From NCBI GenBank assembly GCA_013327885.1, contig JABUMY010000005.1, positions 124,001 to 188,000 on the forward strand: a stretch of 64,000 nucleotides of DNA. Reading direction: 5' to 3'. The DNA is from Flavisolibacter longurius (lineage in GTDB: Bacteria > Bacteroidota > Bacteroidia > Chitinophagales > Chitinophagaceae). The notes beneath the pieces were generated by a model. That model made no database searches. It had not been told where the DNA came from and saw nothing but the letters and a program-made list of their open reading frames with translations. The translations under genes were made by a program, and so were the position numbers. Position 1 is the first letter of the stretch, and each line of letters starts with the position of its first letter. Shown here piece by piece: positions 1 through 64,000 of this stretch.

Positions 1-2312
1 ATGAAAGCTCCAGCGGCGAAGTAAGCCTACTGACGGCATACTACTTAGCCGCCAGTAAGGATGCTGAAACAGAAACCTGGCTGAAAGAAGCCGTGATCCT
101 TATTGATCCTTCGCTTAACCCGGATGGAAGAGACCGCGCCGCCAATTGGTACAACAGCTACAAATCGTGGCCACCTGTTTCCGACCCTATTGACAAGGAA
201 CACCAGGAAGGGTGGCCAGGCGGCCGTACCAACCACTACTTTGCAGACCTGAACCGCGACTGGCTGAACCTTGTGCATGTGGAAAGCCGCAACCGGGTGA
301 AGTTTTTTCACCAGTGGTATCCCAATGTGCAGATTGATTTTCACGAGCAAGGCTCCAACGCAACCTATTATTTTGAGCCGACACCAAAGCGTCATGAAAG
401 TCCCATCATTCCGCAATTTTTGTATGACCAGAATGCAGTGCTGGCAACGTACCATGCAAAAGCGCTGGATGAGATCGGGTCACTTTATTTTACGAAAGAA
501 AATTACGACAACCTCTCTCCTATTTATGGCAGTACCTACCCGAAATTTTTTGGCAGTGTAGCCGCCACGTTTGAAGAGGCCAGTTCCCGCGGACTGGTAA
601 CCGAAACCACGAATGGCTTACTGACGTTTCCGTTTTCCATTCGCAATCACCTGACCACGTCTTTCTCTACTATCAGGGGTGCCGTTGCAGAAAAAGAAGC
701 GTTGTTTAAGGTGCAAAAAAACCTGTTCAAATACGGGTTGGAACAAGGCAGGGCAAACAAAGCCAAAGCATACCTGTTTGGTGATAGTCGCGATGAAACG
801 CTTACGCAAAAGTTTCTTCAATTGGTTTTGCAGCACCACGTCAATGTGCATGAACTGAGCGACAATGCAACGGTGAATGGAAAGAAATTCGAAAAAGGAA
901 AAGCCTACATCGTACCCTCAGAGCAGCCCAATTTTTTGATTGTGCATTCGCTGTTTGAAGAAAACATTTTACAGGACAGCATCTATTACGACAACACCGG
1001 CTGGAGTGTGATCCACGCCTATGGGTTGCAATATGCTCCCGTTACTTCCAACATTGCGAAAGGAGAAAGAGTAACGGCTACACCGGAAAGCAAAGGCTCG
1101 GTACAGGGAGGAATTTCCAACCTCGCTTACATCAGTTCTTATACCGATTACAATGCGACAAAAGCCCTTTACGCATTATTGCAAAACGGCCTGCTGGTGA
1201 AAACAACGTTCAAGCCATTTACGGCACTTGTGGGAAGCGAAAAGAAAGCTTTCGGTCGCGGGTCGCTGGTGATACCTGTGGCAGGACAAAACATGTCACC
1301 CGACAGCTTACACAGGCTTCTGCAAACGGTAGCACAGACAGCCGGTGTTCGCTTCACATCTGTCTCAACCGGCTTTAGTGCAGAGGGCATTGACCTGGGA
1401 AGCAGCAATATCAAGGCCGTTCGCAAACCAGAAGTGGCCCTGGCTTTCGGGCAAGGCGTAACGGCATCAGAAGCAGGACAAATTTGGTTGCTGTTAAACC
1501 AGCAACTGGGTTTGCCCGTCACCAAATTGGACCTGCAAAATTTTGAACGGGCCTCCCTGAAGCGCTACAACACCCTCATTTTACCGGCCGGAAATTATTC
1601 GGCATGGAACAAAGGAACCATTGAAAAAATCAAATCCTGGGTTGCAGATGGCGGCACCCTTATCACCCTGCAAAACGCAAGCGCATGGGCTGTACAAAAC
1701 GAACTGGCAAATGAAAAGCTGGTTGAAGACACAAGTCCGGGTACAAGCGCCGGCGGAAGACCGGCGCTGGTTGCCGCAAGCCGTCCTGCCCGCCCTGTAC
1801 AGCAAACTGCTTTGGGCCAAAGCAGCAACGATGCTGAAACGCCGAAAGCTGAACCTGCCGTGTCGGCCAACAAAGAAGCGACCCGTCTTGATTTTGCCCA
1901 GCAGCAGGATGTGGAAGGCGCCAAACGAATCAATGGCGCCATCTTCACGGCGGACCTGGACACGACCCACCCCTTGGCATTTGGTATTAATGATCGCAAA
2001 TTGTACGTGAACAAAAACAGCAGTACGTTTTTACAAAGCAGCAGCAATAAATATGCAACGGTAGCACTGTACGATGCAAAGCCTTTTGTGAACGGGTATG
2101 CCTCACAGGAAAATATTAAAAAAGTCAGCAACTCTGCTGCCATCTTAGTAAGTCCCAGCGGTGCGGGACAGGTCGTACTGTTTGCCGACGATCCTACTTA
2201 CCGCGGTTACTGGCTGGGCACAAACCGAATCTTCTTAAACAGCATCTTCTTTGCCAACCTGATAGGTGGGACGCGAAGTTTCGCCGCTGAAGCAGAAGAA
2301 GCGCATGAGTAA
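1..2312 (+). CDS. M14-family zinc carboxypeptidase, 5' end cut off
   Basis: The reading frame is open from the first bases of the window, so the start codon and the first zinc-binding pair (HxxE) lie upstream; about 769 residues are visible. The fragment opens with a Ser-rich SSSGE stretch typical of the region just after that pair. A third zinc-ligand candidate is the His of FHEQG (about residue 114 of the fragment), and the catalytic Glu candidate is in FEEASSRG (about residue 191). The C-terminal part holds a glutamine-amidotransferase-like fold segment (LILPAGNYSAW...DGGTLITL) as in other large secreted M14 peptidases of Bacteroidota. It probably cleaves C-terminal residues from peptides outside the cytoplasm; the substrate cannot be told. 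A GC-rich hairpin follows. Confidence 0.85.
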   Translation, partial: ESSSGEVSLLTAYYLAASKDAETETWLKEAVILIDPSLNPDGRDRAANWYNSYKSWPPVSDPIDKEHQEGWPGGRTNHYFADLNRDWLNLVHVESRNRVKFFHQWYPNVQIDFHEQGSNATYYFEPTPKRHESPIIPQFLYDQNAVLATYHAKALDEIGSLYFTKENYDNLSPIYGSTYPKFFGSVAATFEEASSRGLVTETTNGLLTFPFSIRNHLTTSFSTIRGAVAEKEALFKVQKNLFKYGLEQGRANKAKAYLFGDSRDETLTQKFLQLVLQHHVNVHELSDNATVNGKKFEKGKAYIVPSEQPNFLIVHSLFEENILQDSIYYDNTGWSVIHAYGLQYAPVTSNIAKGERVTATPESKGSVQGGISNLAYISSYTDYNATKALYALLQNGLLVKTTFKPFTALVGSEKKAFGRGSLVIPVAGQNMSPDSLHRLLQTVAQTAGVRFTSVSTGFSAEGIDLGSSNIKAVRKPEVALAFGQGVTASEAGQIWLLLNQQLGLPVTKLDLQNFERASLKRYNTLILPAGNYSAWNKGTIEKIKSWVADGGTLITLQNASAWAVQNELANEKLVEDTSPGTSAGGRPALVAASRPARPVQQTALGQSSNDAETPKAEPAVSANKEATRLDFAQQQDVEGAKRINGAIFTADLDTTHPLAFGINDRKLYVNKNSSTFLQSSSNKYATVALYDAKPFVNGYASQENIKKVSNSAAILVSPSGAGQVVLFADDPTYRGYWLGTNRIFLNSIFFANLIGGTRSFAAEAEEAHE

Positions 2313-2346
2313 AGTCTGTTGTCTATTTTCATTAAATGTCAGGTAC

Positions 2347-2375
2347 AGCCCCCGGTTTTCACCAGGGGCTCTTTC
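2347..2375 (+). terminator. Hairpin terminator after the M14 peptidase
   Basis: Arms AGCCCC (2347-2352) and GGGGCT (2365-2370), extended by an inner CCGG/CC pairing around a TTTTCA loop, then CTTTCTTC. It lies 35 bases after the stop codon. The same CCCC-GG-TTTCA-CC-GGGG plan recurs elsewhere in the window. Confidence 0.6.
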
Positions 2376-2442
2376 TTCAATCTTCTGCCTACAAATAAAA
2401 TGAACTGCTAGATCCGTAGTTAATGATCAAATCGAATCAACA

Positions 2443-3210
2443 ATGCAACAAAAGTCCTTTCTGATAAAAATTCTATATTCCCTGTTGCCGGTTTGCTGTT
2501 TTGCACAACAAAAAGAAATTACAGAAGAAGAACAGGTATGGCTGGGATATTTTAATCAAACACGGGTATCGGAAAACTGGGGTTTCTGGACTGATTTTCA
2601 TTTGCGTACAAAAGAAAATTTTCTCAATGGTTTTTCGCAAGGGCTGTTGCGTGCAGGACTCACCTACTACCTGGGCAACAATACCAAACTAACGGCTGGT
2701 TATGCTTATGTTAATCACTTCCCTTCCGACAATCATAAGAACATTTCACAACCGGAGCACCGTCCCTGGCAACAATTGCAATGGCATACCCGCAATCCAA
2801 AGTTGCGGCTGATGCAATGGGTCAGGCTTGAAGAACGATTCCGGCGAAAAATCCTTACTGATGACCAACTGGCCGAGGGCTATCTCTTCAACTTTCGTGC
2901 ACGGTACAATATTCTTTCGCAATTTGCATTGGGTAGCCAGCCATTTAGGCCGGGAAGTTTTTCTTTTATTTTATCCAATGAAGTTTTTATCAACTTCGGA
3001 AAGCAGGTAGTGTATAATACGTTTGACCAGAATCGCTTTTTTGCTGGCTTTGCTTATTTGGTCAATGAGCATGATAACATACAATTCGGGTACATGAATG
3101 TTTTTCAACAACTGGCAACTGGAACGAATTACCGCTCGAACCATATGGCCAGGGTCTTTTATTTTCATAATCTTGACTGGCGCAAAAAGCAGGATGTGCT
3201 AAAACACTAA
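2443..3210 (+). CDS. DUF2490 family outer-membrane protein
   Basis: 255 residues with a signal peptide (hydrophobic stretch about residues 7-21, cleaved after CCFAQ). The body is rich in aromatic residues at alternating positions and contains the family pattern W-x-GYFNQTRVSENWGFW near the N terminus and RLEERFRR in the middle, as in DUF2490 proteins, which are predicted 10-12-strand outer-membrane beta-barrels of unknown function. It ends convergent with the GH127 gene, about 200 bases away, and is preceded by an independent leader, so it is probably monocistronic. Confidence 0.8.
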   Translation: MQQKSFLIKILYSLLPVCCFAQQKEITEEEQVWLGYFNQTRVSENWGFWTDFHLRTKENFLNGFSQGLLRAGLTYYLGNNTKLTAGYAYVNHFPSDNHKNISQPEHRPWQQLQWHTRNPKLRLMQWVRLEERFRRKILTDDQLAEGYLFNFRARYNILSQFALGSQPFRPGSFSFILSNEVFINFGKQVVYNTFDQNRFFAGFAYLVNEHDNIQFGYMNVFQQLATGTNYRSNHMARVFYFHNLDWRKKQDVLKH

Positions 3211-3407
3211 CCAGGAGGGCTTACGTCAAACTTTACTATTCCTATCATTAGATCCACTGAGACAGCAGCGGTATTTTTATCAGTAATTGTGCTCTCTCTA
3301 CAAAGAGAAATACAAATTATCCGCGAAAGAATAAACTGGATCGAATGAGCAGCCAACTGGAACGATGGCATATTCTAAAAAAGAGTGATCATTACAAACT
3401 ACTACTA

Positions 3408-5420
3408 TTACCTGCCAATCACCGGAAATTGTGAAATACGCAGTTGGGTGCATCCGTAGGGAATCAGCACAATCTCTTCCGTTTCCTTTTCGGTTTGCAA
3501 TCCCGGAATGGTGCTGTATGGCATTGGTCCGGCCATGCCGTTGTAAAGCACCCAGGACGGTATGCGCCTTGCTTTTGTTCTAAGTTCAATGGGGGCATTC
3601 TCCGGGTTCCAGGGAAAGGGCTCAACCCTTTCCTTTTTATGGACAGCAAAGGCTTCCTCCAGTCCATTCTGGGGCACCTGCAGCAGGCCATAGTTCCAGG
3701 GTGACCTTGGGTGAATTTCAAGGTAGGTTTCGCCATATTGACCGGGATCCTTTTCGTTGGTTACAATTTTGTGTTCGGCTGCTATTTTGAGGGCATACAC
3801 CAGTGGCCCCCGCTCCACAGAAACCGAGTTTTCATACCAGGTATTTCGGTAGAGGTGCATCGGCAGTTGTAGTTCCACAACATCACCGGACTTCCACTCC
3901 CGGTTGATGATCACCATCCTGTTACCAGCCGCTTCTTCATAAGTAACGCCATTGATTTTAACTACAGCTTTTTTACACCATTCTGGTATCCGAAGATGAA
4001 ACGGAAAGGAAATACCTCTTTTTTTGCTGGCTATTGCCAACGTAAAGCGAATGTGCTCTCCGAAAGGATACGACGTTTCTTCTTTCATGCTGACTTCTGT
4101 TCCATCCCCGACAACGGCTTTCACCTCGCTGGGGCTGTACACCATCGCAGCCAGCCCTTTATCTGGTGTTGCAAACCAGAGGGTCTGCGTAAACTTGGGC
4201 CAGCCCTGGTGCATGTTGGCTGTACAGCAAGGATAACCGGTGAGTAGCCCATAAACTAAGTCTGTGCCACCATGAGCGCCATCTTCCACAAAATTGCGGG
4301 TACCGCGGGTGACCATTACCTGATTCGCCTGCTGAAAATATTGCCGCGCCATATAATCCGCAGTGGTTTGCGCAGGTAGTGCATTGAAGGCGATCTTTTC
4401 CAGCCCGTCTGCGTAGCTTACATCGCCACGAATGGCAAGCATGGTTTCCAGGGAAAACATCATTTCCACAGCGGAGCATAGTTCGGAGCCCTGGGTTGGG
4501 TTGTTTCCATGTAGTCCTTCGTCACCACCAAAAAGCCCGTGCGCCATACCGTTATACTTCCGCAGGTCAGCAAGGCCTTTGTTGGTAGCCTCAATATATT
4601 TTTGATCGGGATGGTGCTGGTAGTAGACCAGTGGCGCTTTCAAACCCTGTGCAAGGTTGACACAATGAATACTTCCCCGCCTTGACAAAAGATCAGTGTT
4701 ACGAAAAGCATGGGTGTAATCAAAGGTCTGCCGATGAAGCAGTTCTCCCAGTTCAAGCAAAAAACTGTCCCCTGTTATGTTGTAAAGCCAGTAAACCACC
4801 TGCAGGTTATCGCCGCCCCGATAACGTGCCCAAAAGGTCCAGTGATTTAGTGGCTTTGTGGGGAGTTCTTTTAGCTGATACCGGAAGTAATTTGTCATCA
4901 GCGCAATCACCCGCTTGTCGCCGGTAGCGGAATAGTATTGCTTCAGAACTTTCAGCATGACCATCTTTGGCCACCAATCGCGGCTATTATCCCTTTGCAT
5001 TCCTCTTTCCGGCGAATAATCTTTCGAAGGACCAAAATAACCATCGGGCTGCTGACTGTTGATGGCCCACTCTATCCAGGGCTTGGCTTTTGCGATGAGT
5101 TCCTTGTCATCTAAAATATAAGCCAGCGGCACCAGTCCATCGAGCCAATAGGGCCCCCTTTCCCACTGATCGCCGTCACCACCCAGCCAGCCATTGCGTC
5201 CATTCATGATCAGCGGATAGAGCTTGTCCAGATTTCCCGTGGCGCCCTCTTTTTGGCGAACCAACATTTCCCGGAGCCATCCCTTCGGTTTAATGGCACC
5301 CAACGGCAACTCGCGGTAAACATCCTGCTTCAGTGGTAACCGGGGTGCAATAACGGCAGGTGACTGAGCACAAAGCATTGATACAATCAAGAGCGATAAA
5401 GCGGACAAGCAAAATTTCAT
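3408..5420 (-). CDS. GH127/DUF1680-family beta-L-arabinofuranosidase
   Basis: 670 residues with a signal peptide (about 1-19, cleaved near LCAQS). The protein matches the DUF1680 (GH127/GH146) family over its length: an alpha/alpha-barrel to about residue 430 and a beta-sandwich after. The Zn-thiolate active-site residues known from this family are present: E313 and C315 in GSELC, and the adjacent pair C398-C399 in YPCCT. The expected activity is release of L-arabinofuranose from plant polysaccharide side chains or arabinosylated proteins, probably in the periplasm. It stands alone, without SusC/D genes in the window. A LacI-type palindrome lies about 40 bases upstream of the start codon. Confidence 0.88.
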   Translation of the reverse strand: MKFCLSALSLLIVSMLCAQSPAVIAPRLPLKQDVYRELPLGAIKPKGWLREMLVRQKEGATGNLDKLYPLIMNGRNGWLGGDGDQWERGPYWLDGLVPLAYILDDKELIAKAKPWIEWAINSQQPDGYFGPSKDYSPERGMQRDNSRDWWPKMVMLKVLKQYYSATGDKRVIALMTNYFRYQLKELPTKPLNHWTFWARYRGGDNLQVVYWLYNITGDSFLLELGELLHRQTFDYTHAFRNTDLLSRRGSIHCVNLAQGLKAPLVYYQHHPDQKYIEATNKGLADLRKYNGMAHGLFGGDEGLHGNNPTQGSELCSAVEMMFSLETMLAIRGDVSYADGLEKIAFNALPAQTTADYMARQYFQQANQVMVTRGTRNFVEDGAHGGTDLVYGLLTGYPCCTANMHQGWPKFTQTLWFATPDKGLAAMVYSPSEVKAVVGDGTEVSMKEETSYPFGEHIRFTLAIASKKRGISFPFHLRIPEWCKKAVVKINGVTYEEAAGNRMVIINREWKSGDVVELQLPMHLYRNTWYENSVSVERGPLVYALKIAAEHKIVTNEKDPGQYGETYLEIHPRSPWNYGLLQVPQNGLEEAFAVHKKERVEPFPWNPENAPIELRTKARRIPSWVLYNGMAGPMPYSTIPGLQTEKETEEIVLIPYGCTQLRISQFPVIGR

Positions 5421-5826
5421 GTTACTTATTATGATTGGTTGCTCAATGTCTGCTTTTTTGTAAACGTTTGTACACTTCCGTGAAACTAACGTTCGTAATT
5501 CCGTAACACCACCTTGAAGTTAGTGTTATCTTCCTCTTTACCCGGTTAGAGTGCAGGAGTGCTGTTTTCTTTTATACAAGAGTAAGCTGAGCGCTTCCAA
5601 CTTCTTTATAACCCGAATAACGGCTACTAAATTTCAACAAGTTAATTTGTAAATCTTACTGGCTTGATTACGATTGAAGGAATAATCTTTATTGATCATA
5701 GGGGCTACATATAGGACGCCTCTATAAAACGTTTATGGTTGAACACCTACTTTGAAGGCAATAATTAAAAAGCATATTCAGTCTGCCGTTACAAGTGATG
5801 TATACTTTTATCCGTGTTCAATGAAT
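5421..5826. other. Intergenic region upstream of the GH127 gene
   Basis: About 400 bases, AT-rich, between the GH127 start codon and the target duplication of the insertion sequence. No reading frame with family features was seen on either strand. It holds the palindrome at 5459-5474 and a related half element near 5729. It was probably the promoter region of the GH127 gene and of whatever gene the insertion sequence now separates from it. Confidence 0.6.
5459..5474. promoter_or_regulatory. LacI-type operator candidate
   Basis: TGTAAACGTTTGTACA is nearly palindromic around the central CG and fits the TGTAAACGTTTACA form used by many LacI-family sugar regulators, with two mismatches. It ends about 40 bases upstream of the GH127 start codon, a sensible place for an operator. 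No regulator gene is present in the window, so the assignment rests on the motif alone. Confidence 0.35.
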
Positions 5827-5835
5827 ATTCGAATT
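5827..5835 (+). repeat. Left copy of the IS target-site duplication
   Basis: ATTCGAATT, identical to 7157-7165. Its first eight bases form a palindrome, so they could be mistaken for part of the terminal inverted repeat. Confidence 0.85.
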
Positions 5836-7156
5836 CACAACTGTTTTGATGTTATTGAATAGCGTTCTTTGAAATCATTGTCTGTATTGAGTTTGCAGAG
5901 ATGGCAAGGGTGCAACGATTTGAGCAGGATTTGCTTTGGTTTTGATATACTGCACTGACAATCAAGTCTAATGAATCAGGGCAAGTATGTTTTTTCGCAG
6001 CTTTTATCAGTGATTTCGCACCGGAGCTTTCATACGTGTGTAAAACGCTACAAAGGTGACCATAAAGCCAAACACTTCAGTTGCTGGAAGCAGTTCCTTT
6101 GTATGGCTTTTGGTCAACTGACACACCGCGAAAGTCTCACTGACACCATGGTTTGCTTACACATCAATGAGCAAAAACTCTATCACCTTGGCATTGGTGA
6201 AGCGGTGGTCAAAAGCACCCTGTCGAAAGCCAATGAAAACAGAGACTGGCGCATTTATCAGGACTTAGCCCTTCTGTTAATCGCAGAAGCCAAACGGCTT
6301 TATGTTGGCGACAGTGACCTGGAAGTGAGCCTCCGAAACAATGTCTTTGCCATTGATGCCTCCACCATTGACCTCTGCTTGTCTGCGTTTTGGTGGGCTA
6401 AATTCAGAACCACCAAAAGCGGCATCAAACTGCATACGCAACTGGATTTGAAGACCGCCATTCCGGAGTTTTTGCATATTACTGAAGCTGCCGTTCACGA
6501 AGTGAACGTCCTGGACATGATCGTCTATCAGCCCGATAGCTTTTACGTACTGGACCGCGGCTACACTGACTTCCAGCGCCTCTACCGCATTCACCAGGCA
6601 AAGGCGTTTTTCATCATCCGGGCGAAGGATAACCTGAACTTCAGTCGTGTCAATTCTACACCGCCGGAGAAGAGAAAAGGGGTAGTGTGTGACCAGGTCA
6701 TTCGGTTGAACACCTACTATGCCCGCAAGGACTATCCCGAACAACTAAGGCGAATAAAGTTCTACGATAGTGAGCATGACCGCACGCTGGTATTCCTCAC
6801 CAACAACCGGCAGCTAAGAGCAACCGAGGTGGCACAGCTCTACAAACACCGCTGGAAAATAGAACTCTTCTTTAAGTGGATAAAGCAGCACCTGAAGATT
6901 AAATCCTTCTGGGGCCGTTCGGAAAATGCAGTGAAGACACAAATCTGGATTGCTGTCAGTGTCTATGTTCTTGTCGCTATTGCAAAAAAGAGGTTCAATC
7001 TCAAACAATCACTCTATGAAATCCTGCAAATCGTCAGCATCTGCATCTTTGACAAAACACCACTGCCAGAACTGTTCGCAAGCTCAATACAACAAAATTT
7101 CAAAGAACTAAACCCTAACCAATTGACTATGTTCGACTAATATCAAAACACTTATG
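5836..7156 (+). mobile_element. IS4-family insertion sequence with 9-bp target duplication
   Basis: Complete element of 1321 bases. The ends are imperfect inverted repeats: CACAACTGTTTTGAT at 5836-5850 and, reversed, CATAAGTGTTTTGAT at 7142-7156 (13 of 15 identical). The 9 bases ATTCGAATT occur directly outside both ends (5827-5835 and 7157-7165), which is the expected target-site duplication. One intact transposase gene fills the element. The exact duplication and intact gene suggest a recent and possibly still active insertion. Confidence 0.88.
5971..7140 (+). CDS. IS4-family DDE transposase
   Basis: 389 residues, intact. The N-terminal part (about 1-70) is a DUF4372-type DNA-binding region. 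The catalytic triad is visible: D129 (FAIDAST), D195 (VLDRGYTD) and E298 in the IS4 signature Y(2)R(3)E(6)K, with Y291, R294, E298 and K305. It catalyses cut-and-paste transposition of the surrounding element. The stop codon lies 16 bases inside the right end, and about 135 bases separate the left end from the start codon. It has its own context and is not in an operon with neighbouring genes. Confidence 0.93.
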   Translation: MNQGKYVFSQLLSVISHRSFHTCVKRYKGDHKAKHFSCWKQFLCMAFGQLTHRESLTDTMVCLHINEQKLYHLGIGEAVVKSTLSKANENRDWRIYQDLALLLIAEAKRLYVGDSDLEVSLRNNVFAIDASTIDLCLSAFWWAKFRTTKSGIKLHTQLDLKTAIPEFLHITEAAVHEVNVLDMIVYQPDSFYVLDRGYTDFQRLYRIHQAKAFFIIRAKDNLNFSRVNSTPPEKRKGVVCDQVIRLNTYYARKDYPEQLRRIKFYDSEHDRTLVFLTNNRQLRATEVAQLYKHRWKIELFFKWIKQHLKIKSFWGRSENAVKTQIWIAVSVYVLVAIAKKRFNLKQSLYEILQIVSICIFDKTPLPELFASSIQQNFKELNPNQLTMFD

Positions 7157-7165
7157 ATTCGAATT
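7157..7165 (+). repeat. Right copy of the IS target-site duplication
   Basis: ATTCGAATT, identical to 5827-5835. A nine-base duplication is within the range known for IS4-family elements. Confidence 0.85.
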
Positions 7166-7169
7166 GTAA

Positions 7170-7318
7170 ACAGAAAACGCTTTTGTAAAGGCTAATGTGT
7201 CCTTTGTGGGCAAAGATTTTGATGCTTCGCAAGGAGTAAGTCCAGCCACCACCGCACTTCTTTCCACAAACTGGTATGCCTGGGCACTATCCAACACCTG
7301 CAGAACTTGGGCATGAGC
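7170..7318 (+). pseudogene. Unrecognised gene remnant beside the IS
   Basis: A plus-strand frame is open from 7170 to a stop at 7316-7318, about 48 codons, reading ...FVGKDFDASQGVSPATT...NWYAWAL.... It has the composition of real protein but no start codon in reach, and it begins directly after the right target duplication. It may be the tail of a gene separated from its 5' part. No matching upstream part was recognised to the left of the IS, so this is a weak call. The reverse strand has a comparable open frame (7127-7330). Confidence 0.25.
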
Positions 7319-7540
7319 AGAAGCACGCATTTTTCAGCTCAAGTAATCAATGGCCCATGTCAACTCCGGCTTTATGTATGAGCAGTTTTGCACAACTGCA
7401 AAGAACGAAACTGTACAGGCTGGAAAGAGGTGGTAAAAAAATAATGGCAAGAAGGTTCTTAATTTCTAAAGTTGGTAGTCGAACACCAAAAATAAATAAA
7501 GCTGTTTTGCTGGTTGCCGCCACTACCAAGGATTCCAGCA
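7319..7540. other. Spacer between the IS remnant and tmRNA
   Basis: About 220 bases with short open frames on both strands but no family features, plausible start or conserved motif. I see no gene here. Confidence 0.5.
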
Positions 7541-7585
7541 AAAAGAAAACCGGATAACCCTTCGAAAATCTAGAGTTATCCGGTT
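7541..7585 (-). terminator. Rho-independent terminator of ssrA
   Basis: An 11-bp stem, AACCGGATAAC (7548-7558) with GTTATCCGGTT (7575-7585), follows the tmRNA 3' end on the minus strand and is followed by a T-rich run (TTTTCTTTTT). Confidence 0.85.
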
Positions 7586-7588
7586 CTG

Positions 7589-7958
7589 TGGAGGTGACCG
7601 GAGTCGAACCGGTGTCCAAACATGATATCCAAAAGCTTTCTACATGCTTATTCCTGCATTGCTTGTCGGGAAATGGCCGGGGCAGAACAAACCAATCATT
7701 TCCGTAGCTGGATGGTACTTAGGCAATCGTCACAGCCTTCGATTGCCGCAATCCTTATTTGTTTTAAGTCGGCGGCGGCGCTTGGTCAAGGATCAACCTG
7801 CGCGGCGGCCCTAATGACTAACTAATCACTGATTAGGCAGCCATGGCATACTGTGTATTGCCATTTGTAGTTCGAATATTCAGATTTACGAGCTAATTAT
7901 CCAACGCTCGGCATGCTTACACTTTCAAAGACCGATGCTGTCAAAACCAAACACCCCC
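7589..7958 (-). ncRNA. ssrA: Transfer-messenger RNA (tmRNA)
   Basis: About 370 nucleotides on the minus strand. The 5' end GGGGGUG (7958-7952) pairs with CACCUCC (7596-7590) to form the 7-bp acceptor stem. The 3' end has the T-arm pattern GGUUCGACUCCGGU. The tag reading frame ends at the stop near 7830; it encodes GNTQYAMAA if the resume codon is GGC, a form close to the GxxxYAxAA tags of other Bacteroidota. The last bases after the discriminator read CAG rather than CCA, so CCA seems not to be encoded. It rescues ribosomes stalled on broken messages by trans-translation with SmpB (not in this window). The gene lies downstream of rseP and ends in a strong terminator. Confidence 0.95.
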
Positions 7959-7963
7959 GTGTT

Positions 7964-8033
7964 CAGTTTACAGGTTAAGGTTTGCCGTTTACAGTCAGCT
8001 GTAAACCTTACACCTGTTCCTGTTTTGAAGCAG
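7964..8033. repeat. Inverted repeat between rseP and ssrA
   Basis: The word ACAGGTTAAGGTTT is answered by AAACCTTACACCTGT about 20 bases on (one extra base), with an inner ACAG/CTGT pair. The whole can fold into one long hairpin. It uses the same GTTTACAG/CTGTAAAC words as the hairpin at 55183-55238. No T-run follows, so it need not be a terminator. Confidence 0.5.
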
Positions 8034-8144
8034 GTAAAGATAGCCATTTCCTGCCACCCAACCGGTAATAGAATTCTTAAAAGATTTATGACTAAGCAAG
8101 GTATTCACCCAAGCTTGCATTTCACCAAAAGTACATCGGGTGAC

Positions 8145-9497
8145 TTAACGGAACATCCGCCAGATATCAAGACCAAAGGCATAGAGCATCAGTCCCAACA
8201 ACAGCGCCATGCCTGCCATTTGCGCATACTCCATAAACTTGTCACTCGGCTTGCGGCCGGTAATGATCTCGTAAAGCGTAAACAAGGCATGTCCGCCATC
8301 CAGCGCCGGAATCGGCAGGATGTTCATAAAGGCAAGAATGATGGAAAAAAGTGCCGTCATCATCCAGAAGCGTTTCCAGTCCCAGGTACCGCCAAAGGTT
8401 TTTCCAATGGAGATCACACTTCCGAGGTTGTCGGAAACCTTGTGCTCTTTCGATGTAAACAGGAGCCGGATGCCGGTTACATAATCGCTCAGGCGATCGA
8501 CACCGTAATTGACACCAGCCGGTATAGATTCAAAAAAGGAGTATTCTTTTTTCTCGGAACCCAGCAACTCGTAAGGGTCTTTTGTTTGAATACCTACCTG
8601 TGCATTTTCGTTTGACCGCACCACCACCTGCGCAGTGTCTTTTCCATTGCGCAAAACCGTCAGCGCAATGTCCATATTTTTCATGTCCCGCTTCAGTTGC
8701 ACAAATTCATCAAAAAAGAAAACCGGCTTTCCGTTAATAGCAACGATCTGGTCACCCTGCTGCAATTCACCCGTTACATATTTTGCTTCGGGGTCGTCCT
8801 GGATCACCGTCGGTACCCGTGGGTATACAAAAAGGGCCAGTTGCCGTTTAGTCAGGTTAGAAAGAAAACCTTCCGGCAGCGTTATGGCCGTATCCACGCC
8901 ATTGCGGTTCACACCCAGCGTTACCCTTTCGTTAAGCACAACGCCTTTCGGCAGGTCATCAAAATAAGAAAGCTGCTGCCCGTTGATAGCAGATATCTTG
9001 TCCCCATCGCGAAGACCTGCTGCTTTCGCCAGCGAATCAGCAATCACACCATATTTAACATTGGCGTTCGGCAGTCTTTCTTCTCCCCAAACGAAAAGGA
9101 TCATGGCAAACAACACCAGGGCCAAAATAAAATTGACCGTAACGCCACCAAGCATAATGATCAGTCGCTGCCAGGCTGGCTTTGCCCTGAACTCGTAAGG
9201 TTGCGGTGGCTGATTCATCTGCTCTTTGTCCATGCTCTCATCGATCATCCCGGCTATTTTTACATAACCGCCCAACGGCACCCAACCCAAACCGTATTCG
9301 GTTTCGCCTTTTTGTGTTTTCCAAAGAGAAAACCAGGGATTGAAAAAAAGATAGAATTTATCTACACGGCAGCCAAACCATTTGGCCGGGAGAAAGTGTC
9401 CCAACTCGTGCAAAACAACCAGTATGGAAAAGGCTAAAATGAACTGCCCGATGTTGGCAAATAAGGCGGACCAGTCTACAGCTAAAAGCGTCATCAT
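8145..9497 (-). CDS. rseP: RIP metalloprotease RseP (site-2 protease)
   Basis: 450 residues. The zinc motif HELGH is at residues 30-34 in the first membrane segment, and the third ligand lies in PALDGGH (D400) near the C-terminal membrane segments. Two PDZ-like regions (about 120-210 and 215-300) lie between. The family cuts transmembrane anti-sigma factors and remnant signal peptides within the membrane. It lies downstream of dxr on the same strand with a gap of about 220 bases; dxr-rseP adjacency is common in bacteria. The start is one of two consecutive ATG codons. Confidence 0.95.
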   Translation of the reverse strand: MMTLLAVDWSALFANIGQFILAFSILVVLHELGHFLPAKWFGCRVDKFYLFFNPWFSLWKTQKGETEYGLGWVPLGGYVKIAGMIDESMDKEQMNQPPQPYEFRAKPAWQRLIIMLGGVTVNFILALVLFAMILFVWGEERLPNANVKYGVIADSLAKAAGLRDGDKISAINGQQLSYFDDLPKGVVLNERVTLGVNRNGVDTAITLPEGFLSNLTKRQLALFVYPRVPTVIQDDPEAKYVTGELQQGDQIVAINGKPVFFFDEFVQLKRDMKNMDIALTVLRNGKDTAQVVVRSNENAQVGIQTKDPYELLGSEKKEYSFFESIPAGVNYGVDRLSDYVTGIRLLFTSKEHKVSDNLGSVISIGKTFGGTWDWKRFWMMTALFSIILAFMNILPIPALDGGHALFTLYEIITGRKPSDKFMEYAQMAGMALLLGLMLYAFGLDIWRMFR

Positions 9498-9720
9498 TGT
9501 TTAATCTGTCATACATGCTTCCGTTTTTTCGTGTGGACGGAAGTGCTTGTTGAAAATAAGTTGCATGTTGATCCGGGTGATATTTTGGTACAGCAGGTAA
9601 AATTTTCACCCCTAAATCAATGTACCAAAAAGCGCCGCAAGACCCCTCACACTCAAATTTGAATAGCCTGCAATATAAGCAGGGAAAGTATAATTCTTCG
9701 TTATAAAGGAAGGGCGGAAA

Positions 9721-10908
9721 CTACAGTTTAATGAGGTCGGCCGCATAGTGCCGGGCCTCTGCATCACTCTCCAGGTAATCGTCCAGCGAAGGCTCTTTTA
9801 AGTAGGCCACCTTTTGCATCGTATGCTCAATCACGTCCGTCATATCAAGGAAACCAATGCGGTTGCGCAGGAATGCGTAAACGGCAATTTCGTTGGCCGC
9901 ATTCAGCACACAGGGAAGGTTGCCGCCTTTTTCCAGCGCTTCAATGGCCAGAGCCAGGTTGCGAAAGGTTTTGATATCGGGCTCTTCAAACGTTAGGTTG
10001 CGGATGCGCTTGAAATCGGTACGCGGAAAATCGTTGGGGATACGGTTGGGAAAACCCAGTGCATATTGAATGGGCAGCTTCATGTCGGGCAGTCCCATTT
10101 GGGCTTTGATGCTGCCGTCATCAAACTGCACCATAGAATGTATAATGCTTTGCGGGTGCACCAGCACGTCTATCTGGTCGGAACGAAGATTAAAGAGCCA
10201 TTTGGCCTCAATCATCTCCAGGCCTTTGTTCATCAGGGTTGCTGAATCCACGCTGATCTTGGCGCCCATCGTCCAGTTGGGATGCTGCAGGGCATGATCA
10301 CGTTTTACATTTACCAGGTAGTTGGGCTTCCTGCCCAAGAAAGGTCCTCCGGAAGCCGTCAGAATTACTTTTTCAATCGGATTGCGCACCTCGCCTACCA
10401 GGCATTGAAAAATGGCGGAATGCTCCGAATCAACAGGAATAATCGGCACCCGGTTTTGATAGGCCAGTTGCATCACAATATCACCGGCAACAACCAGTGT
10501 TTCCTTGTTGGCCAGCGCAATGGCTTTGCCGGCTTTGATAGCGTTTAGTGTAGGCTTGAGGCCGGCATAACCCACAATGGCAGCCAGCATAACATCGTAT
10601 ACATCCATGGAAGCCACGTCTTCCAACGATTTTTCACCGGCAAACACTTTGATGTCGGTATGTGCCAGTGCCTCTTTTACACGGGCATATTTTTGATCGT
10701 TGGAGATCACAACAATGTTCGGATTATAGGTCAGCGCCTGCTGAATCAGGAGGGCATCGTTTCCATGGGCCGTTAAGACCTCAACGGAAAACTTATCCCT
10801 GTTTTTATCAATCACATCCAACGCCTGCGTACCAATGGAGCCGGTGGATCCAAAGATGGCGATGCGTTTGATGGAAGCGTCGAGATTGTTCATAGTGGAT
10901 GGTAGCAA
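9721..10908 (-). CDS. dxr: 1-deoxy-D-xylulose 5-phosphate reductoisomerase
   Basis: 395 residues; the true start may be the second Met (MNNLDASIK), five codons in. The NADPH-binding loop GSTGSIG is near residues 20-26, followed by the family motifs NKETLVVAG, SEHSAIFQCL and TASGGPF, the last two lining the substrate and metal site. It converts DOXP to MEP, the committed step of the non-mevalonate isoprenoid pathway, in the cytosol. The upstream GH3 gene ends 30 bases before it, suggesting cotranscription. Confidence 0.97.
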   Translation of the reverse strand: MLPSTMNNLDASIKRIAIFGSTGSIGTQALDVIDKNRDKFSVEVLTAHGNDALLIQQALTYNPNIVVISNDQKYARVKEALAHTDIKVFAGEKSLEDVASMDVYDVMLAAIVGYAGLKPTLNAIKAGKAIALANKETLVVAGDIVMQLAYQNRVPIIPVDSEHSAIFQCLVGEVRNPIEKVILTASGGPFLGRKPNYLVNVKRDHALQHPNWTMGAKISVDSATLMNKGLEMIEAKWLFNLRSDQIDVLVHPQSIIHSMVQFDDGSIKAQMGLPDMKLPIQYALGFPNRIPNDFPRTDFKRIRNLTFEEPDIKTFRNLALAIEALEKGGNLPCVLNAANEIAVYAFLRNRIGFLDMTDVIEHTMQKVAYLKEPSLDDYLESDAEARHYAADLIKL

Positions 10909-10938
10909 GTCAAAAATTGCGTTACATAATAATGCCTT

Positions 10939-12465
10939 CTAAGGCGTTGTCAACTGTTTTGTCCATTGGGCCAGGCTTTCGGCTATCTTCCTGTCGTTGC
11001 TCAACCGGGGTACTTTGTTTTGTCCGCCCAGCTTACCGATCGATTTCATGTATTCTACAAAAGCAGCCTTTTTCAATTCGGTTATGCGAAGCGGTTGCAA
11101 AATGCCTCCGCGTATCAGGTCATCGTAATAAATATTCTTTTGCCGCAGGTTGGCATCCACCCTTGCCGCAAAGGCTTCCCTGTTGGCCGGTGCATTTTCA
11201 AACTCAACAAACCATTCGTGGTAGCTTTTGCCTTCGCCCTGCTGCACCATGGGCGCCACGGTAAACTCGGTAATGCGTACACCTTCTTCCGCGGCTGCCT
11301 TTAGCAAACTCTGTTCCACTTCTTCGGCAATCACATGCTCGCCAAAGGCAGAAATGTAATGCTTGATGCGTCCGGTGACCACAACACGATAGGGAGATGT
11401 GCTGACAAATTTTATGGTATCACCGATGTTATACCCCCATAACCCTGCATTGCTGTTCACAATAAGGGCATAGTTCTCACCCACCTTTACATCGTGCAGG
11501 GAGAGGCGTGTTGGATTTTCGTTAAAGATTTCTGCCGCCGGCACAAACTCGAAAAAAATGCCGCTTGCCGTGTTGAGTAAAAGGCCTTCTTCTTTTAGTG
11601 AATCCTGGAAAGCAAAAAAGCCTTCCGATGCCGGGAAGGTTTCAATGGTGTCCATTTTTCTGCCGATGCTTTGCATCAGCTTGGCTTTGTAAGGCTCAAA
11701 AGCAACACCGCCGTGCACCAGCACCGAAAAGTTCGGGAACAGGTCACCGATCTTTTTTCCGCTCCGCTCTTCCAGCCGGTCGAAATACATCTGCACCCAG
11801 GGTGGAATACCGCTGATTAGCGTCATGTCCTTGTCGATGGTTTCGCCGATAATGGCGTCAAGCTTTGTTTCCCAGTCTTCGATGCAGTTGGTTTCATACG
11901 ATGGCAACTGGTTACGACGCAGGTAAGAAGGAATGTGGTGGTTCACAATACCGCTTAACCGGCCGGTGGGAATATCGGCAACCCTTTCCAGTTCCGGCGA
12001 GCCGGAAAGAAAGATCATCTTGCCATCGGCAAAAGCGGTGTTTCCGCTTTCGGCCATATAACAAAGCAGCGCATTGCGGGCCGAATTGATATGGTTGGAA
12101 ATGGAATCCTTTGTGATGGGAATGTACTTCACGCCGCTGGTGGTACCCGAGGTCTTTGCCAGGTAGATCGGCTTTCCTTTCCATAAAATATTGTGCTTGC
12201 CTTCCTTTATCTTATCGATATAGGGCCGGATGCCTTCGTAATCGCGAATGGGAACGGCCTGTTTAAAGCCGGCATAGTCGGTAACTGCCTCCAGTTTATG
12301 GTCCTTGCCAAACTCGGTGGTCTTTCCTTTGTTCAGGAGGTCCTTTAGAATGGCGTCCTGGTCGGCCAGCGCTGTGGCGCCGCCGCGGCGGATCCGGGCA
12401 TAGACGTACGAAGCAAATGGTTTGGCTAAAAATGATTTTATCTTCATGCTAGAAAAGGCGCACAA
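10939..12465 (-). CDS. GH3 auxin-responsive-promoter family protein (acyl-adenylating enzyme)
   Basis: 508 residues, or 502 if the better-placed ATG (MKIKSFLAKP) is used. The protein belongs to the GH3 branch of adenylating enzymes: an ATP-binding motif TSGTTSGVKYIP is near residue 110, and GLWGYNIGDTIKF plus VVTGRIKHYISAFGEH follow in the C-terminal third. Plant GH3 proteins join amino acids to acyl acids; the substrate of the bacterial members is not known. It heads the minus-strand run GH3-dxr-rseP-ssrA. The gene is common in Bacteroidota. Confidence 0.88.
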   Translation of the reverse strand: MCAFSSMKIKSFLAKPFASYVYARIRRGGATALADQDAILKDLLNKGKTTEFGKDHKLEAVTDYAGFKQAVPIRDYEGIRPYIDKIKEGKHNILWKGKPIYLAKTSGTTSGVKYIPITKDSISNHINSARNALLCYMAESGNTAFADGKMIFLSGSPELERVADIPTGRLSGIVNHHIPSYLRRNQLPSYETNCIEDWETKLDAIIGETIDKDMTLISGIPPWVQMYFDRLEERSGKKIGDLFPNFSVLVHGGVAFEPYKAKLMQSIGRKMDTIETFPASEGFFAFQDSLKEEGLLLNTASGIFFEFVPAAEIFNENPTRLSLHDVKVGENYALIVNSNAGLWGYNIGDTIKFVSTSPYRVVVTGRIKHYISAFGEHVIAEEVEQSLLKAAAEEGVRITEFTVAPMVQQGEGKSYHEWFVEFENAPANREAFAARVDANLRQKNIYYDDLIRGGILQPLRITELKKAAFVEYMKSIGKLGGQNKVPRLSNDRKIAESLAQWTKQLTTP

Positions 12466-12588
12466 ACCTACACCAATTTAGGCGAATGAAGCCGCATGCA
12501 AATGGGCAGCGCAAAAGGACAAACGTTAAAAGTTTTAAGCCCGCCAGCTTTTTTTGAAAGCCCCTTTTCTGTATTGAAGCTTTTTCCT

Positions 12589-12596
12589 TACCTTCG
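12589..12596 (+). promoter_or_regulatory. Probable -7 element of the rplU promoter
   Basis: TACCTTCG fits the Bacteroidota -7 consensus TAnnTTTG with one change and lies 22 bases before the rplU start codon. A T-rich -33 region (TTTTCTG) is about 20 bases upstream. The -33 match is weak. Confidence 0.45.
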
Positions 12597-12618
12597 CACA
12601 CCTAATTTTTGAACCGTT

Positions 12619-12918
12619 ATGTTCGCAATCGTAAAAATAGCCGGCAAGCAATTCAAGGTCGAAAAAGACCAGACGTTATATGTTCCCAAGATCAGTGGAG
12701 ACACCGGCTCTAAAGTGGAGTTTTCTGATGTGATTATGGCCGATGCCAATGGCAACCTGACTTTCGCCGACAGCGGCGTAAAGATCCAGGCCGAGATCCT
12801 TGATCACGTACAAGGCGACAAAGTAATTGCTTACAAGCAAAAGCGCCGCAAAGGTTTCCGCAAGAAAAAAGGACACCGTACACAGTACACCAAAATTAAA
12901 ATCAACGACATCGCTTAA
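12619..12918 (+). CDS. rplU: 50S ribosomal protein L21
   Basis: 99 residues, normal length. It shows the L21 opening MFAIVKIAGKQFKVEKDQ and the basic C-terminal KQKRRKGFRKKKGHRTQYT segment that contacts 23S rRNA. It is followed by rpmA after 62 bases, the usual L21-L27 pair. Confidence 0.98.
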   Translation: MFAIVKIAGKQFKVEKDQTLYVPKISGDTGSKVEFSDVIMADANGNLTFADSGVKIQAEILDHVQGDKVIAYKQKRRKGFRKKKGHRTQYTKIKINDIA

Positions 12919-12980
12919 TCCGTCGAACGGCAACGTTAGACGTGAGACATTGAACTTTTAAACTTAAAAACTTTTTTCTC

Positions 12981-13247
12981 ATGGCACATAAGAAAGGGGA
13001 AGGTAGTGTAAAGAACGGCCGCGACTCAAACAGCAAACGTTTGGGCGTAAAAATTTTTGGTGGCCAGCCTGCTATTTCCGGCAACATCATCGTACGCCAA
13101 CGCGGTACGCAGTATCATCCTGGTAAAAACGTAAGTGTCGGTAAAGACTACACGTTATTTGCAACAACCGACGGTGTTGTTGAATTCAGGAAGGGAAGAA
13201 ACGACAGAACATTTGTTTCTGTTGTAGCCTCTGAAGCCACTGCATAA
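12981..13247 (+). CDS. rpmA: 50S ribosomal protein L27
   Basis: 88 residues. The start [16 protein letters not shown] has the Gly-rich flexible tail that reaches the peptidyl-transferase centre, without the cleaved N-terminal extension of Firmicutes. The core motif [10 protein letters not shown] and [10 protein letters not shown] follow. It is cotranscribed with rplU. Confidence 0.98.
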
Positions 13248-13276
13248 GTGTTTTGGTATGATGGTTGTGTAAAAAC

Positions 13277-13306
13277 TTTGGTAGTTAAATTTTTTGTATA
13301 ATTTTA
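13277..13306 (+). promoter_or_regulatory. Candidate promoter of the histone-H1-like gene
   Basis: TTTG at 13277-13280 and TAATTTTA at 13299-13306, separated by 18 bases, fit the TTTG/TAnnTTTG pattern of the Bacteroidota primary sigma factor with one change. The gene starts 40 bases downstream. An own promoter would let this gene be expressed apart from the ribosomal pair. Confidence 0.45.
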
Positions 13307-13345
13307 CTACTGTATTTTTTTACTAACCATTAAATTCAAAACAAC

Positions 13346-13723
13346 ATGGCAACAGCAAAAAAAGCTGCAGGCAAAAGCGCTTCGAAAGGAGCTGCAAAGA
13401 GTTCTTCAAAATCTGCATCGAAAGGTGCAGCCAAAGGTGCCGCTAAAAAAGGTAGCACTTCTGCAAAGTCAGCGTCTAAAACAGCTTCTAAAGGAGCTGC
13501 TAAAAAAGGATCGGCTACGAAGAGTGCAGCCAAAGGTGCCGCTAAAAAAAGCACCGCTTCAAAGGCAACTGCGAAGACAGCAGCCAAAGGCGCCGCTAAA
13601 AAAGGCAGTGCTTCTAAAGCTACTGCGAAGACGGCTTCAAAAGCTACTGCTAAAAAAGGCAGCGCTTCTAAAGCTTCTTCAAAAACAGCTTCGAAGAAAA
13701 CAGCTTCTAAAAGAAGCAAGTAA
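13346..13723 (+). CDS. Histone-H1-like Lys/Ala/Ser repeat protein
   Basis: 125 residues made almost only of Lys, Ala, Ser, Thr and Gly, in repeats such as KGAAKKGSASKATAKTA. There is no acidic residue, no Trp, no Cys and no signal peptide. Such sequences resemble the C-terminal tail of eukaryotic histone H1 and the bacterial HC2/Hc1-like proteins, which bind and compact DNA. The function here is inferred from composition only; low-complexity proteins cannot be assigned by similarity with confidence. It follows rpmA by about 100 bases, has a candidate promoter of its own and ends at a strong terminator. Confidence 0.8.
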   Translation: MATAKKAAGKSASKGAAKSSSKSASKGAAKGAAKKGSTSAKSASKTASKGAAKKGSATKSAAKGAAKKSTASKATAKTAAKGAAKKGSASKATAKTASKATAKKGSASKASSKTASKKTASKRSK

Positions 13724-13748
13724 CAACAACATTTTAAAAATGTATATA

Positions 13749-13775
13749 AGTCCCGGCCTCCCGGGACTTTTTTTT
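13749..13775 (+). terminator. Terminator after the H1-like gene
   Basis: Arms AGTCCCGG (13749-13756) and CCGGGACT (13761-13768), then a run of eight T. Classic intrinsic terminator 26 bases after the stop codon. Confidence 0.9.
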
Positions 13776-13942
13776 ATCGCAGATCGAAGGATATTTTATA
13801 CGCATAGGATGCATCGTTTCATTTGATTACCTCTCCTATTTCACGCTTTGTGATATGCACGACGTCCTTTCGACAGAAATGATTTTTTTACCGACTTTTA
13901 CAGGCAACACAATTACTGTTCATTTTAAAATTTCGCTTACCT

Positions 13943-15616
13943 GTGGTTGACAATTACGCCATCGCCGACCAGTTCTCGCTTCTTTCCAAATTAATGGACA
14001 TCCATGGCGAAAATGCATTCAAAGCAAAAAGCTATGCGAACACCGCATTTGCTATAGAAAAAGCGCCAACAAACCTGGCGGCTCTCAGCCAAGAACAAAT
14101 AGCGGCTACGCGGGGCATTGGCGACAGCACGGCCAAAAAAATAAAAGAGATTTTGGATACAGGAAACCTGCAGGCCTTACAGGATATCCTGCAAAAAACA
14201 CCGGCCGGTGTGCTGGAGATGATGAACATCAAAGGACTTGGTCCGAAAAAGATCAACACCATCTGGAAGGAAATGAAGATCGATACGATCGAGGCTCTTG
14301 AACAAGCCTGCATCGAAAACCGAATTGCTGCAAAAAAAGGATTTGGCGCCAAAACAGAGCAAAAGATCCTGGAGTCGATTCGTTTTGCCAGCGAAAACAA
14401 AGGGCAGTACCTCTACAAGCAGGTTGAGGATTTTGCGCTGGCCCTGCAAAGCAAACTGGAAACAAAATTTCCGGAGGCGCAGACAGCCATCACAGGACAG
14501 TTCCGCCGGCAACTGGAAGTGATCAGTCAACTGGAATGGGTAACAACTGCCAGCCAGCAGGAGGTTATGAATTACCTGCAAAACGACCAGGTAGAAATTG
14601 TAACCGAAGGCACCAACACCCTCTTGCTTCGGGTAGAAGATCGGCTCACTATCCAGGTCCATTTTGCGACACCGGAAACCTTTGCTGAAACCTTGTTTGC
14701 CACCAGCGCCAGCGAAGAATTCCTGGCAGCGCTGCAAAACAAAACGTCGTGGAAGAACACACCATCGGAAGAAGCTGTTTTTCAAAACGCAGGCCTGCCC
14801 TATCTTCCGGCTTACCTACGGGAAAGCAGTCAAATACTGGAAAGGGCTACCAATGAAAGTCTTGCTGCTATTGTAGAAACAGGCTCTATCAAAGGACTGA
14901 TCCATTCACACAGCAACTGGAGTGACGGCGCTTACACCATCGAGCAGATGGCAGAAGTATTGATCCGCACCGGTTTTGAATACCTGGTCATTTCCGATCA
15001 CTCCAAATCGGCTTATTATGCCAATGGGCTGAATGAAGAAAAAATAAAAGAACAGCACCGTTACATCGACACGCTGAACGAAAAGCTTGCGCCGTTCAAA
15101 ATATTTAAAAGCATCGAGTGCGATATCCTCGGCGATGGCTCCCTTGATTACGACAACGAAACGCTTTCCACGTTTGACCTTGTTATTACATCCATTCACA
15201 GCAACCTGGATATGGAAGAAGACAAAGCCATGCAACGCCTAATGGGTGCCATCACCAATCCTTACACTACCATCTTGGGTCACATGACGGGCCGGCTGCT
15301 GTTGCGTCGCAAAGGCTATCCCGTTGATCACAAGGCCATCATCGATGCCTGTGCGGCCAACAACGTGGTCATCGAGATCAATGCCTCACCAAGCCGGCTG
15401 GATATGGATTGGCGCTGGGTTTCTTATGCTGTCGAAAAGGGTTTGTTGCTTTCCATCAACCCCGATGCGCATGCACTGGAAGAATTTGCTTACATCAAAT
15501 ACGGAACGCTGGTGGCGCAAAAAGGCGGGCTGCCTGCCACACGCAACCTAAGCTCATTCTCCTTGCAGGAATTTGAAACCTTCCTGGCAGCGAACAGGAA
15601 AAAGAGAAATGTTTGA
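13943..15616 (+). CDS. PolX-family protein: HhH and degenerate polymerase domains with PHP phosphoesterase
   Basis: 557 residues from a GTG start. The N-terminal 8-kDa-like region has two helix-hairpin-helix motifs (ATRGIGDSTAKKI, about 56-68; NIKGLGPKKI, 95-104). The nucleotidyltransferase domain should carry GSxRR...GDxDxLV; here it reads GQFRRQLEVISQLEWV (185-200), so both metal-binding Asp are replaced (Q196, E198). The C-terminal PHP domain keeps its metal ligands: H321, H323, D328, H353, E392, H419, H447, D508 and H510. It is therefore probably a PHP nuclease or phosphatase with DNA-binding modules but no polymerase activity. PolX proteins act in base-excision-type repair. A terminator follows. 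Confidence 0.88.
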   Translation: MVDNYAIADQFSLLSKLMDIHGENAFKAKSYANTAFAIEKAPTNLAALSQEQIAATRGIGDSTAKKIKEILDTGNLQALQDILQKTPAGVLEMMNIKGLGPKKINTIWKEMKIDTIEALEQACIENRIAAKKGFGAKTEQKILESIRFASENKGQYLYKQVEDFALALQSKLETKFPEAQTAITGQFRRQLEVISQLEWVTTASQQEVMNYLQNDQVEIVTEGTNTLLLRVEDRLTIQVHFATPETFAETLFATSASEEFLAALQNKTSWKNTPSEEAVFQNAGLPYLPAYLRESSQILERATNESLAAIVETGSIKGLIHSHSNWSDGAYTIEQMAEVLIRTGFEYLVISDHSKSAYYANGLNEEKIKEQHRYIDTLNEKLAPFKIFKSIECDILGDGSLDYDNETLSTFDLVITSIHSNLDMEEDKAMQRLMGAITNPYTTILGHMTGRLLLRRKGYPVDHKAIIDACAANNVVIEINASPSRLDMDWRWVSYAVEKGLLLSINPDAHALEEFAYIKYGTLVAQKGGLPATRNLSSFSLQEFETFLAANRKKRNV

Positions 15617-15654
15617 CGCTAGGTTCGCAAAGAACAAACTTTTGTCAGCAACAA

Positions 15655-15690
15655 AAGAAAAAAGCTGGTCAGGGTTGACCAGCTTTTGCT
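15655..15690. terminator. Bidirectional terminator between the PolX-like and kinase genes
   Basis: Perfect 11-bp arms AAAGCTGGTCA (15661-15671) and TGACCAGCTTT (15676-15686). It is flanked by an A-run on the left and a short T-run on the right, so it can serve both converging genes. Confidence 0.8.
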
Positions 15691-15729
15691 ATAATAGTGG
15701 GATAAGTAAACGAACCATTGGCCGAACTA

Positions 15730-18700
15730 CTATACCATCGGCAGGCGCACAAAAAATGTTGTCCCCGCTCCTTCTTTTGTCTCAAACCAGATCTCGCCGC
15801 CGGCCTGCTCAACAATGCCTTTACACATAGCAAGACCAAGACCCGTACCCGATGTTTTGGTAGTAAAGTTTGGCGTAAAGATCTTTGGCTGCAGTTCTGC
15901 CGGGATGCCATCGCCGTTGTCCGATACGGCAACAAGCAGGTCATTGCCCACAACCGTCTCCGTTAGCAGCACATTGCATTGCTTCCGTTCTGAACAGGCA
16001 TCCACCGCATTGGCCAGCAGGTTGGTGAACAAGCGGTTCATCTGTGTTTTATCCACCCGCATCACCGCGTCCTGCGCAACAGGCTTCCAGTCCACTTGCA
16101 CTTTGGGATTGGTGGAATACAGGTCGAGCAGGGAACCAATCACGCTGTGCAGGTCGATCGTTTCCAGGCGCTTGGTGCCGATGTTGGCAAACTGCGAAAA
16201 GTCGGCCGCGATCTTTGACAGGTGATCGATCTGCTCGATCAGTGTGGACGCTACGTTGGAGGTGAGTTCCTGCACATTGGGCTGGTTGTTCTGAATGGCT
16301 TTTTGCAGGTACTGGATACTGAGCTTCATCGGCGTCAGCGGGTTTTTAATTTCATGCGCTACCTGCCTTGCCATTTCACGCCACGCCCCTTCCCTTTCGC
16401 TTTTAGCCAGTGCCGATGCACTCATCTCCAGTTGCTGCACCATCTTGTTGTACTGCGTCACCAGTTCGCCTATCTCATCGTTCTTGTTCCACTCAATTTC
16501 CTGGTTGGTCTTGCCCAGCGTCACTTCTTTCATTTTGTTACCAATAAGGGAGAACGACCGGGTAATGCGATTGGTAATAAAAAGCGCCAGTGCACCGGCA
16601 ATCAGGAGAATAAATGCATTCAGGTTGATGATCGTCACCAAAAAGTTGGAGATCTCTTGCTGCAATTCGTTGGCCGAAGAAAACGAAGGAACATTTAGGT
16701 AAGCATAGGTATCATTGTTGGCATTGCGAACAGCCAGGTAGAGGCTGCGGAATTCCTGGTAGGGAATGGATTCCGTTTGTACCAACTGCACATGCCCCTG
16801 GTTGCGGAGGTAGAAATAAGCCTCCGGGTTCATTTTTTTACTTAATACCCGCGGGTTGTAAAGGTCTTCTGCAGAAGTAACCTGCAAATTGCCGTCGATG
16901 TCGTAAATGTTCACGATCTGGCCATGTACATCAGAGATTTCGTCGACACCCCGTTGCAGGGAATCGTTGGCCGCTTGTATTGGAAAATTGAACCGGTTAA
17001 AATTGAGGTTCAGATCCTTTACCAGTTTTTGGTATTCGCTTAACGTAGATGTAGCTGTGCGGTTTAAGTTGGCATTGACATTTCTTTCATTTCGCTGGAA
17101 AAAATACGAGATGGTTGCAATCCCGATGATTAAAAACGAAAGAATAGAAATAAAGATGATAGTGCCGTGTATCTGGGAACGGATGTTCAGGCGGGAGAAT
17201 AAATTTACCGATGGCCACGAACGGACAACCTGTGCCGCCAGCTCGAAGAACCGCAATATGCCGATCATAAAAAGGAAAGCACAAAACAGGTAGGAAAAAA
17301 GCGTTATGCTTTCTATGAGCGATTCTTTTTCGTTTACCACCACAATGATCTTTCTGTTGGCGCCTTTGAACCAAAGCTCATTGTACTCATCCCTTTCAAC
17401 CATCGCTTCCTTTTCTTCCGGTATATCCTCCGGGGCCAGCATCACCGGGAAAGGATAGGTTCCGATGTGCGTCACCAGCTTGTTATTCCGGTAGACGGCA
17501 ATGATCGAAGGCGTGAACCTTTCTTCATATTTACCCCGCCGGAAAAGGCCTGGCGAAAGCTTACCCTTGCCACTGAAGGTGCGGGGTCTTGCCAGCAGGA
17601 ACATGGTTCCTTTTTGTTGCGTACTGTCGTAAATGTTCTTTTTTACAATGTATACAAAGTCAGAAAAAGAGATATCGTAGTACATCAGTTCATCCAGGCC
17701 GGTGGGTTTACTCTGTACCGTATAAATATTATCTAGTTCTGCAAAAGAACGGCCGTCGGGGTTGTTAATGCCCGTGCCAGACGAGTCGAAAACATAGATG
17801 TCGGTGTTATAGTTGTTGGACGAAGGCGTCATCTGCGAACGCGAAATACTGTCGCGTATCTTAAAGCTGTCCTGCTCACTGTAAAACCGGTTGAAGTTTG
17901 CACTCAAAAACCGGTTATCCAGGTACTGGAGAATAAGCGACAAAGATTTTTCCTTTGTCGGCTCCTGGAGTTCTTCGTATTTATCGGCAATGCTGCGCAA
18001 CTGGCGTTGCACCTGTTCGCGGTTGCCGCTCATAATGAGAACGGCAAGCGAAACAGAAAACAGGAATGCCCAGAAAAGTATACCGGCAATGGTCACACGA
18101 AAACGGTTGATGATGGCTTGCTCCTGGGTGAGGATCAGCGTGTAACCTACCAGCCAAATTAAGATCGGCAATTGAAACAGAACCGTGGAATGACTGGAAA
18201 GAAGCGAATGTACCGTCAACAGAACAAGCCCTGCCAGTGCCACAACAAAATACAAATGCAACAGGTTTGGAATAGCCATCAGGATACCCCGAAACAGCAT
18301 GCGTGTAAAATAGTAGTAGCTGAGCGATAAGATGGCGAGGATCAAAAAGCTGAAACCCGTGTATACGGAAAGGCTGGAAAAGTCGGTTACGTCAAAAGAT
18401 ATCTTTGAATTCATGACCAGGCTATGCACGATCTCCGCCACCTGGAACGTGCAAAAAACAAGGACAAAAACACCGGTCACGCCTGCTATCACCACTCCGG
18501 TTTCATTCAAAAAAGAAGGTAGTTTTTTAAGCCGGCCAAGGTAACTCCAGGCAAACAAAACCACCCAACAGATCATCACCGAATTGATCAACAAGTCGCC
18601 CAATGACCGGTTAAACAAATCTGCGCCATAAACGGCTGGATCGAACAAGGAAAAAAAGCGCAACGACAGCAAGCCAGGGAAATAGTAGAGTACCAAACGC

Positions 18701-19488
18701 AATAGTAAAAGCATCCCTGCCAAAGTAAGAATGCCTGCCAGTTTCCCCCTTTTGTTCAGCACAGCCACTGCCAAAAAATGAAGGCCGATCAGCAGTAACA
18801 GAAAAACCATTAACCGCAATACGATGGTGACCATATCGGTATTGGCCTCTTCGGTTTCCGGCGCCTGTTTTAAATAGAACAGGATCTTTTTATCAAGCGA
18901 CAATACCGGGAAACTGGTAGGCAAATCGGAAAGAGCGATCTTGCTGATGGCATTCCTGTCATGGGCAAAGCTTGTCGGAGAGTCGTCGCCTTCAAAGGGG
19001 TAAAAATTCAATACCGGTATCATGGCATAGGCCACCATGGTATTGCTCATACCGGGCAGCTCAATCTGCTGCCGTTGCACCACGTAATAACCATTGTAAA
19101 ACTGTTGAAAGAAAACCTCCCTGCCGGCAACATACTCCGGTCGTGGCGGTGTTACTTTTTGCGTATTCCAAAAAACAGGAGCATCGGTTTCGGAAAGCGT
19201 TTCCTGGAAAATAAAAAACGCATAGCGCTTGGATGTCAGGCTCTCAAACTCCTCTTTAGAAGCTTCCTTTCGAACCAGTTTACGCAGCAGCGTTTTGTTG
19301 GACAAAAGTTGCTCGGCATCCTTTTGCTGCTTTGCAATAAACTGCTGCAGGCTTTTTTGCTGGTGGCCAACAGAGATGGCCGAATTAAAAAACCATGCGG
19401 TCAAAAACGACAGCAGGAGCAGGATAAATGCCGACAGGAATAAATAACGTAAACGAAAATGGCGGCTATGGAATGAGGGAATTTTCAA
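15730..19488 (-). CDS. Large NtrY-like membrane sensor histidine kinase
   Basis: 1252 residues. One membrane segment (about 15-35) and an extracytoplasmic part of some 190 residues come first, then about seven membrane segments (225-490), a second extracytoplasmic region, more membrane segments, a third sensor region, HAMP (about 960-1015) and a HisKA/HATPase core. The phospho-acceptor is H1045 in VAHEIKNPLTPMKLS, the form typical of NtrY. The N, G1 and G2 boxes are NRLFTNLLANAVDA, SDNGDGIP and GTGLGL. The start is TTG, overlapping the mazG stop as TTGA, so translation is coupled. No response regulator lies nearby. The signal is unknown. Confidence 0.88.
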   Translation of the reverse strand: MKIPSFHSRHFRLRYLFLSAFILLLLSFLTAWFFNSAISVGHQQKSLQQFIAKQQKDAEQLLSNKTLLRKLVRKEASKEEFESLTSKRYAFFIFQETLSETDAPVFWNTQKVTPPRPEYVAGREVFFQQFYNGYYVVQRQQIELPGMSNTMVAYAMIPVLNFYPFEGDDSPTSFAHDRNAISKIALSDLPTSFPVLSLDKKILFYLKQAPETEEANTDMVTIVLRLMVFLLLLIGLHFLAVAVLNKRGKLAGILTLAGMLLLLRLVLYYFPGLLSLRFFSLFDPAVYGADLFNRSLGDLLINSVMICWVVLFAWSYLGRLKKLPSFLNETGVVIAGVTGVFVLVFCTFQVAEIVHSLVMNSKISFDVTDFSSLSVYTGFSFLILAILSLSYYYFTRMLFRGILMAIPNLLHLYFVVALAGLVLLTVHSLLSSHSTVLFQLPILIWLVGYTLILTQEQAIINRFRVTIAGILFWAFLFSVSLAVLIMSGNREQVQRQLRSIADKYEELQEPTKEKSLSLILQYLDNRFLSANFNRFYSEQDSFKIRDSISRSQMTPSSNNYNTDIYVFDSSGTGINNPDGRSFAELDNIYTVQSKPTGLDELMYYDISFSDFVYIVKKNIYDSTQQKGTMFLLARPRTFSGKGKLSPGLFRRGKYEERFTPSIIAVYRNNKLVTHIGTYPFPVMLAPEDIPEEKEAMVERDEYNELWFKGANRKIIVVVNEKESLIESITLFSYLFCAFLFMIGILRFFELAAQVVRSWPSVNLFSRLNIRSQIHGTIIFISILSFLIIGIATISYFFQRNERNVNANLNRTATSTLSEYQKLVKDLNLNFNRFNFPIQAANDSLQRGVDEISDVHGQIVNIYDIDGNLQVTSAEDLYNPRVLSKKMNPEAYFYLRNQGHVQLVQTESIPYQEFRSLYLAVRNANNDTYAYLNVPSFSSANELQQEISNFLVTIINLNAFILLIAGALALFITNRITRSFSLIGNKMKEVTLGKTNQEIEWNKNDEIGELVTQYNKMVQQLEMSASALAKSEREGAWREMARQVAHEIKNPLTPMKLSIQYLQKAIQNNQPNVQELTSNVASTLIEQIDHLSKIAADFSQFANIGTKRLETIDLHSVIGSLLDLYSTNPKVQVDWKPVAQDAVMRVDKTQMNRLFTNLLANAVDACSERKQCNVLLTETVVGNDLLVAVSDNGDGIPAELQPKIFTPNFTTKTSGTGLGLAMCKGIVEQAGGEIWFETKEGAGTTFFVRLPMV

Positions 19489-20255
19489 TCGTGCTGACGT
19501 TTGATTCGGTTCCAGATGGCATCCATTTCTTCCAGCGTCATTTCAGCCAGCGGCTTACCAGTGTCCTGTGCGGCGGTTTCCATCTGTGTAAAACGCCGGA
19601 TGAATTTTTTGTTGGTGACCTCTACGGCATTTTCGGCGTCAATATTCAAAAACCGTGCAAAGTTTACCAGGGAAAAAAGCAGGTCGCCAAACTCCTCTTC
19701 TATTTTCTCTTGTTCGCCGGTGGCAATAGCTTCCTGTAATTCGGCTTCTTCTTCTTTTACTTTTTCCCAAACCTGTTCTTTATTCTCCCATTCAAAACCT
19801 ACCTGTTTTGCTTTTTCCTGCAGCCGCATGGCCTTGATCAGCGCCGGAAGCGTTTTAGGTACACCCGAAAGCACGGACTGTTTACCTTCTTTCATCTTTA
19901 GCTTTTCCCAGTTGCGTTTTACATCTTCCGCATTCTCTACCTGTACATCACCATAAATATGCGGGTGCCTTGCAATTAGCTTTTCGCAAATGCCATTGAT
20001 CACATCCGTCATCGTGAACTGCGCCTGCTCTGTTCCGATCTTAGCATAAAACACAATGTGCAGCAGCAGGTCGCCCAGTTCTTCTTTCATGCCTTTCCAG
20101 TCCGTTTCTGTAATGGCATCGGTTAGTTCGTAGGTTTCCTCCAGCGTCATCTGCCGCAGGCTGTGGATGGTTTGTTTTTTGTCCCAGGGACACTTTTCCC
20201 GCAGGTCATTCATGATCTGCACCAGGCGCTCAAAAGCCTCTCCGTTCGTCGTCAT
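19485..20255 (-). CDS. mazG: Nucleoside triphosphate pyrophosphohydrolase MazG
   Basis: 256 residues, the tandem-domain form like E. coli MazG (263). Two MazG domains are visible, each with the EExxE-type metal sites (TLEETYELTDAI and WKGMKEELGDLLLHIVFYAKI in the first; KVKEEEAELQEAI and KIEEEFGDLLFSLVNFARF in the second). It hydrolyses non-canonical or excess NTPs to NMP and pyrophosphate in the cytosol. It begins 3 bases after the DUF3667 gene and overlaps the kinase start, so the three form an operon. Confidence 0.96.
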   Translation of the reverse strand: MTTNGEAFERLVQIMNDLREKCPWDKKQTIHSLRQMTLEETYELTDAITETDWKGMKEELGDLLLHIVFYAKIGTEQAQFTMTDVINGICEKLIARHPHIYGDVQVENAEDVKRNWEKLKMKEGKQSVLSGVPKTLPALIKAMRLQEKAKQVGFEWENKEQVWEKVKEEEAELQEAIATGEQEKIEEEFGDLLFSLVNFARFLNIDAENAVEVTNKKFIRRFTQMETAAQDTGKPLAEMTLEEMDAIWNRIKRQHD

Positions 20256-20258
20256 TTG

Positions 20259-21320
20259 TTACAATTGAAAAATGGAAAACAATAAAAAGATTATAAACAA
20301 CAAGATAAGGATAAACAAACCAGCGAGGTTTAGCAGGAAAAACTTTCCGATTGTTTTGCCCCATGACTGGCGGTAAAAATTCTTTAGCTGGTACGCCAAA
20401 TGAACCGGCCAGTAAATGATCAGGGCTGCCGTCAGAAAGCTGAAGATTCCCCAATCCAGCCAATCTCCCAGCTCGTCAAGGCCAACGGCAAGCAACAGCA
20501 GGATAAAGCTAAAGATGTAGTGGTACAACGTAAATACGGCGTGGTCGCTGTAATAAAACTGTTTTCGCCGCACGTACAAAAGTTTCAGGATGAGGGCAAA
20601 GAATGGCAGCGAAACAAACAACAAATATGGCAGGCGGTGAAGAAAAGAATCGATCAGGATGCTCCCTACCCTATCGCCACTACGGTATTTTTGTTTCAGC
20701 TTTAAGCCCTGCTTCGAAATATGCTTTGACACCCAGCTGTCCCGCTCTTTCGGCGGCAAGGCTTTCTGCACAGAATCGTATCCGCTTAACGAACGATATT
20801 GCTTACGGCCAATGATGGTAAACCCTTCACGCCATCCAAGGGAATCGATATTGAGCGGTTGCGTTGTATCCAGCAATATAGGCACCCGGCTTTGCAGCGA
20901 GGAATCAGCCGGGTTTTTTGCCACCCGTTTCTGGTAGCTTTCGGCAAGCTCACGCCTTTCTTTGTTGGACAGCCAGCCTGATGTAACGTTTTCATCCGGC
21001 GTAATGGCATTGATGGAAAAAAAGACAAGAAAGAAAACAGCCGATGTAAACAGGTACATGCGGATCGGATCAAGATAGCGCATCCGCTTGCCTTCGGCAT
21101 ATTGCCGGGCCACGAAACCCGGCCGCGAAAAAATATAGCCAACAGTATGAAAAAACTTGCCGTCGAAATGCAAAATGTCATACACAAAATGCTTTGTTAA
21201 GGACAAAAAGCTTTGGTGGTTGACAATGTTCTCCTGGCCACATTGATGACAATACCTGCCAATGACGGTACTGCCGCAGTTCAGGCAGTCCTTTTCCTTT
21301 CGTTCTGGTTGGTGGCTCAC
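20259..21320 (-). CDS. DUF3667 family membrane protein
   Basis: 353 residues. The N terminus carries a zinc-ribbon-like cysteine set (C12, C15, C24, C27: CLNCG...CHQCG), followed by the family segment (SLTKHFVYDILHFDGKFFHTVGYIF) and ARQYAEGKRMRYLDPIRMYLF. About five membrane segments follow (roughly 88-108, 220-245, 260-300, 330-350). The function is unknown; the family is widespread in Bacteroidota. It is the first gene of an operon with mazG and the NtrY-like kinase and is divergent from the RHS-like gene. Confidence 0.82.
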   Translation of the reverse strand: MSHQPERKEKDCLNCGSTVIGRYCHQCGQENIVNHQSFLSLTKHFVYDILHFDGKFFHTVGYIFSRPGFVARQYAEGKRMRYLDPIRMYLFTSAVFFLVFFSINAITPDENVTSGWLSNKERRELAESYQKRVAKNPADSSLQSRVPILLDTTQPLNIDSLGWREGFTIIGRKQYRSLSGYDSVQKALPPKERDSWVSKHISKQGLKLKQKYRSGDRVGSILIDSFLHRLPYLLFVSLPFFALILKLLYVRRKQFYYSDHAVFTLYHYIFSFILLLLAVGLDELGDWLDWGIFSFLTAALIIYWPVHLAYQLKNFYRQSWGKTIGKFFLLNLAGLFILILLFIIFLLFSIFQL

Positions 21321-21422
21321 GTAAAAAAATTTCTTAAAAATAGGGACAAAAGGCGCACTTCACCGAATAGCTTCCCGCTATCCTTCCAGTTCCATTTATT
21401 TTTGAGGCAAACAATATCTTTC

Positions 21423-22262
21423 ATGAAAACATTGTTGTCCGTTGCTGTTATTTTCCTGTCCTTTCCGGTAGCTGCCCAATATTATTACAAGGACATAGTG
21501 GGCACCAAAGAAAGCAATGCCCTTGCTGCCACGTACCGCAGCAGCAGCGTGCAAAAGGTTACCATGAAAAGCTTCACGGTAAACAACACGCCGCTGGATG
21601 AGCTGTCGGTACAACAGGTTTTTTCGCCGGAAACAAGGACGTTGCTTACCATCACCAAAACGCCTTACCAGCCCGCCTCATACCTGGTTAGTTTTTTTGA
21701 CGAGGAAGGTAAGATGGTAAGAGCAACGGATTCTGCCGCCGGTAACCTTAGCACAATTCAATATCGCTACAATACGCAGGGCCAGCTGCAATCCATCTTC
21801 ACGGAGTTTGGCGACCCGCAGGCAGCGCTGAAAACAGATGAGCACATCTGGCAGTATGATGCACAATCCCGCATCAGCAAAATGCTGCGCATTAAAAACG
21901 GCAGGGACACATCGGTTGTCAGCTTTGTGCTGGATGAAGCGGGCAATGTGATTGAAGAACAGGAAACCCGCCGCTTTGTTAAAGAAGAACCTTATTACTA
22001 TTACTACGATGGCAAAAACCGGCTTACGGACATTGTTCGCTTTAACAAAAAAGCAGCCCGCCTGATGCCGGAACAGATGTTTGAATACTCCGTAAAAAAC
22101 AACCTGATTCAACGGACAACCATCCCGCAAAACAGCAGCGACTACCTGATCTGGCGCTACCGTTTTAACGATCTTGGTTTAAAAACAAGGGAAGAGATTT
22201 ACAACAAAGACAAAGAGCTGACGGGTAAGGTTGAATACAGCTATACGTTCAGCAACCAATAA
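21423..22262 (+). CDS. Secreted protein with RHS-like strand repeats
   Basis: 279 residues. I chose the ATG at 21423 because it gives a signal peptide (KTLLSVAVIFLSFPVAAQ); the longer frame upstream overlaps the divergent gene. The middle part has repeating segments of about 30 residues resembling RHS/YD motifs (IQYRYNTQGQLQSIF, IWQYDAQSRISKM, YYYYDGKNRLTDI, IWRYRFNDLGLK), which fold as beta-strands. There is no toxin tip or membrane anchor. It is likely periplasmic or surface-exposed; the function is unknown. Confidence 0.72.
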   Translation: MKTLLSVAVIFLSFPVAAQYYYKDIVGTKESNALAATYRSSSVQKVTMKSFTVNNTPLDELSVQQVFSPETRTLLTITKTPYQPASYLVSFFDEEGKMVRATDSAAGNLSTIQYRYNTQGQLQSIFTEFGDPQAALKTDEHIWQYDAQSRISKMLRIKNGRDTSVVSFVLDEAGNVIEEQETRRFVKEEPYYYYYDGKNRLTDIVRFNKKAARLMPEQMFEYSVKNNLIQRTTIPQNSSDYLIWRYRFNDLGLKTREEIYNKDKELTGKVEYSYTFSNQ

Positions 22263-22282
22263 AGTGAACAGTTTCCAACGAC

Positions 22283-22462
22283 ATGGAATACATCTACCTG
22301 GGCGACCGTAATACAGCAGAAAGCCTGAAGAAAAAAGGCTGTAATGCCATTCGCCGGAACGGCAAATGTATCCGTGGGAAAAACGGGTCCATGCTGGTTT
22401 GTTTTGAAGACGGCCGGCAGATGGTCATAATTGGGCGATTGCTGCGCAAGCAACTGGTATAA
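22283..22462 (+). CDS. Small conserved-looking basic protein, 59 residues
   Basis: ATG at 22283, 20 bases after the previous stop. The 59-residue product begins MEYIYLGDRNT and contains GKCIRGKNGSMLV and VIIGRLLRKQLV. I recall short uncharacterised Bacteroidota proteins of this form, with the IYxGDR start and KCIRGKNxxMLVxF core, but cannot verify it here. It is strongly basic, without signal peptide or membrane segment, and looks like a small compact beta fold. It may be cotranscribed with the RHS-like gene. Confidence 0.6.
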   Translation: MEYIYLGDRNTAESLKKKGCNAIRRNGKCIRGKNGSMLVCFEDGRQMVIIGRLLRKQLV

Positions 22463-23024
22463 AATAGTTCACTGTTGGTTTTGCACCGAAAAATGACCAT
22501 CTCAATATCCCTTTAAGCAACACTTAGGTCCGGTGTTTTAGGCCCCTTCACACTACATACAGCATTTACAACACTTCATACAGAAACCTGGTGAAAGCCT
22601 GCCCAAACTGCGGCTGCAATCTCTATTTTCGTTTGGCAGAATTACAAGTACGTAGGTAAAACAGTTTTTCCCGCTTGCCAATGCTTATAAATTACTGGAT
22701 GACCACGTCCTGCTGACAAAAACGTTGCTCTCCCTTTCGTAAAAGCAAAGACAACAATGAAGGAAAGAGAAAATATTGCTGAGGAGGATTTTGGGGCAGG
22801 AAACGAAAGCTCTTCCAGAAAAAAAGTTTGACCTATCGAAACAAAGATGTTGCGAGAAGCTTTGATAAATACGGGGCAGGATCGGCTAACTATGAGCACG
22901 GTAACTACACCAGAAGATTTCAGTACTTTTAATTCTCCTTCCGCTCCTATCGGCTAAAACCAACGCTTACCTTATGGATGCGAATTATTGATCATTCGTA
23001 TTGTTCAACCTAAAAATACACACT
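22463..23024. other. Intergenic region without a supported gene
   Basis: About 560 bases. It contains a GTG-started micro-frame at 22591-22659 (22 residues) with CPNCGC, resembling a zinc-ribbon knuckle, and two short frames at 22757-22932 with charged, protein-like composition broken by a stop. None has enough length or context to be called. The region may hold remnants of decayed small genes. The promoter of the paralog pair that follows should lie near its end. Confidence 0.45.
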
Positions 23025-23804
23025 ATGCGTATCGTCTCCCTTGGCTTGTTGATGATGGGTTGCTTGCTCGTCAACACGTCACAAGCCCAGTTTCTTAAAA
23101 AATTAAAGCAAAAAGCCGAGCAGGTCATAAACACCTCCAGCGGTAACAATGGCAACCAGCAAACCAACGAAAACAGCAATGCAAGCCCGGTGAATACAGG
23201 CAGCCAGGGCAACAACAACCCCTCTAACCGGGGTGGCGGCGGACTGGTGGTAACACCACCCGATGTCAAAGAAAATGTAAACACGGCCGAAGCCGTGTTT
23301 GGCCAGGGAAAATACAGCGAGGCCCGCTACGCCATTCAGCAAGCGATGCTGGGTGTTGAAATGCAGATTGGCCAGCAGATCTTGAAATCATTGCCACCAG
23401 CCGTGGCAACCTTGCCTTATGATGCCAAAGCCGACCAAGTGACCAGCACCGGCTGGGGCTGGGTTGGACTGACCATCAAACGCGAATACCAGGCAAACGA
23501 CAAAGAGCTTCGCTTTACCATTACGAACAATGCTGCCTGGATGCAGGCTATCAATCTTTATTTCAACAACGCCGGCTACGCACAGCAAACAGGCGGTCAG
23601 CAAAACTGGAAGCAGACACGCATCAAAGGCTACCGTGCTGTGATCGAATACAGCGATGGCTCGGGTTACAAACTGACGGTGCCGCTGGGACAAACCTCGC
23701 TGCTGGTGTACGAAGGTGTCAACTTTGCTACGGAGCAGGAGTTTACCAAAGCCTGCGAAGAAATTGATATCGATGGCATCAAAACCAAACTCGGAGAAAA
23801 ATAA
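23025..23804 (+). CDS. Secreted protein of unknown function, first of a tandem paralog pair
   Basis: 259 residues with a signal peptide (about 1-22, ending TSQAQ). A low-complexity Asn/Gln/Gly linker follows (about 35-75). The folded part (about 85-259) starts with a helical segment EAVFGQGKYSEARYAIQQAM and contains QILKSLPPAV and GWVGLTIKREY. These segments recur in the next gene at the same spacing, so the two are diverged duplicates. I do not recognise the family. The ATG at 23025 was preferred to an upstream start because it gives a clean signal peptide. Confidence 0.72.
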   Translation: MRIVSLGLLMMGCLLVNTSQAQFLKKLKQKAEQVINTSSGNNGNQQTNENSNASPVNTGSQGNNNPSNRGGGGLVVTPPDVKENVNTAEAVFGQGKYSEARYAIQQAMLGVEMQIGQQILKSLPPAVATLPYDAKADQVTSTGWGWVGLTIKREYQANDKELRFTITNNAAWMQAINLYFNNAGYAQQTGGQQNWKQTRIKGYRAVIEYSDGSGYKLTVPLGQTSLLVYEGVNFATEQEFTKACEEIDIDGIKTKLGEK

Positions 23805-23827
23805 TCACATCCAAAAGCAAATTCATC

Positions 23828-24544
23828 ATGAAATATATTTTCCTTTTCAGCATATCGGTGTTTGCCCTGACAAACAGCCAGGCCCAAAAGAAAAGCACCG
23901 CCAAGCCGGCCGCAGCTACACAAGCGGTACAAAAATCAGAAGCAGCAAAACCCGCCGCTACGCAAACAGTATTTATGGCAACCGGCGACCCGGCTTCGTT
24001 TAAAAAGCTGGCTGGTGATGCCCGCAGTAATTACGATGCCGGCAAGCTTGATGACTCCCGTTTTGCCCTGCAGCAAATGCTGTCCGAACTGGACATCATC
24101 ATCGGCAAGGAAGTTTTGAAATCTCTCCCGGCCACCATCCTTGACAAACCTGCCATTACCAAGCAGGATAACGTTACCGGCGCCTCCGGCTTTTTAGGCG
24201 TGGTGGTGCACCGCGAGTATGGCCAGGAATACAACAGTGCCAGCAGCGAAGAGAATAAAAACATCAGCGTTGAGATCATTACCAACTCACCGCTCATTGC
24301 CAGCATCAACAGCCTGTTGTCCATTCCGCTTATTGGCAATACCGGCGATAACAAAGTGATCAAAGTTTCGGGTTACAAAGCCCTTGTTACCAAAAACGGC
24401 GATGGCGATAACGTTAGCTACGAGCTGCAATTACCCTTGGGCAGTTCGATGATCACGGTAAAAGCTCCCGGCGCCACACAAGAACAAGTTGCGCAAATTG
24501 CGGGAAGCCTTCCGGTTCAGGAAATTGCCAAAATGCTGCAATAA
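23828..24544 (+). CDS. Secreted protein of unknown function, second of a tandem paralog pair
   Basis: 238 residues, signal peptide ending NSQAQ, then a Lys/Ala/Pro/Thr-rich linker (about 21-48). The folded part aligns with the preceding protein: YDAGKLDDSRFALQQML against GQGKYSEARYAIQQAM, KEVLKSLPATI against QQILKSLPPAV, and FLGVVVHREY against WVGLTIKREY. Both end in a beta-rich part with a Gly-Asp or Gly-Ser turn and LPLG. The 23-base gap shows an operon. The function is unknown. Confidence 0.72.
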   Translation: MKYIFLFSISVFALTNSQAQKKSTAKPAAATQAVQKSEAAKPAATQTVFMATGDPASFKKLAGDARSNYDAGKLDDSRFALQQMLSELDIIIGKEVLKSLPATILDKPAITKQDNVTGASGFLGVVVHREYGQEYNSASSEENKNISVEIITNSPLIASINSLLSIPLIGNTGDNKVIKVSGYKALVTKNGDGDNVSYELQLPLGSSMITVKAPGATQEQVAQIAGSLPVQEIAKMLQ

Positions 24545-24564
24545 AATTGTATTGGTTATAGTGG

Positions 24565-24592
24565 AAAGCCTGCCTTGTGCAGGCTTTTTCTT
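24565..24592 (+). terminator. Terminator after the paralog pair
   Basis: Arms AAAGCCTGC (24565-24573) and GCAGGCTTT (24579-24587) followed by TTCTTTTCT, 20 bases after the stop codon. Confidence 0.85.
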
Positions 24593-24816
24593 TTCTGCAA
24601 TCAGGCAGCAATGGTGAAGTGAAATTCTAAGTTGTTTTGGCAGTTTTTGCAACCTCTTGCAGCCCTTCCGCAAAATTCAATTTCAGAACGGCAAAGGCCG
24701 GCAGTAGCTTTGCTTTGTCATCCCGGGTTGTTTTTATCCTACTCTTTACCGGTTCACCTACCGCCTGTGCAAAGCACCTGCATTTTAATTTTTTAATCAT
24801 TAAAACGGAGGCTTTC

Positions 24817-25974
24817 ATGCAACGTTATTCAACAACTCTACACAACAATTCCCGGCAAAACATTACCAGGTTACTCTTGCCGGGAATTGCCGTTTTCTTT
24901 TTGCTTACCGGCTGTAAAAAAGAGCTGCTGCCGGAAGAACAAACTGCCGCCACGTCAGCCAGTTCATCTTCGCAACTAAGAGGCAGGCCCGAAAAAATTG
25001 TAAAGAGCGGGGAGTCCATCCAGGAGGCGGTGGATGCCGCCCAGCCCAACTCTGTCATACGCTTGCTGCCCGGTACATACCGCGAAGGCATTGTTGTGAA
25101 CAAGCCCGGTATTGAGATCGTAGGCAGCAAAGGTGTGGTGATTGAAAATCCCGGCGGGGTCAACAACGGTATCACCGTTAGAAGCGAAGGTGATGGCTTT
25201 GTCCTGCGCCACGTGGTGATCAAGGATTTTTTACGCAACGGCGTTTTTATGATCCGGGCAGATAATTACCTGTTGTCGCATGTTACAGCCATCAACGATG
25301 GCGAGTACGGCCTCTACCCAATCTTTTGCAACAACGGGAAGATCGAACACTGCGAAACATCCGGTCATAACGATTCGGGCATTTATATTGGTCAGTCAAC
25401 AGATGTTGAGATCAGTTTTAATGTTGCCCACCACAATGTCAACGGCATTGAAATTGAAAACTGTTCCAGGACACTGACCACAAAAAATCGTTCTTACAAC
25501 AATGTTGCAGGCATATTGGTGATACTGCTGCCAAATCTTACCACAAAATCAGGCAGTGATAACATTGTTTCGGACAACCAGATCAACGACAACAACCTTG
25601 AAAATTTTGCCATGCCCGGACAGTTTGAAGCAGCCGTGCCTTCCGGTACCGGCATCCTGGTGGTTGGCAGCGACAGAACCATCATTCAAAACAACAAGAT
25701 CCGCAACAACAACTTCGTGGGCATTGCTACGGTTAGTACATTGATCCTTGGTGCTCTGGTGGGCCTGCCGCCGGAAGCCTTTGCCGACATTGAACCCAAT
25801 CCTGATGGGACAAGAGTAGTGGGCAATCTGCTGATCAACAATGGTACAGCGCCGCCTCCCAGCCTGCCCCTGCCTGCGGTTGACCTGCTTTGGGATGGAA
25901 GCGGTACCGACAATTGCTGGAAAGACAACCAGTATGCAACAAGTTATCCTTCTCCCCTTCCCACCTGCAATTGA
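24817..25974 (+). CDS. Right-handed beta-helix lipoprotein
   Basis: 385 residues from the ATG at 24817. The signal sequence ends in a lipobox, LLTGCKK, so it is lipid-anchored. From about residue 55 it has pectate-lyase-like coils: the opening SGESIQEAVDAAQPNSVIRLLPGTYREGIVV is the standard cap of NosD/parallel beta-helix proteins, followed by some ten turns of the N-x-I or N-G-I type (HNDSGIYIGQS, HNVNGIEIENC, YNNVAGILVI, RNNNFVGIAT). Such proteins bind or cleave polysaccharides; no catalytic residues can be assigned. It is probably on the outer membrane surface or in the periplasm. Confidence 0.85.
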   Translation: MQRYSTTLHNNSRQNITRLLLPGIAVFFLLTGCKKELLPEEQTAATSASSSSQLRGRPEKIVKSGESIQEAVDAAQPNSVIRLLPGTYREGIVVNKPGIEIVGSKGVVIENPGGVNNGITVRSEGDGFVLRHVVIKDFLRNGVFMIRADNYLLSHVTAINDGEYGLYPIFCNNGKIEHCETSGHNDSGIYIGQSTDVEISFNVAHHNVNGIEIENCSRTLTTKNRSYNNVAGILVILLPNLTTKSGSDNIVSDNQINDNNLENFAMPGQFEAAVPSGTGILVVGSDRTIIQNNKIRNNNFVGIATVSTLILGALVGLPPEAFADIEPNPDGTRVVGNLLINNGTAPPPSLPLPAVDLLWDGSGTDNCWKDNQYATSYPSPLPTCN

Positions 25975-26113
25975 GTTTTGAAAAAAACCGGCGACATAGC
26001 GGGTTTTTTTGTTTTGACGCAAATGATTTCGCGTTTAGAAGTCAATTGAAAAACAGGAATATTACCATGGCGAGGTAGTAACCACTCTGGCAAACAAAAA
26101 TTATATTTGAAGC

Positions 26114-26917
26114 ATGAGCATTGTGCGAATTGCCACGCATTTTAACATCGACATCGAGTTTACAGCACCACCGTTTTACCGGCGGCTGGCTGCCTGGGTC
26201 ATCGATATCGTTATCCAGATCGTCTACCTGATCGTTGCCCTACGGCTGCTCAACTGGTTAACCCTTTCCATGCCTGGCAATGACAGCAACATGAAAGTTT
26301 GGGCGCTCAGCCTTTTACTTTTCCTGCCCCTGGCGCTTTACCATGTTATTCTGGAAATAACCATGCAGGGACAAAGCATCGGTAAAAAGCTACTCGGTAT
26401 AAAAGTGGTTTCCGAAAACGGCGGACGGCCGTCCATTGGCCAGTTCATTATCCGGTGGCTTATGCGCACCATGGACATTTCGGTGATCATGATGATCATG
26501 ATGATTCCGTATGCACAGATGTTTGGTCCGCAGGTGTATTGGGGAATGGCGATCTCTATGGGATTGCTGGTGACGGATCTTGTTTTGGTGAACACACGCA
26601 AACAACAGCGCCTTGGTGATATTTTGGCGCGGACAGTGCTGATCGATACAAAGCAAAATGAAAAAATTTCCGATACGGTTTTTTTGGAAGTGGAAAACAG
26701 TTATGTACCGCTGTTTCCGCAGATCATGCAATTGAGCGACCGTGACATGAATTCTCTAAAAGGTATTTTGGATGCCTCCCGCCGGCACAGGGACAGTACG
26801 ATGGCAATGATGGCGGCCGAAAAAATAAAGGCGCACCTGAAGATCGAAACAGACCTGGAACCGGAAACGTTTCTGGAAGTGCTGCTGAAAGATTACAACT
26901 ACCTGTCGGCTAACTAA
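26114..26917 (+). CDS. RDD family membrane protein
   Basis: 267 residues. The RDD domain (about 15-180) has the diagnostic start YRRLAAWVIDIVIQ with Arg and Asp, a middle segment MQGQSIGKKLLGIKVV, and about four membrane segments. The C-terminal 80 residues are soluble and helical. RDD proteins are poorly understood; some act in ion exchange. Its stop overlaps the convergent DUF5362 gene by 8 bases. Confidence 0.88.
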   Translation: MSIVRIATHFNIDIEFTAPPFYRRLAAWVIDIVIQIVYLIVALRLLNWLTLSMPGNDSNMKVWALSLLLFLPLALYHVILEITMQGQSIGKKLLGIKVVSENGGRPSIGQFIIRWLMRTMDISVIMMIMMIPYAQMFGPQVYWGMAISMGLLVTDLVLVNTRKQQRLGDILARTVLIDTKQNEKISDTVFLEVENSYVPLFPQIMQLSDRDMNSLKGILDASRRHRDSTMAMMAAEKIKAHLKIETDLEPETFLEVLLKDYNYLSAN

Positions 26918-27374
26918 GCGCCAATCCCATAATGCCAAAAAGCAGCGACAGCGCAATCATCACCAGGAAAATAACAGTAACAATTCCCAGGTAACGAAAG
27001 CAAACTTTGAGGTTTTGAAAAGCAGCCGTCAGTAATTCCTGGTTGTTGCCCTGCAAAGCATTGCGCATTTGGTTGGCAAAACGAAACGTGAATAGCAAGG
27101 GGAAAAACCAGATCAGAGCCATGATGGTATAAACTACCGCCATGCCTGTGCCGGCCGAGCTGGCGAAGCTATCCGGTGCTCCGCCGCCCATTTCGCGGTA
27201 GCTTTCTTCAAAGCGGTTGATGGTAAGCGTTGAATAAATTCCCACCAAAACAACCATCAGCAAAAACACAAATCCAACAATGGCTAAAAAGCGGGCCCAC
27301 TTAGCAGTTTCGGCCAGATGCGTTTTTGTTTGCGGGTCAATGGTGAGTGAAAAAAGCGAGGAGTTTTGTTCCAT
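26910..27374 (-). CDS. DUF5362 family membrane protein
   Basis: 154 residues. An N-terminal soluble segment with LAETAKWARFLAIVGF leads into the first of about four membrane segments (roughly 25-50, 75-100, 125-150). The pattern RFANQMRNALQGNNQELL...FQNLKVCFRYLGI is typical of the family, which is common in Bacteroidota with unknown function. It overlaps the 3' end of the RDD gene. Confidence 0.75.
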   Translation of the reverse strand: MEQNSSLFSLTIDPQTKTHLAETAKWARFLAIVGFVFLLMVVLVGIYSTLTINRFEESYREMGGGAPDSFASSAGTGMAVVYTIMALIWFFPLLFTFRFANQMRNALQGNNQELLTAAFQNLKVCFRYLGIVTVIFLVMIALSLLFGIMGLALS

Positions 27375-27377
27375 TGA

Positions 27378-27590
27378 TATTTTGCTTTTAGCTGTTGGCT
27401 GTTAGCCATTAGCTTTTTGTTCTGTAATTCAGTTTCTTTCCCTACTGCTGCATAATGCCTCTACAAAAGTCCGCAACCTTATTTGGAAGAAGCAAGCATG
27501 AGCAACTGCACTAAAGATAATTTTTCAAATGCAAATGGGCAACGCAGTCTTCCCACATTGCCCATTGCTTATTGCTTTTTGCCAATTGAC
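27378..27590. repeat. Short-word spacer between DUF5362 and proS
   Basis: The gap contains reiterated words (GCTGTTGGCTGTTAGCC; TTGCCCATTGCTTATTGC). AATGGGCAA (27534-27542) is answered by TTGCCCATT about 15 bases on, a perfect 9-bp hairpin. No gene was found. The hairpin lies downstream of proS on its strand, so it may act at the mRNA end. Confidence 0.45.
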
Positions 27591-29069
27591 CTAATAGGCT
27601 CTTGCAAATAACACCCGCTGGGTAGATGGCTTCCCGGTTAAGATACAGGCACCTTCTTCCTGCGCATTGTTCAGCGGAATGCAACGGATGGTAGCTTTTG
27701 TTTTATCCTTGATAGCCTCCTCCGTTTCGGCCGTGCCATCCCAATGTGCCGATACAAAACCAGGCTTTTCATCCAGCACCCGAACAAACTCTTCCCAGGT
27801 ATCCACGGTTGTTGTATTCTCGTCCCGGAAGGCCAAGGCACGGTTAAAAAGATTTTGCTGAATCTCTTCCAAAAGGTTGGTGATGTGTGCAGCCAATCCC
27901 TCCAACGGCAGCGAGGCTTTTTCCTTGGTATCACGACGGGCCACTTCAGCCACACCGTTCTGCAGATCTCTTGCACCCAAGGCTATCCGCACCGGTACGC
28001 CTTTCAATTCGTACTCAGCAAACTTCCAACCCGGGCGGGCATTTTCATTATCGTCATATTTTACGCGAATGCCAGCCGCTTTCAATTCCTGCATCAGGGC
28101 TTTCACTTTTTCATCGATCTGCGCCTTTTGTTCTTCGCCTTTAAAGATGGGAACAATCACCACCTGTACCGGTGCAATACGTGGCGGCATCATCAGGCCA
28201 CTGTCGTCGCTGTGCGCCATAATGAGGGCACCGATGAGTCGTGTGCTCACACCCCAACTGGTTGCCCACACATACTCCTGTTTGTTTTCCTTGCTCAGGA
28301 ATTTTACATCAAACGCTTTGGCAAAATTTTGTCCCAGGAAATGCGAGGTACCAGCCTGCAAGGCTTTTCCATCCTGCATCAGGGCTTCAATGCAATAGGT
28401 TTCTTCTGCACCGGCAAAACGTTCACCGGGTGTTTTAATGCCACGGATCACCGGCAGCGCCATATACTGCTCCGCAAAGGTGGCATACACGTCCAGCATT
28501 TTTTCCGTTTCTTCAATCGCCTCTTCTTTGGTAGCATGGGCCGTGTGACCTTCCTGCCAAAGGAATTCAGCGGTACGTAAAAACAGGCGGGTACGCATTT
28601 CCCAGCGCACCACGTTGGCCCATTGGTTGATAAGAATGGGCAGGTCGCGGTATGACTGGATCCAGTCTTTGTACGTATTCCAGATAATGGCTTCCGAGGT
28701 TGGACGCACAACCAGTTCTTCTTCGAGCTTTGCTTCGGGGTCTACAATCAGCTTGCCTTTGTTAGAAGGATCGGTCTTTAACCGGTAGTGGGTTACCACC
28801 GCACATTCCTTCGCAAAACCCTCCGCGTTTTTTTCTTCGGCTTCAAATAAGCTTTTGGGAACGAACAGGGGGAAATAGGCATTCTGGTGACCGGTTTCTT
28901 TGAACATGCGGTCCAATTCGTCACGCATGTTTTCCCAAAGGGCAAAGCCATAGGGCTTGATGACCATGCAGCCACGGACAGCTGAATAATCGGCCAGCCC
29001 GCCTTTGATGACAAGGTCATTGTACCATTGCGAATAATCTTCGGATCGTGATGTCAGCTCTTTACTCAT
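27591..29069 (-). CDS. proS: Proline--tRNA ligase, short (archaeal/eukaryote-like) type
   Basis: 492 residues. This is the shorter ProRS form without the YbaK-like editing insertion found in E. coli. Class II motifs are visible: motif 2-like [21 protein letters not shown] and motif 3-like [21 protein letters not shown]; the anticodon-binding domain (about 300-410) starts at [11 protein letters not shown]. It charges tRNA-Pro in the cytosol. It is monocistronic and divergent from the Tyr/Asn-rich lipoprotein gene. Confidence 0.97.
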
Positions 29070-29166
29070 GGTTGTGTACTGTATTTTCGTTCAGAGGCCG
29101 GAAGGGTTGACAGGAAAGGATTTCGCTGTTTTTGTTTCCTTGAAAATCAATTGCACGCAACTGCTT

Positions 29167-29203
29167 TTTGCACTCAAAACGGTGTAACTTTAATTATCTT
29201 TTG
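29167..29203 (+). promoter_or_regulatory. Candidate promoter of the Tyr/Asn-rich lipoprotein gene
   Basis: TTTG at 29167-29170 and TATCTTTTG at 29195-29203 resemble the -33 and -7 elements, with a spacing of 24 bases, slightly longer than usual. Confidence 0.4.
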
Positions 29204-29272
29204 TTTAACAGCAAAATAGATGAAATTTACTGTGCGATGGCAAAAGTAACATTAACCTCTAAATCATCTGCC

Positions 29273-30037
29273 ATGAAATCATATCTACCCTTCTTAACGT
29301 TTGCAGTGCTTCTTGCCTCTTGCTCTTCGGTTTATAAATCCGGCCAAACACCTGATGATGTTTATTTTTCACCCGAGCGTCCGCAGGAAGAATATGTCCG
29401 TGTTGAAAGACGTGATGATTCCCGCCGCTACGACGGTATCGATGAAATTGACCGCGAAGATCGTTACCTGCGCATGAAGGTTAACAATCGCCGCTATGGC
29501 TTGTTAGAGGATTACGATTACTATGCCTATAACGGCAGCAACTATTACCGTTACAATGATTACTATCGCATCAACAATTACAACTTCAATAATTACAACC
29601 GCAACTGGTGGATGTGGAACAGCGGCTTGTCCTACTACAATCACAGCCCGTATTATTACAACCCCTACTACTACAGCCCTTATTATTCCGGCATAGTTTA
29701 CGGCAATACCAACCCGGCTTACAACAAACCCCGCACCTCAAACCTGCAGGTGTTTGACCGAAACGGGAATGGCAACTACAACAATAGCAACAAGGGCAAC
29801 AGCAGATCCTTTGGAAATTCTAACAGAAATAATGACAACTACCGCAGCAGCGGAAGCAACGCTGGTGGCTTTTTGCGGGATGTGTTTGGGGGCAACAACA
29901 ACAATAGCAACAACTCCTCCAGCTCTGGCAAAACGACGGTGAACAGCAGCAATAACAATAACAGCAGCAGCGGTAGCAGTGGGAGCAGCGGATCTTCCAG
30001 CAGCGGCAGCAGCCGGGCACCCGTTCGCAAATTCTAG
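29273..30037 (+). CDS. Tyr/Asn-rich lipoprotein
   Basis: 254 residues from the ATG at 29273, which gives the lipobox LLASCSS (an in-frame ATG at 29237 lies 12 codons upstream). After an acidic and Arg-rich part (VERRDDSRRYDGIDEIDRED) comes a segment of Tyr and Asn in patterns such as YYRYNDYYRINNYN, then a Ser/Asn/Gly-rich tail ending SRAPVRKF. Such low-complexity lipoproteins are frequent in Chitinophagaceae and are probably surface or periplasmic structural proteins. The function is unknown. Confidence 0.75.
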   Translation: MKSYLPFLTFAVLLASCSSVYKSGQTPDDVYFSPERPQEEYVRVERRDDSRRYDGIDEIDREDRYLRMKVNNRRYGLLEDYDYYAYNGSNYYRYNDYYRINNYNFNNYNRNWWMWNSGLSYYNHSPYYYNPYYYSPYYSGIVYGNTNPAYNKPRTSNLQVFDRNGNGNYNNSNKGNSRSFGNSNRNNDNYRSSGSNAGGFLRDVFGGNNNNSNNSSSSGKTTVNSSNNNNSSSGSSGSSGSSSSGSSRAPVRKF

Positions 30038-30133
30038 TTATCTTATTCACAACTTTTAATGGATGTAGCAGGATGCAGATGGATAAAACCATCTCCTGCT
30101 ACACTTATGCCAGTACATTCCTAATCTTTGTTT

Positions 30134-31663
30134 ATGCAAAAAAATTTACTGCTCATAATTTCAATTTTCACCGGTGGTATCGTAGCCGCTCAAAGTCCTG
30201 AAGACGCCCTTCGTTATTCCTGGAATGTGCAAAGCGGTACGGCACGCATCCAGGCTGTTGGCGGTGCTATGGGTTCACTGGGTGGCGACATCACGGCTAC
30301 GTTTATGAACCCTGCAGGTCTTGGGTTTTACCGTACCGGCGACGTTGTGTTCTCACCGAACTACAGTTTTGGCAAAACAAAAGCCTCTTACCTGGGCCGC
30401 CGTGAAGACACCACCGCCAACAAGTTTGCACTGGGCACGTCAGGTGTTGTTTTTGGTGGCAGCGACGGCCGCAGCAGGCGTAGCACAGCCATTAGTTTGG
30501 CCGTAAACCAAATGGCGGATTTTAAAAGCAACTTTTATTACCGCGGGCAAAATAACCAGAGCTCTTATTCGCAATCCTTCCTGGAAGAAATTGGCAATAC
30601 CCGGGATGCAAACGCCGTGGCCGGCAACTATCCTTTTGGTGCCTCGCTAGCCTTTAATACCTTTTGGATCGATACTGTTGGCGGTACCGAACCCAATTAC
30701 CGGTTCAAGTCGCGAGCTCCAATTGCCTCCGGCCTGCTCCAGCAAAACTCAGTTTATTCTACCGGTGGCATTACCGAATTTGCCCTGGGCGTTGGAACCA
30801 ATGTAAGCGACAAAGTAATGCTGGGTGGTACCATTGGCATTCCTATTCTTCGCCACGAAAGACGCAAGGAATTTGTAGAAGCCGATGCTTCGAGCAATAC
30901 GGCCAACAATTTTGATTATGCGCTTTTCAACCAGACCCTCACAACCAAAGGTGCCGGTATCAACCTGAAAGGTGGCATCATTTATAAGCCGCAGGAATAC
31001 TGGCGCCTGGGCTTTGCGTTTCACTCCCCTACCATCTACACCCTAACGGACAGGAACACGGCAGAAATAACCACCAACACTGAAGGCTACATGGGTACGC
31101 AAGTGCAGTCGCTGGAAGAAGTGACGGGCAACAGTTCGGAATTTAAATACCTGCACATGACACCCATGAAACTAATGGGAAGTGTCTCGTATGTACTGCG
31201 TGAAGTGCAGGATGTAACCAAGCAAAAAGGTTTTCTTACAGCCGATGTTGAATATGTTCCTTATGGTATGTCGCGGTATTTTACCGATGATGAAAATGGC
31301 TTTTCCGACCAGGAAACGGTTGATTATTTGAAATCGCTGAATACGGCCATCAGCAACGCCTACAAAGGTGCTTTCAACTTCAGGGCGGGTGGCGAATTAA
31401 AGTTCACCACCTTTATGGTGCGTGCCGGTGTTGCGTATTATGGCAGTCCGTATAAAAACATCAATAACGAAAAAGGAAGCCGTTTGAATCTCAGCGGTGG
31501 ACTTGGTTATCGTCACAAAGGATTCTTTATTGATGCAACCTATGTACATGCCATCACCAAAGATGTTAATACAGCTTATCGTTTAATGAGTGCACCTTAT
31601 TTCAACGCAGACCTTCGCAATACTACCGGCAAAGTGTTGCTGACACTCGGCTTTAAGATTTAA
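30134..31663 (+). CDS. OmpP1/FadL-family outer-membrane transport protein
   Basis: 509 residues from the ATG at 30134; signal peptide ending GIVAAQ. The start of the mature protein (EDALRYSWNVQSGTARIQAVGGAMGSLGGDITATFMNPAGLGFYR) has the FadL-like hatch pattern with ARxxAxGGA and NPAGL. The remainder is beta-barrel, ending in a C-terminal strand LLTLGFKI with terminal hydrophobic residue. FadL relatives pass hydrophobic molecules through the outer membrane; the substrate here cannot be told. A strong terminator follows. Confidence 0.85.
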   Translation: MQKNLLLIISIFTGGIVAAQSPEDALRYSWNVQSGTARIQAVGGAMGSLGGDITATFMNPAGLGFYRTGDVVFSPNYSFGKTKASYLGRREDTTANKFALGTSGVVFGGSDGRSRRSTAISLAVNQMADFKSNFYYRGQNNQSSYSQSFLEEIGNTRDANAVAGNYPFGASLAFNTFWIDTVGGTEPNYRFKSRAPIASGLLQQNSVYSTGGITEFALGVGTNVSDKVMLGGTIGIPILRHERRKEFVEADASSNTANNFDYALFNQTLTTKGAGINLKGGIIYKPQEYWRLGFAFHSPTIYTLTDRNTAEITTNTEGYMGTQVQSLEEVTGNSSEFKYLHMTPMKLMGSVSYVLREVQDVTKQKGFLTADVEYVPYGMSRYFTDDENGFSDQETVDYLKSLNTAISNAYKGAFNFRAGGELKFTTFMVRAGVAYYGSPYKNINNEKGSRLNLSGGLGYRHKGFFIDATYVHAITKDVNTAYRLMSAPYFNADLRNTTGKVLLTLGFKI

Positions 31664-31687
31664 AAAATATCACATCCGCTACATTGA

Positions 31688-31717
31688 AAAGGCTGTTAAA
31701 TTAACAGCCTTTTTTTA
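31688..31717 (+). terminator. Terminator after the OmpP1/FadL gene
   Basis: GGCTGTTAA and TTAACAGCC flank a single A (31691-31709), followed by seven T. Confidence 0.9.
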
Positions 31718-31852
31718 TGCTTTTTTCCTTAAACTCTGCCATGCAATTCGGGATAGTTGAGGACGAATTTCTACAAGCCTATTTTCTATTTTTTCATCGA
31801 TTCTGATTTAAGTATAGAAAATTGCTGGCATGTAAATAGCAAGTAAGAAGGC

Positions 31853-33031
31853 ATGATTAAGAACATAGAAGAAGTTTCATGCGCTTTCCTGCATGACGTC
31901 GATTTACTTTGTTTTTCTCACTTGCGTTGGGGATTTGTTTTTCAGCGCCCAAACCACCTGTTGAGCCGCTTTTCAAAACATCAACGTGTCTTTTTTATTG
32001 AAGAGCCCATCTTTCATGAAGGTGAAGACAAACTTCACATTGAAAACTACAATGAGAACCTGTATGTAGTTACACCGCACCTTCGCCACCGTGCCAATGG
32101 CGCAGAAGTTATTACGCAGCAAAAAGCGTACATCAGCAGCCTGTTGCGGCAGATGCAGGTGAAGCGTTATTTTAGCTGGTACTATACACCCATGGCACTT
32201 CCTTTCACCGACCATCTTTCACCCGAACTGGTGATCTATGATTGCATGGATGAACTGGCAGCATTTAAGTTTGCGCCACCCGAATTGACCAAGCTGGAAA
32301 AAGACCTTTTCACCAAAGCAGATGTTGTCTTTACAGGCGGTCATAGCATTTACGAAAGTAAAAAGAATGCGCACCACAATATTTATGCGTTCCCGAGTAG
32401 CATCGATAAATCGCATTTTGGTCGTGCACGGAAAATGCGCAAAGATCCAGCTGATCAAAAAGACATTGCCCGTCCACGCTTTGGCTTTTTTGGCGTGATT
32501 GACGAACGCTTTGATATTGCCATGATCGACGAAGTGGCCAAGCAAAAACCCAATTGGCAGTTTGTACTATTAGGCCCTGTTGTAAAGATCGACCCAGCCA
32601 CGCTGCCCAAGCATCCCAACATTCATTACCTGGGCGGTAAAAAATACGATGAGTTGCCGGCTTACATTGCAGGCTGGGACATTGCCATGATCCCGTTTGC
32701 CATCAATGAATCTACGCGGTTTATCAGCCCAACAAAAACACCGGAATACCTTGCAGCCGGCAAGCCTGTTATTTCCACGCCGATCCGCGATGTAGTATCG
32801 CCTTATGGCAACAATAAGCTGGTACATATTGTAAACAACAGCAAAGAATTTATTGCAGCGGCAGAACTTGAATTACGCAAGAAAAACAGGTCGGCATGGA
32901 TGCGGAAAGTAGATACTTTCCTGGAAGGCACATCCTGGGACAGAACCTGGAGCCAGATGGTTCGCAATATAGAAGCAACCATCCAACAAAACACGACCGT
33001 AAAAGCAGCCGAAGGAGGTGTGTACGTTTGA
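31853..33031 (+). CDS. GT4-like glycosyltransferase
   Basis: 392 residues of GT-B type. The N-terminal region has FSHLRWGFVFQRPNHLLSRF-like sequence and YDCMDELAAF; the C-terminal domain (about 195-370) has FFGVIDERFD, NIHYLGGKKYDELPAYIAGWDIAMIPF and the donor-binding segment SPTKTPEYLAAGKPVISTP, typical of GT4. No membrane segment. Genes of this type sit next to UDP-galactopyranose mutase in other genomes (my recollection). The GH1-RmlD fusion gene follows 69 bases downstream, so the pair probably makes or edits one cell-surface glycan. Confidence 0.85.
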   Translation: MIKNIEEVSCAFLHDVDLLCFSHLRWGFVFQRPNHLLSRFSKHQRVFFIEEPIFHEGEDKLHIENYNENLYVVTPHLRHRANGAEVITQQKAYISSLLRQMQVKRYFSWYYTPMALPFTDHLSPELVIYDCMDELAAFKFAPPELTKLEKDLFTKADVVFTGGHSIYESKKNAHHNIYAFPSSIDKSHFGRARKMRKDPADQKDIARPRFGFFGVIDERFDIAMIDEVAKQKPNWQFVLLGPVVKIDPATLPKHPNIHYLGGKKYDELPAYIAGWDIAMIPFAINESTRFISPTKTPEYLAAGKPVISTPIRDVVSPYGNNKLVHIVNNSKEFIAAAELELRKKNRSAWMRKVDTFLEGTSWDRTWSQMVRNIEATIQQNTTVKAAEGGVYV

Positions 33032-33099
33032 TTGCAAAGCGATAAAGTGGTTTGCAAGACCACTACTTAACGTTTGTATTGCAACACAGACGATAACAT

Positions 33100-35313
33100 A
33101 TGCAGGTAGAAAAGAACATCAATGATCCCGAAATATGGGGCGGAATTGAATGCACGATCAACAGGGTTCAGGACCGCTTCTTCGACCAACTGCAATACAG
33201 TGGCCATTACAACCGTACCAGCGATATTGCCCAGTTAGCACAAACAGGCATCAAAAAAATGCGTTACCCCGTTCTCTGGGAAGCGCATCAACCCGAACGG
33301 GACAGTGTCATCGACTGGACGTGGACAAGCCGGCAATTAACGCAACTAAAAGAACATAATATCGAGGTAATTGCAGGACTGGTTCACCATGGAAGCGGCC
33401 CTGCTTTTACCAATTTACTCGATGACCAGTTTCCCTACTTGTTAGCGGATTATGCCAGCAAGGTGATTGAGCAGTTTCCGCACATCAACTACTTTACACC
33501 TGTCAACGAGCCCCTGACCACGGCACGGTTCAGCGGCTTATATGGCTTTTGGTACCCTCACCGATCAGACGACGCTTCGTTCCTGAAAATGCTCATCAAC
33601 GAGCTGAAAGGCGTGGTACTATCGATGCAGGCTATACGTAAAATAAACCCGCAAGCCAAGCTGGTTCAAACAGAAGACCTGGGAAAAACATACAGTACAA
33701 AATCGCTGCAATACCAGGCTGATTTTGAGAATTACCGCCGTTGGCTAACCTATGATCTTCTTTGTGGCCGACTGACGCCAACACATCCTCTTTGGGATTA
33801 TTTACGAAAGCATGATGTACCGGAACAGGACCTCCTTTTTTTCCAGGAGAATATTTGTGTACCGGATGTATTTGGATTTAACCACTACGTGACATCGGAA
33901 CGCTACCTTGATGGCCGTTTGTATCGCTATCCCCAACATACCCATGGCGGTAATGGCCGGCAAGCCTATGCCGATGTGGAAGCCGTGCGGGTAAATTTGA
34001 AAGAAGAAACCGGCATTGGCGTTCTGCTCAAAGAAGCCTGGGACCGTTATCGCAAACCCATGGCGGTAACAGAAGTACACCTGCATTGCCACCGTGAAGA
34101 ACAGTTGCGGTGGTTTAACTATATCTGGAAAAGTTGCCAACAACTGGTTGCAGAAGGGGTGAAAATTGAAGGCGTCACGTTATGGGCCATGCTCGGTTCT
34201 TTTGGATGGAACAAACTCTTGACGGAACCGAATGGTGAATACGAACCTGGCGTGTTTGATGTGCGTAATGGAACGCCACGACCCACTGCTTTGGCTGGCT
34301 ATGTAAAAAGCCTGGCGCATCAAGGTATCGATCATCATCTTACGATAGACAAAGGCTGGTGGCAACGGCCGTCCCGTTATTTTTACAAACCCACATTATT
34401 GCCCGATGCGTTTAAACCAATGCCTGACCAAAACAAACCGCTGCTGATCATTGGGAAGCGGGGAACTCTGGGCAGGGCGTTTGCCCATATATGCGATGAC
34501 CGTTATCTACACTACGTTGCATTGGGACGCGAAACCTGCGATATAACGGACCTGGATTCCATCGAAAAAGCCATTGCAAACCATCGCCCCTGGGCCATTA
34601 TAAATACGGCCGGTTTTGTACGGGTTGATGATGCGGAAATAGAGCCGGACAAATGTTTTGCAGACAATACCATCGGGGCACAAAACCTTGCTATAGCATC
34701 AGCAAGACATGGTATTCAACTGGTCAGTTTTTCCAGCGACCTGGTATTTGATGGCGAGAAAAAGGCATCCTATTTTGAAGAGGACAAAACCAACCCGTTG
34801 AACATTTATGGCCACTCAAAAGCAAAGGCCGAGGAAGCGGTGCTGACCGCAAACCCAGGTGCCCTGGTCGTTCGAACCAGTGCTTTTTTCGGGCCTTGGG
34901 ACAGTTACAATTTTGCGCATGCCGTTCAGCAAAGCCTGCAGAACGAAGAGCTGTTTATGGTAGCCGTGGATACAATGATCTCCCCAACCTATGTTCCGGA
35001 CCTGGCGCATGCCACACTGGACCTTTTGGTAGACGGCGAAAAAGGGATCTGGCACCTGGCAAACAATGGTGAATTAAGCTGGGCCGATTTTGCCAATGAA
35101 ATTGCAGACCGCTTAAACCTGAACCGGAAATACATCAAGGCCGTACCGGCGAGTGCAATACCACTGCCCGCCAAACGACCGACATACAGCGTTCTTTCCA
35201 GCAGCAGGGGCATGCTTTTGCCAACACTTGACAATGCCCTCAAACGCTATACAAATGAAATAACGGAGAGAATGCAGCAGCAAAAAAGCATGGCAAAAAA
35301 AGAAAGAGCCTAA
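33100..35313 (+). CDS. Fusion of GH1-like glycosidase and RmlD-like NAD(P)-dependent reductase
   Basis: 737 residues in one frame. Residues about 10-415 are a GH1 (beta-glucosidase-like) TIM barrel: acid/base E137 in PVNEP and nucleophile candidate E325 in VTEVH (the usual TENG reads TEVH). Residues 445-735 are an RmlD-type short-chain reductase (dTDP-4-dehydrorhamnose reductase family): Rossmann loop GKRGTLG (452-458), FSSDLVFDG (544-552) and the catalytic pair Y570/K574 in YGHSK. No signal peptide, so it is cytosolic. It may hydrolyse or transfer a sugar and reduce a nucleotide-linked keto-sugar. It follows a GT4-like gene; a bidirectional terminator ends the operon. Confidence 0.87.
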   Translation: MQVEKNINDPEIWGGIECTINRVQDRFFDQLQYSGHYNRTSDIAQLAQTGIKKMRYPVLWEAHQPERDSVIDWTWTSRQLTQLKEHNIEVIAGLVHHGSGPAFTNLLDDQFPYLLADYASKVIEQFPHINYFTPVNEPLTTARFSGLYGFWYPHRSDDASFLKMLINELKGVVLSMQAIRKINPQAKLVQTEDLGKTYSTKSLQYQADFENYRRWLTYDLLCGRLTPTHPLWDYLRKHDVPEQDLLFFQENICVPDVFGFNHYVTSERYLDGRLYRYPQHTHGGNGRQAYADVEAVRVNLKEETGIGVLLKEAWDRYRKPMAVTEVHLHCHREEQLRWFNYIWKSCQQLVAEGVKIEGVTLWAMLGSFGWNKLLTEPNGEYEPGVFDVRNGTPRPTALAGYVKSLAHQGIDHHLTIDKGWWQRPSRYFYKPTLLPDAFKPMPDQNKPLLIIGKRGTLGRAFAHICDDRYLHYVALGRETCDITDLDSIEKAIANHRPWAIINTAGFVRVDDAEIEPDKCFADNTIGAQNLAIASARHGIQLVSFSSDLVFDGEKKASYFEEDKTNPLNIYGHSKAKAEEAVLTANPGALVVRTSAFFGPWDSYNFAHAVQQSLQNEELFMVAVDTMISPTYVPDLAHATLDLLVDGEKGIWHLANNGELSWADFANEIADRLNLNRKYIKAVPASAIPLPAKRPTYSVLSSSRGMLLPTLDNALKRYTNEITERMQQQKSMAKKERA

Positions 35314-35349
35314 CCAAAGAACCCGGAACAACTGTTCCGGGTTCTTTGT
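35314..35349. terminator. Bidirectional terminator between the fusion gene and ftsY
   Basis: Perfect 14-bp arms AAAGAACCCGGAAC (35316-35329) and GTTCCGGGTTCTTT (35334-35347) with a four-base loop. It serves both converging genes. Confidence 0.8.
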
Positions 35350-35394
35350 TATGCTTCGTAAGTTCTGTTGGCGTGAAGAAATAGTTTGAATCAA

Positions 35395-36360
35395 CTACTC
35401 GCCCTTCAAACTAAACAGGCTGTCAACAAACTCGTGTTTGTCAAATACCAGCAGGTCTTCCATCTTCTCGCCTACACCAATAAACTTCACCGGGATCTTA
35501 AACTGGTTGGCAATGGCCAGCACTACGCCACCTTTGGCCGTACCATCCAACTTGGTAATGGCAAGCGCCGTAACATCGGTGGCAGCCGTAAATTGCTTGG
35601 CCTGCTCCAGTGCATTTTGTCCCGTAGAACCATCCAGCACCAGCAGCACTTCGTGGGGTGCACCCGGAATCACTTTTTGCACGCTGCGCCGGATCTTGCT
35701 TAGTTCATCCATCAGGTAAGCCTTGTTGTGCAGGCGGCCGGCTGTATCAATCAGTACAACCTCGGACCCGCGGGAAACAGCACTTTGCACCGTATCAAAA
35801 GCAACAGCAGCCGGATCGGAACCCATGGCTTGCTTTACAATAGGTACGCCGGTGCGGTCGCTCCAGATGGTAAGCTGGTCAACCGCCGCTGCCCGAAAGG
35901 TATCGGCAGCACCCAGCAACACCTGCTTGCCTGCTTTTTTAAAATTGTAAGAGAGCTTACCGATGGTGGTTGTTTTGCCAACACCATTGACGCCTACTAC
36001 CAGCACCACGTAAGGCTTTGTGGGCAGATCAGAATCAAAGGCATAACTGTTGGAAGACGGTGCATCCACCAGCGTTGCTTCAATTTCGTCCTGCAGAATT
36101 TTATTTAGGTCGGTGGTGTTGACGTATTTGTCACGGGCTACCCGTTGTTCGATGCGTTCGATGATCTGCACCGTGGTTTCCAATCCCACATCGGCCGTGA
36201 TCAGGGCTTCTTCCAGGTTGTCAAGCACTTCTTCATCTACGGTGCTTTTGCCGGCAATGGCTTTGGTGACCTTCGAAAAAAAGTTCTCCTTTGTTTTCTG
36301 AAGGCCTTCGTCAAGACTTTCCTTTTCTTTCTTCCCGAACAGTTTATTAAAAAATCCCAT
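35395..36360 (-). CDS. ftsY: Signal recognition particle receptor FtsY
   Basis: 321 residues from the ATG at 36360 (MGFFNKLFGKKEKE); an upstream extension in the same frame lies inside the preceding gene. The N-terminal A region is short. The NG domain has G1 GVNGVGKTTTIGKL, the I-box DTFRAAAVDQL, G3 DTAGRLHN and G4 TKLDGTAKGG. It docks ribosome-SRP complexes at the membrane. Its start overlaps the 3' end of the PLDc_N gene by 14 bases, so translation is coupled. Confidence 0.97.
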   Translation of the reverse strand: MGFFNKLFGKKEKESLDEGLQKTKENFFSKVTKAIAGKSTVDEEVLDNLEEALITADVGLETTVQIIERIEQRVARDKYVNTTDLNKILQDEIEATLVDAPSSNSYAFDSDLPTKPYVVLVVGVNGVGKTTTIGKLSYNFKKAGKQVLLGAADTFRAAAVDQLTIWSDRTGVPIVKQAMGSDPAAVAFDTVQSAVSRGSEVVLIDTAGRLHNKAYLMDELSKIRRSVQKVIPGAPHEVLLVLDGSTGQNALEQAKQFTAATDVTALAITKLDGTAKGGVVLAIANQFKIPVKFIGVGEKMEDLLVFDKHEFVDSLFSLKGE

Positions 36361-36586
36361 TGTATTGCTTGTATTTGTGAAGTCTGTTTTTTCTTCCGTA
36401 CATGAAATAAAGGATCGCACCCATCAGGGGCACGATTATCAGTAGCCATAACCAGTAGCTTTTTTCACCCGGCGTCCGGAACGAATGCTTCGAAATATCG
36501 GCAAGTGATAGAATCCAAAGGATCGAAACCGGCAATAAAAGAAGTACCCAGCCTATCCATCCAAGTTCAGGTGTGAATAATTCCAT
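36347..36586 (-). CDS. PLDc_N-domain small membrane protein
   Basis: 79 residues, two membrane segments (about 10-28 and 45-63) separated by a short polar loop with SFRTPGEKSYWLWLLIIVPL, and a basic tail. This is the phospholipase D/nuclease N-terminal (PLDc_N) membrane module without an enzymatic part. The function is unknown. It lies in front of ftsY and overlaps it. Confidence 0.78.
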   Translation of the reverse strand: MELFTPELGWIGWVLLLLPVSILWILSLADISKHSFRTPGEKSYWLWLLIIVPLMGAILYFMYGRKNRLHKYKQYNGIF

Positions 36587-36687
36587 GGTAACTTGATTTA
36601 GCCAAAAATAAGTTGAATCGGTTTACGGAACGATGAAAGGACGCTACAGGCAAAATACCGGAGTGTTGCTACCGGTACCAGAAACAA

Positions 36688-36718
36688 CAAAAGCCATCAT
36701 CAAACGATGATAGCTTTC
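36688..36718 (-). terminator. Hairpin after the DUF4295 gene
   Basis: Arms AAAGCCATCATC (36690-36701) and GATGATAGCTTT (36706-36717), one mismatch, followed by TTTTGTTGTTT on the minus strand. It separates the ribosomal-protein genes from the PLDc_N-ftsY pair. Confidence 0.7.
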
Positions 36719-36741
36719 CAAAACATTTACAGGCCGCATCA

Positions 36742-36915
36742 TTATTTCTGCGCCAGGAAATCCTTCACTTTCTCTTTGTGAACGATCTGCTCTTTGAAAG
36801 TGTAAGCACCGGTCTTAGGGCTGCGAACAGCACGGATAACCTTGCTCCAGTTCTTTGCCTCAGCGGCGGCTTTCGCATCTTTGGTTTTCGCGTTCTTAGA
36901 AGCTGCTTTTGCCAT
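36742..36915 (-). CDS. DUF4295 family small protein
   Basis: 57 residues, basic. The sequence includes NWSKVIRAVRSPKTGAYTFKEQIV and ends KEKVKDFLAQK, the family core. DUF4295 proteins are found in Bacteroidota directly after L33, in the order rpmB-rpmG-DUF4295-ftsY; the position suggests a ribosome-associated role, which is inference. Confidence 0.9.
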   Translation of the reverse strand: MAKAASKNAKTKDAKAAAEAKNWSKVIRAVRSPKTGAYTFKEQIVHKEKVKDFLAQK

Positions 36916-36919
36916 TGTG

Positions 36920-37000
36920 AATTAGTTATTAAGTTATAAAGTTATTGTGTTATTGGGCTAGGCTACTGAGTAACAGAATAACTCAATAACCCAATAACCG
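36920..37000. repeat. Short-word inverted spacer between DUF4295 and rpmG
   Basis: The left half repeats GTTATTAAGTTAT/GTTATTGTGTTATTGGG and the right half reads ATAACTCAATAACCCAATAACC, its approximate reverse complement. The transcript could fold on itself. It lies inside the ribosomal-protein operon. Confidence 0.55.
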
Positions 37001-37002
37001 GT

Positions 37003-37185
37003 TTACTTGATCTCTTTGTGAACAGTTACCTTTTTCAGGTTCGGGTTGAATTTTTTCAACTCCAAACGCTCAGGGTTGTTCTTTTTGTTCTTTTCAGTGA
37101 TGTATCGGCTGGTACCAGGTACACTCGTGGTTTTTTGCTCAGTGCATTCCAGAATTACCTGTACGCGGTTTCCTTTCTTTGCCAT
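37003..37185 (-). CDS. rpmG: 50S ribosomal protein L33
   Basis: 60 residues, normal length. [42 protein letters not shown] are L33 signatures. Only one cysteine is present, so this is the zinc-free (C-) form. It is the second gene of rpmB-rpmG-DUF4295. Confidence 0.97.
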
Positions 37186-37195
37186 TGTCGCTTAG

Positions 37196-37262
37196 TTTTT
37201 TGTTGATTTGTTGATTTGTTGATTTTTTGAACAGGCTAACCAATTAACCAGTCAACTTTTCA
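37196..37262. repeat. Short-word spacer between rpmG and rpmB
   Basis: TTGTTGATTTGTTGATTTGTTGA (three tandem copies of a nine-base word) is followed by AACCAATTAACCAGTCAACTTTTCAACCGATCAAC-type words that are loosely its reverse complement (37204-37260 overall). Same design as the spacer on the other side of rpmG but with different words. Confidence 0.55.
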
Positions 37263-37271
37263 ACCGATCAA

Positions 37272-37508
37272 CTAGATATGTTGACCTTGAGCCCGCAGCT
37301 CTTTTACAACGTTAAATAATCCTCTTTTGTTGATGGTTCTGATCGCATCAGTGGTCAGCTTTAAAGTGATCCACTTGTTTTCTTCTGCTAAGAAGAACCG
37401 CTTTGTTTGCAAATTCGGTAAAAAACGACGCTTTGTCTTTATGTTGGAGTGAGAAACCTTGTTTCCACCAATCGGCGTCTTACCTGTTACCTGACATACT
37501 CGGGCCAT
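37272..37508 (-). CDS. rpmB: 50S ribosomal protein L28
   Basis: 78 residues. MARVCQVTGKTPIGGNKVSHSNIKTKRRFLPNL is the L28 signature. It heads rpmB-rpmG-DUF4295. The bases upstream (37509-37596) hold no gene. Confidence 0.97.
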   Translation of the reverse strand: MARVCQVTGKTPIGGNKVSHSNIKTKRRFLPNLQTKRFFLAEENKWITLKLTTDAIRTINKRGLFNVVKELRAQGQHI

Positions 37509-37596
37509 GACTTGGAAAAATTTTGGACGGCAAAAGTAGGGAAATCCTGTGAAAGTCCGCTATCTATCTGGGAGAAAATTTATCCTTTTCAAAAGT

Positions 37597-37818
37597 TTAG
37601 CAATTGTTTTCAAAGCTGCGGCCATTGATTCCCCGGATTTGATCGGCACCGATCACCAGTCCTGCGTCGGTTTCAATGATTTCCCGTCCCGCTACTTCGC
37701 TCAGTTTAACAATATGTCCTTTTATCGTAGCCACAGCACCGTCCACATCCCGGAACGTAATGGTCGCGGGCCGCTTCAGGTCATGCAATTCTTCCAGGTA
37801 TTCTTTTAATATATTCAT
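37597..37818 (-). CDS. Small 73-residue protein of unknown function
   Basis: Starts at the ATG at 37818 (MNILKEYLEELHDLKRPATITFRDVDG). The same frame continues open across the antisense strand of lpdA, which hides this gene in a longer false frame. The product has an acidic helix, then beta-strands (TITFRDVDGAVATIKGHIVKL, REIIETDAGLVIGADQI), a small SH3-like or Rof-like pattern. I do not recognise it firmly. It is divergent from lpdA and precedes rpmB on the same strand. Confidence 0.6.
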   Translation of the reverse strand: MNILKEYLEELHDLKRPATITFRDVDGAVATIKGHIVKLSEVAGREIIETDAGLVIGADQIRGINGRSFENNC

Positions 37819-37862
37819 GCCTTTGCGAAGCAAACTTACGGCCAATCCGCTCCTTTCGCTTC

Positions 37863-37895
37863 TTTTGACAGAAAGGCATTTTTGCGTTAGCTTCG
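37863..37895 (+). promoter_or_regulatory. Promoter of lpdA
   Basis: TTTTG at 37863-37867 and TAGCTTCG at 37888-37895, separated by 20 bases, match the Bacteroidota TTTG/TAnnTTTG promoter with one change. The start codon is 65 bases downstream. Confidence 0.6.
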
Positions 37896-37959
37896 CCACT
37901 CGAAAAAAAGCGGCAGCAATGCAGCAAAAATCAATCTTACACCTAAATTTTAAATCATC

Positions 37960-39363
37960 ATGGCATACGATGTAGTTGTCATTGGTTCGGGTCCCGGCGG
38001 TTATGTAGCTGCCATCCGTGCCGCACAGCTTGGCTTTAAAACCGCTGTAATTGAAAAGGAAAGTCTGGGAGGAATTTGTTTGAACTGGGGCTGTATACCA
38101 ACAAAAGCATTGTTGAAAAGTGCCCAGGTGATGGAATATATCAAGCACGCAAAAGATTTTGGCATTGAAGCCACCGGCCAGCACAACTTTGAGGCAGTGA
38201 TCAAACGCAGCCGCGGCGTTGCCGATAAAATGAGCAAAGGCGTTCAGTTCCTGATGCGCAAGAATAAGATCGATGTGATCATGGGTTTTGGCAAGGTTGT
38301 CGCCAAAGGCAAAATTGAAGTAACGGCTGCTGATAACAGCAAGCAAACCGTAGAGGCCAAACACATTATCCTGGCAACAGGAGCCCGCAGCCGCCAGTTG
38401 CCTTCTATGCCTGTTGACGGCAAAAAAATCATTGGCTACCGCGAAGCGATGGTACTGCCCCAGCAGCCCAAAAGCATGATCGTTGTGGGCAGCGGCGCCA
38501 TTGGCGTTGAATTTGGCTACTTCTACAACACCATGGGCACCAAGGTGACCATCGTTGAGTTTATGCCACGCATCGTTCCGGTAGAGGACGAAGACATTTC
38601 CAAAGAACTGGAAAAAAGCTTCAAGAAAGCCGGCATCGACGTGATGACCAACAGCGAAGTGACAAAAGTGGACACATCGGGCAACGGTGTAAAAGCTACC
38701 ATTAAAACACAAAACGGCGAGCAGGTGCTGGAAGCCGACATCCTGCTGAGCGCCGTGGGCATTCAACCCAACATCGAAGGCATTGGCCTGGAAGAACTGG
38801 GCATTAAAACCGATAAAGGCCGCATTGTTACCGATAAATATTACCAAACCAATGTACCGGGCATTTACGCCATTGGCGACTGCACACCGGGACAGGCCCT
38901 GGCTCACGTTGCTTCCAAAGAAGCCATCATTTGCGTGGAAAACCTGGCCTTTGGCGAAAAGAAATTTGGTCACCAGCCGCAGATCCTGGACTATGCCAAC
39001 GTTCCGGGATGTACCTATTGCACACCCGAAATTGCATCAGTGGGCATGACCGAAAAGCAGGCAAAAGAAGCCGGTCACGAAATCAAAGTGGGCAAGTTCC
39101 CGCTGAGCGCTTCGGGCAAAGCTTCTGCAGCCGGCCATACCGAAGGTTTTGTAAAAGTGATCTTTGATGCGAAGTACGGCGAATGGCTGGGTACGCACAT
39201 GATCGGGTACAACGTAACCGAGATCATTGCCGAAACCGTAGTGGCCCGCAAGCTGGAAACCACGCACCACGAGGTGCTGGATGCGATCCATCCCCACCCC
39301 ACCATCAGCGAAAGCATCAAAGATGCGATCGAAGTGGCTTACGGCGAAGCGATTCACCTGTAA
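37960..39363 (+). CDS. lpdA: Dihydrolipoyl dehydrogenase
   Basis: 467 residues. FAD-binding GSGPGGYVAAIRAAQLG near the N terminus, the redox-active disulfide C40/C45 in GGICLNWGCIPTK, an NAD-binding GSGAIGVEFG about residue 175, the second FAD motif YAIGDCTPG, and the C-terminal HPHPTISE catalytic His-Glu pair. It reoxidises dihydrolipoamide in 2-oxoacid dehydrogenase complexes and the glycine cleavage system. No E1 or E2 gene is adjacent. Confidence 0.97.
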   Translation: MAYDVVVIGSGPGGYVAAIRAAQLGFKTAVIEKESLGGICLNWGCIPTKALLKSAQVMEYIKHAKDFGIEATGQHNFEAVIKRSRGVADKMSKGVQFLMRKNKIDVIMGFGKVVAKGKIEVTAADNSKQTVEAKHIILATGARSRQLPSMPVDGKKIIGYREAMVLPQQPKSMIVVGSGAIGVEFGYFYNTMGTKVTIVEFMPRIVPVEDEDISKELEKSFKKAGIDVMTNSEVTKVDTSGNGVKATIKTQNGEQVLEADILLSAVGIQPNIEGIGLEELGIKTDKGRIVTDKYYQTNVPGIYAIGDCTPGQALAHVASKEAIICVENLAFGEKKFGHQPQILDYANVPGCTYCTPEIASVGMTEKQAKEAGHEIKVGKFPLSASGKASAAGHTEGFVKVIFDAKYGEWLGTHMIGYNVTEIIAETVVARKLETTHHEVLDAIHPHPTISESIKDAIEVAYGEAIHL

Positions 39364-39385
39364 CAAAATCGTTTACCATATAAAA

Positions 39386-39416
39386 AGCCTGTCTATTTTG
39401 CTGACAGGCTTTTTTC
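39386..39416 (+). terminator. Terminator after lpdA
   Basis: Arms AGCCTGTC (39386-39393) and GACAGGCT (39403-39410), followed by six T. Confidence 0.88.
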
Positions 39417-39465
39417 TTGTGCAGCATTCTGCCCCTTTTTTGTCTCTTTAATGCAACCAGCTTCT

Positions 39466-40200
39466 ATGAAGAATACGATTTGTCTTTGGATAGTACTTTG
39501 CTTTTTCCTGCCCACCCTTGCGCAGGAAACGCCACCCGAACCGCAACAGAATATTTCCGTAAAATGGGCCCCCACCGGACTGCTGGTTGGCAGCCTTTCG
39601 CTGCAGGCCGAATACAATTTTGGTGAACGAAATTCGCTGACAGCAAAAATTGGCTTGCCGGTAAATGTTAAGCACACGTTTACTTACGATGATGGCGATG
39701 TTGGCTTTTCCATGAAGGCTACTTCTTTTCTTGCCGGTTACCGCACCTATTTATCCAAAAAACACATGCGAGGCTTTTATTTCGAGCCTTTCTTTAAGTA
39801 CGTGCATCACACCAGCGAAGGCGTAGGTGCAGGCAATTTGTACAATCGTTCCGCCACCTTCAGCTTTACCAACAATTACAACGGTGTTGGCCTAGGCATC
39901 CAGCTCGGAACACAGTTTTTAATTGGAAAAAGGGTTGTGCTGGATCTTTTCTTTTTAGGACCGGAGATCAATTCGGCTTCGAATTCGTTTAAAGCAACGG
40001 AGATTTTGAACCCGGCGCCCTGGTCGAATTACGAAGCGAAAGACGCCGAAATGGTAACCCGCGAATTCATCGCCCAGTTTCCGTTTGTACGAAAAAACAC
40101 AACCGTGATGGTTGACAAGGAGAACAAGCGGATCATGGCAGATTTTAAAGGAGCGCTGCCTGGTTTGCGAACAGGCTTTTCAATTGGTTATACTTTCTAG
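39466..40200 (+). CDS. DUF3575 family outer-membrane protein
   Basis: 244 residues from the ATG at 39466 (an in-frame ATG lies five codons upstream). Signal peptide ending LPTLAQ. The mature part begins with NISVKWAPTGLLVGSLSLQAEYNFGERNSLTAKIG, the usual opening of DUF3575 barrels, and ends in LRTGFSIGYTF with a terminal Phe suited to BAM recognition. Function unknown. It converges on the DUF4197 gene. Confidence 0.8.
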   Translation: MKNTICLWIVLCFFLPTLAQETPPEPQQNISVKWAPTGLLVGSLSLQAEYNFGERNSLTAKIGLPVNVKHTFTYDDGDVGFSMKATSFLAGYRTYLSKKHMRGFYFEPFFKYVHHTSEGVGAGNLYNRSATFSFTNNYNGVGLGIQLGTQFLIGKRVVLDLFFLGPEINSASNSFKATEILNPAPWSNYEAKDAEMVTREFIAQFPFVRKNTTVMVDKENKRIMADFKGALPGLRTGFSIGYTF

Positions 40201-40210
40201 CGACGAGAAA

Positions 40211-40283
40211 ATAAAAGAGAAGGAGAAAAAGAGCAGATCACTTTTTGAGTGAGACGTTCTCTTACCCTCCTTCTCTCTTTTAG
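40211..40283. terminator. Long-stem hairpin between DUF3575 and DUF4197 genes
   Basis: AAAAGAGAAGGAG near 40211 is answered by CTCCTTCTCTCTTTT near 40269-40283 across a loop of about 40 bases. The purine-rich arm runs into both converging genes, so it may act on either transcript. Confidence 0.45.
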
Positions 40284-40294
40284 CTTGTAGCAAC

Positions 40295-41035
40295 TTAGTT
40301 AAATACCTTCTTCAGCAGGTCGGTGGTACGGGCCATCGGGTCTTTGCGGATCTTTTGCTCCTCCTGTCCTACCTGATAAAAAATGCCTGTCATGGCCTTG
40401 TCGGTAACATAAGCCGACAGGTCGGGATTTACTTTTTCTGCACTGAATTTATTGTAGGTTGTAAATAGCGTATTCCAATGCTTGGTGGCATCTACTTTCT
40501 GTAAGGATTGCTCAATAATGGGGCGGAAAGCTTCTGTTAGTTGGGCCAGTGTTTTCCCTTTCAGGTAATTGGTAGCAGCAAAGTCGCCACCTTTTAAAAT
40601 GCCGATGCCATCCTGGATGGTAATGCCTTTGATGGCATTAACAAATATCGGCGTTGCAGATTTTGCCGCGTCTTCCGCAGCCCGGTTCATGGAAAGTATG
40701 GCATTGTCGACCTGTTTGCCTAAGCCAATGGCCCGAAGCTTTTGCTCCACCTTTTTGGCTTCTTCCGGAAGCAAAATTTTCACTGCTGCATCGGCAAAAA
40801 AGCCGTTCAGGCCCGAAAGCTTTGCGGTGCTGTTACCAGCACCAACAGACAGGGCTTCTTTCAGACCGTTGATGATTTCGTCGTTGGTTAGCGATCCTGT
40901 ATTTTTAACCGGGATGACCTGGCTGAGTGTAGAATCTTTGGTTACTTTTTTCAGCAGGCTTTTGATGCCTTGCGCATTGGCTGCCGTGAGCGATGCCGTA
41001 AACAGGGAAAGAAAGAGGAGTTTTTTCATAGACAT
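40295..41035 (-). CDS. DUF4197 family periplasmic protein
   Basis: 246 residues with a signal peptide (about 1-21, ending ANAQ). The body matches DUF4197: LTNDEIINGLKEALSVGAGNSTAKLS, a central LPEEAKKVEQKLRAIGLGKQVDNAILSMNRAAEDAAKSA, and KDPMARTTDLLKKVF at the end. All-helical and of unknown function. It is the last gene of the mpl-exonuclease-GT2 run, 49 bases after GT2. Confidence 0.87.
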   Translation of the reverse strand: MSMKKLLFLSLFTASLTAANAQGIKSLLKKVTKDSTLSQVIPVKNTGSLTNDEIINGLKEALSVGAGNSTAKLSGLNGFFADAAVKILLPEEAKKVEQKLRAIGLGKQVDNAILSMNRAAEDAAKSATPIFVNAIKGITIQDGIGILKGGDFAATNYLKGKTLAQLTEAFRPIIEQSLQKVDATKHWNTLFTTYNKFSAEKVNPDLSAYVTDKAMTGIFYQVGQEEQKIRKDPMARTTDLLKKVFN

Positions 41036-41084
41036 TGTTTGTTTTACAGGGCCGTATTGCTACAACGCGGATGTCCGCGAAATA

Positions 41085-41855
41085 TTACGCAAGGTTTTCT
41101 GCCGCAGGCGTTGTTTTGCTTTTCACCCGCCGGCGGTAATTGGTAAAGAAGCTGTACCAACGCAGCTTGAGTACACCCAGCACGCCTTCTTTGATAATGC
41201 CGCGGTTCATTTTGGATTCGCCAAACTGGCGGTCGGTAAACTGGATGGGAACTTCTTTCAGGGTAAAGCCAAGCTTCCAGGCGGCAAACTTCATTTCAAT
41301 CTGGAAGGCATACCCCACAAACCGGATCTCGTCAAGGTTGATGGTTTCGAGCACCTGCCGGCGAAAGCAAACAAAGCCAGCCGTTTGGTCGCGGACCGGT
41401 GTCCACAAAATGGCCCGTGTATACATGGAGCCACCCATGGAGAGGTAAATGCGGTTCTTTGGCCAGTTGTAAACCCCGCCGCCTTTTACATACCGGGAGC
41501 CAATGGCAACATCCGCGCCTTCGTGTTTGCAGGCATTGTAGAGCCGTGGCAGGTCCGCAGGACTGTGCGAAAAATCGGCATCCATTTCAAAAATAAACTG
41601 GTAGCCCCTTTTCAGCGCCCATTTAAAGCCATGGATATATGCCGTGCCTAAACCCAGCTTTCCGCGGCGCTCTTCCAGGAAAAGCGTAGAAGGAAAACGC
41701 TCTTGTAGTTCCCGCACCACGTCGGCCGTGCCGTCGGGTGAGCCATCATCAATCACCAGCACATGAAAGTCCTGTTGCAGGTCATGAACAGCCTGAACGA
41801 TATTGGCGATATTTTCCCTTTCATTAAACGTTGGGATGATGACCAGTTTCTCCAC
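41085..41855 (-). CDS. GT2 polyprenol-phosphate mannosyltransferase
   Basis: 256 residues, GT-A fold with PTFNERENIANIV, the donor-binding LVIDDGSPDGTADVV and the metal site DADFSHSP, as in dolichyl/polyprenol-phosphate mannose synthases. There is no C-terminal membrane segment; the tail is basic (NYRRRVKSK), as in soluble type DPM1 forms. It transfers a hexose from GDP- or UDP-sugar to a polyprenyl phosphate at the inner membrane, feeding extracytoplasmic GT-C enzymes. Four bases separate it from the exonuclease gene. Confidence 0.88.
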   Translation of the reverse strand: MEKLVIIPTFNERENIANIVQAVHDLQQDFHVLVIDDGSPDGTADVVRELQERFPSTLFLEERRGKLGLGTAYIHGFKWALKRGYQFIFEMDADFSHSPADLPRLYNACKHEGADVAIGSRYVKGGGVYNWPKNRIYLSMGGSMYTRAILWTPVRDQTAGFVCFRRQVLETINLDEIRFVGYAFQIEMKFAAWKLGFTLKEVPIQFTDRQFGESKMNRGIIKEGVLGVLKLRWYSFFTNYRRRVKSKTTPAAENLA

Positions 41856-41859
41856 GAAC

Positions 41860-42636
41860 TTAACTTGTGCGTTTTTTCAATTTAATGCGGGTATAAATTT
41901 CTGTCAGCTTTTGCTTGGTGTTTGCCGGGAACTCGCCTCGCATCATCCAATCGTAGTATTGTGGTTCGGCCGTCAGCACATCTGCCAGGGGCCGACCTTT
42001 GTGCTTACCAAAATTGAACACTTCCACACCTTTGTCATCGTAAATGAACCGCCGTGCAAAATCAATGATATTGTCCTCGCCAACGGCTTTGATGATGGAA
42101 TCCACGTTGTTCCCTAACTGAGGATAACGTTCCAGTTGGGCAAAAAGTATCTCTGCAGTGGCGGCCGCATCCACTTCGGCGCCATGGGCACCTTCCAGTG
42201 ATTTGTTACAATAGAATTTGTAGGCAGCCGACAGCGTACGCTGCTCCATGGTATGAAAGATCTTTTGTACGTCGATCAGCTTGCGGTTACGCACATCAAA
42301 TTCCACTTCGGCACGAATGAACTCTTCCACCAGCATGGGTATATCGAGGCGGTAAGCGTTGTAACAAGCCAGGTCGCAGCCATCCAGGAATTGCTTGATC
42401 TCGTGGGCCACGGCTTTAAAAACCGGCGCTGATTGCACCATTTCATCCGTAATGCCGTGGATATCGGTAATGGCCGGCGGAATGGGCATTTGCGGGTTGA
42501 TGATCTTGCGTTTTACCGTACGGCCTCCATCTGGCAGGTACTTTACAATAGCGATTTCTACGATCCTGTCGGTTGAAACATTTGAACCTGTCGCTTCTAT
42601 ATCCAGGAAAGCAAGTGGTTTTTTCAGTTGTAACAT
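41860..42636 (-). CDS. DEDDh 3'-5' exonuclease (DnaQ-like) with ExoX-type C-terminal domain
   Basis: 258 residues. The exonuclease domain (1-170) has D12 and E14 in FLDIEATG, an Asp in YNAYRLDIPML, and His and Asp in GAHGAEVDA. A C-terminal domain (about 205-250) reads FNFGKHKGRPLADV...YYDWMMRGEFPANTKQKL, the putative ExoX C-terminal module. It probably trims or proofreads DNA ends; it need not be a polymerase subunit. The gene is between mpl and the GT2 gene in a tight operon. Confidence 0.92.
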   Translation of the reverse strand: MLQLKKPLAFLDIEATGSNVSTDRIVEIAIVKYLPDGGRTVKRKIINPQMPIPPAITDIHGITDEMVQSAPVFKAVAHEIKQFLDGCDLACYNAYRLDIPMLVEEFIRAEVEFDVRNRKLIDVQKIFHTMEQRTLSAAYKFYCNKSLEGAHGAEVDAAATAEILFAQLERYPQLGNNVDSIIKAVGEDNIIDFARRFIYDDKGVEVFNFGKHKGRPLADVLTAEPQYYDWMMRGEFPANTKQKLTEIYTRIKLKKRTS

Positions 42637-42695
42637 TGCTGCGTAACTTAATTAAGGCGGTAAAGGTAATTGTTTTGCTTTCTCCTGTTTCTAAA

Positions 42696-44060
42696 TTAGG
42701 CCGTTGCGGTATTAGTGGCGGCAAATGCGGCGGCATCAAATCCATCATAGTTGCCCGAGCTCATAAACAGCACAACACTGTTTGAAAAATCGCGGTCTTG
42801 CAGCCAGGCTTCCAGGGCCTGCCGTTCGTTAATAGCCACCAGGCCCTTTTTGGCAAAACCGGCTTCTACCACTTCGGGCTTTAGTTCGGGCAAACGTTTT
42901 AAAGCAAGGGCATGTTTGCTGAAATAAACGGCCGCTTCATCAGCTTTGTCAAGGGCACCATTGTATTCCTGCAGAAAGGCTTCATTCAGGCTGCTGAACG
43001 TATGCAGTTCCAGTACGGCCACCAATTTTTTATCGGGGAATTGTGCCTTTGCCGCTTCGATCGTGGCTTTAACCTTGGAGGGTGCATGCGCAAAGTCGCG
43101 GTAAAAAACGGTAGCCTCATTTTTTGCCATCAGCTCCAGGCGTTTTGCCGCACCGGTAAATTTGCCGATGGCTTGCGCAAACGCGGCAGCATCCACGCCA
43201 AGCTCTTTGCACACCAGGAACGCGGCCTGCATGTTCAACAGGTTGTGCTGACCAAACACATGAAGGTTGGTTTGCGCACCGTCAAAGCTAACCGTGGTAA
43301 CGCCGGCTGCTATTGTATGTTCCGGTACCGTGTAAGGATGGTAGTGAATATCATCGCGACGTTGCTGATCAACCAGGTTGCGCAGGGTTTCATCGGTTTC
43401 GTTGTAGATCAGGTAACCGCCTTTTTCAATCTTATTGATAAAAATGGTAAACTGCTCCAGGTAAAAATCAAAGGTGGGAAACACATTAATGTGGTCCCAG
43501 GCAATACCGGTGAGGACGGCAATGTGGGGAAACAAAAAATGAAACTTAGGTTTTTTTTCCACCACGCTGGCGGGGTATTCGTCGCCTTCGCAAACGATCA
43601 CCGGCGCATCCGTAATGTTCACCGATTGATCGAAGCCCTGCAGCCTGGCGCCAACGAGGTAGTCGAAACGCTGGCCGGCTTCCCGCAGCACGTGCATGAT
43701 CATAGAAGTGGTGGTTGTTTTGCCATGGCTACCGCCAACCACTACCCGTGTTTTATCCGTGCTTTCCTTGTAAATGTATTCGGGGAAGGAATAGATGGGC
43801 AGACCGAGTTCTTTTGCTTTGGCCAGTTCGGGGTTATCGGCTTTGGCATGCATACCGAGAATAACAGCATCGAGCCCCGGATGCACCATGTCCGGGTTCC
43901 ACCCCATCGCCGCAGGCAACAATCCTTCGGCTGCCAACGCCCCTTTTGCCGGTTCAAAGATCTCGTCGTCAGTGCCCGTAACCTTGTATCCTTTCTTTTT
44001 TAAAGCGATTGCCAACTGGTGCATTACACTCCCACCGACCGATATAAAATGGATGTTCAT
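42696..44060 (-). CDS. mpl: Murein peptide ligase Mpl
   Basis: 454 residues from the ATG at 44060 (MNIHFISVGGSVMHQLA); an in-frame ATG lies 4 codons upstream. Mur-ligase P-loop GGSHGKTTTTSM at about 105-116, then the middle-domain ARLQGFDQS and CEGDEYPAS and the C-terminal GAAKRLELMA. The Gly-Gly-Ser start of the UDP-sugar site fits Mpl rather than MurC. It recycles the L-Ala-gamma-D-Glu-meso-Dap tripeptide onto UDP-MurNAc, which also suggests meso-Dap peptidoglycan. First gene of the operon. Confidence 0.88.
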   Translation of the reverse strand: MNIHFISVGGSVMHQLAIALKKKGYKVTGTDDEIFEPAKGALAAEGLLPAAMGWNPDMVHPGLDAVILGMHAKADNPELAKAKELGLPIYSFPEYIYKESTDKTRVVVGGSHGKTTTTSMIMHVLREAGQRFDYLVGARLQGFDQSVNITDAPVIVCEGDEYPASVVEKKPKFHFLFPHIAVLTGIAWDHINVFPTFDFYLEQFTIFINKIEKGGYLIYNETDETLRNLVDQQRRDDIHYHPYTVPEHTIAAGVTTVSFDGAQTNLHVFGQHNLLNMQAAFLVCKELGVDAAAFAQAIGKFTGAAKRLELMAKNEATVFYRDFAHAPSKVKATIEAAKAQFPDKKLVAVLELHTFSSLNEAFLQEYNGALDKADEAAVYFSKHALALKRLPELKPEVVEAGFAKKGLVAINERQALEAWLQDRDFSNSVVLFMSSGNYDGFDAAAFAATNTATA

Positions 44061-44110
44061 AGAATTTAGCAAAGAGGTTTTGAAAACGTTCTCTTATTTT
44101 GATTGAAAGA

Positions 44111-44148
44111 TTTTTGCGGAACTGACTTGCAAAACTCTGTTAGTTTTG
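44111..44148 (+). promoter_or_regulatory. Candidate promoter of the small lipoprotein-ytxJ pair
   Basis: TAGTTTTG at 44141-44148 is an exact TAnnTTTG -7 element. TTTTTG at 44111-44116 is a possible -33 box, but the spacing of 24 is long. Confidence 0.5.
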
Positions 44149-44206
44149 CCACTTTTGTAAAATATCGGGCAAATTAATTCGTTTCTGCTCAAAGACATCT
44201 TATATT

Positions 44207-44347
44207 ATGAAAAACAAACTTGTTTACCTAACCGTTATCCTGCTGACTGCTATCACCATTACTTCCTGCGCATCCCGTAAATACGGCTGCCCCAACACAA
44301 CTGGCATTAAAATAGAGAAGGTAAGTTCGGTACATTCTGCCATTTAA
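44207..44347 (+). CDS. Small lipoprotein, 46 residues
   Basis: ATG at 44207. A hydrophobic segment (LVYLTVILLTAITIT) runs into a lipobox ending SCAS, so the mature peptide is only about 26 residues, with a second Cys (KYGCPNT). The start has a hydrophobic signal typical of Bacteroidota lipoproteins, and the exact -7 element upstream supports expression. Function unknown. The ytxJ gene starts 20 bases downstream. Confidence 0.65.
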   Translation: MKNKLVYLTVILLTAITITSCASRKYGCPNTTGIKIEKVSSVHSAI

Positions 44348-44366
44348 GCTTTTTAACATTTTGTGT

Positions 44367-44702
44367 ATGGAGTGGATTCATCTGACCGATGAGGAGCAGT
44401 TAAAACAACTTATTGCCAGTTCTGAAAGCAAACCCCAGGTCATCTTTAAGCACAGCACCCGCTGCTCTATTAGCTCGGTGGCTTTCCAGCGCCTGCAAAA
44501 GGCAAAGCAGCCTGAGGGGCTTGACTTTTATTACCTTGACCTGCTAGCCCACCGGCCGCTGTCGAACAAAGTATCGGAAGTATTTCAGGTGCACCACGAA
44601 TCGCCGCAGGTTTTGGTTATCCGCGACGGGCAGTGTGTGTATGATGAAAGCCACCTGGCCATTTCGATGCTGGATATTGTAGAAGGCGCTAAGGTTGCCT
44701 AA
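44367..44702 (+). CDS. ytxJ: YtxJ-type bacilliredoxin (BrxC-like)
   Basis: 111 residues, thioredoxin fold. FKHSTRCSISSVAF carries the single active-site Cys C33, and cis-Pro is in HHESPQVLVI. YtxJ/BrxC proteins act as monothiol bacilliredoxins on bacillithiol-modified proteins. A second bacilliredoxin-family gene is at 55252-55668. It is probably cotranscribed with the small lipoprotein gene. Confidence 0.85.
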   Translation: MEWIHLTDEEQLKQLIASSESKPQVIFKHSTRCSISSVAFQRLQKAKQPEGLDFYYLDLLAHRPLSNKVSEVFQVHHESPQVLVIRDGQCVYDESHLAISMLDIVEGAKVA

Positions 44703-44855
44703 GAAGACGGCGAAGTTGAATATTGAGATAGTGGGATATTAGGAAATTGGGGTATCGCCCTTTAGCCAAAGCGTAAAACGGCGAAAAGCTCACAACCACA
44801 GCGCATTTTACCATACTCCTTTTGTCGGAATTGGAAATTTTCAAAGTATCAATTT

Positions 44856-44877
44856 AGGCTCTTTCGGAGCCTTTTTT
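44856..44877 (+). terminator. Terminator-like hairpin downstream of ytxJ
   Basis: AGGCTC (44856-44861) and GAGCCT (44867-44872) followed by six T. It lies about 150 bases after the ytxJ stop codon. Confidence 0.6.
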
Positions 44878-44958
44878 ATTGTGCGCCCATTTCCTCAATA
44901 AACACGGTATAGCTTTAGCATCAAGCGATATTTTGATCTATTCGTTAGCGCTGTTGTT

Positions 44959-45044
44959 CGACCCTCTCCGGGGTCGGTGTTCGCTATTGATAACCATTCC
45001 CCGGGTTTCACCCGGGGCTATTAACAGAAGACCCCTCCGGGGTC
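44959..45044. repeat. Cluster of three GC-rich palindromes
   Basis: CGACCC/GGGTCG (44959-44976), CCCCGGG-TTTCA-CCCGGGG (44999-45017) and GACCCC/GGGGTC (45030-45044), separated by spacers of 22 and 12 bases. The second has the same plan as the terminators at 2347 and 56334, but no T-run follows here. Confidence 0.65.
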
Positions 45045-45249
45045 ATTGCTTCTAATTTGCTTTTCCAACATTAATCGGCGTAAATTATGACGTAATGTCT
45101 ATCCTACTGTCTATTTAATCGGAAACAATCAACATAACAGTTCAATAAATTAACTTACCCTAAACCTCTTAACGCAACTGTCCAATAACTTAATAACCTA
45201 ATAACTCATTAACTCCTCAACCTAAACCTTCACCTCAACCTTTAATCCC

Positions 45250-45798
45250 TCAAACCAACACCACCTCATCCTTTTCGTCCTTTTCCTGCCACAAAACCTT
45301 TACTTTTTGGGTAATGATGGAGTCGATTGATCTGCCAATGTAATCGGCCTGGATAGGCAGTTGGCGGCTGTAACGACGATCGATCAGTACCATTAGTTCC
45401 ACTTTGGCCGGACGGCCAAAATCCATCAGGGCATCCAGTGCGGCACGAATGGTTCGGCCGGTATACAGCACATCGTCAATCAGCACAACGTTCTTGTCTT
45501 CCACGGAAAAATTTATGTCCATCGGGTTGGGCATGTGGATCTCCTTGCGCACATCGTCGCGGTAAAACGTAATGTCCAGCTTACCGTATCCAAAACTATC
45601 CGCTTCGCCGCTTTGCCGGATCTCGTTTACGATCCGGTCGGAAAGCAACACACCACGCGGCTGCAAACCAATGATTACTGTGTTGTCTAACCGCACATGA
45701 TTTTCCAGTACCTGGTGGGCTAATCGCTTAATTGTTAAATTTATCTGTTGGTTGGTAAGAAGCGTTTTCAAAAAGGAAATTTTGATAAAAATAGGCAT
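45250..45798 (-). CDS. pyrR: PyrR-type bifunctional regulator / uracil phosphoribosyltransferase
   Basis: 182 residues from the ATG at 45798 (MPIFIKISF), close to the usual 180; a longer in-frame extension runs through a terminator and was rejected. The PRPP loop VVLIDDVLYTGRTIRAALDAL is complete and DNTVIIGLQPRGVLLSDRI is the family N-terminal segment. PyrR attenuates pyr operon transcription in Gram-positive bacteria; in this phylum its RNA-binding role is less clear. It follows the porin genes on the same strand, after a terminator. Confidence 0.9.
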   Translation of the reverse strand: MPIFIKISFLKTLLTNQQINLTIKRLAHQVLENHVRLDNTVIIGLQPRGVLLSDRIVNEIRQSGEADSFGYGKLDITFYRDDVRKEIHMPNPMDINFSVEDKNVVLIDDVLYTGRTIRAALDALMDFGRPAKVELMVLIDRRYSRQLPIQADYIGRSIDSIITQKVKVLWQEKDEKDEVVLV

Positions 45799-45831
45799 TC
45801 CACAGGGAAAGAATGTTGCATCCTGTCCACA

Positions 45832-45864
45832 AAAAAAGCTCCGCCGTGCGGAGCTTTTTTCAAT
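45832..45864. terminator. Terminator between the porin cluster and pyrR
   Basis: GCTCCGC-CGT-GCGGAGC (45838-45854) flanked by an A-run on the left and a T-run on the right, so it works for the minus-strand porin gene at 45879 and could work in both directions. Confidence 0.85.
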
Positions 45865-45878
45865 TGGTGTAAACAAAC

Positions 45879-46541
45879 TTACTTGTGACCACCAAAATGA
45901 TACATCAAACCGATCTGGATAACCCTGTTTTGGAGCTTACCAGAACTTTGCAAGGCATCATCATCGGTGTTCAATACGTTTGAGAAGCCATGGTTATAAC
46001 GGGCATGCACACCCAAACCTGTGCGAGTCATATAACCAATGCCACCCGACCACATAAAGTCCAGGTCTTTTCTTGCATCTTTTACATCAGCAGAAGTGTT
46101 GGCGGTGATGTTGTCGCGGCTGCCGCTTAACAGGTAACCCAGCATAGGACCGGTTTCAATGATAAATCCGCCTTTTGTCATTACCTGCAAGGTTACAGGG
46201 GCTGCATACAAGTAATCCAGGTCTTCTTCGTAATTGGTAGAACCTTCCCGTATCTTACTACCCTGCTTGCTGTACGTTAAACTCGGCTTCAACGATACCA
46301 TGCCGCCGATGGGTACATTCACAAAGGCTCCTGCATGAAATGCGGTTTTGGAATTGGTTGAAGGTGCAGCGCCATTGGCAAAATCACCTCCATTGGCATC
46401 TAACCGGGCAAGGTTAACACCGGCATCCAATCCAAAATGGACCTTGTTCATTCTTGGTGTTCTCAATTGGGGGTTGGAGTCCTGCGCAACCACGGCCACA
46501 CTTGCAACTACTGCGAAAGCAAATACACTAATCTTTTTCAT
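45879..46541 (-). CDS. Outer-membrane beta-barrel protein, porin-family copy 1
   Basis: 220 residues from ATG at 46541 (MKKISVFAFAV); signal peptide ending SVAVVAQ. The start of the barrel (VHFGLDAGVNLARLDANG) corresponds to FGLKGGLNVSTL and IGLKGGLNLASW in copies 2 and 3, and all end with QVGLMYHFG-type final strands. Matches the OMP_b-brl_2 type of 8-strand barrel. Part of a four-gene array; copies 1 to 3 are clearly related. Function unknown. Confidence 0.82.
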   Translation of the reverse strand: MKKISVFAFAVVASVAVVAQDSNPQLRTPRMNKVHFGLDAGVNLARLDANGGDFANGAAPSTNSKTAFHAGAFVNVPIGGMVSLKPSLTYSKQGSKIREGSTNYEEDLDYLYAAPVTLQVMTKGGFIIETGPMLGYLLSGSRDNITANTSADVKDARKDLDFMWSGGIGYMTRTGLGVHARYNHGFSNVLNTDDDALQSSGKLQNRVIQIGLMYHFGGHK

Positions 46542-46624
46542 ACGCATATTTTTTTGACAGCTAGTGTTTTACAAAAAAAGGGCCGCAGTATCTGGGGTGT
46601 GGAAAACAAGTGCTTTACTTTTTA

Positions 46625-47236
46625 TCAGCGCTTTGGTTTGGTGGCTGACTTGGTTTTATGCTTGTGATCGAAAAGATAGAATACACCTACCTGAAAGACG
46701 CCATTTTTTGCCGTTCCGGGATCGGTTTTGTACACATTGGTAAGACCGATATTGTAGCGGGCATCTACACCAAAACCCGAATAACCAAGGTAGCTTAATC
46801 CCAATGGTATAGACACATCAACCGCTTTGTAATCGCTTGTCTTGCGAAGATTCAGTTCCTGGTCATTTACCTTGTCGCTTACGCCAACCAAAAACCCAAC
46901 CTGCGGGCCACCCTGCAGGCGAAAACCATTGGCAAAATTGTATTGCAGCAGGAAAGGAACATTGATGTAGCTAAGGTTTAGCACCATCTTGTCGCTTGCG
47001 TTATAAGGCAGTTTTGCTCCCTGGCTGGAATAATAAATTTCCGGTTGAAGAGAGAAGGACGGCGTCCAGTGAATATGCGCCAATCCACCCACATGAAAAC
47101 CCGTTTTCCAGTCTGCATCCGGTCCGTTCAGTGTCGACACATTCAGTCCTCCCTTTAAGCCAAACTTTGGCTCATCCTGTGCCATTGCGGCAAAGCTTAC
47201 CAGCATGGCTACAACAAAAGCATTGATTTTCTTCAT
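46625..47236 (-). CDS. Outer-membrane beta-barrel protein, porin-family copy 2
   Basis: 203 residues, signal peptide ending AAMAQ. FGLKGGLNVSTLNG, GGPQVGFLVGVSDKVNDQ and YNIGLTNVYK show close relation to copy 3 (AGPQVGFLMDVKDKVEDI, YNLGLTNINE). A basic tail HKHKTKSATKPKR follows the last strand, which is unusual for a barrel that should end at the last strand. The 5' leader resembles that of copy 1. Confidence 0.82.
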   Translation of the reverse strand: MKKINAFVVAMLVSFAAMAQDEPKFGLKGGLNVSTLNGPDADWKTGFHVGGLAHIHWTPSFSLQPEIYYSSQGAKLPYNASDKMVLNLSYINVPFLLQYNFANGFRLQGGPQVGFLVGVSDKVNDQELNLRKTSDYKAVDVSIPLGLSYLGYSGFGVDARYNIGLTNVYKTDPGTAKNGVFQVGVFYLFDHKHKTKSATKPKR

Positions 47237-47261
47237 AAAAAGAATTTTGCTAGCAGTTTAT

Positions 47262-47291
47262 CAAAAAAAAGGCCGCATTGCTGCGGCCTGA
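47262..47291 (-). terminator. Terminator between porin copies 2 and 3
   Basis: GGCCGC-ATTGCT-GCGGCC (47271-47288), followed on the minus strand by eight T. It lies after copy 3 and in front of copy 2, so each gene is likely separate transcriptionally. Confidence 0.8.
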
Positions 47292-47315
47292 CAAAGTTGT
47301 TGTTATGGGTTATGA

Positions 47316-47897
47316 TCACCTGCCAAATTTATAGGTGAGACCAACCTGCAAAACATTGTTCTTGATCTTGTTGCTGCCACCCTCGTTGATGTTGGTTAAG
47401 CCAAGATTGTAACGGGCATCAAAACCTATGGGCGAAACGCCTGAATATCCAACACCAAATCCAAGCGAAACGTCTGTGGATTTAAAATCCTCTTTTGAGA
47501 AAAAGCCGGTTTCAATGTCTTCCACTTTGTCTTTTACATCCATCAGGAAGCCGACCTGCGGGCCAGCCTGCGCATACAAACCGCCGCCTACTTTGGCCTG
47601 CAGCATAACCGGGATGTTGATATAATTCATTTGAAGGTTGTGCTCCTGGTTGCCAGGATTGTATTTGGTTCCCTGGCTGGAGTACACCACTTCTGGCTGC
47701 ACGGCAAAATTGGGACTGACATTGAAGTTGGCGAAAAGTCCGGCATTAAAGCCAACGCGGTTTTGATAATTGACACTGCTACCGTTGTTTGACCAGGAAG
47801 CAAGGTTTAATCCGCCTTTTAATCCAATACCCGGAACTTGCGCCTGCATGGCAAAAGCAGCCATCACAAAGAGGGCAACTAAACTGATCTTTTTCAT
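47316..47897 (-). CDS. Outer-membrane beta-barrel protein, porin-family copy 3
   Basis: 193 residues, signal peptide ending FAMQAQ. IGLKGGLNLASWSNNG, FAVQPEVVYSSQGTKY and FDARYNLGLTNI are the shared motifs, and the chain ends QVGLTYKFGR. It belongs with copies 1 and 2 to one family by spacing of these motifs. Function unknown. Confidence 0.82.
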   Translation of the reverse strand: MKKISLVALFVMAAFAMQAQVPGIGLKGGLNLASWSNNGSSVNYQNRVGFNAGLFANFNVSPNFAVQPEVVYSSQGTKYNPGNQEHNLQMNYINIPVMLQAKVGGGLYAQAGPQVGFLMDVKDKVEDIETGFFSKEDFKSTDVSLGFGVGYSGVSPIGFDARYNLGLTNINEGGSNKIKNNVLQVGLTYKFGR

Positions 47898-48029
47898 AGT
47901 TGACGTTTTAATTTCTATTGTAAAAACAAAAAAGAGGCCGTAAATAGGTAAAGCAAGCGCAACGGTATTAATGAAATGCTATAATGTGACACGTTTCTTC
48001 CACAACAATTATCATCTTGTTGGCAGGCA

Positions 48030-48066
48030 TATAAAAAAACAAAAGACCGGATCAACCGGTCTTTTG
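48030..48066 (-). terminator. Terminator of the fourth barrel gene
   Basis: Perfect 11-bp arms CAAAAGACCGG (48040-48050) and CCGGTCTTTTG (48056-48066), followed on the minus strand by seven T. It ends the gene at 48093. Confidence 0.9.
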
Positions 48067-48092
48067 TTATTGCTGAGAAGGTGATTGTTTGG

Positions 48093-48626
48093 TTAGTTAG
48101 AACCACCCAGTGAAAAACTTTTGGCAACACGCAGTCCAAAAAATCCAACACTGCCTCCGTCTTTGGTTGAAGACTGGTAACGCAGGCCCAGATCAATTCC
48201 GCCAACCTGGTAACCTGCTCCGGCAGCCCAGGTAAATGCACCTTCTGAATCACTGCCAGATTCGCCTAACATTTTTGCCTTCACCCGCATGATACCATAT
48301 CCAACTTGTGGCTCAACATAAAAACCACCAAAGTTGTGACGGTAGCCCGCAAGGATAGGAAGAAGGCCTGTGGTCATGCTAAGTTCGTCGGATGAATTTT
48401 TCATTTTAAATGAAGTGTAGCCGACTGTTGCTGTAATTTGTCCGGCTGTTCCGATACCAAACAAAGCTTTTGCAGAACCACCAATACCAAGCTTGAAGGC
48501 TTCACCGAAATCGCCTGTTGGTAACCCAACTTCAGGGCCGATGCTGATTTCGTTTTTTCCTGATTGTGCGAAGCTTGCTGAAGCGATAGCAACCACTGCT
48601 GCCATGGTAAGAAATACTTTTCTCAT
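48093..48626 (-). CDS. Outer-membrane beta-barrel protein, more distant copy
   Basis: 177 residues from the ATG at 48626 (MRKVFLTMAAVVAIASASFAQ); a longer in-frame extension lacks a signal. The barrel starts ISIGPEVGLPTGDFGEAFKLG and ends FGLRVAKSFSLGG. It is only loosely similar to copies 1 to 3 and may be an independent family member. It is followed by a perfect terminator. Confidence 0.8.
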   Translation of the reverse strand: MRKVFLTMAAVVAIASASFAQSGKNEISIGPEVGLPTGDFGEAFKLGIGGSAKALFGIGTAGQITATVGYTSFKMKNSSDELSMTTGLLPILAGYRHNFGGFYVEPQVGYGIMRVKAKMLGESGSDSEGAFTWAAGAGYQVGGIDLGLRYQSSTKDGGSVGFFGLRVAKSFSLGGSN

Positions 48627-48756
48627 AAGAAACTTTTTTTCGTTTTTGTAGGTTAATAATTTCTTCTGCAAAGATGAAGCGGCCAGCAAGCGATTCAAAA
48701 TTATCCATCCGATAGTATAACACTTCATACAACGAAAATTACGCTTCATGCGAGGG

Positions 48757-48790
48757 CACAAAAAAAGACGCTATTTCAGCGTCTTTTTTC
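48757..48790. terminator. Terminator after pruA
   Basis: AAAGACGCTATTTCAGCGTCTTT (48765-48787 core, 8-bp arms), with an A-run on the left for the minus-strand gene pruA and a T-run on the right. Confidence 0.85.
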
Positions 48791-48814
48791 AGTTGTTGAT
48801 GATGGTTTATCGAC

Positions 48815-50458
48815 TTAGATGCCTTCGCTTTCGCCACGCAAAAACGGGTAGCGGTAATCGGTAGGCGGTACAAATGTTTCCTTAATGGTTCGGGCACTTA
48901 ACCAACGGTACAGGTTGAGCATAGAGCCGGCTTTGTCGTTGGTACCGCTGGCACGGGCGCCGCCAAAGGGCTGCTGCCCAACCACGGCACCGGTAGGCTT
49001 GTCGTTGATATAAAAATTACCGGCAGCATTGCGCAAACGTTCTGTTGCCAGTTCCACCGCAAAACGGTCGTTAGCAATAACAGAGCCTGTCAATGCATAC
49101 GGCGATGTTTCATCAACTAGGTGCAAGGTTTCGCCAAACAGGGCTTCATCATATATATAAATGGTAAGCACCGGTCCAAAGATCTCTTCACACATGGAAA
49201 CGTACTTGGGATCTTTTGCTTCGATAACCGTTGGCTGAATAAAATAGCCTTTTGTTTTATCGGTAGTACCACCCACCAAAATACTGGCATCACCTGATGC
49301 CTTTGCATTGTTGATGTAGTTGGAAATCTTATCAAAACTTTTTTCGTCGATCACCGCGTTGATGAAATTGCCAAGGTCTTCCACCGTACCCATAGTAAAT
49401 GAATTCACGCCTTCTACCAACAAGCGCTTTACTTCGTCTGCCATGTTAGAAGGGATATAAGCACGGCTGGCGGCAGAACATTTTTGTCCCTGGTATTCAA
49501 AAGCACCACGCAACAGAGCTGTTGCCACCACTTGCGGATCGGCAGAGCTATGTGCGATCACAAAATCTTTTCCGCCGGTCTCTCCTACAATACGCGGATA
49601 GCTTTTATAGTTCGCCACGTTTTCACCAATGGTCTTCCACATCTGGTTGAACACTCCTGTAGAACCTGTAAAATGAACCCCGGCAAAATTGCGGTGCGAA
49701 AAACAAACCTTGCCTAACGTAGGGCCATCAACATAAATGAGATTGATAACACCATCGGGCAGACCGGCCTCTTTTAATATGCGCATGAACATCTGTGCCG
49801 AATACACCTGTGTATGCGCCGGCTTCCACACCACCACGTTGCCGCACATAGCAGCACTCGTTGGCAGGTTTCCACCGATAGCAGTAAAATTGAAGGGTGT
49901 AATGGCCAGTACAAATCCTTCGAGCGGACGGTACTCTGTGCGGTTGTGCATGCCGGCACCGCTGATGGGCTGCTGCTTATAGATTTCGCTGAGGAAGTGA
50001 ACATTGAAGCGCAGAAAATCGATCAGTTCGCAGGCGCTGTCGATCTCGGCCTGGTAAACGCTTTTGCTTTGTCCCAGCATGGTGGTGCCGTTCATATGGT
50101 AACGGTACTTTGTAGCAATGAGTTCAGCAGCACGAAGAAAGATGCCGGCACGGTCTTCCCAGGCCATGTTAGCCCAGGCTTCTTTGGCAGCCAATGCGGC
50201 TTCAATGGCTTGCGTTACGTGGCTCTCGTCACCGGCATGGTAATGACCCAGGGTATGGGCAATCTCGTGCGGTGGATGCATGCTCACCTGCTTGCCGGTG
50301 CGAACTTCTTCGCCGCCGATATACATGGGCACATCGATCTGTTCTTTTTTCAAGTCAGCCAGCGTTTTTTTCAATGCCGCCCTTTCCGGCGTTCCGGGTG
50401 CATAGCTGAGTACCGGTTCGTTGGTGGGTAAGGGATAAGAGAAATAGCCAAAATTCAT
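48815..50458 (-). CDS. pruA: L-glutamate gamma-semialdehyde dehydrogenase
   Basis: 547 residues, the single-function P5C dehydrogenase form. HFTGSTGVFNQMW (NAD site), the general base Glu in VGETGGKDF and the nucleophile Cys in YQGQKCSAASR are all present, and EEIFGPVLTIY ends the substrate-site region. It oxidises glutamate semialdehyde, the second step of proline catabolism. No proline dehydrogenase gene is adjacent. The preceding small membrane-protein gene is 27 bases upstream. Confidence 0.97.
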   Translation of the reverse strand: MNFGYFSYPLPTNEPVLSYAPGTPERAALKKTLADLKKEQIDVPMYIGGEEVRTGKQVSMHPPHEIAHTLGHYHAGDESHVTQAIEAALAAKEAWANMAWEDRAGIFLRAAELIATKYRYHMNGTTMLGQSKSVYQAEIDSACELIDFLRFNVHFLSEIYKQQPISGAGMHNRTEYRPLEGFVLAITPFNFTAIGGNLPTSAAMCGNVVVWKPAHTQVYSAQMFMRILKEAGLPDGVINLIYVDGPTLGKVCFSHRNFAGVHFTGSTGVFNQMWKTIGENVANYKSYPRIVGETGGKDFVIAHSSADPQVVATALLRGAFEYQGQKCSAASRAYIPSNMADEVKRLLVEGVNSFTMGTVEDLGNFINAVIDEKSFDKISNYINNAKASGDASILVGGTTDKTKGYFIQPTVIEAKDPKYVSMCEEIFGPVLTIYIYDEALFGETLHLVDETSPYALTGSVIANDRFAVELATERLRNAAGNFYINDKPTGAVVGQQPFGGARASGTNDKAGSMLNLYRWLSARTIKETFVPPTDYRYPFLRGESEGI

Positions 50459-50485
50459 TTTGTACTGTTTTTCAAAGATGATAAA

Positions 50486-50848
50486 TTATGCAAGGGCAAC
50501 CTGACCGGTTGCTTCAAATTCAAATACATGTCCGCGGGTTTGCCGGTAAAGGCGCTGCATAACAACATCGGTTACACAGTTACCCACAACATTGCGGTAA
50601 ACCGTAGCCAGCGTATAAAAAGGCCCGTAAGGAACAGCCCACCATCCAAGCAATAGCGTGATGATGGTAAACGGAAGGCCTTTGACAAAAGCATTTTGGT
50701 TTCTGCGCAAAAAATATACAGGTGAGCGGTACCGGTAGGTCACCACCAGCAGCGAGATGCACCAGGTGTATTGCACGAAGCTTCCGCCCTGGTAAATTTC
50801 GTCCTGGATCTGTGCGATGTTCCAGCCGTGTATACCTTTTATTTTCAT
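50486..50848 (-). CDS. Hypothetical small membrane protein
   Basis: 120 residues. The N-terminal part reads MKIKGIHGWNIAQIQDEIYQGGSF...; two hydrophobic stretches (about 28-45 and 58-75, GLPFTIITLLLGWWAVPYGPF) suggest two membrane passes. I recall Bacteroidota proteins of this type annotated only as hypothetical, and have no function for it. The gap of 27 bases to pruA suggests cotranscription. Confidence 0.65.
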   Translation of the reverse strand: MKIKGIHGWNIAQIQDEIYQGGSFVQYTWCISLLVVTYRYRSPVYFLRRNQNAFVKGLPFTIITLLLGWWAVPYGPFYTLATVYRNVVGNCVTDVVMQRLYRQTRGHVFEFEATGQVALA

Positions 50849-51150
50849 GCGCAGTTTTGTTTGTTTGCGTTTGTCGGTAAAAAGGGTTTATACGGATTGT
50901 TTATGCTGTCGATAGAAACATGTAGCTCCGTAGAAGTCATTCTCATTACACAGCCTCTTTCTAAAAACAAGGCCCGCTTTCGGTGTGAGTCACAGGCTTT
51001 AGACATTCTTCCCTCCGGCTCTCCCTAGTTCGACCCCTACGGGGCCGCGTGAAAATGATGTTGGTCTTTTTCTACCAAGGTGTGGCTCCTACGGAGCCTT
51101 TGGCCTACCACATATTCAACCAAAATCCTATGCTACCTTAAGAGATTTGT
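50849..51150. other. Intergenic region with palindromes
   Basis: About 300 bases without a gene. It holds CCCCTACGGGG (51034-51044) and GGCTCCTACGGAGCC (51084-51098), two hairpins sharing the core CCTACGG and separated by 39 bases; a GTAGCTCCGTAG-like word is near 50922. The tandem repeat adjacent to prfB follows. Confidence 0.6.
51034..51098. repeat. Pair of CCTACGG-core palindromes
   Basis: CCCC-TAC-GGGG (51034-51044) and GGCTCC-TAC-GGAGCC (51084-51098). I recall this word pair as dispersed intergenic repeats of Bacteroidota. No T-run follows either. Confidence 0.6.
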
Positions 51151-51223
51151 TCCAAACTCCAAACTCCAAACTCCAAACTCCAAACTCCAAACTCCAAACT
51201 CCAAACTCCAAACTCCAAACTCC
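51151..51223. repeat. 7-bp tandem repeat directly after prfB
   Basis: About 10.4 copies of TCCAAAC with no variation, ending one base before the prfB stop codon (51225-51227) on the plus strand. On the prfB mRNA it reads UAA followed at once by (GGAGUUU)n. No other copy of this unit was found in the window. Confidence 0.9.
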
Positions 51224-51224
51224 C

Positions 51225-52317
51225 TTACGCTTCCTGTTCTTTCTCCAGCATCAGGTAGGCTTTGATAAAGCCATCCAGGTCGCCATCCATTACAGGTCCC
51301 ACGTTGCCGACTTCATAATCGGTGCGATGGTCCTTGATCATTTTATACGGATGGAAAACATAGCTGCGTATTTGCGAGCCCCACTCGATCTTTTTCTTGT
51401 TGGCGTTAGCCGCATTCTTCAGTTCTTCCCGCTTGCGCAATTCTTCTTCATACAGGCGGCTTTTCAGCATCTGCATGGCTTTTTCGCGGTTGCCAATTTG
51501 CGAACGTTCGGTTTGGCAAACCACAACAATACCCGTTGGAATGTGTGTCAGGAAAACCTTTGTTTCCACCTTGTTTACGTTCTGGCCACCGGCGCCGCCG
51601 CTACGGGCTGTTTCCATTTTTACATCAGCGTCTTTCACCTCGATGTTAATGGAATCATCTACCAGCGGATATACAAATACGGAAGCAAAGGATGTATGTC
51701 TACGGGCATTGCTATCAAAAGGCGAGATGCGCACCAGGCGGTGCACGCCACTTTCTGCTTTTAAAAAGCCGTAGGCAAACGGTCCGTCAAACTGGAATGT
51801 GCAGGTTTTAATACCGGCGCCATCGCCGTCAACCCAATCCAATACAGTAACCGACCAGCCTTGCTTTTCGCCATACATGCGGTACATGCGGGCCAGTATT
51901 TCCGACCAATCCTGGCTTTCGGTACCACCGGCGCCGGAATTGATTTGCAGTACAGCCGGGAGTTCGTCTTCGGGTTGATTGAGCGTACTTTTAAACTCAG
52001 CTTCTTCGATAGCTTCGGTAGCCTTTTGGTAGGCAGCTTTTACATCCTCCTCCGTGCCCTCGCCTTCTTTCCAGAATTCAAAAAGCACGGCAAAGTCTTC
52101 CACAAGCGTGTTGACCTCTTCGTAGAGATTGACCCAGAATTCGTTTAGCTTGGTTTCTTTCAGGATGGCAGTTGCCCGCTGGTTATCGTCCCAAAAGCCG
52201 GGAGAGAGAGAAAGCTGTTTGTCTTGTGCTATTTTCTGTTCACGGTTCTCGACGTCAAAGAAACCTCCTCAGGACAAGCACACGGTCCCTCATATCTTTA
52301 ATTTGCTCTTGTGTCAT
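51225..52317 (-). CDS. prfB: Peptide chain release factor 2 with programmed +1 frameshift
   Basis: 363 residues after frameshift. Translation starts at ATG 52317; codons 1-20 end at CTT before an in-frame TGA (52257-52255) in CTTTGAC, then continue in the +1 frame from GAC at 52256 to the stop at 51225. An anti-SD word AGGAGG (52269-52264) lies three bases upstream of CTT, the classic RF2 layout. The UGA-recognition tripeptide SPF is in RISPFDSN and GGQ is in [16 protein letters not shown]2 ends translation at UGA and UAA and limits its own synthesis through the frameshift. A 7-bp repeat array touches its 3' end. Confidence 0.96.
52254..52269 (-). promoter_or_regulatory. prfB programmed frameshift site
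   Basis: AGGAGG-TTT-CTT-TGA-C: Shine-Dalgarno-like word, spacer of three bases, slippery CTT and the stop codon in one frame. When RF2 is scarce the ribosome slips to GAC and makes full RF2. Confidence 0.95.
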
Positions 52318-52473
52318 AGTGGGTGCGAAGATAGTGTCTTTCGCCAAACGCCTTTCCCTTTTTACCGGTACGCCAGCTTCCCTAATGGTGCGAACCTTCC
52401 TTTTTTCAGCCCTGCAAAAAGGCGTAACTTATGCTGGCAAAGCTTTTGTTCAAGTAAAGTAGAATACCCTGTT

Positions 52474-52632
52474 ATGTACTTTATTGAAATCATCAACACG
52501 CTTACGCTAACAGACAATGGCCTTAGCCTGGTTGCGGCGTTGGTCATTACCGGCCTTTTTGGTGCGCAGTACCGCAAACTTTCCCTGCAGCAAAAACGGG
52601 AAAAAATGTTACAGAAGTTTTTGAAGGACTAA
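52474..52632 (+). CDS. Possible small membrane protein, 52 residues
   Basis: ATG at 52474 in the gap between prfB and rpoD. The product has one hydrophobic segment (LSLVAALVITGLFGAQY, about 18-34) and a basic helix (RKLSLQQKREKMLQKFLKD), like many small membrane peptides. It is divergent from prfB, and a hairpin AACAGCC...GGCTGTT (about 52644-52676) follows. The assignment rests on composition and position only. Confidence 0.4.
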   Translation: MYFIEIINTLTLTDNGLSLVAALVITGLFGAQYRKLSLQQKREKMLQKFLKD

Positions 52633-52772
52633 ACCAAAAAGAAACAGCCCCTGTCTTTTGGGACAAAGGCTGTTCTAAAACCCATCAATTTGCTATTTTA
52701 AACGTGAGAACCGGAACGTGAATCAGCTGATGGCTCTTTTTTCACGTTTACCGTTTGGCGTTTCCACGTCGC

Positions 52773-53630
52773 TTATCCCAGGTATGCCTTCAAGGCGCTG
52801 CTGTAGCGGGCTTTCTGCAGGCGCTTGATCGCTCTTTCTTTGATCTGGCGGATGCGCTCCTTGGTCAGGTCGTATTTCTGCCCGATCTGTTCAATGGTGG
52901 TGCCGTTTTCACCGTCCAAACCAAAATAAGCGTTTACGATCTCAGCTTCACGCGGCGACAAAGATTTCAGCACACGGCGTATCTCGTTGCGCAGCGAATC
53001 TTTCATCACATCATCATCGGTATCATCGCTTCCTTCCAGCAGGTCACCCATGGCCACATCTTCAGCTTCGTGCACGGGGGCATCCAGCGAAGTGTGACGG
53101 GTGTTGCTTTGAAAAATATTGTTGATCTCTGTTTCGCTCATTTCCAGGATGTCGGCCAGTTCTTCGGTTGACGGCTCCCTTTCATGCTCTTGCTCAAAAG
53201 CCATGTAAGCCTTGTTGGCTTTGTTATACGTACCGATCTTGTTCTGGGGCAGACGAACGAGGCGGCCTTGTTCTGCCAAAGCCTGTAAAATAGACTGACG
53301 GATCCACCACACAGCGTAAGAGATGAATTTAAAACCTTTGGTTTCATCAAAACGCTGGGCGGCTTTTATCAGACCCAGGTTGCCTTCGTTAATTAGATCA
53401 CTCAGCGACAAACCCTGGTGTTGATATTGTTTCGCTACCGATACCACGAAGCGAAGGTTGGCCTGAACGAGTTTATCCAGTGCCCGCTGATCGCCCATTT
53501 TGATCCGCTGGGCGAGGGTAGTCTCTTCTTCGGGAGTGATCATGGGGATCTTGGAAATCTCCTGAAGATATTTTTCTACCGCCTGCGAATCCCTGTTGGT
53601 AATCTGGGTAGCAATTTTTAGCTGCCTCAT
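52773..53630 (-). CDS. rpoD: Primary RNA polymerase sigma factor (RpoD/SigA type)
   Basis: 285 residues, without region 1.1, as in Bacteroidota housekeeping sigma factors. Region 1.2 (DSQAVEKYLQEISKIPMI), region 2 (DLINEGNLGLIKAAQRFD and FKFISYAVWWIRQSI), region 3, and region 4 with the helix-turn-helix YDLTKERIRQIKERAIKRLQKA are complete. It directs transcription from TTTG/TAnnTTTG promoters. The protein is expected to be essential. It is single-gene, divergent from the region upstream of lgt. Confidence 0.96.
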   Translation of the reverse strand: MRQLKIATQITNRDSQAVEKYLQEISKIPMITPEEETTLAQRIKMGDQRALDKLVQANLRFVVSVAKQYQHQGLSLSDLINEGNLGLIKAAQRFDETKGFKFISYAVWWIRQSILQALAEQGRLVRLPQNKIGTYNKANKAYMAFEQEHEREPSTEELADILEMSETEINNIFQSNTRHTSLDAPVHEAEDVAMGDLLEGSDDTDDDVMKDSLRNEIRRVLKSLSPREAEIVNAYFGLDGENGTTIEQIGQKYDLTKERIRQIKERAIKRLQKARYSSALKAYLG

Positions 53631-53869
53631 AAATTAATTCCTTGAGTTATATAGATGAATGAATAAATGACAATGTACAGATACGGATAGTTGCAATGAA
53701 AAGGTTAATACCGCCCAAGACTATCGGCAAAAGTACAGCGCGGATGGCAATTCTCATAGCCAGACGCGACATTTCTTTTCTAACAAAAATTGTACTACAC
53801 TCTGCTAAAGCGGAAATGGTGTCAGGCTTGACTTCGAACAATTGGATTCTGTGTAGGCGTTGGCGTTAT

Positions 53870-55168
53870 TCACACCCTTTTGGGGTTGGCCTGATTCTTT
53901 TGCCAAAGGAAAATCCATAAGGCAATGCCGGCCAGCATCAGTCCCGAGGCAATCACTTCAGCCTGCGTGGGTTGCATTCCAAGGAAATCCATTTTGTTGT
54001 TCACCCGTATTTTTTCAATCAGGAATCTTTCCAAACCATTTAAGAAAAGGTAAAGCGCAAATACGGACCCGTAAGGTTTCAGGCGTTTGCGTACACCCCA
54101 GAGGATCAGGAACAAGATGGTACAAAAAACAATCTCGTAGAAAGCAGTTGGAAATACCGGTACGGCTAACTGGTTGCAATACATGTCGTTGCAACCCGGG
54201 ATGGGAACACCAACACGGTTTACATTGTGCGGAAACTGGTAGGCAAACATCCAATTAGGAAGAAAACTAAGCGCATCGGGCTTTGGAAAATTGGTATGCG
54301 GTATAGAATCCAGGCTGCCGTAGTAGCGGGTGAAATAAGCGGCATTGGCCTGCACCGTATCCCGGAACTCGTTGGGTTGGGCCGCTACGATCTCATTGGC
54401 CGCATCCACCTTAAAAGCAGCATTGTAAATACCCCAGTCGCCATCGCCGGCCACCTGGCAGCCGATCCGGCCAATGGCATAAGCGATCATCAGCGAAGGC
54501 GCCACCGAATCGGCCAGGTGCCGTATGCTGAACTTGTTCTTCCGGGCATAATACATTATGGCAGCGGCAGCGCAGATAAGGCCACCGTAAAAGGTCAGCC
54601 CGCCACCGGAGAAAATATAGTCGGCCGGGTGATTGAGGAAATCGCTCCAGTTTTCAAAAATGTCAAACAATTTTGCACCCAGCAGCCCCACAATTAGGGC
54701 AATTACGGTAATGTCTCCCACCCTGTCGTGCGGCCAGATGCGCACTAACCGCTCTTCCGGCGTTTTCAGTTGCTGCTTTTTACGTTCGCGCCATTTCATC
54801 CAAACAAATAAGCCGCCCACCAACAAACCAAGCCAAAGACTTCCCTGGCCGGAAAAAATATAGGACTGCGGGTCCTGGATGGTGGTACCACCCATAATGA
54901 AAAGAGCAAGGATCTTATAGCCGAACAAAAAACCAAGCAGGAAATTTGTCACCAGTTCTCCCGTGGTTGCCGGACCGCCCACCACCAGTTTTCGTTCTGT
55001 AGGCTGAAACAGCCCTTCTTTGCTTTTGCGGCGAAGTTCTTTTGCCAGTAATGCAGCTGCCACTAAAAAAGCAATGGCTACAAAAAAGCCAAAGGAATTG
55101 ATAAAACGTAAAAAGCCAATCTCAACACCAAATAAATCTCTGAAAACGTAGTAGAGGTTAGGATACAT
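53870..55168 (-). CDS. lgt: Prolipoprotein diacylglyceryl transferase
   Basis: 432 residues, much longer than the 291 of E. coli; the extra length is an N-terminal membrane extension and a loop (about 265-330, DTVQANAAYFTRYYGSLDSI...NPVNRVGVPIPGCNDMYC). The core has GGGLTFYGGLICAAAA and RIGCQVAGDGDWG (the Lgt signature), and ends in ERFLIEKIRVNNK. Eight or so membrane segments are expected. It adds diacylglyceryl to lipobox Cys; several lipoproteins in this window need it. A long hairpin separates it from the upstream bacilliredoxin gene. Confidence 0.92.
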   Translation of the reverse strand: MYPNLYYVFRDLFGVEIGFLRFINSFGFFVAIAFLVAAALLAKELRRKSKEGLFQPTERKLVVGGPATTGELVTNFLLGFLFGYKILALFIMGGTTIQDPQSYIFSGQGSLWLGLLVGGLFVWMKWRERKKQQLKTPEERLVRIWPHDRVGDITVIALIVGLLGAKLFDIFENWSDFLNHPADYIFSGGGLTFYGGLICAAAAIMYYARKNKFSIRHLADSVAPSLMIAYAIGRIGCQVAGDGDWGIYNAAFKVDAANEIVAAQPNEFRDTVQANAAYFTRYYGSLDSIPHTNFPKPDALSFLPNWMFAYQFPHNVNRVGVPIPGCNDMYCNQLAVPVFPTAFYEIVFCTILFLILWGVRKRLKPYGSVFALYLFLNGLERFLIEKIRVNNKMDFLGMQPTQAEVIASGLMLAGIALWIFLWQKNQANPKRV

Positions 55169-55182
55169 AAGTGAGTTTAAAA

Positions 55183-55238
55183 GTTTACAGTTTACAATTT
55201 ACAGTTGTTAGCGCAACGGTAAACGGTAAACTGTAAAC
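55183..55238. repeat. Long hairpin between bacilliredoxin gene and lgt
   Basis: Arms of 25 bases, 55183-55207 and 55214-55238, pair at 22 of 25 positions around a 6-base loop (TTAGCG). Both arms are made of repeated GTTTAC and GTAAAC words. It lies 14 bases upstream of the lgt start codon, in the mRNA leader if the two genes are cotranscribed. Confidence 0.85.
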
Positions 55239-55251
55239 GGGTAACGGAGCC

Positions 55252-55668
55252 TTAGTTGCAATACTCGTTAAAGGCTGCCATCAGGTTCTGGGCAATCATT
55301 TGTGCAGAGCGGCCTTCGATCATGTGACGCTCGATAAAATGAACCAGTTCACCATCTTTGAACAGCGCAATGGCTGGCGATGAAGGTGGGTAAGGCAACA
55401 GGTGCTGCCGCAGGGTTTGCACCGCATCAACATCGTAACCCGCAAAGGTTGTGGTCAGGTGATCAGGCTTTTTCTCGGCATTGGCCACTGCCATCAGTAC
55501 CCCCGGACGAGCCGTTCCGGCTGAACAACCGCAAACGGAATTGATCATGATCAGGGTAGTTCCCTTTTCTTTCAATTGCGTGTCTACATCTTCCGGCTGC
55601 AATAATTCTTTAAACCCATTTTCCGTCAGCTCTTCTTTCATGGGCTGCACTATTTGTATTGGATACAT
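55252..55668 (-). CDS. BrxA/BrxB-family bacilliredoxin
   Basis: 138 residues from the ATG at 55668 (MYPIQIVQPMKEELTENG). The CGC motif (C46, G47, C48) in NSVCGCSAGTARPG and the C-terminal DGELVHFIERHMIEGRSA are the family signatures. BrxA and BrxB remove bacillithiol from oxidised proteins. Length is close to the usual 140. The frame can be extended by 12 residues, but the chosen start matches the family. Confidence 0.93.
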   Translation of the reverse strand: MYPIQIVQPMKEELTENGFKELLQPEDVDTQLKEKGTTLIMINSVCGCSAGTARPGVLMAVANAEKKPDHLTTTFAGYDVDAVQTLRQHLLPYPPSSPAIALFKDGELVHFIERHMIEGRSAQMIAQNLMAAFNEYCN

Positions 55669-55855
55669 ATCGTAAAAATTTTGTGCAAAATTACGGAACT
55701 GCAATCATTGCCGGCAAGGAATAACATTTTACATTATATGGCAGCGAATTCATATGTAAAGCTGCTTTAATGGCAGTAAAAATCGGTAAAAATCAACCGG
55801 TATGCAGTTTGAAAAGAACAAGCGTATTCAATCATTAACTGAAAAAATAATTACC

Positions 55856-56287
55856 ATGACAGTACTCCGTTATAACAACCACGCAAAAAGCAACCCCGCT
55901 TTTAACAATTTGCTAAGCGACCTTTTTCTGCACACACCGTCTATGTATCGGGAGCAGCACAGAAATGTTCCGGTAAACATTCGCGAAACAGAAAAAGAAT
56001 ATTTGCTGGAAGTAGTGGCACCGGGTTGGAACAAGGAAGATTTTACCATTAGCCTCGAGAACAACCTGCTCACCGTGGCGCTCGACAAAAAAGAAGAAGC
56101 GGCTAACGAAAACGAAAAGTTCATTCGCCGTGAATACAAGTTCAGTTCTTTTAAACGTTCGTTCACAGTAGATGACAAGATCAATGCAGACGCGATTTCT
56201 GCACAATATGTTAATGGTGTTCTGACATTAAACCTTCCGAAGAAGGAAGAAGTCAAACCCGCAACAAAACAAATTTCGATTCAGTAA
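55856..56287 (+). CDS. Small heat shock protein, Hsp20/alpha-crystallin family
   Basis: 143 residues from the ATG at 55856 (MTVLRYNNHAKSNPAF); an upstream in-frame start adds 18 residues with no family match. The alpha-crystallin domain (about 45-135) starts VNIRETEKEYLLEVVAPGWNKEDF, with the usual ISLENNLLTV strand and INADAISAQYVNGVLTLNLPKKEE near the end. It acts as an ATP-independent holdase. A terminator follows. Confidence 0.95.
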   Translation: MTVLRYNNHAKSNPAFNNLLSDLFLHTPSMYREQHRNVPVNIRETEKEYLLEVVAPGWNKEDFTISLENNLLTVALDKKEEAANENEKFIRREYKFSSFKRSFTVDDKINADAISAQYVNGVLTLNLPKKEEVKPATKQISIQ

Positions 56288-56333
56288 AAATATTCAGAAC
56301 GATTTTCTCATAAGCAGTTGGTTTTGGTTTATC

Positions 56334-56362
56334 GACCCCCGTTTCCACGGGGGTCTGTTTTT
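56334..56362 (+). terminator. Terminator after the hsp20 gene
   Basis: Arms GACCCCCGT (56334-56342) and ACGGGGGTC (56347-56355) with a four-base TTCC loop, then TGTTTTTTA. Confidence 0.9.
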
Positions 56363-56476
56363 TAAAGTAACCATACGTTTCTAAACGTTTTTTCGTTCAC
56401 TATTTCGAAATCTAATCCCGTTGGAACAGCAGACTTGTTCAGGGGCATTTTTTTATTTGCTTATTTTGCAGCCACG

Positions 56477-57787
56477 ATGAAGTCCAATAAAATAAGAACT
56501 CAGCTATGCATCTTCTTTTTATTTGTACTGAGCCTTTCACTCAAAGCGCAAAATGATACGTTGCCATCGCAATTGGATACGTTGCCACAGCACCGGGACA
56601 CGCTGATCCCGGCACCTGTTGTGCCCGCTTTCACCGACACGGTTCTGCGTATCACCAACCTGAATCCTTTTTTCACCCTCCATGTGGATTCATCGCTGCA
56701 ATACCAGTTGCAGATCAATAAAAATCCTGACAATTATTTCTGGTACCTAAAAAATGCACCTGTTGGCCTGAAGATCAGCAAAGACGATGGCCTCATCTCG
56801 TTCAAAGCGGAAAAGGCTTATTTTCTTTCCGGCCGCCTGAAGTACGATGTGACGTATAAAGTAGCACTTGGTGTACAAAACCTGCATGATCCATCGGATA
56901 AAAAAGATACCAGCTTCAACATTGTATTTTTTAACACCGAGATCGTTCCGTCGAAAGTAAAACCCACCGTTAGCGGAACCATCTGGATGGAAGAATCGGA
57001 AACCATCAGCTTTAAGGTTCTTTGCGAAACAGGGAGCTTTCCCATCGAAAATATCCTGATGACCTCCTCCATCCCGGTTTCAAATTACAAAGCCGTGCAA
57101 AAATGCGGTGATGACTTTTCCTGGACGCCGGGTTATGATTTTACGAGAGAAACTGACTCGGGGCGGGTAAAACAAATTGTGTTCAGCTTTATCGGCAGCA
57201 CCAAAATGGGTGTGAAGGATACCACGCAGATAAAGATCATTGTGCGGGATGCCCTGAACCAAACCCTGGCCCGCGAAGAATTTAACCAGGTGGGTAAAAA
57301 CATTGACCGGTATGTGTTGCAACTGAAATACACGTTTCTTCAACTGGACAGGAAGCTGAAAAAAACCAAGAACACCCGGGTTGCCTTTGACCTTACATCG
57401 GCCTCTACTTCGCTTACAGGAACCATTTTGTCCACTTCGGGAAGTGCATCGGACCAGCGTACCGGTAAAATCCTGCCGAGCGTAGGCCTGGCAATGGTAC
57501 CTATCAAAGAAGCGTCATCTCCTAACAAACCCATTGACCAGAACCAGGCATCGGCCATCCGCACCTCCATCAAGCGACTGGAATACATGCGGCAGGATAA
57601 CCAGCTCCTGGGCGAAAAAGACCCCGATATCGTCCGCAAGATCAACAAGCTGAAGGACGAATTAAAGCAGGTTCAAATTCAGCTGATCGATGTGCCGCTG
57701 GAGTTTACCAACGACATGTCAGAAGAGGAACTCAACCGCTATTTCAACAACCCGAAAGTGAACAAAAAGTACCGCCTGAATGGCTAA
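56477..57787 (+). CDS. Secreted protein of unknown function
   Basis: 436 residues from the ATG at 56477 (MKSNKIRTQ), signal peptide ending SLSLKAQ. An N-terminal Asp/Thr/Leu/Pro repeat region (NDTLPSQLDTLPQHRDTL), then beta-rich modules resembling Ig-like folds (FTLHVDSSLQYQLQINKNPDNYFWYL; SGTIWMEESETISFKVL), and a helical end (KINKLKDELKQVQIQLI...EELNRYFNNPKVNKKYRLNG). I do not recognise the family. It may be an envelope or gliding-type accessory protein, which cannot be shown here. Confidence 0.72.
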   Translation: MKSNKIRTQLCIFFLFVLSLSLKAQNDTLPSQLDTLPQHRDTLIPAPVVPAFTDTVLRITNLNPFFTLHVDSSLQYQLQINKNPDNYFWYLKNAPVGLKISKDDGLISFKAEKAYFLSGRLKYDVTYKVALGVQNLHDPSDKKDTSFNIVFFNTEIVPSKVKPTVSGTIWMEESETISFKVLCETGSFPIENILMTSSIPVSNYKAVQKCGDDFSWTPGYDFTRETDSGRVKQIVFSFIGSTKMGVKDTTQIKIIVRDALNQTLAREEFNQVGKNIDRYVLQLKYTFLQLDRKLKKTKNTRVAFDLTSASTSLTGTILSTSGSASDQRTGKILPSVGLAMVPIKEASSPNKPIDQNQASAIRTSIKRLEYMRQDNQLLGEKDPDIVRKINKLKDELKQVQIQLIDVPLEFTNDMSEEELNRYFNNPKVNKKYRLNG

Positions 57788-57929
57788 TTGGCAGTCGCCT
57801 CTTACCCGCCTTCACAAGACGCTAACACATTCGGTTACAGCTTGTTAATATTGCTATTACAAGGCTGTTTTCTTACCAAATTTGTACGATTGGCGGCAAA
57901 TTTGTCGTTAAGTAAGAAAACAACCATTC

Positions 57930-58319
57930 ATGAAAAACATCAAACTTTTATTGGGATTGTTGAGTGTGGTGATTGTGATGGCAAGCTGTGCTACCATGGG
58001 CGCTGCCGGAAATGGTTCTGACGATGGCTATCGGTCGCAACGCATGGGCAACCGTGTGTATGTAGACGACCCGTTCTATGGTACAGCTGTACTGGAACGC
58101 GACCCCTACACAGGCCGCTATTATGACGTAACCTATGGTTCCCGTTATGGTGCCGGTGGTTATTACGGAACCTATCCCGGCCGGTACTACCGCGGAAACC
58201 GCGGGTCTTATGGCCGGCAACCTGTCATCATACAAAAGCCGCAGCAACAGCAACGTCCCTCTCGTGAAGAACTAAACCGGAGTAAGCAAGATACCCGGAA
58301 GCGAGTTCTGGGCAACTAA
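57930..58319 (+). CDS. Small Gly/Tyr/Arg-rich lipoprotein
   Basis: 129 residues. The lipobox is VMASCATM; the mature part has a Gly/Tyr/Arg-rich region (YGTYPGRYYRGNRGSYGRQP) and a Gln/Lys-rich end. No known domain. Similar Gly/Tyr lipoproteins are common in Chitinophagaceae; the role is unknown. It ends at a strong terminator. Confidence 0.75.
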   Translation: MKNIKLLLGLLSVVIVMASCATMGAAGNGSDDGYRSQRMGNRVYVDDPFYGTAVLERDPYTGRYYDVTYGSRYGAGGYYGTYPGRYYRGNRGSYGRQPVIIQKPQQQQRPSREELNRSKQDTRKRVLGN

Positions 58320-58324
58320 ATAGC

Positions 58325-58350
58325 AAATCCCGCCAAAAGCGGGATTTTTC
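58325..58350 (+). terminator. Terminator after the Gly/Tyr-rich lipoprotein gene
   Basis: Arms AAATCCCGC (58325-58333) and GCGGGATTT (58339-58347) followed by TTCTTTT. Confidence 0.85.
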
Positions 58351-58377
58351 TTTTGATCTTATCGGTAAAAAAGTGGG

Positions 58378-59154
58378 CTATTTTGTTTCCGGCGCCAGGC
58401 GTTTAGTCTTTTCAATTGCCCTTACCGGCTCCTGTTTTTCGGGCTCCATTTTTACCCGGAACGAAACTGCCGGTGTTATGCCTTTCTCTTGCAGGTAAAT
58501 AAGCAAGGCGCGGATGAAAAGCATTATACCCAGCATCTCCATGATCTCTTCTACACCCTCGAAAATATCAATGGCCATGTAAGAAAGGTTGACCCTACCG
58601 GCAACCACACTGCTGATGATCTCAAGCCCAAACGCGGCGGATACATAGACAAGACCGGCAATCGTGAACCGAAGACGGATGCCCTTTTGTAAACGCAGGT
58701 AAAAGGGTAAGAAGTATAAGCCAACCGCCAGCATTAAAACAGCGTAGGGAATCACCCAATAGCGGTTGGCATTGTGGATATGAATCACATCCCGCAAATA
58801 AGGTTCTACCCGGGAAAATTTTTCATGGATGATGAAGACCTCATCCAATCCTAAAAAAACAAAAACAAAAAACAGCGTATTCCAGTAGTGAGCCCTTTTG
58901 GCGCCGTTCTTTTTTTCGTATATGTAGATGGAGCGCAGCAAAAAAGCACTGAACCAGATAGCAAAACCAGAGTAGAACGAGGGAAAATTAAATTCTTCGT
59001 TCAGGTCGAATAGCGGCACCAGGCCAAATATGCTAGGCATGTGCAGGATATGCAGGAAAAACCCGCTCACCAGGCCCGCCACAGCCAGGAAACCGATGAT
59101 TTTTAATAAAAAGATGGTCACCCTTTTGGGGTGAAGCGAAAAGACGATATTCAT
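58378..59154 (-). CDS. Polytopic membrane protein of unknown function
   Basis: 258 residues, about six membrane segments (roughly 12-36, 58-78, 93-108, 132-150, 160-182, 205-225). Polar motifs sit inside or at the membrane: FLGLDEVFIIHEKFS, HNANRYW and EGVEEIMEMLG, with acidic and His residues that could bind metal or protons. The C-terminal tail is charged and cytosolic. I do not recognise the family. Confidence 0.7.
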   Translation of the reverse strand: MNIVFSLHPKRVTIFLLKIIGFLAVAGLVSGFFLHILHMPSIFGLVPLFDLNEEFNFPSFYSGFAIWFSAFLLRSIYIYEKKNGAKRAHYWNTLFFVFVFLGLDEVFIIHEKFSRVEPYLRDVIHIHNANRYWVIPYAVLMLAVGLYFLPFYLRLQKGIRLRFTIAGLVYVSAAFGLEIISSVVAGRVNLSYMAIDIFEGVEEIMEMLGIMLFIRALLIYLQEKGITPAVSFRVKMEPEKQEPVRAIEKTKRLAPETK

Positions 59155-59299
59155 GTGGTAAGATTTAGCCGTTTGGTTTGTTGCTGGTTTTTCAAAGAAC
59201 AGGATTTATCGATCTATCACCAGCACACCACACTGCACGCATCAAACCCTTCCGCTATGGGATCGTTGCAATAAGGACTTTAGTTTTATGGAATAAAAG

Positions 59300-60703
59300 C
59301 TATTTTATATAACCCAGGATCTTCAGCATGCTTTGCGCCGATTGCTCCTTGGCGTAAACCCAATCCTCCAGCTTTCCATTTTTATCGTACTCAATAATAA
59401 TGTGTTTTGGCGAAGGAATCAAACAGTGCTTAATGCCACCGTAGCCGCTGATCTGGTCCTGGTACGCCCCGGTGTGGAAAAAGCCCACATATAGTGGCTC
59501 ATCGCCCCCGTTGATCTTGGGCAGGAACACCTCGTTGATATGCTCTTCGGAGTCGTAATAATCATGGCTGTCGCAGGTTATGCCGCCTAGCACCACCCGC
59601 TGGTACTCGTTTTCCCACTTGTTGATGGGCAGCATCAGGAACTTCTCCCCAATGCCCCAGGTATCGGGCAGCGTGGTAATAAACGAAGAATCGATCATAT
59701 ACCAGTTCTCGCGGTCGTTCTGCACTTTTTCGCCAATAACGCTGTAGATATGCGCCATGCTTTCGCCAACGGTATAGCTGCCAAACTCGGTATAAATATT
59801 GGGCATGGGCACTTTGGTACGCTTGCAAGCCGCTTTGATGTTGCTTACGATCTCGTCGATCATAAACTGGTAATCGTATTCAAAGCCCAGGGAGTGCTTG
59901 ATGGGAAAGCCGCCGCCGATGTTCAGGGAATCCAGCTCCGGACAGATCTTGCGCAACTGGCAATACAGGTTAATGATTTTGTTCAGCTCCGACCAGTAAT
60001 AGATATCGTCCTTAATTCCTTTGTTGAGGAAGATGTGGAGCATTTTTAGCTGGAACTTGTCCTCGTAGCCTTCAATATTGTCTACGTAAAACTCAAGAAT
60101 GTCTTTGGCACGGATGCCCAGCCTTGAAGTGTAAAACGGAAAGGTCGGCTCTTCTTCTGCCGCCACACGGATGCCGACTTTGAACGGAACCTTCACCGAC
60201 CTGCGGTAGGCCTGCAACTCTTCTTTGTTATCCAGAATGGGGATCACATTTTTAAAACCGCCGTTCAGCAACTGCGCTATCCGCCGGGTATACCCTTTTT
60301 GCTTGAAACCGTTACAGATAATGAAAATATCCTTGGTGATCTTCTTTTTTTCATAGAGCTTTTTGATGATCTCTATGTCATAGGCATAGGAGGTTTCCAG
60401 GTGAATGCCGTGCTTCAGCGCTTCTTCCACCACAAAGCTGAAATGGGAGCTTTTGGTACAATAGCAGTAATAATACTGCCCTTCGTACTTGTGCTTTTTA
60501 AATGACTTGGCAAACATGTCCTTTGCCTTGTTGATCTGGCTGCCGATCTTGGGCAGGTAGGAAACCTTTAGCGGGGTGCCATACTTTTGGATCAGTGCTT
60601 TCAGATCAAGGCCATTAAATTGAAGATAACCGTCTTTTACGTCCAGTCCGGGCTGCGGAAAATTAAAGGTTTGCTGAACGAGATCAATGTAGGTATTATT
60701 CAT
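59300..60703 (-). CDS. Short-form PLP-dependent arginine decarboxylase
   Basis: 467 residues, fold III (alanine-racemase-like) decarboxylase. The PLP Lys candidate is K84 in YYCYCTKSSHF; LDSLNIGGGFPIKHS has the Gly triplet that binds the phosphate; IYTEFGSYTVGESM and GFFHTGAYQDQISGYGG bind substrate. Annotated as arginine decarboxylase (SpeA-like) in Bacteroidota and much shorter than E. coli SpeA (about 630). It probably makes agmatine for polyamine synthesis; a role with another basic amino acid cannot be excluded. Confidence 0.88.
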   Translation of the reverse strand: MNNTYIDLVQQTFNFPQPGLDVKDGYLQFNGLDLKALIQKYGTPLKVSYLPKIGSQINKAKDMFAKSFKKHKYEGQYYYCYCTKSSHFSFVVEEALKHGIHLETSYAYDIEIIKKLYEKKKITKDIFIICNGFKQKGYTRRIAQLLNGGFKNVIPILDNKEELQAYRRSVKVPFKVGIRVAAEEEPTFPFYTSRLGIRAKDILEFYVDNIEGYEDKFQLKMLHIFLNKGIKDDIYYWSELNKIINLYCQLRKICPELDSLNIGGGFPIKHSLGFEYDYQFMIDEIVSNIKAACKRTKVPMPNIYTEFGSYTVGESMAHIYSVIGEKVQNDRENWYMIDSSFITTLPDTWGIGEKFLMLPINKWENEYQRVVLGGITCDSHDYYDSEEHINEVFLPKINGGDEPLYVGFFHTGAYQDQISGYGGIKHCLIPSPKHIIIEYDKNGKLEDWVYAKEQSAQSMLKILGYIK

Positions 60704-60764
60704 TGACAGTGTAAAGGATTGATCAGAGTGTTGTAAAGATTTTCACAAAAGTAATCTATATGCA

Positions 60765-60797
60765 AAAAGAAAGCCGCTTCGTTTTTGAAGCGGCTTC
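60765..60797 (-). terminator. Terminator of the rpmI-rplT operon
   Basis: Arms AAGCCGCTTC (60771-60780) and GAAGCGGCTT (60787-60796), followed on the minus strand by TTCTTTTT. Confidence 0.9.
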
Positions 60798-60817
60798 TAA
60801 CAAGGTGTGCTACCCGT

Positions 60818-61162
60818 TTATTTTACCTGGGCAACCAAAGCTTTGAAGCTTTCGGCGTTGTTCATGGCCAGGTCAGCCAGCACTTTGCGGTCAAGGGTGA
60901 TACCCTTTTGGTTCAGTGCATTGATGAACTGGGAATAGGTCAGACCTTCTTCGCGAACGGCCGCGTTGATACGGGCAATCCACAGGCGACGGTATTCTCT
61001 TTTCTTCAGTTTACGGCCTACGTAGGCGTAGGTCATCCCTTTTTCAACAACGTTTTTGGCAACGGTATATACGTTTTTACGCTTGCCGTAAAAACCTTTG
61101 GCTTGTTTTAAAATTCTTTTTCTGCGTGCCCTGGAGGCAACAGCGTTTACGGAACGAGGCAT
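60818..61162 (-). CDS. rplT: 50S ribosomal protein L20
   Basis: 114 residues. [26 protein letters not shown], then [27 protein letters not shown]-type core ([15 protein letters not shown] here) are L20 signatures. It is the second gene of rpmI-rplT, 77 bases after rpmI. Confidence 0.97.
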
Positions 61163-61239
61163 ATTTAAATAAGTTTAAAGTTTGAGGTATACTGTTTACA
61201 GTTTTCCGGGCTGAAAGCGATTGGCTAAAGCCAAAAGGC

Positions 61240-61437
61240 TTATTTCAGGCCCAGGAGGCGGCGTACAAAATCCAGGTTGGCTTTTGCTACCACACCGTCT
61301 TTGCCCAGTGCACGTTTCCGCTTTTTTGATTTTTTGGTCAGGATGTGACGCTTGAATGATTTTTGGTGTGTGATCTTTCCAGTGCCGGTTACTTTAAATC
61401 TTTTTTTGGCGCTGGAGTTTGTTTTAACCTTCGGCAT
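61240..61437 (-). CDS. rpmI: 50S ribosomal protein L35
   Basis: 65 residues. [22 protein letters not shown] and [20 protein letters not shown] are L35 signatures. Followed by rplT. In most bacteria infC precedes it; here no infC gene lies within the window on that side. Confidence 0.97.
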
Positions 61438-61545
61438 TTTACTATGCTTTTGTGTTCTGCCCTTGAGGCGTTCTCCACCGGGAGAAACTTAGGGAGCCTT
61501 TTCGGAACAATGGTCTTCTTTTTACAGAAGAGGCGCAAAGATAGG
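61438..61545 (-). promoter_or_regulatory. Promoter and structured leader of rpmI-rplT
   Basis: On the minus strand an exact -7 element TATCTTTG (61543-61536) lies about 100 bases before the start codon. The leader contains two hairpins, TCTTCT/AGAAGA (61514-61519 with 61526-61531) and TTCTCC/GGAGAA (61471-61476 with 61481-61486). This arrangement could be an autoregulatory ribosomal leader; the -33 element is unclear. Confidence 0.5.
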
Positions 61546-61724
61546 GCTCCCTGCTAAATACTGGTTACGAAACTGTTTTTTTGACAAAATTTTGTTGAAC
61601 CGAATTCTAATGAAGCCCCAAAGGTTGACACAAACCTATTTCTGTCCTTGCAAAGAATTTTGAAAACACTGGTTTCTAAACATGTAAAGGCAACCACAGG
61701 TCAACCTTTCGCAGCCGAATCTTA
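61546..61724. other. Spacer upstream of the rpmI leader
   Basis: About 180 bases between the rpmI promoter and the 3' end of the GT operon. No gene was seen, and no clear terminator for the GT39-GT2-DUF2304 operon. Confidence 0.5.
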
Positions 61725-62075
61725 CTATTCATTCGTGTTTGCTTCGGTCTTTCCCAGGTACTTGGCTTCACTCATTGCTTTATCACGAATTATTTCTGCA
61801 AACTGTTGCTCAAGCCGCCTGATTCTGGCATACAGCTTTAAAATAAGAAACAAGAAAAAGAAGATGGTAAAATAGAACACCAGATTGATCCCTCTATTTA
61901 CCCCCAACCAGTTTGCAACGGTGGTTGTGACATCGGGAAAAAGAATGAGAAAGATGCCAACACCCAGAAAAACGAAAATTAGCAGTGCATCCAGCAGCCC
62001 GCTGCGCAAACGCAGGTATATATAAAATGCAAGAAAAATAGCAGCGGAGATAAGTACAATCTGAATAGGTAGCAT
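61725..62075 (-). CDS. DUF2304 family small membrane protein
   Basis: 116 residues, three hydrophobic segments (about 2-18, 30-47, 65-83) and a coiled-coil end (KLYARIRRLEQQFAEIIRDKAM). DUF2304 proteins accompany GT2 polyprenol-phosphate sugar synthases. Its ATG overlaps the GT2 stop as TGATG, so it is the third gene of the GT39-GT2-DUF2304 operon. Confidence 0.85.
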   Translation of the reverse strand: MLPIQIVLISAAIFLAFYIYLRLRSGLLDALLIFVFLGVGIFLILFPDVTTTVANWLGVNRGINLVFYFTIFFFLFLILKLYARIRRLEQQFAEIIRDKAMSEAKYLGKTEANTNE

Positions 62076-62761
62076 CAGCGAAAAACTTTAAATAACAATA
62101 AGTCGAACAGGATTCGAACGCTGTTTATATTTTTTAATCCTTTTCTTCTTGAATAAGCGGTGTAGATCACATTCACAGGGTATTCCGCATAGCGAAGGTT
62201 TGACTGCTTTACTAAACTCTGGATTTGGGCCGAATGGGTACTCCGGTTTTCTGTGATCAGTAGCTTCGAAGCCGCATTCCCGGTCATGACCCGAAGCCCG
62301 TTGTTAGCGTCCGAAAGCAATATGCCAGAGGCAAAATAATTAAAGAAGCGGGCACACTTCAATACCAGCTTCCGGGTGCCCGGTATGTTACTCTGCGACC
62401 CCGGAAGAAACCGGGAACCAAAAACAATTTCAGCGCGGTTTTGAACCAGAGCGTCCAGCATCGGGGAAATATCATCTGCGTCATGCTGTCCATCGGCATC
62501 AAATGTGACGATAAAGTCTGCTCCCAATTGAAGGGCAAGGCCGAACCCGGTACGTAATGCAGCTCCCTGTCCCAGATTGATCGCATGCCGTACATAATAA
62601 ACAGGTAACTGCTGTAAAGCCGTCCATGTATCATCCCCCGAAGCATCATCGACCACCAACACTTGGTAACCTTTGCTTAGCAGGTTCTCCACGGTAGTTG
62701 CAACCACACTTCCCTCGTTAAAACAAGGCACAATTACAAAAACGTTGCCTGGCGCACTCAT
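62075..62761 (-). CDS. GT2 glycosyltransferase (polyprenol-phosphate sugar synthase type)
   Basis: 228 residues from the ATG at 62761 (MSAPGNVFVIVPCFNEG); the frame runs further upstream, but this start overlaps the preceding stop by 4 bases (ATGA), the usual coupling. Motifs: VIVPCFNEGSVV, VLVVDDASGDDTW, TFDADGQHDADDI and FGSRFLPG. No membrane segment. It makes a lipid-linked sugar donor for the neighbouring GT39 enzyme. Confidence 0.88.
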   Translation of the reverse strand: MSAPGNVFVIVPCFNEGSVVATTVENLLSKGYQVLVVDDASGDDTWTALQQLPVYYVRHAINLGQGAALRTGFGLALQLGADFIVTFDADGQHDADDISPMLDALVQNRAEIVFGSRFLPGSQSNIPGTRKLVLKCARFFNYFASGILLSDANNGLRVMTGNAASKLLITENRSTHSAQIQSLVKQSNLRYAEYPVNVIYTAYSRRKGLKNINSVRILFDLLLFKVFR

Positions 62762-64000
62762 TGATAACCTTTCGCTTTTAAGTCTTGTTCTGTAATGTTG
62801 AATAACAGGTAACAATGGTTTACGTGTGAATCCGGTGCAAAACTCCGTAGCCACTGGTACTTCCCTGTGTTCCACAAATCAAGATAAGTATTGATGTCAA
62901 GTATAAAATTACCGGCTTTGGGCGTTTCGCCCGGCATCTCCACGTTTTTATGGTTTTTAAGATAGTCTGCCGCAAAATAATGCCCCTGTGCGAAATCAAT
63001 ATTTGTACTGGCAATGGTCTTGTACACATTTGTTTTGTTCCAAAGGATTTCATTTGTGTAAGCGATCAGGTTTGGATAATAAAAATAATAAGTGGCAATG
63101 CTGTAAACCATCAAGGCAGCGGTCAAAATTTTGTTCTTTACGGAATTGGCTATAAACACTCTACCTACCGACACATAAAGCAGAGGATAAATCAATACCA
63201 GGTGACGGATACTGTGCTGCGAAGTATTCAAGACCATAACAGACAACACAAAGAACAAAGCGACGGCGAGAGGAAAGCCTGAACGCCAAAATGAATTGAC
63301 GGTTGGATTTTTTCTTTTCCAAAGCAGCAAAAGCAGTAGAACAAGTACGCTGAGCGGCGTTTTAAAAAGTATCACACAGGGATAATAATACCAGGGCCCA
63401 TTCCCTGTGAAATAAAAACCAAATAAATACGATTGCGGTGAGGTTTCTTTATGCCCGCTTCCCAGCCCAAGCATAAACCGGATGAAATCAAAGCCTTGCA
63501 CAAAAGGTTCTGGCAGGGGCAGTGGAACCCGGCTAAGCAATTTAACTTCTTGCAGATCTTTGAAAAATTCGCTTTTAAAATCATATGCCGAAAGTGTCAT
63601 TCCTGTTCCATCAAACAGGTAGCATAGGTTGATGCTCAGTAAAACCAGTGCGCAGAAAACCACGAGCCGCAACAGGTTTAACCGAAATCGGTATAGTAAA
63701 CTGTCACGCCTTAGAAGTACAACTAAAGAACACACAGCAAAGAAAAAAAACAGCAATAGCAACGACTGCTTTACAGCCTGGGAAAACCCAATAGCCAGGG
63801 AAAAAGCGATAAAATTTGTCCAACCCGAAAAGCGAACAAACCGGTAAAAAAAATAAGCGGTAATGAGCACAAATAGGGCTGTATATACATCGGTTGTTAC
63901 CAGATGAGCGTTCGCATTGAGGTTAGGGCACAAAACAAAAAGCAACAGCGACAAAAGTCCTGCTTTCCTTCCAAACATTTCTGTTGACCAGCGGCAAATA
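62758..64000 (-). CDS. GT39-type membrane mannosyltransferase-like protein, 5' end cut off
   Basis: The frame is open to the window edge, so the N terminus is missing; about 413 residues are visible. It begins RWSTEMFGRKAGLLSLLLFVLCPNLNANAHLVTTDVY-like sequence, which matches the PMT/ArnT-family region after the first catalytic loop, and has about seven more membrane segments. The C-terminal soluble part follows (about 320-413). GT39/GT83 enzymes transfer sugars from polyprenyl-phosphate donors on the outer face of the membrane. Operon with GT2 and DUF2304. Confidence 0.82.
   Translation of the reverse strand, partial: ICRWSTEMFGRKAGLLSLLLFVLCPNLNANAHLVTTDVYTALFVLITAYFFYRFVRFSGWTNFIAFSLAIGFSQAVKQSLLLLFFFFAVCSLVVLLRRDSLLYRFRLNLLRLVVFCALVLLSINLCYLFDGTGMTLSAYDFKSEFFKDLQEVKLLSRVPLPLPEPFVQGFDFIRFMLGLGSGHKETSPQSYLFGFYFTGNGPWYYYPCVILFKTPLSVLVLLLLLLWKRKNPTVNSFWRSGFPLAVALFFVLSVMVLNTSQHSIRHLVLIYPLLYVSVGRVFIANSVKNKILTAALMVYSIATYYFYYPNLIAYTNEILWNKTNVYKTIASTNIDFAQGHYFAADYLKNHKNVEMPGETPKAGNFILDINTYLDLWNTGKYQWLRSFAPDSHVNHCYLLFNITEQDLKAKGYQ

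Follow-up and report, generated by a model that had tools for sequence, protein, structure and literature searches.

A GH1-RmlD fusion protein and its GT4 neighbour as a possible galactofuranose glycoside module of distant bacteria

The described systems closest to the locus analyzed here include the pairs of a Deinococcus radiodurans-type UDP-galactopyranose mutase (UGM) and a galactofuranosyltransferase. Measured kinetics of the D. radiodurans UGM, with a table row reading 66, 55 and 1.18, are given in PMC3624792. The genes under study resemble such pairs, in that the UGM of related loci is nearest to the D. radiodurans enzyme and adjoins a glycosyltransferase, but they differ in that this transferase is a GT4 type lacking sequence relatives in the PDB and that a GH1-SDR fusion is attached. 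The mutase, reductase and glycosyltransferase genes also adjoin one another in the Fcf1/Fcf2 set for dTDP-D-fucofuranose, but the available part of that source (PMC10888714) mentions no GH1 enzyme, and the mutase considered here is UGM-like and lies in a context of galactose metabolism. Each half of the fusion likewise has a familiar counterpart. The GH1 β-glycosidases (5wka and T. maritima 1od0) have the barrel fold and both catalytic Glu positions in common with it, albeit at about 15–21% identity and with altered motifs, while the dTDP-4-dehydrorhamnose reductase RmlD shares the fold, cofactor motif and Tyr/Lys pair of the SDR domain, but not its own typical Tyr and Trp. The α-1,4-glucan lyase of GH31 and the anhydrofructose reductase, although they belong to other families and act on another sugar, would be a further parallel should elimination take place on the GH1 barrel and reduction on the SDR domain. 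Judged by the titles listed, our literature search found no paper on the fusion itself or on the trio of GT4, UGM and fusion.

The window, by which we mean the whole 64,000-nucleotide stretch of Flavisolibacter longurius DNA that was analyzed, carries two intact ORFs on its forward strand. The first (31853–33031) encodes a GT4-type glycosyltransferase of 392 aa, which matches PF13692 with 35.5 bits (cut-off 27) and has tblastn counterparts beside the fusion in related loci. It reaches 88.6 bits against NCBIfam TuaH, far under the cut-off of 550, and a sequence search of the PDB returned no relative, the one chance match having an E value of 0.72. The second ORF (33100–35313) encodes the 737-aa fusion. 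The order proposed in the preliminary description, a GT4-like gene followed by a GH1-RmlD fusion, is thus borne out by two Pfam-supported ORFs lying 68 bp apart. In the relatives L026, L028, L030 and L035 the site of this gap (33032–33099) is occupied by a UGM gene; the window has none there. When the N-termini were compared by eye, no obvious signal peptide was seen on the fusion. Terminator-like hairpins on the same strand lie upstream of the gene pair (13 pairs, 31686–31714) and directly after the fusion stop codon (15 pairs, 35315–35348), as judged by a consensus scan that finds 11 such sites in the region versus 5.4 in shuffles.

The N-terminal part of the fusion (residues 11–425, 33130–34374) is a GH1-type (β/α)8 barrel, as indicated by Pfam, Foldseek and invariant residues. 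PF00232 matches residues 35–372 with 34.0 bits (cut-off 22.6). The AlphaFold model of the two-domain protein has a mean pLDDT of 92.2 and a pTM of 0.90, its barrel models well as GH1, and Foldseek retrieves GH1 structures (5wka at 8e-19, 1od0 at 2e-17) after those of RmlD. To follow individual residues we aligned the window protein with 46 of 78 fusion ORFs, hand-picked for diversity (alignment A2, 47 of 79 sequences). All 47 members match both PF00232, at an E value of 0.001 or better, and PF04321. The catalytic Glu residues, the acid/base E137 in NEP (33508–33510) and the nucleophile E325 on the TE strand (34072–34074), are where the preliminary description had placed them and are kept in 47 of 47. 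A degenerate barrel is ruled out by the model confidence, the GH1 matches and this invariant Glu pair. A loose motif count flagged 14 of 100 fusion ORFs, with narrow patterns and some genomes entered twice, and the residue counts given here are therefore those of A2.

In usual GH1 hexopyranosidases, the ENG and FEW motifs provide sugar contacts. The fusions of A2 carry TEVH, TEAH or TECH in place of TENG; the Glu position of FEW is Gly in 24 sequences, Asp in 23 and Glu in none, and the HW motif reads HH. The altered specificity first suspected from TEVH in the window protein is therefore further supported, by changed residues of the predicted −1 subsite.

The C-terminal part (residues 447–720, 34438–35259) is an RmlD-type extended SDR domain, identified by PF04321 (231 bits, residues 448–721), TIGR01214 and Foldseek, whose top matches to the fusion model are RmlD structures (1vl0, E 1.8e-27). 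The intact cofactor and catalytic motifs reported earlier were found at the positions given, namely GxxGxxG at residues 452–458 (34453–34473), Y570 (34807–34809) and K574 (34819–34821). Within A2, G452 is conserved in 47 of 47 sequences, G455 in 44 and G458 in 41; K574 is invariant, and Y570 is kept in 45, with Phe in L070 and L090. One copy, L040, has lost both GxxGxxG and YxxxK. The window protein exceeds the rmlD equivalog cut-off (TIGR01214, 234.5 bits versus 224.05), but all nine of the other fusions scored fall below it (181.9–211.7), and the separate RmlD of the same genome reaches 314.1; a separate rmlC-rmlD pair is present. The Tyr of STDYVF and the Trp of RT(S/A)W, which solved RmlD structures and the separate RmlD of this genome contain, occur in none of the 47 sequences. 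The rhamnose label of the SDR domain is doubtful.

A genome scan revealed at least 590 stretches that encode the fusion, in Bacteroidota, Cyanobacteria, Proteobacteria, Deinococcus and metagenome bins from other phyla. The usual annotation of these proteins is "family 1 glycosylhydrolase". With this many carriers, and with both Pfam matches in every member of A2, the joining of the domains is no accident. Since the fusion occurs across phyla, it is not the case that hydrolase and reductase are always encoded apart, and its presence across phyla and in the genus rules out the oddity of a single genome. In the genus and the window's own genome (n = 18), fusion and UGM occur together in 16 and are both missing in two; four genus genomes hold second, divergent fusions away from GT4 and UGM. 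The association of the domains is nevertheless not universal, as in Ensifer and Mesorhizobium the same operon holds a GH1 protein without the reductase domain (PF00232 at 23.6 bits, above the cut-off of 22.6, and 19.4 bits, below it, respectively), and genome G303 has a 460-aa frame without the SDR part.

We compared the neighbourhoods of 80 related loci, the best-scoring of the at least 590, so that the sample tilts to close relatives. A simple ORF finder gave no fusion ORF in L089 and L130, which are therefore inside the 80-locus counts and outside the 78-locus ones, and a longer antisense ORF masked GT4 in L033 and L068, the latter being regained in the tblastn counts. By tblastn, GT4 was found at 67 of the 80 loci, UGM at 54 (51 at 64% identity or more) and both at 52; clustering within 7 kb gave 64, 52 and 50 of 78. 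The ORFs of GT4, UGM and fusion often overlap or are fused, and GT4 and UGM form a single polypeptide at 17 of 78 loci. The best PDB match of the module UGM is the D. radiodurans enzyme 3hdq (640 and 650 bits), the next best reaching 299 and 293. Distances among the GT4, UGM, GH1 and RmlD parts correlate at 0.53–0.92 over 49 loci with no species-tree control, and we do not count these values as evidence of co-evolution. There is no nearby UGM at 26 of the 80 loci and neither partner at 11, several of these on cut contigs. When genomes lacking a locus UGM were checked genome-wide, four of five had a UGM elsewhere, and Massilia L114 had none. The window locus also lacks a UGM gene beside GT4 and the fusion; the UGM of its genome (G000:C7:39662-40771; 332 bits, cut-off 303.75) is 40% identical to that of the module.

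Galactose genes are present at some of the related loci. Leloir genes occur at 20 of 78, and individual loci carry galK, galT, galE, galM or a GH2 gene related to β-galactofuranosidase; GH43 and GH5-type genes are also found near the fusion. The GH2 protein of L070 has the β-galactofuranosidase (Galf-ase) 9j6n as its best PDB match (119 bits), while the cyanobacterial one of L128 matches 7xyr, named a β-glucuronidase, with 316 bits, 7sf2 with 262 and 9j6n with 226. Leloir and GH2 genes stand near a minority of the loci only.

In a set of 244 cyanobacterial genomes, nine have the fusion and 14 a UGM at 70% identity or more, and all nine fusion carriers have such a UGM within about 650 bp (Fisher p 2.8e-13, uncorrected for kinship). 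Because 60 of the 235 fusion-negative genomes have some UGM, the presence of a UGM is by itself no indicator of the fusion. A Galf-ase-like GH2 (73% or more) was found in 11 of the 244, with UGM in 11 and the fusion in eight; the other three have the order GT4-UGM-GH2 and no fusion. For the three barrel-like neighbours in fusion-less cyanobacteria this label is weak, as two ORFs of 366 and 372 aa align at 22–25% and keep NE and E, but Pfam gives no GH1 match at E 0.01. The module is present in Nostoc species (L109, L111, L115 and L116), and in the family of Anabaena azotica 32 of 118 genomes match the GH1 part, two of these over partial stretches only.

On these comparisons of sequence and gene order, we tentatively propose that the window's GT4 and fusion belong to a cytosolic galactofuranose (Galf) glycoside module, a reading we hold with rather limited confidence. 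The dedicated pathway for an unusual sugar, as initially suggested, is likely, and its sugar is most probably Galf given UGM at 54 of 80 loci; at the window locus itself the mutase is missing. The idea that the sugar is processed on a carrier found no support, as nothing was found for or against it. In the proposed pathway, UGM would supply UDP-Galf, and GT4, a candidate galactofuranosyltransferase, would place Galf onto an acceptor, so that a soluble Galf glycoside or oligosaccharide is formed. The barrel, through its two conserved Glu residues, may carry out trimming, turnover or transfer on this glycoside, and the SDR domain may reduce, at the expense of NAD(P)H, either a keto product or an end group, a step that would be an add-on because some lineages are without it or have lost it. 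The GH2, GH43 and GH5-type neighbours, together with GalM, GalK, GalT and GalE, could feed Galf back into central metabolism. In the window lineage, UDP-Galf would come from the distant UGM elsewhere in the genome.

A bolder form of this reading, possible if unlikely, is that the fusion acts as a bifunctional lyase-reductase and yields a 1,4-anhydrogalactitol end by reductive capping. A Galf-enzyme intermediate on the barrel would be resolved by elimination instead of hydrolysis, the resulting 1,4-anhydro-2-keto sugar would be reduced by the fused SDR to 1,4-anhydrogalactitol, and GT4 and UGM would extend β-1,6-Galf oligosaccharides on this cap. Such a step requires a hydrolase-type barrel and a ketoreductase, as joined in the fusion, and the pTM of the model suggests a fixed arrangement of the domains. 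The GH31 lyase and anhydrofructose reductase provide a precedent. Moreover, by the title of Wieneke et al. 2007 (reference 48 of PMC3826126), Nostoc commune, whose genus includes carriers of the module, makes oligomers of β-(1,6)-Galf attached to 1,4-anhydrogalactitol. However, the copies of Ensifer and Mesorhizobium and the G303 frame are without the SDR part, and the sequence gives no readable lyase signature.

Rather unlikely, in our view, is a catabolic role, in which the barrel would be a β-galactofuranosidase or galactosidase for the turnover of glycans that the cell makes itself or scavenges, and the SDR domain would be a sugar dehydrogenase unrelated to biosynthesis. The galK, galM, galT, GH2, GH43 and GH5-type neighbours would suit it, as would the Galf-ase-like GH2 that follows UGM in the three fusion-less cyanobacteria. 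However, the genes closest to the fusion encode a glycosyltransferase and the mutase that makes its donor, their ORFs often overlap or are fused, and by eye the fusion has no visible signal peptide. Another possibility, which we consider improbable, would be a 6-deoxy-hexofuranose such as dTDP-D-fucofuranose, with an Fcf1-like 4-ketoreductase in the RmlD domain, an Fcf2-like mutase and GT4 transferring the sugar. The trio of glycosyltransferase, UGM-annotated mutase and reductase is the one described for D-Fucf in PMC10888714. Nevertheless, the module mutase is far closer to D. radiodurans UGM than to the other solved mutases, a comparison made with UGMs of the PDB and no Fcf2, and the annotated neighbour clusters, a subset, show galactose genes and not rmlA or rmlB. 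An ordinary dTDP-L-rhamnose reductase with an incidental GH1 domain, the role implied by the RmlD label, is very improbable and was set aside. The above-cut-off score of the window protein and its kept Tyr and Lys speak for it; the sub-cut-off fusions, the replaced RmlD-typical residues and the separate rmlC-rmlD pair speak against it.

If the Galf module is real, many proteins annotated as family 1 glycosylhydrolases would be members of a pathway common to distant phyla, and the D. radiodurans-type UGM, so far studied as an enzyme, would acquire a genetic context. The module would also offer candidate genes for orphan Galf oligosaccharides with a reduced-Galf end, and a test case for whether a GH1 barrel with a fused reductase can serve biosynthesis. 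Should the capping reading be true, the module would be the biosynthetic locus of the Galf oligomers of Nostoc commune, an orphan product, and that locus would be common to many soil and dry-habitat bacteria. Many carriers come, as we presume from names and habitats, from soil crusts or dry ground, which makes a role in drying tolerance a testable idea. The module may help to account for an unusual sugar of a drought-hardy cyanobacterium.

The GT4 ORF (31853–33031, plus strand) lies 68 bp from the fusion ORF (33100–35313, plus strand), which encodes a GH1 barrel (residues 35–372; Pfam 34.0 bits) and an RmlD domain (residues 448–721; Pfam 231 bits). Terminator-like hairpins, identified only as consensus matches, flank the pair at 31686–31714 and 35315–35348 in a genome of 5.75 Mb. 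The predicted structure of the fusion is confident (pLDDT 92.2, pTM 0.90), and a structure search with this model matched both RmlD and GH1 structures. The GH1-RmlD fusion is real and conserved, and no characterisation of it was found in the literature searched.

We aligned the window protein with 46 of the 78 available fusion ORFs, hand-picked for diversity. Both catalytic glutamates of the barrel, described as kept in the preliminary description, are invariant (E137 and E325, 47/47), as are N136, Y263, T324, W362, W370, H96 and H97. The glutamate position of the GH1 FEW motif is occupied by Gly (24/47) or Asp (23/47), and never by Glu. The accompanying claim of intact RmlD motifs holds throughout for K574 and G452 (each 47/47, like S545) and for most sequences at Y570 (45/47), G455 (44/47) and G458 (41/47). 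Mean pairwise identity is 0.567 for the GH1 part versus 0.516 for the RmlD part, the former being higher in 88% of pairs. Four genus genomes carry a second, more divergent fusion copy; in one of these (L040:6665–8797), the RmlD motifs are gone and the GH1 motifs (NEP, TECH) are still intact.

Despite the RmlD fold, the Tyr and Trp typical of RmlD are substituted in all 47 sequences. The window fusion scores just above the rmlD cut-off and all nine other fusions tested score below it; the separate RmlD of the genome, adjoining rmlC, scores 314. The substitutions and sub-cut-off scores on an RmlD fold therefore suggest that the domain functions as an NAD(P)-dependent ketoreductase for a sugar other than the RmlD substrate.

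Among 58 relatives, the fusion was found at ≥53% identity in 15 of the 17 same-genus genomes, the window's own not counted, and in one genome of another genus (56%). A sample of 296 genomes from the phylum gave matches at 1e-20 in nine, five of them at ≥52%, including the own genome and one with only a 460-aa frame (G303). A genome scan confirmed at least 590 encoding stretches, the best 80 of which formed our related-locus set. By title, these 80 come from Bacteroidota, Cyanobacteria and Proteobacteria, and also from bins named Pyrinomonadaceae, Chloroflexi and Planctomycetota, where misbinned contigs are possible. In the family of Anabaena azotica, the GH1 part was matched in 32 of 118 genomes, two of them partial. 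Many carriers, at five loci (L073, L086, L095, L100, L103) and several cyanobacterial ones, are, judging by strain name, presumably desert, soil-crust or dry-habitat isolates. Plasmid records, Deinococcus included, numbered 25, with 19 covering ≥80% of the query; among ten inspected, GT4 was present in nine and UDP-galactopyranose mutase (UGM) in seven, and the D. deserti plasmid had neither near the fusion. An Azospirillum thermophilum plasmid (L156) carries two convergent fusion genes (9016–11298, 14406–16712) about 3 kb apart, one adjoining GT4, and on a Sphingomonas daechungensis plasmid (L158:9097–11138) the fusion, adjoining glf, is annotated as two genes.

By tblastn, GT4 accompanied the fusion in 67 of the 80 loci, UGM in 54, both in 52 and neither in 11, several of the last on cut contigs. 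UGM identity was ≥64% in 51 of the 54 and only 38–39% in three. Clustering within 7 kb at 78 loci gave 64, 52 and 50 for GT4, UGM and both, with GT4-UGM a single polypeptide in 17; Leloir genes occurred in 20, GH2, GH43 or GH5-type genes in 20, and a solo GH1 in eight. Solo GH1-like genes (400–445 aa, ~27–30% identical to the fusion barrel) were also inspected at seven loci, and at five of these (L042, L044–L047) the gene adjoins a classical SDR gene, a second, unfused pairing of the barrel family with an oxidoreductase. A small STAS-domain protein (~116–125 aa) lies shortly downstream of UGM/fusion in four cyanobacterial loci (L176, L177, L178, L183).

Five genomes with UGM-less loci were checked: four encode a UGM elsewhere (85, 76, 70 and 49% identical), and Massilia horti has none genome-wide. 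The only UGM found in the window's genome, 40% identical to the module type, lies on another contig near glycan genes. One genus member has a GT4-UGM pair without an adjoining fusion (L175:6352–8653), its sole fusion found being a divergent copy on a different contig.

Genome-wide, across the window's genome and 17 congeners (18 in all), fusion and UGM occur together in 16 and are both missing from two, one only 78% complete; UGM occurred alone in one of 20 further relatives. Among 244 cyanobacteria, the fusion is present in nine (in one case as a fragment where the contig ends), UGM at ≥70% in 14 and UGM of any kind in 69. All nine fusion genomes belong to these 14 and carry the UGM no more than ~650 bp from the fusion (Fisher p 2.8e-13, uncorrected for kinship). 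A GH2 at ≥73% occurs in 11, namely eight of the nine fusion genomes and three others, where it follows GT4-UGM; all 11 have the UGM (p 1.0e-16, likewise uncorrected).

The best match of the module UGM is 3hdq, the UGM of D. radiodurans, with scores of 640 and 650 bits, versus 299 and 293 for the next match. The D. radiodurans enzyme is tabulated with kinetics and ligand structures (PMC3624792). The GH2 at one locus (L070) is nearest to the beta-D-galactofuranosidase 9j6n (119 bits). The activity of the cyanobacterial GH2 (L128) is less certain, because two other entries, 7xyr (316 bits; its name is beta-glucuronidase) and 7sf2 (262), are nearer than 9j6n (226). Furanosidases fall in GH2_18 and GH2_19 (PMC12243196).

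The gene association, the intact motifs and the fold are established. In the proposed galactofuranose (Galf) glycoside pathway, UDP-Galf would be supplied, GT4 would perform the transfer step, the GH1 barrel would act on a Galf glycoside and the SDR domain would carry out a reduction.

In a bolder form of this pathway, which we consider rather unlikely, the barrel would eliminate and the reductase would then reduce the ketone, yielding the 1,4-anhydrogalactitol of Nostoc commune oligomers. This cyanobacterium reportedly makes beta-1,6-Galf oligomers on 1,4-anhydrogalactitol (Wieneke et al. 2007, cited in PMC3826126). Because the latter is Galf reduced at carbon 1, a reductase fused to a glycosidase-type barrel would suit its making, and the anhydrofructose route likewise proceeds by elimination and ketone reduction. 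However, some copies lack the reductase: in the plasmid records of Ensifer adhaerens and Mesorhizobium 113-3-3, the gene order is GT4-UGM-GH1 and there is no reductase match.
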